Virus record (IMG/VR): IMGVR_UViG_3300046460_000404 | Span: 1 to 34,064 of that record | From: a virus | Length of the DNA stretch: 34,064 bases | Strand: one strand, 5' to 3' | Shown: positions 1-34,064 of the stretch, in pieces | How the letters are laid out: each line of letters opens with the position of its first letter | How positions within the stretch are numbered: the stretch's first letter is position 1 | Made by a program: the position numbers and the translations under genes | Notes under the pieces: generated by a model | Database searches by the model: none | Told to the model about the DNA's origin: nothing | What the model saw: only the letters and a program-made list of their open reading frames with translations

Positions 1-903
1 TTATTCTGTCGTTTCATCATCGGGCGCAGCGGCTCGCGATCGAGCAATTATCGCTTGAGCCTGCGCGAGTACGCGCTCGGCATCCTTCTCGTTGCCGGGG
101 GCCATATAGTCGGGTTGGAATGAGGTTGCCGCGTCCAAGGGGCGCCCAGTCCCACCGGGAAGATACTGAACCGCTGCGATGATCGCGTCAGTTACATAGG
201 TAGTGTCGACGCGCATGCCGTCCCTGATTAGAGGCTCTGGTTTGGCGGGCGAAGATCCGATGCCAATCAGATCGACACCGTCTCTTGTGGCCTTAAGCAT
301 TCGGATCGATTGATGTATCTCGTCGCCGCGATGTTTGGCCGCGATCACGATAGTCCCATCGTTTAGTACGGCCTCTCCCTGCGGCGCGGCTACTAACCAC
401 GTGCCTTTGTGAAAGATCGGCTCCAAACTAGTATCCGCAACTTCGTAAGCCGAAAGCTGTGCACCGGATTGAGACCACCCAGGTATAAATAAGAATATAT
501 CGTTGTCAGTATTCGCTTGGTCGGACCGGACCATTTCTGGGAGCCAGCGACCTGAGATGATCCCGTATGTAGTTATTCCAATATCTTCAATTTTTATATT
601 ATCTTCGTGCTCGCTAAATTCGATCGCTTGCTTCCAGAGTTCTCGCTCTTCATGGTCTGGCGAAGATGCGTGATCTCCAAAGAGAAGCCACTGCGCATCT
701 GTCTTTAGGACCTCTGCATAGGCTTCAGCGACGGCCATCGGTAAGCCATTCGTGCCGTTCTCTTGATTGCGCACCGCGCTAGCCGAAATCGGCTTACTCC
801 GCCCCATAATCATGGCGGCCCTTCGGCCGAGTTCTTCGGCTGAGATGTTTAGGGCGCGCCGCCGCGAGCGGAGGCGCTCTCCAGTGGTGAGCGATTCTGT
901 CAT
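1..903 (-). CDS. CI-like phage repressor (XRE HTH + S24 peptidase-like domain)
   Basis: A 300-residue protein with an N-terminal XRE-type helix-turn-helix (about residues 8-60) and a C-terminal S24/LexA-like domain. The serine motif reads ADTSLEPIF (Ser159), matching the GDSMEP block of the family. The block that should supply the general-base lysine reads SIRML, with Arg201 at that place, so self-cleavage may be lost. I infer it maintains lysogeny by binding the palindrome at 937-956. I chose the ATG at 903; an upstream TTG at 921 is also open. No usable Shine-Dalgarno site is spaced before 903, so the mRNA may be leaderless. DNA around 480-600 is strikingly AT-rich (about 37% GC at 541-600), covering the linker between domains. 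The gene is complete, with its stop at the window edge. Confidence 0.85.
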   Translation of the reverse strand: MTESLTTGERLRSRRRALNISAEELGRRAAMIMGRSKPISASAVRNQENGTNGLPMAVAEAYAEVLKTDAQWLLFGDHASSPDHEERELWKQAIEFSEHEDNIKIEDIGITTYGIISGRWLPEMVRSDQANTDNDIFLFIPGWSQSGAQLSAYEVADTSLEPIFHKGTWLVAAPQGEAVLNDGTIVIAAKHRGDEIHQSIRMLKATRDGVDLIGIGSSPAKPEPLIRDGMRVDTTYVTDAIIAAVQYLPGGTGRPLDAATSFQPDYMAPGNEKDAERVLAQAQAIIARSRAAAPDDETTE

Positions 904-936
904 CCTTCCACATACCCACAAAAGGCGACAGAAGTA

Positions 937-956
937 CTGTTGATGAACGTCAACAG
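937..956. promoter_or_regulatory. Operator palindrome between divergent repressor and Cro-like genes
   Basis: Perfect inverted repeat with 7-bp arms, CTGTTGA and TCAACAG, around a 6-bp centre. It sits 34 bp from the repressor start and 19 bp from the Cro-like start. This is the expected place for a CI/Cro operator. A possible rightward -35 (TTGATG, 940-945) lies inside it, so binding would block early transcription. Only one clear copy was seen. Confidence 0.7.
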
Positions 957-974
957 GAATGCTAGCGTTCGCCT

Positions 975-1235
975 ATGCCGCCATTCTTCGCACCTTTGAT
1001 CCGCCGCTGGCCGACGGTTGTAGCATTTGCAGCCGAGGTGGGCGCGCCCGAGCGCAGCGTACGAGAATGGTTGCGGCACGATTCAATCCCGGCACCGTGG
1101 TTTCTCGCCGTGGTAAAAGCAGCTGGTGCTCGCGCGTTTAGCGATCTCACGCTCGAACATCTCGCAACACGGGCCGAGGCCCGTCGCCTACATCTTGTAA
1201 GCCGCCCGAGAGCCGCTTCTGGTGACGAACGATGA
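975..1235 (+). CDS. Cro-like helix-turn-helix protein
   Basis: An 86-residue basic protein divergent from the repressor. The first 50 residues read like a compact HTH: VVAFAAEVGAPERSVREWLR, then an IPAPWF turn. This resembles the small Cro-type domain of many alphaproteobacterial prophages (I recall the label carph-isopro domain, not verified). Position opposite CI across one operator supports a Cro role in the lytic switch. There is no good ribosome-binding site at normal spacing; an AGGA lies about 20 bp upstream. Confidence 0.6.
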   Translation: MPPFFAPLIRRWPTVVAFAAEVGAPERSVREWLRHDSIPAPWFLAVVKAAGARAFSDLTLEHLATRAEARRLHLVSRPRAASGDER

Positions 1236-1296
1236 CAGATTGTCGTCTTCTGGCCGCAGTTCCCAGCGGTGTTGAGCGATCCTTTGGTCAGGCTGC

Positions 1297-1626
1297 TCAA
1301 TGCGGCGTACCATCGTCATCGTTTGCGCATCGCTCTGGCTCCTCATCAGGCTCCGGCGTGACGATCCGCAGCGCAGCCAGCAGCGACGCTCCCACCATCC
1401 AAACCTGGGTGTCATCCTCCAAGGCGTCCAGATCGATAGACCGCAGGTCCTCTTCGATCTGCTCCTCGATCAGAAACCGGAATGGGTCGCCGTCGTCCTC
1501 GCAGCGGTCCAGATCGAAATCCAAGAGCAGCTTAAACAGCACGACCAAGGCGCTGATCTCGACCAACACCGGCGTGATGATGGCTTCGATCCGATCGAGC
1601 CGCTGCGTTGCGGTGGGGCCGGCCAC
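1297..1626 (-). CDS. Acidic hypothetical early protein
   Basis: A 109-residue strongly acidic protein starting GTG one base after the stop of the gene at 1628-1900, so the two are probably translationally coupled. The N-terminal half contains a hydrophobic stretch (IITPVLVEISALVVLFKLLL, about residues 15-34) that could be a membrane segment or amphipathic helix. The rest is rich in Asp and Glu (QIEEDLRSIDLDALEDD). No family recognised. The opposite strand has a long Ser/Arg-rich reading frame with poor composition, which I take as the shadow. Confidence 0.6.
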   Translation of the reverse strand: MAGPTATQRLDRIEAIITPVLVEISALVVLFKLLLDFDLDRCEDDGDPFRFLIEEQIEEDLRSIDLDALEDDTQVWMVGASLLAALRIVTPEPDEEPERCANDDDGTPH

Positions 1627-1627
1627 G

Positions 1628-1900
1628 TCAGCTCTTGTCCAGCCGGGCCACGGCCCATCGCGTCAGTGCGCGGATCGCATCGCGGCGGCGTGCCTCGGCC
1701 AGGGCGTTCCACGTCGCCCGGCGTTCGGGCTCAGCATATCCGGCGCGGCGGCAAGCGCCGGCCGTGATCGCGAAATCTATGGCTTCGGCCAGGGCCTCGT
1801 CGGCCAGCGAGCCGATGAGCGGCAGGGTCTGCAAACCCGGCCGCTCGAAAGTGACCTCATCATCAGGGTCGATGTTCCAGTGTTCCGTGCGGTCCTCCAT
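1628..1900 (-). CDS. Hypothetical phage early protein
   Basis: A 90-residue protein starting MEDRTEHW. The start is fixed by a strong Shine-Dalgarno AGGAGG five bases upstream (revcomp of 1901-1910), so the longer upstream frame is not used. The sequence is charged and helical, with an Ala/Arg-rich C-terminus (ALAEARRRDAIRALTRW). First gene of a two-gene leftward unit with 1297-1626, divergent from 1966-2352. No family recognised. Confidence 0.65.
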   Translation of the reverse strand: MEDRTEHWNIDPDDEVTFERPGLQTLPLIGSLADEALAEAIDFAITAGACRRAGYAEPERRATWNALAEARRRDAIRALTRWAVARLDKS

Positions 1901-1965
1901 AGCGCCTCCTTGGCCAGCGGCCGTCTTCGTCAGAGGCATCTTTGCCCATGACGAGGGAGACTTTC

Positions 1966-2352
1966 ATGGGGGCTCTACCCCACGACTTGCAGGCGTCCTG
2001 CTTTGGCCACGCGGTGGCTGAGCGGCTGTCGGGCATGCATCCGGTCCACACGGCCAAGCACGTCGCCCAGCGGCTGCAATGCTCACCGAAAACCGCTGAG
2101 AACATCTTGGCCGGTCATCTGAGCGCGCGGTCGATCACGCGCATCACCAGGACCTACGGGCTCGGGTTTCTGATCGAGGTGGGCGCCGCCGTCACCGGCA
2201 CGACCCTTCGAGACCACATCACAGCACAAGCTGACGCCGCGCGCCGCGAGCAGGTCAGGGCAAAGGAGCGAGAGAGTGAATTCATCCAGCTCATGGAAGG
2301 CCTGTCTGCTCCTCCTGCTGACCATCCAGGCCGCCGTGGGCACGCTCCTTAG
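1966..2352 (+). CDS. Putative HTH DNA-binding early protein
   Basis: A 128-residue protein. I chose the ATG at 1966 because an AGGGAGA Shine-Dalgarno precedes it; an earlier ATG at 1948 lacks one. Residues about 28-65 (TAKHVAQRLQCSPKTAENIL and onward) have the spacing of a helix-turn-helix. The C-terminus is charged. The 3' end overlaps the small gene at 2276-2434 in another frame. Role unknown; early regulatory function is inferred from position. Confidence 0.6.
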   Translation: MGALPHDLQASCFGHAVAERLSGMHPVHTAKHVAQRLQCSPKTAENILAGHLSARSITRITRTYGLGFLIEVGAAVTGTTLRDHITAQADAARREQVRAKERESEFIQLMEGLSAPPADHPGRRGHAP

Positions 2353-2434
2353 CCGCCTCGCTGATCCGATGGCCGAGTATGGCCGGGCGCTGCGCGTCAG
2401 CGCGCACGCGCGACTGAGGGAATTGGAGAGATGA
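2276..2434 (+). CDS. Small membrane protein (52 residues)
   Basis: GTG start with AAGGAG eight bases upstream, overlapping the end of the preceding gene by 77 bases in a different frame. The product has a short N-terminus (VNSSSSWKAC), a hydrophobic stretch LLLLLTIQAAVGTLL (residues 11-25), then a basic amphipathic tail ending RLRELER. It could be a small inner-membrane protein. Support is the good ribosome site and sensible composition; it is too short for default gene callers. Confidence 0.5.
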   Translation: MNSSSSWKACLLLLLTIQAAVGTLLSRLADPMAEYGRALRVSAHARLRELER

Positions 2435-2483
2435 TTGTGTTCCGCCCCAGTTCAAACAGCGATGTCCGTCGAGCGGACGACGG

Positions 2484-3185
2484 CTATGCGGGACCTGTGA
2501 CCGGGTTTTCGACGATGAACGCGAGCGCTCGCTTGTTCAACGCGAAACGGCTGGCCTTCAGATCATCAGACACGCGTTTCAGCCACTCAAGTGCGCCGCC
2601 TGTAGTGAAGGACAGCTTCTTTCCTGCCGCCTGTCGCGCCGTGTTGGCCGCTCGCTGTGTCGCGAGGATCAGCTCTCCATCGGGTGGGCAACCCGGCAAC
2701 AGTGCGGTCAGGCTAGCCGCGAGGCCCTCAAGAGCGTCTTGCAGCCCTTCCGGCGGATCCCAAAGCCAGCTTGCGTTGTTAGCGCGCACGGACGCGATCG
2801 ATGTTCGTTCGTACTCTGCGTCAAGATCGCCCGCCACATTCTCGATGATCCCCGCACAGACGCGGACATGCTCGGTCACCCTGTTCTGGGCCGCGAGACG
2901 GCTAAGGAAACCCTCCCGTTCGATCGCCTCACGCGTGCGGGTTTTATCGAGTGACTCCTGCCGTGCAGCTTCATCGCGCCCGGCTTGTTCGGCCTCATTG
3001 GCCCTTTTCTGTTCGAGGAGAAAGAGAAGCAGCGCAGTGACCAGGGCGATCAGGCTGACCAAGCCTTGGTTTTCCTCCGCCCACGGAAACCGCTGGGTTG
3101 GCTTTGTCCAATGCTGGTCAAGCCAGAGCCAAAACCACCATCCGTGCTGGCCTAGCCAGACCAGAAACCAATCGAAGCGGCCCAT
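2484..3185 (-). CDS. Trp-rich membrane-anchored coiled-coil protein
   Basis: A 233-residue protein. The first 35 residues hold eight tryptophans, followed by one membrane helix (LVSLIALVTALLLFLLEQ, about 42-58). Then comes a charged coiled coil (about 60-115) and a C-terminal helical domain. GGGGAG seven bases upstream supports the ATG at 3185. It lies leftward between the immunity and replication modules, so it may be expressed in the lysogen. A membrane protein there suggests superinfection exclusion, but this is inference; no family recognised. Confidence 0.7.
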   Translation of the reverse strand: MGRFDWFLVWLGQHGWWFWLWLDQHWTKPTQRFPWAEENQGLVSLIALVTALLLFLLEQKRANEAEQAGRDEAARQESLDKTRTREAIEREGFLSRLAAQNRVTEHVRVCAGIIENVAGDLDAEYERTSIASVRANNASWLWDPPEGLQDALEGLAASLTALLPGCPPDGELILATQRAANTARQAAGKKLSFTTGGALEWLKRVSDDLKASRFALNKRALAFIVENPVTGPA

Positions 3186-3230
3186 CGCGTGCTCCCCCGT
3201 GCCCGGAATGCATAGCGTGGTTGTTGCCGC

Positions 3231-5165
3231 ATGACACCAGCTGGGGGCTCAACCGCACCAGATGCACTCGCGACGCACATGGAGGCCGTCGCGCGCGGCC
3301 TGCTGGGCGAACCGAACAAGCATCTGTCGAGCGCTGATGAGCTCCGTTTCGGCGCGCACGGCTCCATGTCTGTCGATCTGACCAAGGGCACGTGGTTCGA
3401 CCATGAGGGCGGCGAAGGCGGCGGCGTGCTGGACCTCGTCACCCGCGAGACCCAGCTGAAGAACGGTGCCGCCGTTGGCTACATGAAGGAGAACCTCGGC
3501 CTGGCGATCGAGGACGGCCGGGCGCCGATCAAGACGCACAAGCGCATCGTGGCGACCTACGACTACGCCGATGAGGATGGTGAGGTTCACTTCCAGGTCG
3601 TTCGCTACGAGCCCAAGGATTTCCGCCAGCGTCGGCCCGATCCGACATCGAAGGACGGCTGGTCCTGGTCGGTGAAGGGCGTGAAGCCAATCCCGTACCG
3701 GATGGCCGACCTCTGGTCCCTGGAGGGACGGGGCACCGCCTATATCGTCGAGGGTGAGAAGGACGCCGACGCTCTGGCGCATCTCGGCGTGGTCGCGACC
3801 TGCAACGCCGGCGGCGCGGGCAAATGGCCCGCTGACCTTGCGCCGTCCTTCGCCGGCCTCGACGTCATCATCCTGCCCGACAACGACGCTGCAGGTAGAA
3901 ACCATGCGGGCGTCGTCAGCGCGGCCCTGAAGGGCGTAGCGCGATCGGTGCGCATCCTGGACCTACCCGGCCTGCCGCCCAAGGGCGACGTCAGCGACTG
4001 GATAAAGGCTGGCGGGACGGGCGAAGAGCTCAATCGCCTCGCAGGCGAAAGGGCTCGGATATGGGCTCCAGCACCCCCTGAAAGCCGGTTTGGGGCCATC
4101 CCGTGGGCCGCTATGGATACCGTCACCATGCGCCAGGATTGGCAGGTCGAGGACCTGTTCTTCTCCGGCGACACGGTGCTGGCGTTCGGCGCATCAGGGT
4201 CGGGCAAGTCATTCCTTGCCGTCGACATGGGCCTGGCAATCGCCCGCGGCGTTCCGTTCCTCGGCAAGGCCACGCGCAAGGGCTCGGTGCTCTATCAGGC
4301 CGGTGAGGGCGGCAGGGGCCTACTCAAACGCCTCAAGGCATACCGCCAGCATCACGGCCTATGGAGCGCGGACGTTCCTTTCGTCCTGCTGCCCGAGACC
4401 GTGAACCTCTTTTCCGGCGACGGCGACGTCGAGGCATTCGGAGAGGAGTGTCTAGCCTGGAAGGCCGCGCTCCCCGAGCCTTTGGCGCTGATCGTGATCG
4501 ACACCTTTTCCACGGCCAGCACCGGGGCCAACGAGAACGCCTCGGAGGACATGAGTCGCATGCTCGCGGCCGGAAAGCGCCTCAACACCATCACCGGCGC
4601 GGCGATCATGTGGGTGCACCACAAGAACGCCGCCGGCGACCGCGAGCGGGGCCATACGAGCCTTCGCGCCAACGTCGACTCCGCCATAGAAATCACCAGA
4701 GACGAGGAGACCAATTACCGAACCCTACGCGTCGTGAAGATCAAGGACGGCGAGGACGGCGAGAAGATCGGCTTTCAGCTGCAACCCGTGGATATCGGGA
4801 CCTACGACGACGGCAAAACCATCACCTCGTGTGTGGTGGTCCCCGCCCAGGTTGGAGATCCACGGACCGGCGAACGAAGGACGAAGCTCTCGGTCGGCCA
4901 AACCAAGTTCCTCAAGATCCTCGACGACGCCATCACCCAGCGAGGCGGCGTCATACCTTCTGGTGAGCGCGCACCGCCCAATACCTATGGCGTCGAGTGG
5001 GCGAAATTCCGCGACATCTACAAGGTCATCAACGGCGCTGGGATGGCGGACGACGCTATCCGCCAGGCCGTCCGACGCGATGGAGATGCGCTGTTCAACA
5101 AGGGCCTCATCGACAAAGAGGACCATTGGATCTGGATCACCCGGCAAGGGATGGAGCTGCTGTGA
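3231..5165 (+). CDS. Phage primase-helicase (Toprim + RecA/RepA-like ATPase)
   Basis: A 644-residue bifunctional replication protein. The N-terminus (about 1-100) resembles the DNA-binding part of phage primases (FDHEGGEGGGVLDLV). A Toprim domain follows at about 169-265, with YIVEGEKDADAL (catalytic Glu) and ILPDNDAAGR (metal-binding Asp pair). A RecA-type ATPase starts near residue 300, with Walker A FGASGSGKS (about 319-327) and Walker B LIVIDTF. I infer it primes and unwinds phage DNA. It is divergent from 2484-3185, and its stop runs straight into the iteron cluster at 5162-5294, as expected for an origin-adjacent replisome gene. No clear Shine-Dalgarno at the ATG. Confidence 0.88.
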   Translation: MTPAGGSTAPDALATHMEAVARGLLGEPNKHLSSADELRFGAHGSMSVDLTKGTWFDHEGGEGGGVLDLVTRETQLKNGAAVGYMKENLGLAIEDGRAPIKTHKRIVATYDYADEDGEVHFQVVRYEPKDFRQRRPDPTSKDGWSWSVKGVKPIPYRMADLWSLEGRGTAYIVEGEKDADALAHLGVVATCNAGGAGKWPADLAPSFAGLDVIILPDNDAAGRNHAGVVSAALKGVARSVRILDLPGLPPKGDVSDWIKAGGTGEELNRLAGERARIWAPAPPESRFGAIPWAAMDTVTMRQDWQVEDLFFSGDTVLAFGASGSGKSFLAVDMGLAIARGVPFLGKATRKGSVLYQAGEGGRGLLKRLKAYRQHHGLWSADVPFVLLPETVNLFSGDGDVEAFGEECLAWKAALPEPLALIVIDTFSTASTGANENASEDMSRMLAAGKRLNTITGAAIMWVHHKNAAGDRERGHTSLRANVDSAIEITRDEETNYRTLRVVKIKDGEDGEKIGFQLQPVDIGTYDDGKTITSCVVVPAQVGDPRTGERRTKLSVGQTKFLKILDDAITQRGGVIPSGERAPPNTYGVEWAKFRDIYKVINGAGMADDAIRQAVRRDGDALFNKGLIDKEDHWIWITRQGMELL

Positions 5166-5294
5166 CGTCCGTGACGAAATCACCGCGTGACGACTCGTCA
5201 CGGTCAAAAACGTCACGGTTTTCCCGTGAAATCATTGGAGAAATCCGACGCGTGACGAAATCCAAAACCAGTCCGTCACGCAAAACGTCACGGT
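5162..5294. repeat. Iteron-like cluster, candidate phage replication origin
   Basis: Eight exact copies of GTGACG or its complement CGTCAC in 130 bp: GTGACG at 5162, 5171, 5187 and 5252; CGTCAC at 5196, 5211, 5274 and 5286. Longer repeats are embedded: CGTGACGAAATC at 5170-5181 and 5251-5262, and AAAACGTCACGGT at 5207-5219 and 5282-5294. The cluster starts at the primase stop codon and is followed by AT-rich DNA (5325-5355) and a 13-bp hairpin. I infer an origin bound by a phage initiator. Confidence 0.6.
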
Positions 5295-5356
5295 CGCCTC
5301 GTGTGCGGGATCGCGTGCTCGCGGGTAGTTATCCTAGGGTTATAACTAACCTATCA

Positions 5357-5385
5357 AGGGGGTATCCCTCCAAGGGATACCCCCT
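5357..5385. terminator. Perfect 13-bp hairpin after the iterons
   Basis: Arms AGGGGGTATCCCT (5357-5369) and AGGGATACCCCCT (5373-5385) with a 3-nt loop CCA. It lies between the rightward primase gene and the leftward gene ending at 5405. No T-run follows on either strand, so it is an imperfect intrinsic terminator. It could equally be a structural part of the origin. Confidence 0.5.
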
Positions 5386-5404
5386 CCTTGAACCGCTTAT
5401 CCGA

Positions 5405-5644
5405 CTAGCCGAGACGCCCTGCGATCAGGGCTCGTCCTTCGGGCGTCAGCATGTAGGCGGTGCTGTTTGGCTCGCCGCCCTCGGTGCCTCTGGCGACGCA
5501 CGCCTCGAGGTATCCAAGATCGCAAAGCCGCTCGGCGACGACCATGTCGAACGCCAAATCCTCGCCGTTCGCTCGACGCTCGGCGATCAGCAGCTGCGCC
5601 TGCTCGGGTACGGTTGGAGCGTATGGGCGATCGCGTCGGGTCAT
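5405..5644 (-). CDS. Hypothetical protein with winged-helix-like C-terminus
   Basis: A 79-residue leftward protein (MTRRDRPYAP start) between replication genes. The C-terminal part (PNSTAYMLTPEGRALIAGRL) has the pattern of the last helix and wing of small winged-helix proteins. GAGG lies about 11 bases upstream of the ATG. It starts 38 bp from the divergent RHH gene at 5683 and ends near the hairpin at 5357-5385. DNA binding is possible, not shown. Confidence 0.55.
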   Translation of the reverse strand: MTRRDRPYAPTVPEQAQLLIAERRANGEDLAFDMVVAERLCDLGYLEACVARGTEGGEPNSTAYMLTPEGRALIAGRLG

Positions 5645-5682
5645 GCTGATTTTGCCTCAAGCAACGATGCGGGGTGCGACGC

Positions 5683-5889
5683 ATGACGCGCCCAAACGGA
5701 GCGAACGACAAGGCGCCCCTGCCTGGTCACGGCTTCGCCAAAGGTCCGTCGCGCCGGATCGTCGTCTCATTCGACGAAGAGACCTTCGGCCAGATCCGTG
5801 AGCGAGCGGTGGCCTCGGGCGTGTCGTTTGCCGCCGGCGTTCGCGAGCTGGTCGAATGGGGCCTGATGGCCGATGGGGAGGATGCGTGA
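5683..5889 (+). CDS. Ribbon-helix-helix (Arc/CopG-like) protein
   Basis: A 68-residue protein starting MTRPNGAN. Residues about 24-62 match a ribbon-helix-helix: the strand RRIVVSFDEETF, then helices GQIRERAVASG and SFAAGVRELVEWGL. Such dimers bind short operators. It is coupled to the next gene by a 4-bp GTGA overlap, so it probably regulates or accompanies the DnaA-like protein. An upstream in-frame ATG at 5674 is less likely. Confidence 0.65.
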   Translation: MTRPNGANDKAPLPGHGFAKGPSRRIVVSFDEETFGQIRERAVASGVSFAAGVRELVEWGLMADGEDA

Positions 5890-6524
5890 CCCTGGCCCGG
5901 CCCCATGGCCTCCTCACCCTTGGCGCTGACCTTGTCGCGGCCCGGCTGAATGAAGATCCGGAGGTGATCACTGGCGCCCGGAAGGGATCGCCAGCGACCG
6001 CGTTCGCGCGTCAGGTTCTGGCCTACCTGCTGAACACAGAGGCCGGCCTGGACAAGCAGGCCGTCGGAACGCTGCTAGGTCGCCACCGCTCCACGATCGG
6101 CAACGCCATTGAGGTGGTCGACGAGTACCGCGACACGGCCGACGGCGTGATCATCGACGACCTCGCCAAGGCCTTCCGCCTCGCCCTCCCTCGCGCTCCT
6201 GCGCCCGCCGTCACGCCCACGCGCCGCCTGTCCGATCCGCTGACCAGCGCCATCACCGCCGCGCTCGTCGCCCAGGGCCTGTTCCGCGCCGGCGACAGCA
6301 TCACGACCGAGCGGGAAGGTTCGCGGGTGAAGATCAATATCATCCTGCGCGTCAGTTGCGCTGGCTCGAGGGCGGTCGACGAGGCGCATGTGGTCCGCCG
6401 CCTGGCGATCACCGTTGCGGAGGGGCAGGGCTATGCAGCGGTGTTCAGCGACGTGCTGTACGCGGCGAAGGGGGCGACAGGGTGGAGCATTGCGCTGCGA
6501 TTGAAGATGCGGTCGCCGCTATAA
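5886..6524 (+). CDS. Protein with DnaA domain-IV-like HTH, putative origin-binding initiator
   Basis: A 212-residue protein starting GTG at 5886 with GGGAGG five bases upstream, overlapping the RHH gene by 4 bp. Residues about 41-80 resemble the C-terminal DNA-binding domain of DnaA: ARQVLAYLL, then LDKQAVGTLLGRHRSTIGNA, where the GRHRST part parallels the DnaA signature around G-RDHST. The AAA+ ATPase domain of DnaA is absent. A C-terminal domain (about 110-212) is unknown. Its place 600 bp from the iteron cluster suggests it recognises the phage origin or recruits host DnaA partners. It could instead be a transcription factor. Confidence 0.6.
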   Translation: MTLARPHGLLTLGADLVAARLNEDPEVITGARKGSPATAFARQVLAYLLNTEAGLDKQAVGTLLGRHRSTIGNAIEVVDEYRDTADGVIIDDLAKAFRLALPRAPAPAVTPTRRLSDPLTSAITAALVAQGLFRAGDSITTEREGSRVKINIILRVSCAGSRAVDEAHVVRRLAITVAEGQGYAAVFSDVLYAAKGATGWSIALRLKMRSPL

Positions 6525-6550
6525 GCTTCGAAAAAGCGAGCGGATGGAAA

Positions 6551-6562
6551 TTAGCGCGCTAA
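6551..6562. promoter_or_regulatory. 12-bp perfect palindrome upstream of the accessory island
   Basis: TTAGCGCGCTAA, in the 66-bp gap between the DnaA-like gene and the accessory genes, just before the GGGGAGG ribosome site of 6591-6818. It could be an operator, for example for an RHH protein. A 12-bp palindrome can occur by chance. Confidence 0.25.
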
Positions 6563-6590
6563 GGTCGCCGAGTCGTGCGGGGAGGCAGGC

Positions 6591-6818
6591 TTGGCTCAAT
6601 CAGTTCCTATTACGGTTCACAGTGAGGATGAGGCCTGGCATTATCTAGCCCAGGCCCTCGCAGGCGAATTGCCCGACGGGTTCGACCCCTCGCTGGCGTT
6701 TGAGCATTGGCCGCGGCTCGACATCTATTTGCCTGACACTGATGTTGAGAGCTCAATGTCGGCCGCCATGATGGGCGCGCTGGTCGAGTTCCAAAAGTCG
6801 CTCTATCGAACGCACTAG
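6591..6818 (+). pseudogene. N-terminal part of an apparently split accessory gene
   Basis: 75 residues starting TTG with GGAGG upstream. It ends LVEFQKSLYRTH at a TAG. Just beyond, another frame reads TSDEREVLDFRVKVEGGSS without interruption into the 6847 gene. From memory of similar accessory proteins, an FDPSLAFEHWPRLDI-type domain continues through a QKSLYR helix and a short linker into an LTxxER-L-V-VxGSS strand. The two parts look like one protein broken by a small deletion with frameshift. GC is lower than in neighbouring phage genes. Two genuine adjacent genes remain possible. Confidence 0.5.
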
Positions 6819-6846
6819 CGACGAGCGTGAAGTCTTAGACTTTCGG

Positions 6847-7560
6847 GTGAAGGTCGAAGGCGGTAGCAGCAAGCTCGGCATCGATCTAACTGGCATCGCG
6901 CAATCTTGGGGGGTCGCAGCCATCGGGCGAATGACACCGGAGCAGATCATGATCATGATCCTGGGTACCGTCGCGGTGGTAGGAGCAACTGCCGCCTGGG
7001 CAATGTACTTGAAGCACAAGACCGACGGGCGAAAAGCCGAGCTCGAATCCAAGGGGCAAGAGCTTTTTTTCAATGCATTCAGCAAATTGTCTGAGGAAGA
7101 CACGAAGCGCCAGGAAATGTGGCTGCGCGCCACAAAGCAAGTCCCGCTGCTAGTGCAAATCGGCGACGAAGCGACACAGGCGAAGACTGAAATCTTGAAG
7201 GCAGTTGCTCACGAAGGCGGTGGGAAGATCAATGGCTTAGAAATCGAAGGTGAGACTGCGGCTGATCTCGTAGCCAACACCCGCCGAAAGCCCGCCGAAG
7301 AGATCCTGCGGGGCGTGTTCCGCGTCTCACGCGTCGATACCACGGCGCCTGATGGGTTTAAGGTGACCCTCCAGAATGTTAGGACGGGTGAAGAGATCAA
7401 CGCGTCCCTAATGGATGCGATGATTTCTGATCAGCATAGGGAAAGTATCCGCGCTGCCGAGTGGAGCAAGGGTCCCGTTTCTGTGGAAATGAAAACGCGA
7501 AAATCGCGCGGAAAGATCATTGAGGCAGTTATAGTGAATGTCACTGACGTTCCGAAGTGA
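6847..7560 (+). CDS. Membrane protein, C-terminal part of the split accessory gene
   Basis: 237 residues from GTG 6847; the frame is open further upstream (TSDEREVLDF). One membrane helix (IMIMILGTVAVVGATAAWAMYL, about 34-55) is followed by a charged helical region (about 56-125). A C-terminal domain (about 155-237) contains strands such as GVFRVSRVDT and FKVTLQNVRTGEEI. GC is about 53-55%, against about 68% in the portal gene, suggesting recent acquisition. It sits between replication and packaging, a common site for morons. Function unknown; a membrane sensor or exclusion role is only inferred. Confidence 0.6.
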   Translation: MKVEGGSSKLGIDLTGIAQSWGVAAIGRMTPEQIMIMILGTVAVVGATAAWAMYLKHKTDGRKAELESKGQELFFNAFSKLSEEDTKRQEMWLRATKQVPLLVQIGDEATQAKTEILKAVAHEGGGKINGLEIEGETAADLVANTRRKPAEEILRGVFRVSRVDTTAPDGFKVTLQNVRTGEEINASLMDAMISDQHRESIRAAEWSKGPVSVEMKTRKSRGKIIEAVIVNVTDVPK

Positions 7561-7589
7561 CTGAGCACTTGAAAATTGGAATTTAGTTC

Positions 7590-7817
7590 ATGATCTTCCG
7601 TTTGCAGCTGTTTAAACACCCGAACACGCCTGAACAGGGAGGTTCGCCAGTGGACTCCCTAGAGATAGCGGCTCCAACCGTGGCGATCGCCATCGACCTT
7701 GCTCACGGAAGCATCGAAAGCGCTCCAAGCTCGGCCCTCTCCCACCCTGAAGACCAGTTCGTCCTGGTAGATGACGCTGGCACGATCGTAAATTCCTGGA
7801 ACTCTACCAGCGCTTAA
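7590..7817 (+). CDS. Hypothetical small protein
   Basis: A 75-residue protein (MIFRLQLFKH start) in the accessory island, before the structural operon. It contains SLEIAAPTVAIAIDLAHGSI and an acidic DQFVLVDDAGTIVNSW segment. A GGAA lies about 12 bases before the ATG, which is weak. No family recognised. The next 117 bp to 7935 hold only the leader of the following gene. Confidence 0.45.
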   Translation: MIFRLQLFKHPNTPEQGGSPVDSLEIAAPTVAIAIDLAHGSIESAPSSALSHPEDQFVLVDDAGTIVNSWNSTSA

Positions 7818-7934
7818 CTTCAGGGAGGCGGCCTAGCTGCGAGCGCAACGATGTGCCCTGCAATCCGCGCCCAGCCCTAACCCCCCATCCTGATCATCTC
7901 ACCCACGGGGCTATGTTTCCCCAGGAGATCGATC

Positions 7935-8447
7935 ATGGCTGGTGTCGGCAAACACCTTGGACGTCGCGGCATTTCGGCCAAGGGCGACCGCAGCGAGTGG
8001 CCCTCGCTGGACTCCTTCCCCGCTTCCACCACCTCGGGCACGGACACGACCCCCGTCGTGACCGAGACCTACATCTCCGAGGTCTATATCGCGAACAACT
8101 GCGACCTGACCGGGGTGAAGGTGCTCAACGGCTCTGCCGTCGGCGGTAACATCAAGGCTGCCCTGTTCGACAGCGCCGGCGCCCTCGTCGCCCAGAGTGC
8201 CAGCACGGCCCAAGCCGGCACCGCCGCGCTCCAGACCCTGGCCTTCACGACTACCGCCAAGGTGAAGGGCCCGCAGACCTACTACGTCGGCCTCCAGTGC
8301 AGCAGCACGAGCGCCCGCTTCCGCTCCCACGCCATCGGCGTCATGGGCGCGAGCAAGAAGACCGGCGAGACGTTCGGCACCTTCACCAGCATCACGCCGC
8401 CGACGACCTTCACGGCCGACCTCGGTCCGGTGCTGAGCACTTACTAG
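7935..8447 (+). CDS. Putative phage structural (decoration/fibre-like) protein
   Basis: A 170-residue beta-rich protein with no signal peptide, preceded by AGGAG seven bases before the ATG. Repeated strands (TYISEVYIANNCDLTGVKVL; QTYYVGLQCSSTSARFRSHA) and a Ser/Thr/Ala-rich composition suggest an Ig-like or jelly-roll domain. It is the first gene of the late operon, 3 bp before the small terminase. It may be a head-decoration or fibre protein; I do not recognise the family. Confidence 0.6.
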   Translation: MAGVGKHLGRRGISAKGDRSEWPSLDSFPASTTSGTDTTPVVTETYISEVYIANNCDLTGVKVLNGSAVGGNIKAALFDSAGALVAQSASTAQAGTAALQTLAFTTTAKVKGPQTYYVGLQCSSTSARFRSHAIGVMGASKKTGETFGTFTSITPPTTFTADLGPVLSTY

Positions 8448-8450
8448 CGT

Positions 8451-8930
8451 ATGGGCCGTCCTTCCAAGTTCACCGCCAAGCTCGCTGAGGAGATTGTCGA
8501 GCGCCTCTCGCTCGGCGAGCCGATGGCTGCGATCTGCCGGGACATCGGCGACATCACGCCCAGGACGGTGCGCAACTGGATGGAGGCGGACGAGCAGTTT
8601 TCTGCCGCCATCGCCCGCGCGCGCGAGGATGGTTTCGACGCCATCGCCGACGAGTGCCTGTCGATCGCTGACGACAGCAGCGGCGACACCAAGGTGGTCG
8701 GTGAGGATAAGCGAGAAGTTTGCGACACCGAGTTCGTCCAGCGCTCCAAGCTCCGCATCGAGACCCGGCTGAAGCTCCTCGCGAAGTGGGACCCCAAGCG
8801 ATACGGCGAGCGGCTCGACCTGAACCATAGCGGATCGGTCAACACCCAGACCGACGAGCAGCTCGACGCGCGCATCGCTCTCCTATCGGCCAAGCTCGGG
8901 AGCGCGGATGACGCGGACCGAGAAGGCTGA
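8451..8930 (+). CDS. Terminase small subunit
   Basis: A 159-residue protein with a typical TerS beginning (MGRPSKFTAKLAEEIVERLS), then an HTH (EPMAAICRDIGDITPRTVRN) that would bind the packaging site. The middle (RSKLRIETRLKLLAKWDPKRYG) is a signature of phage small terminases of this type. It overlaps the large subunit start by 23 bp. It recognises phage DNA and starts packaging with TerL. Confidence 0.85.
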   Translation: MGRPSKFTAKLAEEIVERLSLGEPMAAICRDIGDITPRTVRNWMEADEQFSAAIARAREDGFDAIADECLSIADDSSGDTKVVGEDKREVCDTEFVQRSKLRIETRLKLLAKWDPKRYGERLDLNHSGSVNTQTDEQLDARIALLSAKLGSADDADREG

Positions 8931-9594
8931 GCTTCTCGCGCTCATGGAGGAGCGCCAGCGCCGCATCGATCGGCGACGGCTCTTCACCTATCGGCCCTAC
9001 GCCAAGCAGCGCGAATTCCACGCCGCCGGCCTGATCCACCGCGAGCGCCTGCTCATGGCAGGAAACCAGCTTGGCAAGACCTACAGCGGCGCGGCGGAGG
9101 CCGCGATGCACCTCACCGGCCGGTATCCGGACTGGTGGGAGGGGCGGCGTTGGGATCGCCCTGTTCGGGCCTGGGTTGGATCGAAGACATCCGAGGTCAC
9201 CCGCGACGGCGCCCAGCGGCTCCTAGTCGGCGAGCCCAAGGAAGAGGATCAGTGGGGTACGGGCCTGATCCCCGGCGATGACCTGCATGACTGGTCCCGG
9301 CGCCAGGGCATCCCGAACGCCCTCGACAATGTCGTGGTCAAACACGTGACCGGCGGGCGGTCCTCCCTCGGCTTCAAGTCCTATGACCAGGGCCGCCAGA
9401 AGTGGCAGGGCGAGACGCTCGACTTCGTGTGGTTCGACGAGGAGCCCGACGAGGAGATCTACACCGAGGGCCTGACCCGTACGAACGCCACCGGCGGCAT
9501 CGCCTGGCTCACCTTCACGCCGCTTCTCGGCATGTCCGATGTCGTCAGCAAGTTCCTGGAGGGCTCCGACATCGAGGCGCTGAAAGCCGCATGA
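8908..9594 (+). CDS. Terminase large subunit, ATPase half
   Basis: 228 residues holding the packaging ATPase domain: Walker A AGNQLGKT (51-58) and Walker B FVWFDEE with catalytic Glu178. The coupling motif region WLTFTP lies near 199. The ORF ends EALKAA with a TGA whose first two bases belong to the ATG of the nuclease half. Phage large terminases normally continue from this point into MTIEDAEHY and the nuclease in one chain of about 450-500 residues; here the sum is 471. Either a natural split subunit, a frameshift mutation or a sequencing error. No classical -1 slippery heptamer is seen at the junction. Confidence 0.85.
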   Translation: MTRTEKAELLALMEERQRRIDRRRLFTYRPYAKQREFHAAGLIHRERLLMAGNQLGKTYSGAAEAAMHLTGRYPDWWEGRRWDRPVRAWVGSKTSEVTRDGAQRLLVGEPKEEDQWGTGLIPGDDLHDWSRRQGIPNALDNVVVKHVTGGRSSLGFKSYDQGRQKWQGETLDFVWFDEEPDEEIYTEGLTRTNATGGIAWLTFTPLLGMSDVVSKFLEGSDIEALKAA

Positions 9595-10322
9595 GCCGTC
9601 ACGTCACCACGATGACCATCGAGGACGCCGAGCACTACACGCCGGCTCAGCGTCGCGAGATCATCGACAGCTACCCGCTGCATGAGCGCGACGCCCGCGC
9701 CAAAGGCATTCCGATCATGGGCTCGGGCCGCGTCTTCCCGATCGAGGAGGAGCAGATCATCTGCGATCCGGTCCCGATTCCGCGCCACTGGAAGCGGATC
9801 ACCGGCATCGACTTCGGCTGGGATCACCCCTTCGGCGCGGCCGGCCTGGCCTGGGACACCGACAACGACATCATCTACGTCGTGAATGAGTACGCGGCGC
9901 GCGAGACGACGCCCATCATGCATGCCGCCGCGGTGAAGGGTTGGGGCGACTGGATCCCGGTCGCCTGGCCCCACGACGGCCTGCAGCACGACAAGGGCTC
10001 GGGCGAGCAGCTCGCCAAGCAGTACCGCGCCCAAGGACTGAAGATGCTCACCGAAAAGGCGACCTTCAGCGACGGCTCCAACGGCGTCGAGGCCGGCCTG
10101 ATGGACATGCTCGACCGCATGCAGACCGGCCGCTGGAAGGTGTTCAGGACTTGCGGCGGCTGGATCGGCGAGTTCCGCCTCTATCACCGTAAGGATGGCA
10201 TCGTGGTGAAGCTGCGCGACGACCGGATCAGCGCCTCACGCTACGCGCTGATGATGCTCAGGCATGCCGCGACCAAGCCAAGCGTGGACCGCATGGTTCT
10301 ACCCAACTTCGGGGCAGTGTGA
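9591..10322 (+). CDS. Terminase large subunit, nuclease half
   Basis: 243 residues starting ATG 9591 inside the ATGA overlap. It contains the RNase H-fold nuclease of TerL: GIDFGWDHPF with Asp74 and Asp78, then WPHDG with Asp129. Near the start is MTIEDAEHYTPAQRREIIDS, the segment normally joined directly to the ATPase domain. The nuclease cuts concatemeric DNA at the start and end of packaging. The complete domains on both sides argue that both halves are functional or were very recently separated. The stop is followed by the 484-bp structured gap. Confidence 0.85.
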   Translation: MSRHVTTMTIEDAEHYTPAQRREIIDSYPLHERDARAKGIPIMGSGRVFPIEEEQIICDPVPIPRHWKRITGIDFGWDHPFGAAGLAWDTDNDIIYVVNEYAARETTPIMHAAAVKGWGDWIPVAWPHDGLQHDKGSGEQLAKQYRAQGLKMLTEKATFSDGSNGVEAGLMDMLDRMQTGRWKVFRTCGGWIGEFRLYHRKDGIVVKLRDDRISASRYALMMLRHAATKPSVDRMVLPNFGAV

Positions 10323-10364
10323 CCTTCCCCACAAGCTAGGCCATTCAGGCCTCCCTATGGGCAA

Positions 10365-10393
10365 TTGACGCGAACCGGATTCGCCTAGCTACC
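10365..10393 (+). promoter_or_regulatory. Possible promoter ahead of the structured RNA region
   Basis: TTGACG (10365-10370) followed after 17 bp by GCTACC (10388-10393). This resembles the Caulobacter housekeeping pattern TTGACG with a GCTA-type -10, though the spacing is longer than that consensus. It would drive the structured RNA and the portal-capsid genes. Weak evidence. Confidence 0.3.
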
Positions 10394-10463
10394 GAATTAC
10401 AGAGAAAGCGTGTGTTAAAGAGGCGCAGTTTCTGCCGCCACTTTCCGCTCTGGGACGTTCTTA

Positions 10464-10635
10464 TTTCTACGTGCCGCATGCACGTAGAAAGGAGGCGTTA
10501 TGGTCACCATAACAATGCCAGGACGTACATTCGTCCTGGCTGTTGCGGTCATCGTATTGATCGCAATGGCGCTTTAACGCGCGTTTTCTAGCGAACTAAG
10601 GGCCATCGGAGGTGCAACTCCGGTGGTCTGTTCGC
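10464..10635 (+). ncRNA. Highly structured RNA element with tandem hairpins
   Basis: Consecutive hairpins fill this stretch. H1: 11-bp perfect stem, TTTCTACGTGC/GCACGTAGAAA, 10464-10490. H2: 7-bp perfect stem, GTTATGG/CCATAAC, 10497-10513. H3: 9-bp perfect stem, GCCAGGACG/CGTCCTGGC, 10517-10540. H4: 9-bp stem with one G-T, TTGCGGTCA/TGATCGCAA, 10543-10566. H5: compound stem, GCGAAC/GTTCGC outside and CCATCGGAG/CTCCGGTGG inside, 10591-10635. Such density is not expected by chance. The arrangement suggests a structured transcript or cis-regulator between terL and portal. It contains a 25-codon reading frame, so it may be a structured mRNA. Known classes were not recognised. Confidence 0.5.
10500..10577 (+). 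CDS. 25-residue hydrophobic micropeptide inside the structured RNA
   Basis: ATG preceded by AAAGGAGG at ideal spacing. The product starts MVTITMPGRTF, followed by an uninterrupted hydrophobic stretch (FVLAVAVIVLIAMAL) to the stop, so a single membrane helix. The start codon lies in hairpin H2, and hairpins H3 and H4 lie in the coding sequence. Small hydrophobic peptides from highly folded mRNAs resemble type I toxins (Ibs, Fst-like) or small lysis/exclusion peptides. That comparison rests on architecture only. Confidence 0.45.
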   Translation: MVTITMPGRTFVLAVAVIVLIAMAL

Positions 10636-10723
10636 CATTCTAGCTCACCTAAAAACGGTCCGGACGCCGGCGAGGTTCCACGAATTTATGAACGTAAAAT
10701 CTTGAGTTCGTAAAAGGTAATAG

Positions 10724-10831
10724 ATGGCCGAGAGTCTAGACGAACGGACCATGGCCGGAGCATCTAGGCAATCCGCGCCGTTCGATAAGCCCCGACCATC
10801 GGGGCCATGGCCGAACCGCGCACGATTCTGA
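10724..10831 (+). CDS. Possible 35-codon leader ORF overlapping the portal start
   Basis: ATG with AAAAGG about eight bases upstream. The frame reads MAESLDERT and ends 25 bases inside the portal gene in another frame. It crosses the hairpin at 10789-10805 that masks the portal start. Ribosomes translating it could open that hairpin and couple portal translation. It may be chance. Confidence 0.3.
   Translation: MAESLDERTMAGASRQSAPFDKPRPSGPWPNRARF
10789..10805 (+). promoter_or_regulatory. Hairpin directly before the portal start codon
   Basis: Perfect stem GCCCCGA/TCGGGGC with loop CCA, ending one base before the portal ATG (10807). The only purine-rich sequence near the start, GGGG, is inside the 3' arm. 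The ribosome site would be masked unless the hairpin is opened, for example by translation of the leader ORF. Confidence 0.45.
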
Positions 10832-12810
10832 CTGACGAAGACTTCCTAGCCCTCGTCTCAGAGGAGCGTCGGCAGTCCATTGGCTTCGACAATGACGACG
10901 AGCTGAACGCCAACCGCGAGATGGCGCTGAACTACGCCAAGGGCGAAATGCCAGATGTGCCCTCGCTGAAGGGCCGCTCTTCCGCCGTCTCCACCGACTT
11001 CGCCGACGCCGTCGAAACCCTGATGCCGGATCTGATGGAGATCCTGTGCGGTGGCGAGGACGTGGTGACCTTCCGTCCGATCGGCGAGGAGGACGTCGCC
11101 GGGGCGCAGCAGGAGACCGATTACGTCAACCACGTGGTGATGAACGAGAACGCCGGCTGGCGGGTGCTCTACGCCCACGTGAAGGACGCGCTGCAGACCA
11201 AGCTCGGCATCACCAAGGTCTGGCCTGAGTACGACGACGTGGTCGAGGAGGAGCACTACACCGACCTGTCGGAGATGGAGGTGCAGATCATCTCCCAGGC
11301 CGAAGGCGTCGAGCTTGAAGTCACGGCCCGGACCGCCGACGACGCCGGCAATCCGATCTACGAAGTAACGATCCGCAGGACGCGCCAGAAGGGCCGCACC
11401 TGCATCATGGAGGTCCCACCCGAAGACTTCACGTTCGCCCGCGACACAGTCTCGCTGGCCAAGACCACCTATTGCGCCATGCGCACCCGGCCACGCGCCC
11501 AGCAACTGATCGCTGACGGCCACGACGCCGATAAGGTTGGAAAGCTGACACCCTACGGCACGCTCCGCGACGGCGGCGTCGAGACGGCCCGCGACAACGC
11601 CGGCGAGAACGACGGCGCCCTGGCTGTATCCCAGACCTCGCACAACCTTCATCAGGTCGAGATCGTCGAGCACATCATCCTGGTCGATGCCGACGGCGAC
11701 GGCCGACCTGAGCTCTGGCGCGTCGTCACAGGCAACGACGAAGCCGTGCTGCTGAAGAAGGAACGGATCGACGAGGTCCCGTTTGCGGTCTCGACGCCGT
11801 TCATCGTCACGCACCGCCTGCTGGGTCAGTCGCTGTACGACAAGGTCGGCGAGGTGCAGCGGATCAAGACCGCCCTGCTGCGCATCATGCTCGACAGCGG
11901 CTATTTCGCGATGAACCAGCGAGCGGAGGTCTCAGAGGACCAGGCGAACGACTTCACGCTGTCCGACCTCCTCAACTACGTGCCGGGCGCGCCCATCAGG
12001 TCCAAGACCGGTAACGCCGTCAGACCAATCAGCGCCGGCCAGCTCGGCTTCGATGTGTTCGGCGCCATGGAATACGTCTCCGTCATGGGCGAGCAGCGCT
12101 CCGGCGTCGTGCGCAACGCCCAGGGGCTGAACCCCGACACCCTGCACGACACCGCCAAGGGCGCGCTGGCGATGATCAGTCAGGCTCAGAAGCGGGTGCG
12201 GATGATCGCCCGCGTGTTCGCCGAGACTGGGATCAAGGACCTGTTCCTCCTAGTCCACGCGGTGACGCGCAAACATCCGTCGATGGCTGAAAAGGTGCGC
12301 CTGCGCGGCAACTGGACCGAGGTAGACCCTTCGACCTGGGGTTCGCGCAAGGACATGACGGTGGAGGTGGGCGTCGGCTCTGGCGGCCGCGAGCAGCAGC
12401 TTGTCGCGCTCGATCGGATCATGGCGACGCAGGAGAAGTTGATCGCCGAGCAGGGCGGCTTCGACGGCCCGTTCGTCACCAAGCAGAACATCTATGACAC
12501 GGCGCGAAAGCTGGTCCTGGCGTCCGGCGAGAAGTCGGTCGATCCGTTCTTCACTGATCCCGCCAAGGCGCAAGAGGCGCCCAAGGGTGAGCCGCCACCC
12601 GATCCCGCGATCGAGACGGCCAAGATCAAGGCGCAGGCCGACATCCGTATCGCGGAGATCAAGGCGGCGAGCGACGCCGCGAGCAAGGACAAGCAGATGG
12701 AAGGCGAGTTCAAGCTCAAGCGCTACCAGATCGACGTCGAGGCGCGGATGCAGGCGCTTGGAGTCGGCAACGGCAGCCAGCAGGTTGAATTCGGAGGGCA
12801 ACCGGGATGA
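10807..12810 (+). CDS. Portal protein (P22/SU10-like)
   Basis: A 667-residue protein of the large portal family of short-tailed phages. The N-terminus (DELNANREMALNYAKGEMPD; LKGRSSAVSTDFADAVETLM) and the later VSTPFIVTHRLLGQSLYD and NPDTLHDTAKGALAMI segments are typical. A long C-terminal helical barrel region (about 580-655) is rich in Lys, Ala and Glu. The portal is the ring at one vertex through which TerL pumps DNA. It overlaps the next gene by ATGA. The leader region before it is unusual (hairpin and leader ORF). Confidence 0.85.
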   Translation: MAEPRTILTDEDFLALVSEERRQSIGFDNDDELNANREMALNYAKGEMPDVPSLKGRSSAVSTDFADAVETLMPDLMEILCGGEDVVTFRPIGEEDVAGAQQETDYVNHVVMNENAGWRVLYAHVKDALQTKLGITKVWPEYDDVVEEEHYTDLSEMEVQIISQAEGVELEVTARTADDAGNPIYEVTIRRTRQKGRTCIMEVPPEDFTFARDTVSLAKTTYCAMRTRPRAQQLIADGHDADKVGKLTPYGTLRDGGVETARDNAGENDGALAVSQTSHNLHQVEIVEHIILVDADGDGRPELWRVVTGNDEAVLLKKERIDEVPFAVSTPFIVTHRLLGQSLYDKVGEVQRIKTALLRIMLDSGYFAMNQRAEVSEDQANDFTLSDLLNYVPGAPIRSKTGNAVRPISAGQLGFDVFGAMEYVSVMGEQRSGVVRNAQGLNPDTLHDTAKGALAMISQAQKRVRMIARVFAETGIKDLFLLVHAVTRKHPSMAEKVRLRGNWTEVDPSTWGSRKDMTVEVGVGSGGREQQLVALDRIMATQEKLIAEQGGFDGPFVTKQNIYDTARKLVLASGEKSVDPFFTDPAKAQEAPKGEPPPDPAIETAKIKAQADIRIAEIKAASDAASKDKQMEGEFKLKRYQIDVEARMQALGVGNGSQQVEFGGQPG

Positions 12811-13064
12811 GCGATGCTGTCCAGCGAGGCCACGCCGCCCAAACAGAGATCGGCCTCACTGACGAGGCATTCGCGGCAATCCGCCAGAAGATGGTCGACG
12901 GAATCATCGGCTCCGCCCTTGGTCAGGCTGAGGTCCGCGAGCGCCTCTACATGGGGATCAACGCGCTCGACAGCGTCCAGAAGGCGCTGAAAGCGATCAT
13001 GCACAATGGGCAGCACCAAGAAGCATTGGACGAGATGACAAAGGCCCTTGAGGGTGGTGACTAG
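12807..13064 (+). CDS. Hypothetical protein between portal and scaffold
   Basis: An 85-residue mainly helical acidic protein, translationally coupled to portal (ATGA). Residues GLTDEAFAAIRQKMVDGIIG and LDSVQKALKAIMHNGQHQEA suggest two helical hairpins. Small proteins of this size after portal are common in this phage type; no function is assigned. It is followed by a lower-GC moron-like gene. Confidence 0.65.
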   Translation: MSDAVQRGHAAQTEIGLTDEAFAAIRQKMVDGIIGSALGQAEVRERLYMGINALDSVQKALKAIMHNGQHQEALDEMTKALEGGD

Positions 13065-13097
13065 CGTCAGCGTTTTGCGCCGTCGGAGAGCAATCTC

Positions 13098-13505
13098 GTG
13101 ATCAAGCCAGTCTTCGTCTTACTCGCCGCTCTCTCGATTCCGGTGTCAGCCTGGTCGGACGAAGAGGCGCCGGACATATCTCGATTGATGGCTGGTGCTC
13201 CCACCTATTCCTGCAGCACGACGATTGAAATTCCGAGCCCACCTAAAGTCGAGATCGGACACGGAGGTGTCCCCCACATCACGCAACCTCCGCCCACGAC
13301 GCACACCGTTTCCAACACTGTTTCGATGATTGGAAAGCCTGGTGGGGGCGGGCAGATGTGCGCTGCCGTGAAGCGCAACAATGAGCCGGGGTCCGGCCAG
13401 CCGGTCTGGTACACGATCAGCGATCCCGCACCGTGCTTGGCGGATGGCGCGGCCTTTGTTGCTGCACGAATGGGGCCGCGATGGAGTTGTCAGCCCGTTC
13501 CCTAG
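13098..13505 (+). CDS. Secreted protein, putative moron
   Basis: 135 residues starting GTG with GGAGAG about seven bases upstream. An N-terminal signal peptide (MIKPVFVLLAALSIPVSA) predicts export to the periplasm. The mature part has four Cys (CSTT, MCAAV, PCLAD, SCQPVP) likely forming disulfides, and a Pro-rich middle. GC is about 55% in the middle, lower than its neighbours, and export is foreign to head assembly. I infer a moron inserted between portal and scaffold genes. Family not recognised. Confidence 0.6.
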   Translation: MIKPVFVLLAALSIPVSAWSDEEAPDISRLMAGAPTYSCSTTIEIPSPPKVEIGHGGVPHITQPPPTTHTVSNTVSMIGKPGGGGQMCAAVKRNNEPGSGQPVWYTISDPAPCLADGAAFVAARMGPRWSCQPVP

Positions 13506-13570
13506 GGTCGGCAGCCGACGAGGCGCTCGTCGGCAATCCGCGCGGCGGGTGAAGCCCTCATCCTTCGGGG

Positions 13571-14587
13571 ATGAGCCTCCAAAGCGACATTCCCGACGAC
13601 ACCGGCCCGCTCACCATCGACGAGGCCTTGGAGCGCCGCGCTGCGCTTTCTTCCGTCGCCGACGAGATCGACGACGACGAACCCGCCAATCCTGATCCAG
13701 CGCCGCTGACGCCGGCTGAGCCCGCTGCTGACGGCGCCGAGCTTGTTGAAGATGAGCCGGTCGAGGGCGAAGAGCCCACAGGAGGCGAGGAGGACGACGA
13801 AGGCAAGGAGCCGGAGGCTGAAAAGCCCGCCGAGCCCGTCGTCGCGCCGCCGAACTTCTGGAATGACGAGGAGAAGGCGGTTTTCGCCACGGCCCCGCCG
13901 GAGGTCCAGAAGCTCGTCGCCGATAAGGTGGCGGAAAGCAGCAAGCAGGCCACGCTCGCGACCGAGCAGGCCGCCCTGTACCGCAAGGAGGCCGACATCA
14001 TCGGCCAGGCTGTCGAACTGATCGATGGCCAGCTTACCGCCGCCAAGGAGGTTTTCGGCACGCGCTGGAGCGCCTTCACGCCCGAGCAGTGGGCCGAATG
14101 GGCTGCGGAGGACCTGCAAGCCGCCACCGTGGCGAAATTCCAGTTCGACGCCGAGCAGAAGCAGCTCGACGAACTATCCCAGGCGCGAGAAGCGGCTGAG
14201 GCTGAACAGCACCGGCAGTTTCTGCGAGAGCAGGCCGGCAAGCTGGCCGAGGTCGCCCCCGCGCTTATCGAGGCTTCGGCCAGGACTGAGTTGATCGGCT
14301 ATCTGACGGAACAGGGCCTCACGCCCCAAGACCTCAAGTGGGCCGGCGCTGTGGAACTCAGCCTCGCTCACAAGGCGATGCTCTGGGATCGCGCTCAGGC
14401 AAACCTCGCCAAGAAGCCTATCCCGCAACCCACGCAGCGCAGCGCCACGCCGGTTCGTCCCGCCGGCGCTCAGCAGCGTGGGTCATCCCAATCAAGGCAA
14501 GTTCAGGCGCTCGAGTCCCGGTTCGCGAAGACCGGTTCCATGGATGACGCGCTTGCCCTTCGCCGCGCCCGCAGAGGACAAGGCTGA
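13571..14587 (+). CDS. Scaffolding protein
   Basis: A 338-residue protein with a very acidic N-terminus (about 25-95, with EEPTGGEEDDEGKEPEAEKP), a PPNFWNDEEKAVF motif, long helical coiled-coil segments (about 115-240) and a basic C-terminus (LALRRARRGQG). This layout, directly before the major capsid gene, is typical of phage scaffolds, which template procapsid assembly and bind coat through a basic C-terminus. It overlaps the capsid gene by TGATG. Confidence 0.75.
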   Translation: MSLQSDIPDDTGPLTIDEALERRAALSSVADEIDDDEPANPDPAPLTPAEPAADGAELVEDEPVEGEEPTGGEEDDEGKEPEAEKPAEPVVAPPNFWNDEEKAVFATAPPEVQKLVADKVAESSKQATLATEQAALYRKEADIIGQAVELIDGQLTAAKEVFGTRWSAFTPEQWAEWAAEDLQAATVAKFQFDAEQKQLDELSQAREAAEAEQHRQFLREQAGKLAEVAPALIEASARTELIGYLTEQGLTPQDLKWAGAVELSLAHKAMLWDRAQANLAKKPIPQPTQRSATPVRPAGAQQRGSSQSRQVQALESRFAKTGSMDDALALRRARRGQG

Positions 14588-15564
14588 TGGCCGCTCCGAC
14601 CAACACCGTCACCACGCTCAACAACGTCGGCATCCGCGAGGATCTCCAGGACGAGATCTACCGAGTCGCCCCGGAGAAGACGCCCTTCATCTCGTCGATC
14701 GGCAAGACGAAGGCCAAAAACACCACCCACGAATGGCAGACCGAGACGCTGGACTCGGTGAACGCCGACAACGCCGCGCTTGAAGGCAGCGATGTCGGCA
14801 CGATCACGGCCGGCAACCTGACCACCCGCGTCAAGAACGTCTGCCAGATCTTCACCAAGGATGGCGTGGTTTCTGGCACCGCCCAGGCCGTGGTCACAGC
14901 CGGCCGCTCGGACGAGCGCGATCGCCAGGAACTGCTGAAGGGCCTGTCGATGCGCCGCGATATGGAGGCCGCGTTCCTGCTGCCCCGTGCCTCGGTGCTG
15001 GAATCGGGGGCGACCCCGCGTGCTGCGGCTGGTCTGGCCGCCTGGCTGACCTCCAACGTCTCCCGCGGCTCGGGCGGTGCGAACGGCGGCTACTCGGCAG
15101 GCCTTGTTGCGGCCCCGACCGACGGCACGCGCCGGACCTTCACCGAGGACCAGCTCAAGGCCGTCAACCAGTCGATGTTCGACAACGGCGCCAGCGTCGA
15201 TGGCTCGATCATCATCGCCGGCTCCAAGCACAAGGGCGAGTTCTCGGCCATGACCGGCATCGCCGACATCCGTGTCGACGTGAAGGGCAACGGCCAGGCG
15301 ATCATCGTCGGTGGCGCGGATGTCTACCAAGGCGATTTCGGCAAGCAGGCCGTCGTTCCTCACCCCTATGGGCTGAGCCGCTCCAGCACGGTGCGCGAGG
15401 TCCTGATCGTCGACACCTCCATGGCCGCCGTCGGTACCCTGCGCCCGGTGAAGTCGAAGGACCTCGCTGTCACCGGCGACAACACGAAGTTCCAGATCGT
15501 CACCGAAGCCACCCTGGTTGTTCGCAACGAGAAGGCTCACGGCGTCGTCGCTGACCTGCTCTGA
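14587..15564 (+). CDS. Major capsid protein (SU10-like, DUF5309 family)
   Basis: A 325-residue protein whose start (TVTTLNNVGIREDLQDEIYR, then VAPEKTPFISSIG) is the hallmark of SU10-type coat proteins. The middle and end have the helix-rich spine (DERDRQELLKGLSMRRDMEA) and P-domain strands expected of an HK97 fold. It forms the head shell. A strong terminator at 15578-15610 directly follows, so the capsid message ends or is strongly attenuated here. Confidence 0.8.
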   Translation: MAAPTNTVTTLNNVGIREDLQDEIYRVAPEKTPFISSIGKTKAKNTTHEWQTETLDSVNADNAALEGSDVGTITAGNLTTRVKNVCQIFTKDGVVSGTAQAVVTAGRSDERDRQELLKGLSMRRDMEAAFLLPRASVLESGATPRAAAGLAAWLTSNVSRGSGGANGGYSAGLVAAPTDGTRRTFTEDQLKAVNQSMFDNGASVDGSIIIAGSKHKGEFSAMTGIADIRVDVKGNGQAIIVGGADVYQGDFGKQAVVPHPYGLSRSSTVREVLIVDTSMAAVGTLRPVKSKDLAVTGDNTKFQIVTEATLVVRNEKAHGVVADLL

Positions 15565-15577
15565 CCTCCCCCCGACT

Positions 15578-15610
15578 GGCCGGGACGGCTTCGGCTGTCT
15601 CGGCCTTTTT
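15578..15610 (+). terminator. Intrinsic terminator with UUCG tetraloop after the capsid gene
   Basis: 12-bp stem (15578-15589 with 15594-15605, including two G-T pairs), loop TTCG, then TTTTT (15606-15610). It lies inside the late operon, 14 bp after the capsid stop and 12 bp before the next ATG. It would enrich capsid mRNA over the downstream tail genes. Confidence 0.85.
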
Positions 15611-15622
15611 CGCGAGATCCCC

Positions 15623-15850
15623 ATGACCGAGACCACCCATTCCGGCGCCGTAAAGAAGAAGGGCGCACCGCCTCCCGTCCCCACCGTCATCGAGGAGGGC
15701 GCTCTGGTCGCTGTCCGCATCACCAAGGCCGGCCATGGCCTGGTGTTCAGTGGCGTCGAGTCAGAGACTTACGACTGGAACGATGAAGTCGTGCTCGAAG
15801 GCCCGACGGCGAAGGCCCTCGAAGATCGGCATTTCGTCGAGATCCTCTGA
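15623..15850 (+). CDS. Hypothetical head-region protein
   Basis: 75 residues starting at the first ATG after the terminator. A Lys/Pro-rich N-terminus (KKKGAPPPVPT) leads into a small beta domain (ALVAVRITKAGHGLVFSGVE, EVVLEGPTAKALEDRHFVEI). Its position between capsid and adaptor fits a minor head component. It overlaps the next gene by TGATG. Family not recognised. Confidence 0.65.
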   Translation: MTETTHSGAVKKKGAPPPVPTVIEEGALVAVRITKAGHGLVFSGVESETYDWNDEVVLEGPTAKALEDRHFVEIL

Positions 15851-16149
15851 TGTGGGCTCCCGGCGTCCAGCGCCAGTTCGTTGACAACCACGATGGCAGC
15901 TACAGCATCGTGGCGTCGCAGGACCTGACCGCGATCATCGATCGTTGCAAGGCGATGTCGACGCACAACGACGGCTATACGCCTTCGCGTGACATGCGCC
16001 GGGTGGCTTTCATCCCCGACATCATCGCCGTGAAATGGCTGAACGAGGAGGGGTGGTGGTACCTGGATCCGAACGCCAAGGACCGCCTGAACCGCAAGCT
16101 CAATGACCCTGACTATCAGTACCTGCGCACCGCGCCGGGGAGGGTCTGA
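15850..16149 (+). CDS. Hypothetical head-completion-region protein
   Basis: A 99-residue protein coupled to both neighbours by TGATG overlaps. It includes VDNHDGSYSIVASQDLTAII, RRVAFIPDIIAVKWLNEEG and a C-terminal DPDYQYLRTAPGRV, a segment I associate with conserved proteins beside adaptor genes in similar podoviruses. Function unknown; it probably acts in virion assembly. Confidence 0.65.
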   Translation: MWAPGVQRQFVDNHDGSYSIVASQDLTAIIDRCKAMSTHNDGYTPSRDMRRVAFIPDIIAVKWLNEEGWWYLDPNAKDRLNRKLNDPDYQYLRTAPGRV

Positions 16150-16775
16150 TGCCGCTCTCGACCTACGGCGAGCTGAAGCAGGGCGTCAGGGACTATGCCT
16201 CCCGGTCATTGACGCTGTTCGAGACCAATATCCCGGTCTTCATCCATTACGCGCACACCGAGCTGATGGCTGCCCTGCGCATCCCGCTGCTGCAGGCATC
16301 GGTCGATCTGACGATCAGCGCCAATTCCATTGCCCTGCCGTCTGACTACCGTGCTGCAGGCCGGCTCTGGCTGGATGTCGACTACGAAGAGCCCCTGTCG
16401 CCGGGATCGCTGGACCAGGTGATGCGCGCCCGGTCGATGCAGACGCCGTCTCGGCCGACCATTTTCGGCCGCGAGGGTTCGAACATGACGTTCGGCCCGA
16501 CGCCTGACACGACCTACACCGGCAAACTGCTCTACTACCGCTCGCTTGACGCGATGAGCTTGGATGCGGACACGAACGTCATCCTGGCGCGATACCCGTT
16601 CGCCTACCTATTCGGCGCTCTGTCGGCCGCTGCGGCCTTCGACAAGTTCAGTGAGGAAGAGGCTTCGTACGAGGCCCGCTTCCGCTCGCAGATAAACCAG
16701 ATCATCGCCCGCGAGCGAGCTGACGCCATGTCTGGGGGCCCGATCGCGCCGACCATCTCAGGGGCGGTCGTATGA
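16149..16775 (+). CDS. Phage head-tail adaptor protein (SU10-adaptor-like)
   Basis: A 208-residue protein with the typical adaptor opening (MPLSTYGELKQGVRDYASRS; helix IPVFIHYAHTELMAALRIPL), a beta core (ALPSDYRAAGRLWLDVDY) and an ALSAAAAFDKFSEEEASYEA helix. It closes the portal ring and links it to the nozzle. It overlaps the next gene by ATGA. The family is well matched by pattern, not searched. Confidence 0.75.
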   Translation: MPLSTYGELKQGVRDYASRSLTLFETNIPVFIHYAHTELMAALRIPLLQASVDLTISANSIALPSDYRAAGRLWLDVDYEEPLSPGSLDQVMRARSMQTPSRPTIFGREGSNMTFGPTPDTTYTGKLLYYRSLDAMSLDADTNVILARYPFAYLFGALSAAAAFDKFSEEEASYEARFRSQINQIIARERADAMSGGPIAPTISGAVV

Positions 16776-17026
16776 GCTGGTATCCGGCAGGTCTGCCGCC
16801 TCTCGTCGCGCGTCTTGCCGCTGCGATTGAAGCCCGGTTCTCCCCGATCGAGCCCGACAAGCCGCGCCGCGACTTCAAGCGCGAGACCGCCTCGGACCTT
16901 CCGCCAGCAGAGGGCTGGGAAGGCTGCACGATCTACGTCCGTGACGTTGATGGCGCGGGTGCTTCCTGCCCGGTCTTCAGCGACGGCTTGGCCTGGCGCC
17001 GCTACGACACGAGAGGGGCTGTCTGA
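16772..17026 (+). CDS. Hypothetical tail-region protein
   Basis: 84 residues, coupled to its neighbours (ATGA upstream, TGATG downstream). It contains a DKPRRDFKRETASDLPPAEG segment and a short beta part (CTIYVRDVDGAGASCPVFSD) ending in GLAWRRYDTRGAV. That ending resembles short phage proteins before fibre genes. No function assigned. Confidence 0.65.
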   Translation: MSWYPAGLPPLVARLAAAIEARFSPIEPDKPRRDFKRETASDLPPAEGWEGCTIYVRDVDGAGASCPVFSDGLAWRRYDTRGAV

Positions 17027-17892
17027 TGCCTTCAGGCTACACTCCCCTCGGCTTTATCGAGATGGTGACGGGCGAGGACGAGACCGTCTGGGGCGCGAAG
17101 CTCAACGCGCAAGCCTTGGCGTTAATCGACGAGGCCATTCGCGGCCGCGCCGCCTTCGTCTTGTCCGGCGCAAAGCTCCTCACATCGACAAACGGTGTCG
17201 ATACCGAGGGTCGGAAGGCAATCCTGCACGCGACGAGCGGAACCGGCGGCACGGTCACCATCCCCGGTTACTCCAAGCTCTACGCGGCCATCAATGACAC
17301 GACGGGCGACATGGTCATCACGTCTGGTGGAGCAACGAACGCAACGATCGCCTCGGGCAATGGAGCGATTGTTGCCTGCGATGGCGCAGGATCGGTTGTT
17401 GCACTGCAAACCAGCGACTTTGGAGGCTCACGTCTCACCAACGTGGGATCGCCCACCGCGCCGAGCGACGCAGCGACTAAAGCCTATGTCGATGAGCAAG
17501 CCTTCGCTGGCACGATTGGAGCCTTTCCGGGCATGCCCGGCAATGGCGGCCGGCCTCTGATCCTCAGGCCTGACGAGTCCGCTCCGATGTGGTCGGTCGG
17601 CCCGGTCCGCAAGGCCACCAGCTTCACCGCTGAGCGCGGCGGATCCTACATCGTGGATACCACCTCTGGTGTGGTCACGGGCTCCGAACCAGCCGGCTCG
17701 CTGTCTGGCGATGTTCTGAGTTTTTCGGACGGAGGCGCGAATTCCTCGTCGGCCGGCTGGGCGGCCAATCGCTTCATCTTTGACCCTGGTAGCCACACCG
17801 TCATGGGCACGTCCGGCGTTCTGAACTGCCGAGTTCGCGGCGCTTCGTTTTCTCTCTCCCTTCAATCTGGCGATTGGCAGTTCACCCGATGA
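17026..17892 (+). CDS. Tail fibre-like protein
   Basis: A 288-residue beta-rich protein. The N-terminus (PLGFIEMVTGEDETVWGAKL) looks like a virion-attachment domain. The signature RLTNVGSPTAPSDAATKAYV (about 136-155) is a recurring trimerisation segment of phage tail fibres. The C-terminal part is Ser/Gly-rich with short strands ending QSGDWQFTR. It overlaps the Gly-rich adhesin gene by ATGA, so the two may form one receptor-binding assembly. Confidence 0.7.
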   Translation: MPSGYTPLGFIEMVTGEDETVWGAKLNAQALALIDEAIRGRAAFVLSGAKLLTSTNGVDTEGRKAILHATSGTGGTVTIPGYSKLYAAINDTTGDMVITSGGATNATIASGNGAIVACDGAGSVVALQTSDFGGSRLTNVGSPTAPSDAATKAYVDEQAFAGTIGAFPGMPGNGGRPLILRPDESAPMWSVGPVRKATSFTAERGGSYIVDTTSGVVTGSEPAGSLSGDVLSFSDGGANSSSAGWAANRFIFDPGSHTVMGTSGVLNCRVRGASFSLSLQSGDWQFTR

Positions 17893-18707
17893 GCGAGCTT
17901 AGCGACTTCCTTTTGGCGGGCGCCGGCGCAGCGCGCTGCCTGGACCGCCAGATTTTCAACGCTAGCGGCACGTGGACTAAGCCCGCCGACTATACCGGTA
18001 ACTTGGCGCTGGGCGCTGGCAAGTTCCTGCGGGTCCACACTCTCAGTGGAGCCCAAGGCGGCAATGGCGGCGAAAGCGGCGGCGGCGGCCCTGGTGCTGG
18101 TGGTGCGGGTGGTGGCCTTAGCGAGGCGATTGTCCCCATCGACCGGGTTTCCGCCACCGAGTCCGTCACGGTCGGGCTCGGCAGTGCCGGCGCGGTAGCG
18201 GGCGCCGTTGCTGCGTCCGCCGGCGACAGCGCTTTTGGCCAACTCGTGGCGGCGCGCGGCCCTCGGTCGGTCAGCTCTTCATTTTCCACCGCGAATACCA
18301 ACCCCGGCTCAGGGGCGTATCTCGGCGGGGTCAGCGGCAACCAGGGCGGACAACCTACCGAAAACCCACCATTCCAAGCCGCTCCAGCCGGCGGAAGCGC
18401 GGCTTCGAGCAGCTCGCCGGCCAAGGCAGGCCCCAGGTCTGTGGGGCCCCTCGGCACAGCACTTGGTGGAGCCCCGGGAACAAGTGGCGCTACCCCTACT
18501 GCAGGCTCGCCCGGGGCGTCACCCACCATGGGGCCGGGCGGCGGTGGTGGCGGTGGCGGAGCCTCGACGGGCGCGAATCCAGGAGCCAAAGACGGCAAGG
18601 GAGGCCGTGGCGCCGGCGGCGGTGGCGGCGGCCCGAGCCCCTCAGGCGTCGGCGGCGACGGTGGTGATGGCGGCGACGGCCAAGTCGTTGTCGAGGTCTG
18701 GGGTTAG
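17889..18707 (+). CDS. Glycine-rich tail adhesin
   Basis: A 272-residue protein starting MSELSDFLL. An N-terminal strand FNASGTWTKPADYTG opens a region (about 60-265) of extreme glycine content with long G runs, closing with DGQVVVEVWG. This opening and closing around polyglycine is characteristic of fibre-tip adhesins thought to fold as packed polyglycine helices. Ala/Pro/Ser-rich loops between Gly blocks would contact the host receptor and are likely hypervariable. Confidence 0.7.
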   Translation: MSELSDFLLAGAGAARCLDRQIFNASGTWTKPADYTGNLALGAGKFLRVHTLSGAQGGNGGESGGGGPGAGGAGGGLSEAIVPIDRVSATESVTVGLGSAGAVAGAVAASAGDSAFGQLVAARGPRSVSSSFSTANTNPGSGAYLGGVSGNQGGQPTENPPFQAAPAGGSAASSSSPAKAGPRSVGPLGTALGGAPGTSGATPTAGSPGASPTMGPGGGGGGGGASTGANPGAKDGKGGRGAGGGGGGPSPSGVGGDGGDGGDGQVVVEVWG

Positions 18708-18710
18708 AGC

Positions 18711-20240
18711 GTGCGCTACCCGCTCGACATCCCGCCCGGCCTCGTTTTCGGCGAGACGGTCTTGGCCGCTCAAGGTCGATACACTGACGGAAGTCTCGTT
18801 CGGTTCGTCTCCACGGACAACGACCAGCCCGCGCGTCCTGAGATCATCGGCGGCTGGGAGTCGCTCACACTTGAGACGCTCTCCGGCGTCTGCCGCAACA
18901 CCTTCACGTGGACCGACCTCGCGGGGCGGCTGAACGTGGCGTTCGGCACGCATACGGGCCTCTATGTCTGGCGCGGCGGCGCACTGTTCGACATCACGCC
19001 TACCGGACTAGTCGCCGGGCAGGTCAATGGCACGCAGGGCCAGGGCTATGGCGTCGGCCCCTATGGCTCGGGCTTCTACGGACTTCCCGCGATCGGCGAG
19101 TATTATGCTCGGACGTGGAGTTTCGGAGCGCTGGGCGAGGCTTTGATCGCCTGTCCGCGGGGCGGGACCATTTATCAGTGGGCCAACGACACGGGTGTCG
19201 TAGCGGCCCCGGTCACCAACGCGCCAGCCAACGTCACCAGCATTCTTGTGACCGAAGAGCGGGCCGTCATGGCGGTCGGCTGCAACGAGGAGGTCTCGGG
19301 CGACTTCAACCCGCTGTGCATTCGGCACTCGTCGCTCACCGATGAAACCGTCTGGGCAACAAGCACCGACGACACGGCGCGCGAGAAGATCCTGGCGGGT
19401 GGCGGGCGTCTAGTCGGCGGCCTGAAGGTCGCGGCCAACAACATCGTTTTCACCAACAACCAGGCGTTCGTCGTCTCCTACATCGGCTCGCTGGACGAAG
19501 TGTATCGCTTCGAAAGCGTCGGCAACCAATGCGGCCTGATCGGCGCCAATGCCATGACGGCGGACAATCAGACCGCCTATTGGATCTCGCCCGACTATCA
19601 GCTGTGGGGCTACTCGCTTGGCGGCATCCCCCAGACGCTGACGACGCCATTCCGCAAGGATCTCGACGACTATCTGGCGCTATCGCAGCAGGACAAGATC
19701 GTCGTGTCGACGGTCAAGGCCTTCAATGAGCTCTGGATCTTCTACCCTGATAGCCGTGACGGAATGGAGAACAGCCGCGCGTTCTCGATGAATCTGAAAC
19801 ACGGCAGCCCGGCCAAGCACATTCTGGCCCGCACCGCGTTCGTCGACGCCAGCGTGGCGCGCTCGCCAATCGGCGCCACGGTCGACGGCACGGTGTACTG
19901 GCACGAGCGCGGCAACAGCGCCGATGGGGCGGCCCTGACGGGCTTTCTGCTCAGCGGCGCGCAGTACCTGGCGCCGGGCGGGGAGTTAGTCAGCTTGTCG
20001 TCGATCTGGCCCGACTTCAAAGGTCAGCAGGGCGCGATCAATCTGACGCTCCTGTGCCGTGAGCAGCCTCAGGACGATCCGGTGGAGATCGGCCCGTTCA
20101 CCATCCAGCCTTCGCAGTCCAAGCAGGACCTGCACACCGTGGCCAGGCTGATCGGGCTCAAGCTCTCGTTTTCGTCAGGGCCCGCCTACATGCGGATGGG
20201 GACGCCGGTCGTCGAGGGCCGCATCGTGGGTCGCCGATGA
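18711..20240 (+). CDS. Tail nozzle/DNA-stabilisation-like protein
   Basis: 509 residues from GTG 18711 (MRYPLDIPPGLVFGETVLAA opening). The repeated blades with WTDLAGRLNVAFGTHTGLYV, GEALIACPRGGTIYQWA and AYWISPDYQLWGYS fit a beta-propeller. This resembles the gp10-like nozzle that plugs the portal after packaging in short-tailed phages. Size and position between adaptor/fibre and ejection genes agree. It overlaps the next gene by ATGA. Confidence 0.65.
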   Translation: MRYPLDIPPGLVFGETVLAAQGRYTDGSLVRFVSTDNDQPARPEIIGGWESLTLETLSGVCRNTFTWTDLAGRLNVAFGTHTGLYVWRGGALFDITPTGLVAGQVNGTQGQGYGVGPYGSGFYGLPAIGEYYARTWSFGALGEALIACPRGGTIYQWANDTGVVAAPVTNAPANVTSILVTEERAVMAVGCNEEVSGDFNPLCIRHSSLTDETVWATSTDDTAREKILAGGGRLVGGLKVAANNIVFTNNQAFVVSYIGSLDEVYRFESVGNQCGLIGANAMTADNQTAYWISPDYQLWGYSLGGIPQTLTTPFRKDLDDYLALSQQDKIVVSTVKAFNELWIFYPDSRDGMENSRAFSMNLKHGSPAKHILARTAFVDASVARSPIGATVDGTVYWHERGNSADGAALTGFLLSGAQYLAPGGELVSLSSIWPDFKGQQGAINLTLLCREQPQDDPVEIGPFTIQPSQSKQDLHTVARLIGLKLSFSSGPAYMRMGTPVVEGRIVGRR

Positions 20241-20623
20241 TCGACGATGGTCGCCTCGAGGAGATGGATCGCCGGCGGCCGATGGTCGAGGAAGCGATCG
20301 AGGGCGGCTTTCTGAGCTTTCCCACGCTGCGCGCTCTCATTGGACAAGGGCTGATCCAGATCTGGTTCGGCGCGCGGTCCATCATGCTCTCCGAGGTCCA
20401 ATCCTACGACGAGCACAAGGCCATACAGTGCTTTGCAGCGGCGGGTTGTCGGACCGAAATCGAGGACATCATTCGTCCCGCGATCGAGGAATGGGGCCGG
20501 TCGCAAGGCTGCGATCTGGCGCTCGTCGAGGCCTCCCGCCCAGGGTGGGAGAAGGCGCTTAGGCCGCATGGATACCGGAGATGGTCCGTGACGTTGGCTA
20601 AGGTGCTTCAGGATGTCGAGTAA
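20237..20623 (+). CDS. Phage acetyltransferase-like (GNAT-like) protein
   Basis: A 128-residue protein similar in pattern to small GNAT-like proteins in podovirus tail modules: LIQIWFGARSIMLSEVQSYD, CFAAAGCRTEIEDIIRPAIE, EEWGRSQGCDLALVEASRPG and a WEKALRPHGYRRW ending. Whether it acetylates anything is unknown; such proteins may be structural. It overlaps the next gene by 11 bp. Confidence 0.6.
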   Translation: MIDDGRLEEMDRRRPMVEEAIEGGFLSFPTLRALIGQGLIQIWFGARSIMLSEVQSYDEHKAIQCFAAAGCRTEIEDIIRPAIEEWGRSQGCDLALVEASRPGWEKALRPHGYRRWSVTLAKVLQDVE

Positions 20624-21587
20624 GAAGAAGACCAACACCACCACGTCGAACACCTCGACGGCGAACACGGCCACGAACAACACCACCACGGCGGTCAATC
20701 CGTCTTGGGTGACCAGCAGCGTCCAAGGCGTCCAGGACAAGATCAATGGCCTGCTGACCACTGATCCTTCGACGCTGGTGTCAGGCCCCTCGGCGCTTCA
20801 GAACCAGGCTTTCACCGGCGCCTCGGACCTCACCACGTCTCCGCTGTTCGGCCAAGCCGCCGACATGGCGGCCGCGACGGCCGGCAAGGGGCCCGCGACG
20901 ACGAGCGCCGCGAGCCTGCTCGATGGCGGTCTGGAGCGCTTCTACAATCCCTACCAGCAGCAGGTCATCGACTCGACGATGGCCTCTAGCGACGCAGCTG
21001 ATGGGCGGACGCGAGCCCAGCAAACCCTCGACATCGCTCGAAACCAGAAGTTCGGCGGCTCCGGTTCGGCGATCACGCGCGCCCTCACGGAGGGTGAGCT
21101 GCAGCGCGGCCGTGCCCAGACCGAAGCGACCTTGCGCTCAGCCGGGTTCGACAAGGCCACCGGCCTGGCTGTATCCGACGCGGACCGGCGTCAGAGCGCC
21201 AACAACCTCAATGCGTCCCTGGCCGACAGCGCTATGGGGCGCGAGACGCAGATCGCCTCCCTCCTCGGCAATCTTGGCTCGGCAGAAGGCGCGGACGCGC
21301 GCGCCAACATCGGTCTGCTCGGGGATCTCGGGGGCACCCAGCGCGCCATCACCCAGGATCAGATCGCTGCCCCGACCGAGCTGCTCAAGCTGATCTCAGC
21401 CCTCAACAGCGGCCAGAACTACGGCCTGTTCACCGGTCAGCAGTCGACCGGTACTAGCAACGGCACGACGACCAGCGATGGCACGAGCAACACCGTCGAA
21501 AGCGGTGGGCAGCTGGCGGCGTTGCTTTCAGGCCTCGGCGGCCTTGGCACCGGTCTTGGCGCACTTGGGTTTGGATCGGCGAAGTGA
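20613..21587 (+). CDS. Putative virion/ejection protein
   Basis: A 324-residue Ala/Gly/Ser/Thr-rich helical protein. The N-terminus is a Lys then Asn/Thr tract (KKKTNTTTSNTSTANTATNN). The central GLERFYNPYQQQVIDSTMAS and QKFGGSGSAITRALTEGELQ segments are conserved in this type of podovirus virion protein. The C-terminus is Gly/Leu-rich (LSGLGGLGTGLGALGFG), possibly membrane-active. Proposed as an ejection protein delivered with the DNA. The next gene overlaps its stop codon. Confidence 0.6.
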   Translation: MSSKKKTNTTTSNTSTANTATNNTTTAVNPSWVTSSVQGVQDKINGLLTTDPSTLVSGPSALQNQAFTGASDLTTSPLFGQAADMAAATAGKGPATTSAASLLDGGLERFYNPYQQQVIDSTMASSDAADGRTRAQQTLDIARNQKFGGSGSAITRALTEGELQRGRAQTEATLRSAGFDKATGLAVSDADRRQSANNLNASLADSAMGRETQIASLLGNLGSAEGADARANIGLLGDLGGTQRAITQDQIAAPTELLKLISALNSGQNYGLFTGQQSTGTSNGTTTSDGTSNTVESGGQLAALLSGLGGLGTGLGALGFGSAK

Positions 21588-22336
21588 TGCGCATGCCATT
21601 GGGTCTATTCGGCACGTCGGCACGCTCTGGCCAGAAGGAGAGGGCGGCGATCATTGACGCTGCGGCGACGCCGAACCCCAGCCCGACCCGCTCGTATCTC
21701 GGCGGCCTAGTCAGCTATCAGCGCCCGCAAGGTCAGACTGGATCTGATCGGCTCCAGATCGCCAGCGGTATGCTCTCAGACCTAGGGGCGTCGCTCGATG
21801 GCCGCCAGGGCGGCAACGTGGCTGCGATCCAGCGAGACGCCCTCGCGCGCCAGGCCGCTCAGCAAGCGGCCGATCTCAAGAAGTCGTTCGAAGCCTCTAT
21901 CAAAGATCCGCAGGAGTTGGCGTTCTATCGCGCCGCGCCAGCGGCCTACCTGGCGGCCAAGGCGAAGGCGTTCGAGCCCATCTCAGTGACGGGCGGGAAC
22001 ACCGTCTTGAACGGCCCAAAAGGGACCTTCACAGCGCCAAAGCTTGTCGAGGATGCTGGAGTCTACGGCACGCAGGGAACGGACGGTTACACTCAGACCG
22101 GCGCGCGTGGCGCGTCGATCGCCGAGACCGAGGCGGAGCGCTCGCACCGTGTGTCCGAACAGATCGACCGCATCCGAGCGGCGGTCGCCGAAGGTCAGCT
22201 GACTGTGCAGCAAGGCCAGCTTCATCTCGACCAGCTCAAGCACAAGGCGCGCGTGGCGGCGGGCGGCTACGGCACAGCTGGCGTCGGTCAAGTGATCGGC
22301 CCGAACCTCGACCTCAACGATTGGGAGCTGCAGTAA
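21587..22336 (+). CDS. Putative ejection/internal virion protein
   Basis: 249 residues starting ATG 21587 (TGATG overlap); a second ATG at 21593 is possible. Helical and Ala-rich, with LQIASGMLSDLGASLDGRQG, a long region of KKSFEASIKDPQELAFYRAA, and a late coiled coil (SHRVSEQIDRIRAAVAEGQL). Second of four tandem ejection-module genes. Likely packed in the capsid and injected early. No enzymatic motif seen. Confidence 0.6.
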   Translation: MRMPLGLFGTSARSGQKERAAIIDAAATPNPSPTRSYLGGLVSYQRPQGQTGSDRLQIASGMLSDLGASLDGRQGGNVAAIQRDALARQAAQQAADLKKSFEASIKDPQELAFYRAAPAAYLAAKAKAFEPISVTGGNTVLNGPKGTFTAPKLVEDAGVYGTQGTDGYTQTGARGASIAETEAERSHRVSEQIDRIRAAVAEGQLTVQQGQLHLDQLKHKARVAAGGYGTAGVGQVIGPNLDLNDWELQ

Positions 22337-22950
22337 TGCCCGACGTCGGACAGGTCGCCATCAACAAGCGTACCGGCCAGCGCGCCACCTTCAACGGTCA
22401 GGCGTGGGTTGCTGACGCCGTACCAAAATCGCCAGTCGCTGACGCCAGCCTGAGGGGGCGGCTCGCAATGGGCATGGGACCGATGGTTGACGCTCAGGAG
22501 CGAATGACCACGGCCGAGGCTGGCGGGAGCCCGCTCCAGCGTGACTGGGGCGCCGCTCTTCTGGATAAGATCCCCGGCCTGGACGACGCGGCCAAATGGG
22601 CCGGCGGCCAGGATTTCCAAGAGTACCAGCAGGCCGGCAAGACGTTCGAATCTCAACTCATGCCGATCATGAGTGGCGCGGCGGTGTCACCGTCCGAGGC
22701 GGAGCGCCAGATTAAGGCAGCGCTGCCTCAGCTGGGCGACAGCAAAGAGACGCTGACCGCCAAGGCCCGGACGCGGAAGATGATGCTGAACGGGGCCGCC
22801 AAGGCGGCCGGACAGCCACTGCCGTACCCGGACGTGGCGACCTACGGCGTCAACAGCACCCGCGCGAGCGCGCCACCGCCCACGGCCGCTCCGAATGCCC
22901 CCAGGGGCGCACGCGTCGTCATCGACATCAACGGAAGGCCGATCAAGTGA
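22336..22950 (+). CDS. Putative ejection/internal virion protein
   Basis: 204 residues starting MPDVGQVAINKRTGQ at a TAATG overlap. The GQRATFNGQAWV beginning, the WGAALLDKIPGLDDAAKWAG stretch and a QEYQQAGKTFESQLMPIMSG helix resemble virion-associated proteins of related podoviruses. The C-terminus is Pro/Ala-rich, then ARVVIDINGRPIK. Third gene of the ejection module. Confidence 0.6.
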   Translation: MPDVGQVAINKRTGQRATFNGQAWVADAVPKSPVADASLRGRLAMGMGPMVDAQERMTTAEAGGSPLQRDWGAALLDKIPGLDDAAKWAGGQDFQEYQQAGKTFESQLMPIMSGAAVSPSEAERQIKAALPQLGDSKETLTAKARTRKMMLNGAAKAAGQPLPYPDVATYGVNSTRASAPPPTAAPNAPRGARVVIDINGRPIK

Positions 22951-25007
22951 TTGATGTTCGTCTCCCGGATGGATCGATCGTCAGCGTTCCAACCAAGGAT
23001 CCAAAGCAAGCTGCTGCCGCCGCGCGTCGCCATTTGGCCTATCGGGACGCCAGCAAGCTGCGCGGCCCGTACGGGATGCAGGACGTCGCTGGCGAAAGTG
23101 TTTCCCTCGGCCTCGCGCGCCCTTTCAACGCGGGGGTCTATGCCGGCACGGTCGGTCTCGGGAACGCCGTAAAGAAGCTCAAAGGCGAAACGCCGAACTA
23201 CACGATGACCGAGGCGTTCGACGCCGCGCGGCGCGTGGAGAATGACAAGGCGGCCGAGTACGCGAAGCGGGCGCCGATCCGCAACACGATCGGCACGCTG
23301 ATCGGTGGCTTTGCGATGCCGGGTGCGCGTCAGCTCGGCGCTCTGGCCGCGGGCCGGCCTGGTGCCGGCCTGTTTGGCCAAGCTGCTCGAGCGTCCGGGA
23401 TCGGCGCCGCTATGGGTAGCGTGACCGGCATGGCGACCTCGGACCCGGGCAAGGAAGTCGACGGCGCAAAAGCCGGCGCGCTGACTGGCGGGTTGGTCGG
23501 AGGCGTCGCCCCATACGTTGCAAGCAGCGTCGGCGCGACAGGTCGAACCGTGGCGCGCATGGCGAACAAGGCGACTGGCGGGCGGCTGCTAAACCCGGTT
23601 CGTCAGGCGGCTACGCGCCTCGCCGAGACGATGCGTGCCGATGGGCTGGATGAAAGCGCGGTGCGTGCTGGACTCGCTGAGTGGATGAGGACCGGAAGTC
23701 CGACTCCGGCTCTGCTGGATCTTCTGCCTCAAGGCGGTCGGTCGCGGGCTCTGCTGCGTGGCGCGTCGAGCAAAGGGGGCGGCGCCCAGCGGGTAGTTCA
23801 GCGATACCAGGATCAAGTCACCGCCGACCTGCAAGGCAACGCGATCGGCAGGACGCGGGCGCTCACGCCCGGCGAGCAGCGGCCGGCCGAGCAAGTGCGC
23901 ACCGCCCTCACTGATCAGCGTGAGACCATGGCGGCGCGCGAGTACGCGGCGCCCTATGCGACGCCTATCGACCCGTCGCCGGTCCAGCCCGCGCTGCAAG
24001 GGGACGCTGGCCGCCGGGCGATCGCAGCAGCCTACCGGGAGGGGGACGCCATGTCGTTGCGGCCGGAGGTCGCCGACCGCCTGCCGCAGCTCCGCGCCCT
24101 TCGCGCGGCGACCGAGCCGGCGGCGGCGCCCGATCTTGGCCCAGACGTTTCGCCCGACGCTCTGGAATGGGCGCAGGGTCTTCTCGCCGGTCATCAACCA
24201 CCTCGTCCGGCCGACCTGGGGACCCTCGATCGGATCAAGATCGGGCTGAACCAGATGGGCCGTGACGCGGCCGACAAGGGGCGAATGGGCGAGGCATCGG
24301 GCCTCGCACAGCGCGCTCGGATGATCGACGACTATCTGGCTCAGATGTCGCCGGACTATGCGACCGCGCGCACCAACTACGCTTCGCGCTCCTCCGCGAT
24401 CGATGCGCTCGATGTGGGCGCGGAGGGGTACAGGCCCCAGACCACGGGGCAAGACCTGCGTTCGGCGCTCGATCCTCTGGTCGAGCGTTCAGCTGATGCT
24501 GGGACGATGGCTGGCGTCGGCTACCGCGATGCTGCGGTCCGTGGGATCGGCGCCCCCACCGAAGGGGCGACAGGCGTACTGAATCGGCTCAGCTCGTCGA
24601 CCAATCAAGGCGAGGTGCTCTCGGAACTGTTCGGCCCTGAGCAGGCTCGCGACTACCAGGCCGCGATCGGCAACACGATCGATCAGGTCAACGGCGCGCG
24701 CTTCCTGAACTCGGGATCAGGGTCTCAGACCGCCGGCCGGCTCTTTGACGAGACGCTGGTTGAGGCTCCGCGTCTGCCAAAGGGTCCCATGTCGGCGATC
24801 ATGATGGCGATCGAAAAGCTTCAAGCCGGCGCGACGCTGACCGAACAGGAGCGGGAAGCGCTTCTCACGCTCGGGACGAGCCGCGCGAACACGGCCGCCC
24901 TGGATGACGTCGGGGCGGCGCTGTCGCGGAGGCTGCAGCAGGGAAGGCTTGCGGCTGCAGGGGCGCCTATCAGCGTCGGTTTGCTATCGCGCCAGTCAGT
25001 TGAATAG
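22947..25007 (+). CDS. Large ejection (pilot) protein
   Basis: 686 residues from GTG 22947, overlapping the previous stop. Starts IDVRLPDGSIVSVPTKDPKQ. An Ala/Gly-rich, partly hydrophobic block (about 110-210: GTLIGGFAMPGARQLGALAA and AGALTGGLVGGVAPYVASSV) could insert in membranes. Long helical regions follow to the end. This is the usual form of the big internal protein that forms the DNA channel across the envelope in short-tailed phages. A leftward small gene overlaps its 3' end. Confidence 0.65.
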   Translation: MIDVRLPDGSIVSVPTKDPKQAAAAARRHLAYRDASKLRGPYGMQDVAGESVSLGLARPFNAGVYAGTVGLGNAVKKLKGETPNYTMTEAFDAARRVENDKAAEYAKRAPIRNTIGTLIGGFAMPGARQLGALAAGRPGAGLFGQAARASGIGAAMGSVTGMATSDPGKEVDGAKAGALTGGLVGGVAPYVASSVGATGRTVARMANKATGGRLLNPVRQAATRLAETMRADGLDESAVRAGLAEWMRTGSPTPALLDLLPQGGRSRALLRGASSKGGGAQRVVQRYQDQVTADLQGNAIGRTRALTPGEQRPAEQVRTALTDQRETMAAREYAAPYATPIDPSPVQPALQGDAGRRAIAAAYREGDAMSLRPEVADRLPQLRALRAATEPAAAPDLGPDVSPDALEWAQGLLAGHQPPRPADLGTLDRIKIGLNQMGRDAADKGRMGEASGLAQRARMIDDYLAQMSPDYATARTNYASRSSAIDALDVGAEGYRPQTTGQDLRSALDPLVERSADAGTMAGVGYRDAAVRGIGAPTEGATGVLNRLSSSTNQGEVLSELFGPEQARDYQAAIGNTIDQVNGARFLNSGSGSQTAGRLFDETLVEAPRLPKGPMSAIMMAIEKLQAGATLTEQEREALLTLGTSRANTAALDDVGAALSRRLQQGRLAAAGAPISVGLLSRQSVE

Positions 25008-25133
25008 GCCGTCGGCGATCGGCTTCACGATGCTCTTCACCAGCAGCAGAATGCCGATGATGGCGGCCATCTGCGCGACGATCAGAAACCGCCTCAGGTT
25101 CGGGCGGTGACGTAAGTCTTCGAAGGGATCCAT
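24996..25133 (-). CDS. Small membrane protein antisense to the ejection gene end
   Basis: 45 residues starting MDPFEDLRHRPNLRR, then a clear membrane helix (FLIVAQMAAIIGILLLV, 16-32) and the tail KSIVKPIADGLFN. Third codon positions are GC-rich as in its neighbours, and no competing rightward gene covers 25008-25203. It overlaps the 686-residue gene by 12 bp, tail to tail. The ribosome site is weak. Function unknown. Confidence 0.5.
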   Translation of the reverse strand: MDPFEDLRHRPNLRRFLIVAQMAAIIGILLLVKSIVKPIADGLFN

Positions 25134-25203
25134 GCCAATCCGCGCCTAGGCCAGAGGCCACATTCTGATCCCTGATTTTTGCACGGATCAGGACGTCTGC
25201 CAA

Positions 25204-25440
25204 ATGCATCGAAACGACCTCGTCCCCTCGGATGCAGCGGCGGTCACGCCCTCCGACACAGGCAACGTGAACTTCTGCGGGATCTGCGCGGGAACAGGTG
25301 GTGACATCAAGGTCAGGACCGCGAAGGGGACGGACCTGACCTTCGAAGACTGGCCTGGCGGCGCGATCATCCCCCTCGCCATCACGCGCATCTGGCTCAA
25401 CGGCACGACGGCGACCGGCATCGTCGGGTTCATCGCCTGA
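25204..25440 (+). CDS. Conserved phage hypothetical protein (spike-associated type)
   Basis: A 78-residue small beta protein. The pattern SDAAAVTPSDTG, then ICAGTGGDIKVRTAKGTDLT and a final VxLxGTTATGIVGFIA recurs in many phages just before tailspike genes. Possibly a small virion or spike-tip component. TGATG overlap with the next small gene. Confidence 0.65.
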   Translation: MHRNDLVPSDAAAVTPSDTGNVNFCGICAGTGGDIKVRTAKGTDLTFEDWPGGAIIPLAITRIWLNGTTATGIVGFIA

Positions 25441-25568
25441 TGCTCGCGCTCGCGCTCGCGCTGAGCAGCGCCGCCCCCAACACGGGTGTGGGGGTCCCTG
25501 GCCGCGCCCTGTTGATCGGCGGCGTACCTCTTCAGGTCGACGGCCGTTTCCTTCTGATTGGGGTCTAG
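25440..25568 (+). CDS. Small hypothetical protein (42 residues)
   Basis: ATG overlaps the previous stop (TGATG). The product begins MLALALALSSAAPNTG, encoded in part by a tandem GCTCGC repeat, and continues GRALLIGGVPLQVDGRFLLI. It ends 4 bp before the tailspike start and contains one copy of a 15-bp inverted repeat. Probably a real coupled gene; function unknown. Confidence 0.45.
   Translation: MLALALALSSAAPNTGVGVPGRALLIGGVPLQVDGRFLLIGV
25482..25496 (+). repeat. 15-bp repeat, left copy, inverted relative to 26871-26885
   Basis: ACGGGTGTGGGGGTC, exact reverse complement of 26871-26885. The pair flanks the tailspike gene. See the finding on possible inversion; chance cannot be excluded in GC-rich DNA. 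Confidence 0.5.
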
Positions 25569-25572
25569 CCGC

Positions 25573-26871
25573 ATGTTGACCTATGACACCGCTCTGGCCG
25601 CCGATCGTGCCGCCATTGCTGCGGGCCTCTCAGCGGCTGGGATTGCAACGCGAGCGGTCTACGAAGGCTTCGTTTCTACGCGCGGCCAAATCCCGACGAA
25701 CATCAATACCGGTGCGAAGGAGGGCAACGCCCGCCGCGCGATGTTCGCCCGTGAAGACATGTCGGTCGCTCGCGTCTTGATGGCGAACTGGTATCAGATT
25801 TCGGGATCGACGACCGAGACCGGCCCCGGCGCGCCAACCACGTTCGCCGCCGCGATCGAGTATCCTGTCGGCACGTTCACGACGCTGACTTGGAACGGCG
25901 GCGCTGGCGCTACCGGGGTCGTCGCTGACAAGGTTCTTGGAAGGTCCGACCTCACGCAGCTGGCCGTCCGCATCCCTCGTGGGGCGATGTTCACGGTCCA
26001 CACTTGGTATCAGAACGCGGTCGGGTGTCTCTACTGCCCTTATGCCAGCACGGCGTTGGGAGACGGGTCGCTGACCACTAACAGCCAGCCGGGCAATAAC
26101 CTGACCGCCACGGGGATCGCGGCCAACGGCGTCGTTGGCTGGTTCCCGCTCGCGATTGTCGGCCCGACTAACCGTGTCAGCGCCTTGATTTTCGGCGACA
26201 GCCGGTCCGAGGGCGCGTCGGAAAGCACGACCACGGACGAAGACCCCGATGTCGGCTGCACCGCGCGTTGGCTGGGTCCCAACTACGCCTATTGCAACGT
26301 TTCGCAGGGCGGCGCGGCTCTCGGCACCATCGCCGGATCGGTGGGCTATGTCGGCAATTCCGGGGCCAATAGCGTCTTGCGCCGAAGCCTCTTGCCGTAT
26401 TGCAGCGACGCCATCGTGCCGCTCGGCATCAACGACTTTAATAGCATGTTCGGGCTGTCGACGATCGTTCCGGCGATGAAGGTCGTCTGCGACTGGGCGA
26501 CCACGCTTGGTAAGCGACCGTGGATTTGCACGGTCTTTCCCGCCACCACGAGCAGCGACAGCTTCGCCACGGCCGGGGGGCAGACGCCTATGGGCTCCGC
26601 CGCGACGCCCGCCACGGCCGAGGCCAACCGGGTGCTGTTTAATCAGCGTGCGCGCTATGGCCGCCTAGGCATAAACGCGGGCTGCATCGACCTCTCGCGC
26701 TTTCTTGAGGACGGCTGGGACACCGGCAAGCTCCCGACAACGGGTGTCGCCAACGCAACGACGACGGACGGCATCCACCTCCTCGGCGGAACCTATCGAC
26801 AGGCGGCGTGGCAAATTGAGCCGATCGTTCGGGGGCAGCTCGGAGAATATGCGGCAAACCCGCCGATCTAG
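25573..26871 (+). CDS. Tailspike with SGNH/GDSL hydrolase domain
   Basis: A 432-residue protein. N-terminal half (about 1-200): virion-binding and beta-structured region with Cys-containing VGCLYCPYA. C-terminal half: SGNH hydrolase with block I IFGDSRSEG (nucleophile Ser210), block II VSQGGAAL, block III LGIND (Asn287) and block V TDGIHL (Asp399, His402). Such tailspikes remove ester-linked groups, often O-acetyl, from surface polysaccharide during adsorption; the substrate is not predictable here. It is the last structural gene and ends at a 15-bp inverted repeat. Confidence 0.75.
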   Translation: MLTYDTALAADRAAIAAGLSAAGIATRAVYEGFVSTRGQIPTNINTGAKEGNARRAMFAREDMSVARVLMANWYQISGSTTETGPGAPTTFAAAIEYPVGTFTTLTWNGGAGATGVVADKVLGRSDLTQLAVRIPRGAMFTVHTWYQNAVGCLYCPYASTALGDGSLTTNSQPGNNLTATGIAANGVVGWFPLAIVGPTNRVSALIFGDSRSEGASESTTTDEDPDVGCTARWLGPNYAYCNVSQGGAALGTIAGSVGYVGNSGANSVLRRSLLPYCSDAIVPLGINDFNSMFGLSTIVPAMKVVCDWATTLGKRPWICTVFPATTSSDSFATAGGQTPMGSAATPATAEANRVLFNQRARYGRLGINAGCIDLSRFLEDGWDTGKLPTTGVANATTTDGIHLLGGTYRQAAWQIEPIVRGQLGEYAANPPI

Positions 26872-26885
26872 ACCCCCACACCCGT
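26871..26885 (-). repeat. 15-bp repeat, right copy, inverted relative to 25482-25496
   Basis: GACCCCCACACCCGT, starting at the last base of the tailspike stop codon. Perfect inverted partner of 25482-25496, 1.4 kb away. Confidence 0.5.
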
Positions 26886-26904
26886 ACTCATTTTGCTGTG
26901 CCAG

Positions 26905-27081
26905 TTACTCTCGACGACGGGCGCTATTAACGGCGGTTTCAGCCACCTTCAATGCGCCTTCCAGTGCCTCGCGAATGAAGTCGGATCGCTTCTGCGCGCC
27001 GACCAAGGCGTCGATCCGATCTGGCATCTCCGCCGGCAGGTTAACGGAAACGCGCTTCACGTTGAGGGAGGGGCGGCCCAT
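26905..27081 (-). CDS. Ribbon-helix-helix regulator next to integrase
   Basis: 58 residues with AAAGGAG seven bases before the ATG. The strand VKRVSVNLPAEM is followed by helices PDRIDALVGAQ and SDFIREALEGALKVA, a textbook CopG/Arc RHH fold. It is transcribed leftward, divergent from the integrase start at 27218. It may control integrase or serve as an excision/directionality regulator; that role is inferred from position. Confidence 0.7.
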   Translation of the reverse strand: MGRPSLNVKRVSVNLPAEMPDRIDALVGAQKRSDFIREALEGALKVAETAVNSARRRE

Positions 27082-27217
27082 CGGGTCTCCTTTGGCAGGC
27101 CCTCAGGCTAGGCGGAAAGGGTAAATATCGAGTGCTGGTTATCCGGCACATAAGATGCGTGGGTTATGGCCCACACCTTGCGACGGTCGCCCCGTGTTCA
27201 GTCACGGAGTGCCGGAA

Positions 27218-28033
27218 ATGCACACCTTCCAGGAAGCCGCCGAGTCCTACGTCCAGCACGGCGGCGAGGCGCGCTATCTCGGCGGGTTGGTGGATCACTT
27301 CGGGCCGCAGGACGTCGCCGCGATCACGCCCTTGGCGGTACGCACATCGGCGGCTCTGATTTATCCGAAGGCGTCGGGAGCGACCCTAAACCGGCAAGTC
27401 ATCACGCCAGGCAGGGCGGTCCTCTATCATGCTCATGAGCTCGGCTGGAGGATGCCGGCTCGTATCCGCCCATTTCCAGCGCCGAAGATGAGGAAGACGG
27501 TCCCTGCTAGTCGCCGCTGGCTCGAGGCCTTCATCGACCAGTGTGACAAGGATGGCCTGCCGCACCTAGCCGCATGCGTCTTGCTGATGAACTTGTGCGG
27601 CGCGCGGGTCTCGGAGGCAATCAACCTCCTCGGCGACCACGTCGATCTTCGTCGACGGACAGCCCTGCTGGTCAAGACTAAGACCGGACTGAACAGCCTT
27701 CGCTATCTGCCAGACCACCTCGTCGAGCGGATCCGCGACTTGGGCCTGGAGCCCGGCCAGCGCGTCTTCCGCTACACCTCCCGCTTCTCGGTTAACGAGC
27801 GGATTGGCGCAGTCTGCGAGCGGGCCGGGTTGCCTTATAAGTCCAGCCACACCGTGGGCCGCCACGCCTTCGCGACCAATGCCCTGAATGCCGGGGTAGG
27901 GGTCCGCGTCGCCATGGACGCCGGCGGCTGGAAGTCCTCGACGATCTTCCTCGAAACCTACGCTCATACGATCGACGCCGGCCGCACGGTCATGGACCGG
28001 TTCAACGCGATCCACCACGCAGACCAGTTCTAG
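27218..28033 (+). CDS. Phage tyrosine integrase
   Basis: 271 residues starting MHTFQEAAESY; GGAG eight bases upstream favours this ATG over the longer frame. N-terminal core-binding domain about 1-95. Catalytic domain: Arg130 in CGARVSEA, a Lys in VKTKTG, the His211/Arg215 pair in HTVGRH, Trp238 in GGWKSS (Trp as in Cre rather than His) and nucleophile Tyr248 in LETYAH. It would recombine phage and tRNA-Val attachment sites. Unusually for a temperate phage, it sits between tailspike and lysis genes and about 5 kb from the att site. Confidence 0.85.
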   Translation: MHTFQEAAESYVQHGGEARYLGGLVDHFGPQDVAAITPLAVRTSAALIYPKASGATLNRQVITPGRAVLYHAHELGWRMPARIRPFPAPKMRKTVPASRRWLEAFIDQCDKDGLPHLAACVLLMNLCGARVSEAINLLGDHVDLRRRTALLVKTKTGLNSLRYLPDHLVERIRDLGLEPGQRVFRYTSRFSVNERIGAVCERAGLPYKSSHTVGRHAFATNALNAGVGVRVAMDAGGWKSSTIFLETYAHTIDAGRTVMDRFNAIHHADQF

Positions 28034-28107
28034 TCGGCGGCCAACCCGCGCCGGGCTCGTAGCCCTCACAGTCGCATGAAACCGCGACTTGCTGAGGCCG
28101 CCTTTCG

Positions 28108-28407
28108 ATGACCGCTACTGCTTCCCCCGCTCCGATGACCGAGTTCAAGCGGGCTGAGAAACGCATCGAATGGGGTGCGGCCGCCCTGCTAGTGAGCCTG
28201 TTGGTCCAAACAGCTGGGATCGTCTGGTGGGGCGCCAAGATCGATCAGCGGGTGTCGAACCTGGAGGAGAAGATCAGTTCGACGGCTTCCGCCGGCGAGA
28301 CCATCGCCCGGCTCGATGAGCGTACGGCCTCGATGCTCACCACCATCGACCGGATCGACCGCCGATTGACGGCGACCGAAGAGCGCCAGGCGGGGAGGGC
28401 TCGATGA
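28108..28407 (+). CDS. Inner-membrane coiled-coil protein, i-spanin-like
   Basis: 99 residues: charged N-terminus, one membrane helix (WGAAALLVSLLVQTAGIVWW, 22-41), then a coiled coil (about 44-93, VSNLEEKISST through LTTIDRIDRRLTATEE). This layout fits an inner-membrane spanin subunit or a holin accessory. It is the first gene of the lysis cassette and overlaps the holin-like gene by 4 bp (ATGA). Confidence 0.6.
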   Translation: MTATASPAPMTEFKRAEKRIEWGAAALLVSLLVQTAGIVWWGAKIDQRVSNLEEKISSTASAGETIARLDERTASMLTTIDRIDRRLTATEERQAGRAR

Positions 28408-28553
28408 AGGTCATCAACATCCCCCGCACCCAGACCATCCTGGCTCTGGGCGTTCTCGTCGGCTGCTTCGCAACGACCGGCTTCGATTGGCACGACGCGA
28501 TGCTGATGATCCTGACCTTCTATTTCACCAAGCATGAACCGGGGAAGGCATGA
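28404..28553 (+). CDS. Holin-like small membrane protein
   Basis: 49 residues starting MKVINIPRTQT, with GGGGAGG six bases upstream. Two hydrophobic stretches (TILALGVLVGCFATTGF, 11-27; AMLMILTFYF, about 32-41) and a charged tail KHEPGKA. Size, two possible membrane helices and coupling (ATGA) to the cell-wall enzyme gene suggest a holin. Confidence 0.55.
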   Translation: MKVINIPRTQTILALGVLVGCFATTGFDWHDAMLMILTFYFTKHEPGKA

Positions 28554-28915
28554 CCTGGACCTGGGATCAGAGCGCTGGCCAGCTGAGCCGCGATGGGAAA
28601 CTCATGTCCCGCGGCTACTCCGGCGCCGGGCGCGGAAAGAACAACCCGGCCATGCAGGCGGCCGTCGGCGTCGGGCCGATCCCCGCCGGCAAGTGGCAGA
28701 TCGTCGGGCCGCCATACGACAGCGCCAACGTCGGGCCTTACGCTCTCAAGCTGGAGCCGGTTGGACATGGCGCCCTTGGTCGCTCCGCTTTCCGGATCCA
28801 CGGCGACAGCATCCGAGCGCCAGGAACGGCCTCGCACGGCTGCATCATTCTGCCACGCGCGGTCCGCGAGGCGATCTGGAAGAGCGGCGATTGTGACCTA
28901 CTCGTCGTCGAATAG
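28550..28915 (+). CDS. L,D-transpeptidase-fold cell-wall enzyme (DUF2778/Tlde1-like), putative endolysin
   Basis: 121 residues without a signal peptide. The motif FRIHGDSIRAPGTASHGCII (81-100) contains His84 and the SHGC block with catalytic Cys98, characteristic of L,D-transpeptidase folds. GVGPIPAGKWQI upstream matches Tlde1/DUF2778 proteins. In this family the Cys attacks peptidoglycan stem peptides (L,D-carboxypeptidase or exchange). Placed between a holin-like gene and a lipoprotein, it is the only lysis-enzyme candidate in the window, so it may act as an endolysin. Confidence 0.7.
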   Translation: MTWTWDQSAGQLSRDGKLMSRGYSGAGRGKNNPAMQAAVGVGPIPAGKWQIVGPPYDSANVGPYALKLEPVGHGALGRSAFRIHGDSIRAPGTASHGCIILPRAVREAIWKSGDCDLLVVE

Positions 28916-28934
28916 TCCGTCTCTAGGAGGACCC

Positions 28935-29174
28935 GTGAAGGTCCTGGTCCGTTGTGGCTTTGTCGCCGCTTGCCTCGCCATGTCCGCCTGCCAATCCACC
29001 GGCGCGCAGGTCCTGGAGAACCTCCAGGGGTGCGAACGTCACTACGACGGCGCGGTGTCCGGCGGACTGACTGGCGCTCAGTTCAGCGGAACGATCAAAG
29101 TGGATTGCCTTCCGACGCCACGAGAACCGTCCACGGAAGCGCCCGCAACGCCAACCGCACCGGCAGGCCTGTAA
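28935..29174 (+). CDS. Lipoprotein, o-spanin (Rz1)-like
   Basis: 79 residues starting GTG with AGGAGG four bases upstream. A lipoprotein signal ends AMSAC (Cys19), so an outer-membrane anchor is expected. The mature part has two more Cys and a Pro/Thr-rich C-terminus (TPREPSTEAPATPTAPAGL), as in Rz1-type spanins. Last gene before the terminator at 29278-29311. It may bridge to the coiled-coil protein at 28108-28407. Confidence 0.55.
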   Translation: MKVLVRCGFVAACLAMSACQSTGAQVLENLQGCERHYDGAVSGGLTGAQFSGTIKVDCLPTPREPSTEAPATPTAPAGL

Positions 29175-29277
29175 CTCGACGCCAGCACCTAGTCTAAGTC
29201 ACGGAACAAAAGGCGAGCTTCACCATTCAAGCTCCACGGTGCGGCTCTGTCCCCTCGTCAGCACCGGCCTGCAAACT

Positions 29278-29311
29278 GGCCCGTCACCCCTTCTGGGGTG
29301 GCGGGCCTTTT
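29278..29311 (+). terminator. Intrinsic terminator of the lysis cassette
   Basis: 13-bp stem with one T-G pair (29278-29290 with 29295-29307), loop TTCT, then TTTT. It ends the rightward late/lysis transcript, 104 bp after the lipoprotein stop. Confidence 0.85.
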
Positions 29312-29316
29312 GCGTT

Positions 29317-29526
29317 CTAGCGCCGACGTGGAAGGGGCTTCACGGGTGCTGGGTTCCAGCTCCTGACGATTTCGCCCAAGACGGCTTGGGCGACCTTCTC
29401 GGGGTCCTTGCGGCCGATCGGCGCGCGATCCGACCCATATGCGCTAGAGACGCAGACTTCGCGGCCGTCGACTTCGAAACTCGCATTGTACTGCCGCCCA
29501 TGCTCGATGATGTGGATCGTCTTCAT
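29317..29526 (-). CDS. Hypothetical protein
   Basis: 69 residues starting MKTIHIIEHGRQYNASFEVD. A small two-to-three-strand domain (REVCVSSAYGSDRAPIGRKD) is followed by a helix (PEKVAQAVLGEIVRSW) and a basic Pro-rich tail. The longer upstream frame lies antisense to 29581-29862 and was rejected. Not recognised. Last leftward gene of the right-arm cluster. Confidence 0.55.
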   Translation of the reverse strand: MKTIHIIEHGRQYNASFEVDGREVCVSSAYGSDRAPIGRKDPEKVAQAVLGEIVRSWNPAPVKPLPRRR

Positions 29527-29580
29527 GTCCGGCCAACGGTGAACGGTGCGAGAGCGATCCGACTCAGCTAGGTCAGCCGC

Positions 29581-29862
29581 ATGACCCGCGACGACATCGA
29601 CCGCCTTCTCAACGCCTGCCAAACTGAAGCCGCCAAGGGCGACCCGGAGGCCGTACCAGGCGCAATCTATCTCAATAGCGGGTCGTGGATCGGACTTCCG
29701 ATGGCGGTGTTTCCGACGACCTGCGTGTCGCCGGGCGTGGGTATTCGCTATCGCGGCGTACGGGTGCTGATCTCAAGCCAGTTCGAGGACAAGGTCGCGA
29801 GCCGCGCCGAGTGCGGCGATGCTGGACTGCCATTCTACGATCTGGAACCGAGCGCGGATTAG
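29581..29862 (+). CDS. Hypothetical protein
   Basis: 93 residues starting MTRDDIDRLLNACQTEAAKG; a weak AGGT lies upstream. It contains GSWIGLPMAVFPTTCVSPGV and a strand-rich end (YRGVRVLISSQFEDKVASRA). The only rightward gene in the right-arm cluster: divergent from 29317-29526 and convergent with 29874-30266. Not recognised. Confidence 0.5.
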   Translation: MTRDDIDRLLNACQTEAAKGDPEAVPGAIYLNSGSWIGLPMAVFPTTCVSPGVGIRYRGVRVLISSQFEDKVASRAECGDAGLPFYDLEPSAD

Positions 29863-29873
29863 CTGACGCCGCC

Positions 29874-30266
29874 CTATTCGTGGGGCGATCCGATCTCGGC
29901 GAGCCGTGGCCCGGGATCATCGCCAGCGGCCCGGCGGACCGATCGGGCCAGTTCGATCCGGTACCGGTCCAGGAGCGCGGCCGTCGCCTGCTTGAGATCG
30001 TAGCTGGGAGTCGTCGCCGACATGGCCTCGATCAGCGTGCGGCGCATAAGGACCGCATCGCCGGCCTCAGGCTCAGCCAGGTCGAAGGCGATCAGCTTGT
30101 CGACTTCCATGGCCGCATGAGCGGCTGTCAGCACGTTTGGACGCAACGGCTGGGCCTCGATCTCCACGACTAGCAGCGGGTCACGGCTGCCGGCGACTAG
30201 ACGGAAACCGAGAGCGGCGACGCCTTCCTCAATAATCGTGTCCCACATGTCGATGGCGTCCGCCAT
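29874..30266 (-). CDS. Hypothetical protein coupled to SRAP gene
   Basis: 130 residues starting MADAIDMWDTIIEEGVAALG, overlapping the SRAP stop by TGATG. It contains a strand pair (FRLVAGSRDPLLVVEIEAQP), a helical middle (AAHAAMEVDKLIAFDLAEPE) and the Arg-rich segment LLDRYRIELARSVRRAAGDD. Family not recognised. Tight coupling suggests it works with, or is regulated with, the SRAP protein. Confidence 0.6.
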   Translation of the reverse strand: MADAIDMWDTIIEEGVAALGFRLVAGSRDPLLVVEIEAQPLRPNVLTAAHAAMEVDKLIAFDLAEPEAGDAVLMRRTLIEAMSATTPSYDLKQATAALLDRYRIELARSVRRAAGDDPGPRLAEIGSPHE

Positions 30267-30847
30267 CAAAGCAGCGAGCCTTCCTTGATGACCTTCTCGA
30301 CGCTCAGTGTGCCGGTAGGCGCTGGCGCCAGGATTTCGGCCTGCGGTCGGGCAAGGTTCAACCAATCCAGGCCATGCTCGGGACGGAGCAGCACGACCTG
30401 GCGATCATGATAGGGCGCGATGTCGGGGCCGGGATTGGTGGTCAACATGGTGAAGCAGTCTTCCTTGACGATGCCGGCGATCCAGAAGAGCGGCGCGTCG
30501 TTCATCGTGAACCGCCATTTGGTCTTCAGCTTCTGGCCCGGTTCCGGATCTGTGAATTCGTAAAAGGCGTCGGCCGGGATCAGCACCCTGTCGCTGTTGC
30601 TGAAGTCTCGACCCTCCGACACGAAGTTGAACACCGGCTTGCCCTTGAAGCCTTTCCAGGCCCAACGCGTCATGGCGACCCGCGCCTCATCGGCCGAGGC
30701 CCGGAGGATCGGCGCGGTGTCGGTGATCTTGATCTCGGAGACCGGCTGAAGATTGGACGCCTGACCGTCCCACACGACCGGCAGGCGCAGGATCTTGTTC
30801 CACGTCTCGAACAGGTCACCCGTCTTCAAGCTGTAGAGGTTGCACAT
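30266..30847 (-). CDS. SRAP-domain protein (YedK/HMCES family)
   Basis: 193 residues with all hallmark residues: Cys2 directly after Met (MCNLYS), Asn74 in VFNFVSEGRDF, Glu97 in DAFYEF and His147 in APYHDRQVVLL. In this family Cys2, exposed after Met removal, forms a thiazolidine crosslink with abasic sites in single-stranded DNA. The start at 30847 is required for this. It follows 30852-31322 by 4 bp and lies in a cluster headed by a LexA box, so SOS-linked protection of DNA is plausible. Phage-encoded SRAP may protect phage DNA or act in lysogen survival. Confidence 0.88.
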   Translation of the reverse strand: MCNLYSLKTGDLFETWNKILRLPVVWDGQASNLQPVSEIKITDTAPILRASADEARVAMTRWAWKGFKGKPVFNFVSEGRDFSNSDRVLIPADAFYEFTDPEPGQKLKTKWRFTMNDAPLFWIAGIVKEDCFTMLTTNPGPDIAPYHDRQVVLLRPEHGLDWLNLARPQAEILAPAPTGTLSVEKVIKEGSLL

Positions 30848-30851
30848 CCGG

Positions 30852-31322
30852 TCAGGCCTCGCGCGTTCGAGTGAACGACAGCACATCGGTGAGCATCGCT
30901 GCGGTCTCTTCCTCGGTGGCGCTGACATCACGTAGCCAGATCGACGTGCGCCAAAAGCCGCCGCCATCGTCGTCGAATTCGGTGCGGTCGAACTCGATCA
31001 GCGGATGGAGCGTCCAGAAACCGTTCGGCGGCATCTTGCCGTCGTTGGAGATGATGAGGTTCGGCGGCCTAGCCGGCTCATAGCGTCCAAGCGGCGTATA
31101 GGCTTGATCGCTCCATGCGGGGTAAGGGAGCCAGAGGCGGGCGATCTCTTCCTTGACCCATGCGTGTTCGCTTTTGGCCCGTTCGGTGCGCAGTACGTGC
31201 GGGTGCTCAGGCCAGATCCACGGCGCGTCGGGCGTTTCGATGAAGAACTGAACATCGGACTCCCCGGCCGCGCGCCGTGCGGCTTTATCGATGAACCAGG
31301 GATCGTCCGGGACTTCCTTCAT
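30852..31322 (-). CDS. Hypothetical protein upstream of SRAP
   Basis: 156 residues, rich in Trp and Pro: DDPWFIDKAARRAAGESDVQ, TPDAPWIWPEHPHVLRTERA, WLPYPAWSDQAYTPLGRYEP, and an acidic EFDDDGGGFWRTSIWLRDVS near the end. No signal peptide or membrane helix. Directly upstream of SRAP (4-bp gap). Family not recognised. Confidence 0.65.
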   Translation of the reverse strand: MKEVPDDPWFIDKAARRAAGESDVQFFIETPDAPWIWPEHPHVLRTERAKSEHAWVKEEIARLWLPYPAWSDQAYTPLGRYEPARPPNLIISNDGKMPPNGFWTLHPLIEFDRTEFDDDGGGFWRTSIWLRDVSATEEETAAMLTDVLSFTRTREA

Positions 31323-31353
31323 GCAAAAAACCTAGCTGCCTTTTCGCTGACGT

Positions 31354-31542
31354 CTAGTCGCCTGGGTGGCCAGCCAGATAGTCGCGTACCGCCTGGGCGC
31401 TGTTGCCGACCTCGTCGACCGCGCGCTGCAGTGTGTCGGCCGAGACGCCCAACGCCTCGGTCCAATATCGAACTTCGTGTTCTTCGCTCATGCTGATCAG
31501 GGAGCGGTCTTGGGCGCCGCGATTGGTCAGGTCGTCAGACAT
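31354..31542 (-). CDS. DUF3606-like small protein
   Basis: 62 residues starting MSDDLTNRGAQDRSLISMSE, with GAGG upstream. The pattern MSDD-RG-DRS, then EEHEVRYWTEALGVSADTLQ and a final VRDYLAGH matches the DUF3606 family of small helical proteins common in alphaproteobacteria. Function unknown. Confidence 0.75.
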   Translation of the reverse strand: MSDDLTNRGAQDRSLISMSEEHEVRYWTEALGVSADTLQRAVDEVGNSAQAVRDYLAGHPGD

Positions 31543-31596
31543 TTGGGCCTCCACAGTTGTCTCCCTTCAAGCGGCTAGGCCGGCCTTGGTTCCGCG

Positions 31597-31812
31597 CTAG
31601 CGCATATCGCCGTCGATCCCGATGTGGCCGTCCACGCCGCGCGCACCGCAGATCCCGCAGCGGAGCCGTCGGCGCACGTCGTGCGGCATGGCGGCCTCGC
31701 CTAGGAGCCCGATGGCCGCATCGCGGGGCCACCTGACTGTGCGGCCACAGATGGAGCATTTGATCGTCAGCGGGCCGCTGAGCCGGCGAAGGATCGGCCA
31801 AACGATAGCCAT
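31597..31812 (-). CDS. Zinc-ribbon-like protein A
   Basis: 71 residues. KCSICGRTVRWPRD and later RLRCGICGARG give two CxxC pairs about 30 residues apart, as in a zinc ribbon. Spacing and the shared aromatic plus charged positions relate it to the proteins at 31816-32193 and 32466-32789. It lies 3 bp after protein B. Possible protein- or nucleic-acid-binding adaptor; function unknown. Confidence 0.65.
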   Translation of the reverse strand: MAIVWPILRRLSGPLTIKCSICGRTVRWPRDAAIGLLGEAAMPHDVRRRLRCGICGARGVDGHIGIDGDMR

Positions 31813-31815
31813 GAG

Positions 31816-32193
31816 TCAGCGTCCGGCCGGTCGGTAGCCGTAGCCAAAGTCTGTCGGGTTCAGGCCGGCGTCCAACAGGGTAGTGATCATCGCGTGTCGC
31901 GCCCGTTCGGCGCCGTCGCCCAGGTCGAGTACGCCGGAAACTGTCATGATGGGCATGTGGCCGGGGCACCGCGGACAAACGACCTTGCGCTGAATTTCGG
32001 CCATCGTCGCGCCGAGCAGGCCTTTCGCGCGGCCTAGGAAGACGTCGCGCCGCCACGTCTTACTTGTTCCGCAGTAGTGACATCGGAAGGTGATCGCCCA
32101 GCCCTTCTCAAGCGCCTCGACCAAGCGGGCCGTCGCGAACCGTGGATGGAGCCTGGTCATCTTCTCGCGGTCGGACGGGCTAGGTTCCGGCAT
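31816..32193 (-). CDS. Zinc-ribbon-like protein B
   Basis: 125 residues starting MPEPSPSDREK, with AAGG upstream; the start overlaps the preceding gene by 14 bp. The zinc-ribbon part ITFRCHYCGTSKTWRRD pairs with QRKVVCPRCPGHMPI. An extra C-terminal helix-rich extension (ERARHAMITTLLDAGLNPTD) distinguishes it from protein A. Part of the LexA-headed cluster. Confidence 0.65.
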   Translation of the reverse strand: MPEPSPSDREKMTRLHPRFATARLVEALEKGWAITFRCHYCGTSKTWRRDVFLGRAKGLLGATMAEIQRKVVCPRCPGHMPIMTVSGVLDLGDGAERARHAMITTLLDAGLNPTDFGYGYRPAGR

Positions 32194-32422
32194 CGGACCT
32201 TTGTCCGGTGTTCAGTCCAAGGTGACGGAAGAAGAAGTCCTTCCGGCCGGTCAGGCTGAATGCAGCGTGATCCAGGGCACCAATGATCGCTTGCATGGCC
32301 GCGTACTCAGGGCCGGAGATCGCTAGATGGCGCATCTGGTCGATGCACGCTTGTCGGGCTGGTCTCAGGCGATCACAGAACGCCTCGGGGTCGTGCATGC
32401 GCCCGCGTCGGCTGCGCGTCAT
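32180..32422 (-). CDS. Hypothetical small helical protein
   Basis: 80 residues starting MTRSRRGRMHDPEAF, with AGGTG five bases upstream. Helical: LRPARQACIDQMRHLAISGP and YAAMQAIIGALDHAAFSLTG, then KDFFFRHLGLN. The long upstream reading frame is antisense-like and was rejected. It could be a small regulator; not recognised. Confidence 0.55.
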   Translation of the reverse strand: MTRSRRGRMHDPEAFCDRLRPARQACIDQMRHLAISGPEYAAMQAIIGALDHAAFSLTGRKDFFFRHLGLNTGQRSDAGT

Positions 32423-32465
32423 GGCGCACCTGTTCGGATGCGGTGAGGCTGGGGGAGGGAACCCA

Positions 32466-32789
32466 TCAGTCGTACAGGCTCGCCGCTGAGCGAACGGGTA
32501 GGCCGGAAGACCCGAGTGGGCCCGGCCACACCTCAAATCGCGCGTGTCGCCGACCGCAGGGGCAACGGAGTGACCCTGAGAAGTCAGCCACCATGCGAGA
32601 ACCGAGCCCCCGCGCAAGCCAAGCCTCCGGATCGAACTCAGCAATGTCGCCGCAAGCGCAGATCGTCCGCAAATGCCGATCGGGGCCAGCCGTTTCGGCG
32701 AGCTGCTCATAGTCGACCTCGTAGGGAAGATAGATGGGCAGGGTAGGGGCGTGCGTCGTCAGACGCTCGTCAGCGTTTGGTGTGGCCAT
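32466..32789 (-). CDS. Zinc-ribbon-like protein C, first gene after the LexA box
   Basis: 107 residues starting MATPNADERL, with GGAG seven bases upstream; this start lies 13 bp from the LexA box. The ribbon uses CxC pairs: RTICACGDIAEFDPEAW and SLRCPCGRRHARFEVW. The order C-C, aromatic/acidic helix, about 25 residues, C-C matches proteins A and B. As the first SOS-controlled gene it is the best candidate for a phage induction factor; that is inference. Confidence 0.65.
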   Translation of the reverse strand: MATPNADERLTTHAPTLPIYLPYEVDYEQLAETAGPDRHLRTICACGDIAEFDPEAWLARGLGSRMVADFSGSLRCPCGRRHARFEVWPGPLGSSGLPVRSAASLYD

Positions 32790-32802
32790 AGCGGTCTCCG
32801 AT

Positions 32803-32842
32803 GTTCCGCTAATGTTCTCATTCCGGCGCGCAGAAGAGTCAA
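32803..32842 (-). promoter_or_regulatory. LexA (SOS) box overlapping a promoter
   Basis: On the + strand: GTTC (32803-32806), seven bases, GTTC (32814-32817), an exact match to the alphaproteobacterial LexA site GTTC-N7-GTTC. Reading leftward, TTGACT (32842-32837) is 17 bp before GAGAAC (32819-32814), a possible -35/-10 pair. LexA would cover the -10 and the transcript start. Confidence 0.7.
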
Positions 32843-32846
32843 TCAC

Positions 32847-33005
32847 GCTGTAATTGCCTTACGCGTAGCGCTCGCGCCGATCGTGGGGGGTAAGCGATCT
32901 GCCCCCCAGATGCCCCCCAGCATGGGCGGAAAACACCGTGAACAAAACGAGACGAACCGGAACGCGAAACCCTTGTGTCCCTTGGGTTTCGACAAGAGAC
33001 CCTTT
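32847..33005. other. Non-coding DNA beside the att site, with short repeats
   Basis: No convincing gene. Contains direct repeats TGCCCCCCAG at 32900-32909 and 32911-32920, one helical turn apart, an inverted TGGGGGG at 32884-32890, and an 8-bp inverted repeat CGAAACCC/GGGTTTCG (32965-32972, 32984-32991). These could be integrase arm or accessory sites. Confidence 0.4.
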
Positions 33006-33052
33006 CGTTGACATCGAGGGGGTCACAGGTTCAATCCCTGTCGCGTCCACCA
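33006..33052 (+). other. Prophage attachment site: 3' half of tRNA-Val(GAC)
   Basis: From the anticodon arm onward this is a tRNA: anticodon GAC at 33010-33012, variable loop GGGTC, T arm ACAGG-TTCAATC-CCTGT, acceptor strand CGCGTCC, A and CCA ending at 33052. The upstream sequence has no D arm or matching 5' acceptor strand (GGACGCG), so this is a partial gene copy. It marks the prophage-host junction. The intact tRNA should lie at the other prophage end, outside the window. Confidence 0.8.
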
Positions 33053-33164
33053 TTCCTCTACTGAAAATTCTCTACAAATCCCAAGCTGGTCCAACCGCTT
33101 GAGCGCTCGCTCGCGGCTGTCCGATGTGTTGGTTCCAAAATTTTTTCCACAAAGAATCCGAATT

Positions 33165-33190
33165 GTGGCGCTTTAGCCACACCCCTTTTT
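33165..33190 (+). terminator. Possible intrinsic terminator between att site and porin gene
   Basis: Stem GTGGC/GCCAC with a 6-nt loop, then ACCCC and TTTTT (33186-33190). The stem is short and the T-run is offset by five bases, so it is weak. It would isolate the host porin gene from upstream transcription. Confidence 0.35.
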
Positions 33191-33263
33191 GATCGTGGCG
33201 CGTTTGTCGCCATGGGTCCGGTGAATGTCGGGTCCGGGACATTTCCACAAGAGGGTGCAAACC

Positions 33264-34064
33264 ATGAAATTCCAATTGCTGGCTGGGGTCGCCGTCGTCG
33301 CGCTCTGCGCGGCCTCCGGTGCGTCGGCGCAAAGCGCGACGAGCGGTTGGTATGTCGCCGGCGACGTCGGCTACCACATGCCCAAGGACGTGAAAGCCAC
33401 GTCCTCCACGGGGTATAACTGGACGTTCTCGCAAGACGAGGACTGGGCCGGTTTTGGCCGTCTGGGCTACAAGTTCTCGCCGAACTGGCGGGTTGAAGCC
33501 GAGTACGGCTATCGCAACTCCGACATCAAGGCCGTTCGCGGCACGGGCAGCGGCACGGGCGGCCAACCGGTCGGTCTCTGCACCGCCGGCCCGACGCGCA
33601 CCGCCGCCAGCCCGGCGTGCGGCGAGCCGAACGGCGAGATGAAGGCCACCACCGCGATGGCCAATGTCATCTATGACTTCATGCCGGACTCCAGCATCCA
33701 TCCGTTCATCGGCGTCGGCGCCGGCGCGGCCTGGGTTCACAACAAGGTCTACGGCCAGCTCAGCGGCGTTCCCGCCGGCGGCGCGCCGTTCCAGAACACC
33801 AGCTTCGACGACGTCGATCGCGCCTTCGCCTACCAAGGCCTGCTGGGCGTGGCCTGGGACTTCGCTCCGAACTGGAGCCTGGACCTGACCGGCCGCTATC
33901 TGGGCACCAAGGACCTCAGCTGGGGTTCGGTGACGCAGAACGTCGGTCCGGGCGTCGGCTCGATCACCGATGTCGGCACCTTCGACGGCAAGTACAAGGA
34001 CGCTTCGGTGACCTTGGGCGTGCGCTACACCTTCGGGTCGCCGCCGCCTCCGCCCCCGCCTCCG
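33264..34064 (+). CDS. OmpA-family outer membrane protein (host, 3' truncated by window)
   Basis: 267 residues visible, running off the window end. GAGGGTG lies nine bases before the ATG. A signal peptide (MKFQLLAGVAVVALCAASGA, cleavage near ASAQ) precedes an 8-stranded porin-like barrel with alternating strands: GWYVAGDVGYHMP, WAGFGRLGYKFSPNWRVEAE, MANVIYDFMPDS, HPFIGVGAGAAW, SVTLGVRYTFG. It ends in a proline tract (SPPPPPPPP) that normally links to a peptidoglycan-binding OmpA/MotB domain, here beyond the window. It resembles Caulobacter OmpA proteins and marks the start of host DNA. Confidence 0.85.
   Translation, partial: MKFQLLAGVAVVALCAASGASAQSATSGWYVAGDVGYHMPKDVKATSSTGYNWTFSQDEDWAGFGRLGYKFSPNWRVEAEYGYRNSDIKAVRGTGSGTGGQPVGLCTAGPTRTAASPACGEPNGEMKATTAMANVIYDFMPDSSIHPFIGVGAGAAWVHNKVYGQLSGVPAGGAPFQNTSFDDVDRAFAYQGLLGVAWDFAPNWSLDLTGRYLGTKDLSWGSVTQNVGPGVGSITDVGTFDGKYKDASVTLGVRYTFGSPPPPPPPP

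What the first reader, a model, noticed from the sequence alone, without database searches (positions are those of the whole stretch)
10464..10635. Tandem-hairpin RNA between terL and portal, hosting a 25-residue hydrophobic peptide
At least four consecutive hairpins with 7-11 bp stems, plus a compound stem, occupy about 170 nt in a gap of an otherwise gapless operon. The start codon of a well-SD-equipped 25-residue membrane peptide is inside one stem, and two more stems fall in its coding region. GC is lower than in neighbours. It could be a structured ncRNA (even a packaging-related RNA, given its place between TerL and portal), a type I toxin-like mRNA, or a translational switch. No known class was recognised.
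Basis: partly seen in the sequence, partly recalled or inferred. Interest (0 to 1): 0.75.

Follow-up and report, generated by a model that had tools for sequence, protein, structure and literature searches.

The report
Inserted phage RNA folding into hairpins
A probably temperate phage, related to phages of Alphaproteobacteria, has picked up about 440 bases that encode a very tightly folded RNA, which also carries a well-formed gene for a 25-residue membrane peptide and looks most like the locked messenger RNA of a tiny membrane toxin, although nothing related to it could be found anywhere.

Summary
The hairpins are real and exceed the description. The folded unit is 10403-10635. Of 91 pairs, 12 are G-U. 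The 250-nt fold has z = -10.9, against -6.9 for the opposite strand, so the selected form is probably the + RNA. It is the window's strongest fold outlier. The 25-codon ORF also exceeds chance: randomised sequences keeping the structure give an SD-equipped hydrophobic ORF in 0.02% of cases, and randomised synonymous codons keeping the peptide never reach native stability (0 of 1000). The element lies in a ~440-bp insertion of foreign composition (GC 52%) absent from the closest relative; about 80 related portal-upstream regions hold nothing comparable. Rfam, Pfam, PHROGs, phage and plasmid records, IMG/VR scans and 385 alphaproteobacterial genomes gave no homolog, so covariation could not be tested. 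Packaging RNA is unlikely. Best reading: a moron encoding a structured, translation-limited mRNA for a small membrane peptide, working like a type I toxin mRNA. No antitoxin was found and toxicity is untested. A noncoding RNA with an incidental ORF is the main rival.

The parts
10323..10763 (+). inserted segment (moron-like) between the terL nuclease gene and the portal upstream motif
   Evidence: L084, with portal 79% and capsid 92% identical, has only 39 nt between the terL stop and the portal start, and its DNA aligns again at window 10763. GC of the insert is 0.52.
10365..10391 (+). weak candidate promoter TTGACGC-N12-CCTAGCTA just upstream of the folded RNA
   Evidence: Scores 11 of 15 to a Caulobacter-type consensus recalled from memory. 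Not above background with a rhizobial-type consensus, and no E. coli-type site was found. Inference only.
10403..10420 (+). 5' arm of the closing helix P1 (18 bp, 3 G-U)
   Evidence: Mean pair probability 0.99; longest uninterrupted helix at that distance, not reached in 300 shuffles
10422..10439 (+). hairpin P2 (7 bp)
10459..10495 (+). hairpin P3 (11 perfect bp, extended to 15); its base holds the Shine-Dalgarno AGGAGG (10490-10495)
10490..10495 (+). Shine-Dalgarno AGGAGG, mostly paired
   Evidence: Unpaired probabilities 0.05, 0.86, 0.27, 0.03, 0.09, 0.27
10497..10513 (+). hairpin P4 (7-8 bp) containing the start codon
   Evidence: AUG unpaired probability 0.0
10500..10577 (+). ORF for the 25-residue hydrophobic peptide MVTITMPGRTFVLAVAVIVLIAMAL
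   Evidence: (best 16-residue mean hydropathy 3.02)
10517..10540 (+). hairpin P5 (9 bp; 7 in the MFE structure)
10539..10570 (+). hairpin P6 (11-13 bp, 3 G-U)
10572..10589 (+). 3' arm of the closing helix P1; contains the stop codon of the ORF (10575-10577)
10591..10635 (+). compound 3' hairpin P7/P8 (6 + 12 bp, 3 G-U), no T tract behind it

Best explanation
A probably temperate phage has acquired a ~440-bp foreign segment at a seam between terL and portal where relatives carry assorted small genes. The segment makes a + strand RNA of about 230 nt. Its ends are clamped by an 18-bp helix, its interior is a row of hairpins, and its 3' side is a strong compound hairpin. The RNA is also the mRNA of a 25-residue membrane peptide whose Shine-Dalgarno and start codon are buried in hairpins P3 and P4. 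The most likely working is that of a type I toxin mRNA: the full transcript is stable and poorly translated, and a cut or refolding that opens P3/P4 would release translation of a small membrane-active peptide, useful to a prophage for stability, exclusion of other phages or timing of lysis. Shown: the insertion, the predicted fold beyond chance, and the peptide signal beyond chance. Inferred: transcription, limited translation, the release step, membrane activity, and any antitoxin.
For: Fold z = -10.9 on the + strand against -6.9 on the - strand, with 12 of 91 pairs G-U, points to the + RNA as the selected molecule. Structure-preserving randomisation gave an SD-equipped ORF with a 16-residue stretch of mean hydropathy >= 2.5 in 0.02% of 20000 cases, and with ATG and a perfect SD in none. 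Synonymous-codon randomisation gave local MFE -22.1 +/- 3.7 against native -39.6, 0 of 1000. SD and AUG are paired. Opening the start region costs 22.5 kcal/mol in the full RNA and 13.1 after a 5' cut in the P3 loop. The insertion is absent in L084 and has foreign composition: GC 0.52, ORF GC3 0.56 against 0.86-0.90 for neighbours. An integrase gene makes a temperate life likely. A non-translatable primary transcript with a buried SD, and in some cases a 5'-3' long-distance helix, is described as a hallmark of type I toxin mRNAs (PMC6733600).
Against: No homolog of RNA or peptide was found, so there is no covariation and no conservation of the peptide. Start-region occlusion is only 1.3 SD above other genes of the phage (22.5 against 17.3 +/- 3.9), and the closing helix P1 adds nothing to it. 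No convincing promoter for the RNA or for an antisense antitoxin was found. There is no U-tract terminator on the + strand. The criteria of the peptide test were chosen after the ORF had been seen.
Confidence: 0.42

Rival explanations
1. A structured noncoding RNA (regulatory RNA, protein-binding decoy or anti-defence RNA) carried as a moron, in which the SD and hydrophobic ORF are incidental or vestigial.
For: The structure is far stronger than any start-site lock needs, and it extends well beyond the ORF on both sides (P1, P2, P7/P8). P1 does not change start-site accessibility. No peptide homolog was found.
Against: An SD-equipped hydrophobic ORF appears in only 0.02% of structure-preserving randomisations.
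Confidence: 0.33
2. A dual-function RNA: an RNA regulator with a base-pairing or protein-binding role that also encodes a small peptide.
For: Both the RNA structure (given the peptide) and the peptide (given the structure) exceed chance.
Against: No target or partner is known, and no homologs are available to separate the two functions.
Confidence: 0.12
3. A DNA-level element: single-stranded DNA hairpins or operators for recombination, replication or packaging, with the RNA fold a by-product.
For: Several stems are perfect palindromes also on the - strand (fold z = -6.9).
Against: 12 G-U pairs, including 3 of 18 in P1 and 3 of 12 in P8, hold only in the + RNA, and the + strand is 27 kcal/mol more stable. 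Repeats are not shared between hairpins.
Confidence: 0.06
4. A packaging RNA working with TerL and portal, in the manner of phi29 pRNA.
For: Position between terL and portal, and a closing 5'/3' helix.
Against: Relatives with 70-75% identical TerL nuclease domains have no such RNA: a gap of about 0, or small protein genes there. The closest portal relative has an empty site, and the 50 related records searched, including these, held no copy. No Rfam match.
Confidence: 0.02
5. A leader-peptide or translational switch controlling the portal gene downstream.
For: The RNA is upstream of the portal gene, and the peptide is rich in Val, Leu, Ile and Ala (sequence).
Against: No terminator with a U tract on the + strand. 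171 nt separate the RNA from the portal start. A repeated upstream motif, CAATCCGCGCC, immediately before portal looks like the gene's own signal and is kept in L084, which lacks the insert.
Confidence: 0.05

Closest known systems
AapA/IsoA type I toxin mRNA of Helicobacter pylori (and, by analogy, hok)
   Same: Small hydrophobic peptide, stable folded mRNA, SD buried in local hairpins, and pairing of the 5' and 3' parts of the transcript (PMC6733600).
   Different: No antisense antitoxin was recognised here, the long helix does not itself mask the start site, there is no sequence relation, and the stems are denser.
ZorO / TisB type I toxin mRNAs
   Same: Peptides of 29 residues, and start sites held in mRNA structure (PMC8309996; PMC7708055 and PMC11449926, abstracts only).
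   Different: Peptide unrelated by sequence; no standby site or sRNA identified here.
phi29-type packaging RNA
   Same: 5'/3' closing helix, phage RNA, packaging-gene neighbourhood (from general knowledge of pRNA).
   Different: Related motors lack the element; no Rfam match; moron-like distribution.
Prophage type I systems (for example hokW-sokW, yonT/SR6)
   Same: Small toxic peptides carried by temperate phages, one of which facilitates phage release (PMC8621323 and PMC5848175, abstracts only).
   Different: Those have identified antitoxins; here there is none.

Membership tests
Type I toxin-antitoxin locus | mRNA encodes a small hydrophobic, membrane-spanning peptide with an SD | tested here: met
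   25 aa, best 16-residue mean hydropathy 3.02, perfect AGGAGG 4 nt from AUG; 0.02% expectation under structure-preserving randomisation
   SD and AUG paired, but the opening cost of 22.5 kcal/mol is only 1.3 SD above other genes of this phage; prediction only
Type I toxin-antitoxin locus | antisense or trans RNA antitoxin pairing with the toxin mRNA | tested here: inconclusive
   No promoter clearly above background on either strand; two weak terminator-like sites on the - strand
Type I toxin-antitoxin locus | sequence kinship with a known type I toxin family | tested here: not met
   No Pfam or PHROG family at E up to 10
Type I toxin-antitoxin locus | peptide is toxic when made, antitoxin relieves it | not testable with these tools
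   Needs expression in a laboratory strain
Packaging RNA (phi29 pRNA-like) | present in phages sharing the packaging motor | tested here: not met
   Absent from the terL-portal gap of TerL relatives and from the closest portal relative
Any Rfam 15 family | match to a covariance model | tested here: not met
   None at gathering scores over the window; none at E <= 5 for 10323-10806
Retron ncRNA | reverse transcriptase gene with the RNA | tested here: not met
   No RVT_1 in the 34-kb record; 3 of 14 control genomes rang
TnpB guide RNA | TnpB-like nuclease gene with the RNA | tested here: not met
   No PF07282 match in the record; IscB was not tested
Type III toxin-antitoxin RNA | tandem direct repeats of one RNA unit upstream of a toxin gene | tested here: not met
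   Only two-copy repeats of 7-15 nt; the hairpins differ in sequence
Attenuator / leader-peptide switch | intrinsic terminator alternative downstream of the leader peptide | tested here: not met
   No + strand stem followed by a T tract

The most novel reading that the evidence does not exclude
A previously undescribed class of compact phage RNA: a clamped wheel of five or six hairpins with a 3' compound hairpin that is at once a structured RNA and the message for a 25-residue membrane peptide, spread as a moron without detectable relatives.
Probability: 0.25. Interest if true: 0.72.

Novelty: new variant of a known kind. Interest (0 to 1): 0.5.

Why it matters
If true, it shows that temperate phages of this kind carry RNA-locked micro-genes that protein annotation and RNA libraries both miss, since neither Pfam, PHROGs nor Rfam sees it. 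It also offers a small, self-contained test case for how one sequence satisfies both an extreme RNA fold and a membrane peptide. The seam between terL and portal emerges as a place to look for such cargo.

Tried and rejected
Homolog searches that found nothing: blastn of the gap in phages and plasmids at E up to 10, only 25-36-nt chance matches; exact 18-mer in IMG/VR; pseudo-protein scan of the RNA with stops read through; degenerate peptide pattern, 12 hits, none with a related peptide; P8 apex pattern, 6 hits, of which three are the tip of terminator-like hairpins and none shares the rest of the RNA; blast over 50 related virus records and 18 genomes; covariance model from the single sequence over about 160 loci and 385 alphaproteobacterial genomes, one hit at E 1e-3 in an unrelated region and expected by chance at that number; peptide in the same 385 genomes, phage records, PDB, Pfam and PHROGs. 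Strong folds near terL in Sinorhizobium prophages (which covered 21401 of 29873 windows before its time limit) look like dispersed host palindromes, not this element. Rejected: packaging RNA, retron, TnpB guide RNA, type III antitoxin, attenuator; the membership table gives the reasons. The idea that the split terL is a sequencing error was rejected: 43 of 123 relatives are scored split or frame-changed, many with a coding start at the same place.

Full report
The window is a 34,064-base IMG/VR virus record with a head-and-packaging block (terS 8451-8930, split terL 8908-10322, portal 10807-12810, scaffold, capsid), a primase/helicase and an integrase at 27155-28033, so it is probably a temperate phage. 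Its TerL relatives in genomes are mostly from Alphaproteobacteria, with some Beta- and Gammaproteobacteria; no host genome is attached.

Observation. The sequence between terL and portal (10323-10806, 484 nt) folds as described, and more. The fold of 10440-10660 has z = -8.2. In 300 dinucleotide shuffles the longest such long-range helix was 16 pairs and usually 8-10. A sliding scan of both strands of the window ranks this region first. The opposite strand folds less well (-99.1, z = -6.9), and 12 of the 91 pairs are G-U. That is what one expects if the + strand RNA, not the DNA, is the selected form.

Anatomy. P1 10403-10420/10572-10589; P2 10422-10439; P3 10459-10495, whose base holds AGGAGG (10490-10495); P4 10497-10513, which holds the start codon; P5 10517-10540; P6 10539-10570; then the compound P7/P8 10591-10635. 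The ORF 10500-10577 reads MVTITMPGRTFVLAVAVIVLIAMAL, and its stop codon lies in the 3' arm of P1. There is no U-tract terminator on the + strand and no clear promoter. A weak TTGACGC-N12-CCTAGCTA at 10365-10391 is placed suitably for a start near 10400, which is an inference.

Is the peptide real? Two randomisations address this from opposite sides. Keeping the secondary structure and base-pair composition, an SD-equipped ORF of at least 15 codons arises in 9.5% of cases, but one with a 16-residue stretch of mean hydropathy 2.5 or more in only 0.02%, and with ATG and perfect SD in none of 20000. Keeping the peptide and randomising synonymous codons, none of 1000 reaches the native stability, locally or for the whole RNA; permuting the native codons gives 1 of 1000 for the whole RNA and 0 locally. 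So neither the RNA fold nor the peptide explains the other away. The hydropathy threshold was set after seeing the peptide, so the first figure is somewhat optimistic.

Origin. The closest relative with the region, L084 (portal 79%, capsid 92% identical), goes from the terL stop to the portal start in 39 nt, and its DNA becomes alignable to the window again at 10763. The window therefore carries an insertion of about 440 bp. GC of the insert is 0.52 against 0.64 overall, and GC3 of the ORF 0.56 against 0.86-0.90 for neighbours, consistent with foreign origin. Among relatives found by TerL this seam is either closed or carries various small protein genes. Among portal relatives found with an alignment, no region upstream of portal is nearly as structured (best z -2.7 against -5.0).

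Homologs. None were found in annotated phages and plasmids, by four DNA or pseudo-protein scans of IMG/VR, by blast in 50 related virus records and 18 genomes, with a covariance model on about 160 loci and 385 alphaproteobacterial genomes, or by peptide searches. Rfam gives nothing even at E <= 5. The planned covariation test therefore cannot be made, and this is the main weakness.

Mechanism. The best fit is a structured mRNA for a small membrane peptide. Work on AapA3 describes a non-translatable primary transcript as a major hallmark of type I toxin loci, with the SD held in local hairpins and sometimes a 5'-3' long-distance interaction that is removed by processing (PMC6733600); ZorO, a 29-residue toxin, likewise has a sequestered start site (PMC8309996). 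Here SD and AUG are paired. Opening the start region costs 22.5 kcal/mol, and 13.1 if the RNA begins in the P3 loop. This is higher than the mean for other genes of the phage (17.3 +/- 3.9) but by only 1.3 SD, and P1 does not contribute. The excess of structure is thus more than a start-site lock requires, which keeps a noncoding or dual role in play. No antisense antitoxin could be identified, so this is 'works like', not 'is', a type I toxin mRNA.

Packaging RNA is unlikely because phages with 70-75% identical TerL nuclease domains and those with related portals lack it. Retron and TnpB associations were tested and not met, and there is no repeat structure of type III antitoxins.

Verdict. 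My estimates are about 0.9 that a + strand structured RNA is real, about 0.75 that the peptide is real, and 0.42 for the toxin-like mRNA reading.

Noticed in passing
window 8908-9594 and 9591-10322: TerL is encoded as two genes, an ATPase part and a nuclease part, with an ATGA stop/start overlap at 9591-9594. 43 of 123 relatives were scored split or frame-changed there, several with other sequence inserted between the halves, so this is a recurrent natural arrangement rather than an error.
   Followed up: partly
window 10290-10319; L084 5637-5667: The last residues of TerL (MVLPNFGAV) are shared with the otherwise different TerL of L084: the best blastp match is the last 24 residues, 46% identical. 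TerL relatives with a portal at least 40% identical mostly end in similar tails (for example LVMPSFGAV, IIIPNFGAV), while those with about 30% identical portals mostly end in WKFTARKVV-like tails. The TerL tail may be a portal-docking peptide that travels with the portal gene.
   Followed up: partly
window 7856, 10764, 13529, 25131; L084 3229, 5673, 7969: A motif CAATCCGCGC(C), usually followed by a CCCC-containing stretch, is repeated, mostly just upstream of structural genes, all on the + strand (5 matches including one doubtful at 19862, 0.7 expected). Candidate late promoter or operator.
   Followed up: partly
window 10680-10711: A/T-rich imperfect inverted repeat ACGAATTTATGAACGTAAAATCTTGAGTTCGT inside the insert, followed by AAAAGG and a 35-codon ORF (10724-10831) overlapping the portal start; possibly a regulatory site or a second tiny gene.
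   Followed up: no
window 29201-29450: Second-strongest fold outlier region of the window after GC correction, + strand.
   Followed up: no
L065 2600-2920, L106 6630-6950, L095/L027 upstream of terL: Large arrays of palindromes with recurring units (GCATGTC/GACATGC and CGCGTCTAATAAGACGCGCGGCGC) in Sinorhizobium/Ensifer-type prophage loci near terL; they look like dispersed host palindromes, not like the window element.
   Followed up: partly
L237 8748-8764, L238 1621-1637, L239 2845-2861: The P8 apex CGGAGGTGCAACTCCG recurs as the tip of terminator-like hairpins in other phage contigs, perhaps a favoured stable tip.
   Followed up: partly

Follow-up and report, generated by a model that had tools for sequence, protein, structure and literature searches.

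What does a run of eight small genes behind a LexA box do at the attachment-site end of a prophage, and whom does it serve? The question is raised by virus record IMGVR_UViG_3300046460_000404, of which we analysed a stretch of 34,064 nucleotides (hereafter, the window), and in which a sequence-only reading had seen a LexA-controlled operon with an SRAP protein and three zinc-ribbon paralogs. The answer that we favor, with a probability of roughly 70%, is that the operon is a host-LexA-repressed, SOS-induced lesion-tolerance cassette, which a Caulobacter prophage has as cargo at the end with its attachment site.

The prophage, its host and the operon

The prophage context first proposed for the operon is well supported. 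The 34-kb record is a prophage that has an integrase and a podovirus-type portal (phrog_1216), and the features at its attachment-site end are as follows:

29317 to 29526, minus strand: y29, small gene that recurs within related operons
29581 to 29862, plus strand: x29, convergent small gene that recurs alongside related operons
29874 to 30266, minus strand: g8, 130 aa, 1-nt overlap with the SRAP stop
30266 to 30847, minus strand: g7, SRAP protein (PF02586), catalytic residues intact
30852 to 31322, minus strand: g6, 156 aa
31354 to 31542, minus strand: g5, DUF3606 (PF12244)
31597 to 31812, minus strand: g4, 71-aa zinc-ribbon protein (CxxCG...CxxCG), core gene
31816 to 32193, minus strand: g3, 125-aa zinc-ribbon protein (CxxCG...CPRC)
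32180 to 32422, minus strand: g2, 80 aa, with homologs in L091, L199 and L206
32466 to 32789, minus strand: g1, 107 aa, zinc-ribbon type (CxCG...CPCG), first gene of the operon
32803 to 32817: LexA box, perfect GTTC-N7-GTTC, GTTCCGCTAATGTTC, 0 mismatches, covering the -10/start region
32837 to 32842, minus strand: -35 element TTGACT, conserved among loci
33006 to 33052, plus strand: attachment-site end, made up of a tRNA-Val(GAC) gene's 3' half and lying at a distance of 190 bp from the box

The identity of the tRNA was taken from intact copies in Caulobacter genomes. In the related prophage G256, the attachment-type sequence is present in two copies, 39.3 kb apart, which flank the phage genes, as expected of attachment sites. 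Past the tRNA-Val half, at the right end of the window, lies a host porin-like gene, and this flank matches, at up to 84%, genomes of a single genus, including one (G236) that contains the plasmid of Caulobacter sp. FWC26. For this reason, the host of the window is most likely Caulobacter.

The eight genes, g1 to g8, all point leftward and are as closely spaced as had been read from the sequence, with gaps of 43, -14, 3, 54, 31, 4 and -1 nt (that is, from -14 to 54 nt) and with no leftward terminator-like site found between them. The ATG of g1 lies 13 bp past the box, and its homologs occur in L177, L187, L188, L199 and L202, while g3 is the core gene with the best conservation. Homologs of g6 sit immediately ahead of SRAP in L090, L177, L179 and L180 and those of g8 behind it in L175/L092, L178/L093 and L183; no homolog of g6 was found in phage records, and its structure model was unusable (pLDDT 52). 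Beyond the convergent x29, y29 may, to judge by its recurrence, be a ninth member of the operon.

The three zinc-ribbon proteins are indeed related. In particular, g1, g3 and g4 each carry two cysteine knuckles, with conserved CxxC/CxC pairs at conserved spacing, and profile-profile comparison links g3 to g4 with a probability of 86%, g1 to g4 with 79%, and g1 to g3 with 47%. A model of g3 (pLDDT 78) gave weak matches in a fold search, zinc domains of HypA (Z 4.3), eRF1 and MCM among them. What had been called DUF3606-like in g5 is a true DUF3606 domain (PF12244, E=1e-21, entire profile covered). The sole match in a defence-system search was between this protein and a C-terminal stretch of PDC-M03B; we rejected it as a defence system and read it as a shared DUF3606-like stretch.

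A LexA box conserved across loci

The perfect box over the promoter stands as first described, with 0 mismatches and the -35 element TTGACT in place. Within the window alone, there are 2 box matches against 0.93 expected, at least 2 are found in 24 of 100 shuffles, and the single box is not significant by itself. The second perfect match, at 2439 to 2453, sits between convergent gene ends and is probably due to chance. With about one perfect box expected at random in a window of this size, one could argue that the box ahead of the operon is likewise a chance occurrence before ordinary phage filler genes; this we consider extremely improbable, as it is contradicted by the conservation of box, -35 element and spacing over dozens of loci. 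In other words, the box is significant because of its position and its conservation.

This conservation emerges from a search with g3 of 390 genomes of the family, which returned 23 confident Caulobacter loci. A perfect box lies near the operon head in 22 of the 23, where about 0.14 would be expected, and the remaining locus has 1 mismatch; a script scored 19 of these 23, and L189, L197 and L201 were added by reading, the script having placed the start of their head gene too far upstream and the boxes lying directly ahead of the head ORFs. A TTGAC element precedes the box by 16-22 nt (mostly 20) in 25 loci, with the first ATG or ribosome site close behind the box; the boxes of L193, L195 and L200 are without it. 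The exact 15-mer of the window's box recurs in L091, L172, L176, L201 and L202. A scan with the sigma-70 consensus found no promoter; the promoter is recognized by this conservation alone.

The motif itself, GTTC-N7-GTTC, is the published LexA box of Caulobacter (PMC12700426), and it is by analogy with this SOS literature that we expect LexA to bind here and the operon to be inducible. The proposed LexA control, and with it a damage-responsive module, is well supported by the recurrence of box, -35 element and spacing in many independent loci. Outside Caulobacter, a box lies within 70 bp of the SRAP start in 24 of 47 SRAP loci and within 310 bp in 29 of 47, and Rhizobiales and Sphingomonadales SRAP genes have it about 44-54 bp upstream. 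In phage MW091528, whose SRAP is 57% identical, the box heads an SRAP operon of its own with an otherwise different gene set.

Two further features of the promoter region deserve mention. In L177, the box (7273 to 7287) lies between two divergent operons, with g1-g3-g4 running away from it in one direction and g5-g6-SRAP in the opposite one. Furthermore, the head proteins (the first genes of L175 to L201, and g1 in the window) fall into different families and yet have in common an N-terminal stretch resembling PRAxxRATxHAP, as though promoter and gene start had served as a recombination joint.

A constant head and an exchangeable enzyme

Which part of the operon is constant? We mapped the gene families onto 29 distinct g3 loci, 6 of which were found via viral records or are the window itself. 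Constant among them are the promoter (two viral records end before it), a head gene, g3 and usually g4, where the head gene is either g1 or an unrelated-looking protein of about 100 aa with a similar N-terminus. The genes g2, g5, g6, g8, x29 and y29 are shuffled among loci. The enzyme slot, finally, is filled by the window-type SRAP (SRAP-A) in 12 loci, a second SRAP type (SRAP-B) in 8, AlkB (PF13532) in 6 and Ku (PF02735) in 1, with none recognized in 2. One of the 12 is L196, where a contig end cuts the locus and SRAP is found on a different contig from that genome. The two loci without a recognized lesion enzyme are L189, with a NucS_C-domain protein about 1 kb on, and the plasmid locus L191, with a 388-aa protein instead.

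When the count is restricted to the 23 loci that g3 alone retrieved, 21 have an operon leading to SRAP-A, SRAP-B, AlkB or Ku, although SRAP-B in L200 is 3 kb away and Ku in L192 about 1 kb. Since a genome of about 5 Mb has few such genes, a neighboring SRAP, AlkB or Ku within 3 kb would by rough estimate be expected by chance at well under one locus. That g3 loci without the window-type SRAP have no repair gene is a false impression, produced by antisense ORFs that hide SRAP-B and AlkB in the GC-rich DNA.

Judged by this comparison of gene content, the constant part of the cassette is the box with the zinc-ribbon genes, and SRAP is exchangeable cargo. SRAP, which the sequence-only reading had named in its title, is present as described, but the conserved core consists of the zinc-ribbon genes and the promoter. 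SRAP, AlkB and Ku are all DNA-lesion or DNA-end proteins. It is because the promoter and the zinc-ribbon head are kept while the enzyme is exchanged that we read the cassette as a lesion-tolerance kit for mobile elements.

As to the enzymes themselves, the AlkB proteins of L186, L188 and L197 carry QPSLFDLP near their likely N-terminus, which resembles the sliding-clamp binding motif (QxxLF) and could possibly tether them to the replisome. Ku genes also occur downstream of SRAP, in L181 (7714 to 8583) and L100 (3469 to 4389), echoing the SRAP-Ku neighborhoods described earlier (PMC3765255).

The SRAP protein

The assignment of g7 to the SRAP family holds: it matches PF02586 with E=1.3e-14 and 54.7 bits (cut-off 27.1), starts with Met1-Cys2, and has C2, N74, E97 and H147 invariant across 26 relatives. 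These correspond to C2, N75, E105 and H160 of YedK, with E97 and H147 placed by alignment to E105 and H160, and N74 by motif. In YedK, the equivalent residues make and hold the abasic-site crosslink, and g7 would likewise be expected to crosslink abasic sites. Viral contigs gave no matches when searched with SRAP or g6 as a single sequence; an alignment was required.

Carriers and competing explanations

The carriers, given here for the part of the loci whose element type was assigned, are of several kinds. The prophages have at least two portal types (podo- and sipho-type), with phrog_1216 in the window, G219 and G256, and an HK97-type portal in G210, G284 and the L089 record. Other carriers are islands with ArdC, T4SS coupling protein, ParB or resolvase genes nearby, and one copy of the cassette lies on the conjugative plasmid p1 of Caulobacter sp. 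FWC26. The picture of a module carried by a prophage therefore needs widening: the cassette is on prophages, but is not restricted to them. Beside some cassettes there are toxin-type genes, namely HEPN/nucleotidyltransferase and HipA (L190, 2547 to 4331; L210, 10730 to 13555).

This distribution bears on who gains from the operon. It could be cargo for lysogen fitness, which chiefly aids survival of the host chromosome and benefits the element only via its host. The regulation is of the host type, and SRAP genes of the host type that carry this box are common among Alphaproteobacteria. That said, the concentration of the cassette on several kinds of mobile elements suggests a benefit tied to the element, and we deem this explanation possible rather than probable, noting that it is hard to tell apart from the lesion-tolerance reading.

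A second explanation is a prophage-induction switch: upon sensing damage, SRAP or one of the zinc-ribbon proteins would set off lysis, or it would serve as an antirepressor under LexA control, as Tum does in phage 186. Damage control and the location on a prophage would agree with this, and in 2013 Aravind and co-workers suggested that SRAP in phages senses damage and acts as a switch for lysis (PMC3765255). What is more, a separate induction trigger is conceivable, because the prophage repressor (1 to 921, minus strand) combines an HTH with a domain that is weakly S24-like (PF00717, E=0.004); by-eye inspection of it revealed no obvious Ala-Gly cleavage site, and a structure search matched no solved structure. 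However, relatives fill the enzyme slot with AlkB, Ku and other SRAPs, for which no switch role is known, and the cassette is also found on a conjugative plasmid. Family searches gave no antirepressor match. We consider a switch unlikely.

An equally improbable explanation, in our estimate, is that of an anti-defence cassette, whose SRAP would shield the DNA of the phage, or DNA entering the cell, against host systems that generate breaks or abasic sites. Phage defence by DNA glycosylases that create abasic sites is known (PMC11078745), and ArdC anti-restriction genes lie near g3 loci. That said, AlkB and Ku fit poorly, LexA control would come late for shielding incoming phage DNA, and in the Brig1 work deletion of yedK left immunity unaltered (PMC11078745). 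That AlkB or Ku takes the place of SRAP in relatives favors lesion tolerance over both a dedicated induction switch and anti-defence. Accordingly, of the roles first suggested for the module, protection of DNA is favored and induction control disfavored, the basis being the exchange of SRAP for SRAP-B, AlkB or Ku.

How might a lesion-tolerance cassette work? In undamaged cells, LexA would cover the promoter. Upon damage, LexA would be cleaved and the operon transcribed, at about the time when the prophage may be induced. SRAP would then cap abasic sites in single-stranded DNA via its N-terminal Cys2, which would keep strands from breaking during replication of phage or host DNA under damage, and the zinc-ribbon proteins would be small partners that bind DNA or protein. 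This role of the zinc-ribbon proteins, like the identity of the beneficiary, is one that we infer. More tentatively still, the zinc-ribbon head may serve mobile elements as a general partner module, able to work with any lesion enzyme placed behind it, be it SRAP, AlkB or Ku. If so, an SOS-triggered exchangeable repair cassette would be a distinct gene set of mobile elements, with a logic like that of anti-defence islands.

Be that as it may, the mobile elements of one genus keep a damage-controlled promoter together with zinc-ribbon proteins and exchange DNA-lesion enzymes behind them. This offers a testable case for the idea that phages and plasmids bring their own repair kits for the moment of SOS mobilization, and it places unnamed zinc-ribbon families in a functional context.

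Comparison with known systems

The ingredients of the cassette are known, and it is the arrangement that is new. In the literature that we searched, the coverage of which is incomplete, no description turned up of a zinc-ribbon cassette that is headed by a LexA box and has exchangeable enzymes.

The coliphage 186 gene tum is a phage antirepressor gene under host LexA. The cassette resembles it in placing phage genes under the host repressor; the genes of the cassette, however, point toward the handling of DNA lesions. As for the enzyme, g7 shares with E. coli YedK and human HMCES the SRAP family and an active site of Cys2, Asn, Glu and His, but it is merely about 190 aa long, is distant in sequence from YedK (profile E=5e-4), and differs from both in that its group has F-(V/R)-S following the catalytic Asn. 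With the Caulobacter SOS regulon, the cassette has in common the LexA box and the host repressor (PMC12700426), whereas its genes are those of mobile elements rather than of the core regulon.

The closest precedent is the description of SRAP/SOS neighborhoods (PMC3765255), from which links between SRAP and SOS, SRAP in temperate phages, and Zn-ribbon neighbors of SRAP-Ku operons were already known. There, as here, SRAP lies near SOS genes, in some cases together with Ku and two Zn-ribbon-like proteins (similar to g1, g3 and g4 by description), and is also found in temperate phages. That work, however, ties SRAP to translesion polymerases, and no polymerase is found here; rather, in the Caulobacter cassette the LexA promoter and the zinc-ribbon genes are fixed, and the enzyme varies, with AlkB as one of the substitutes.
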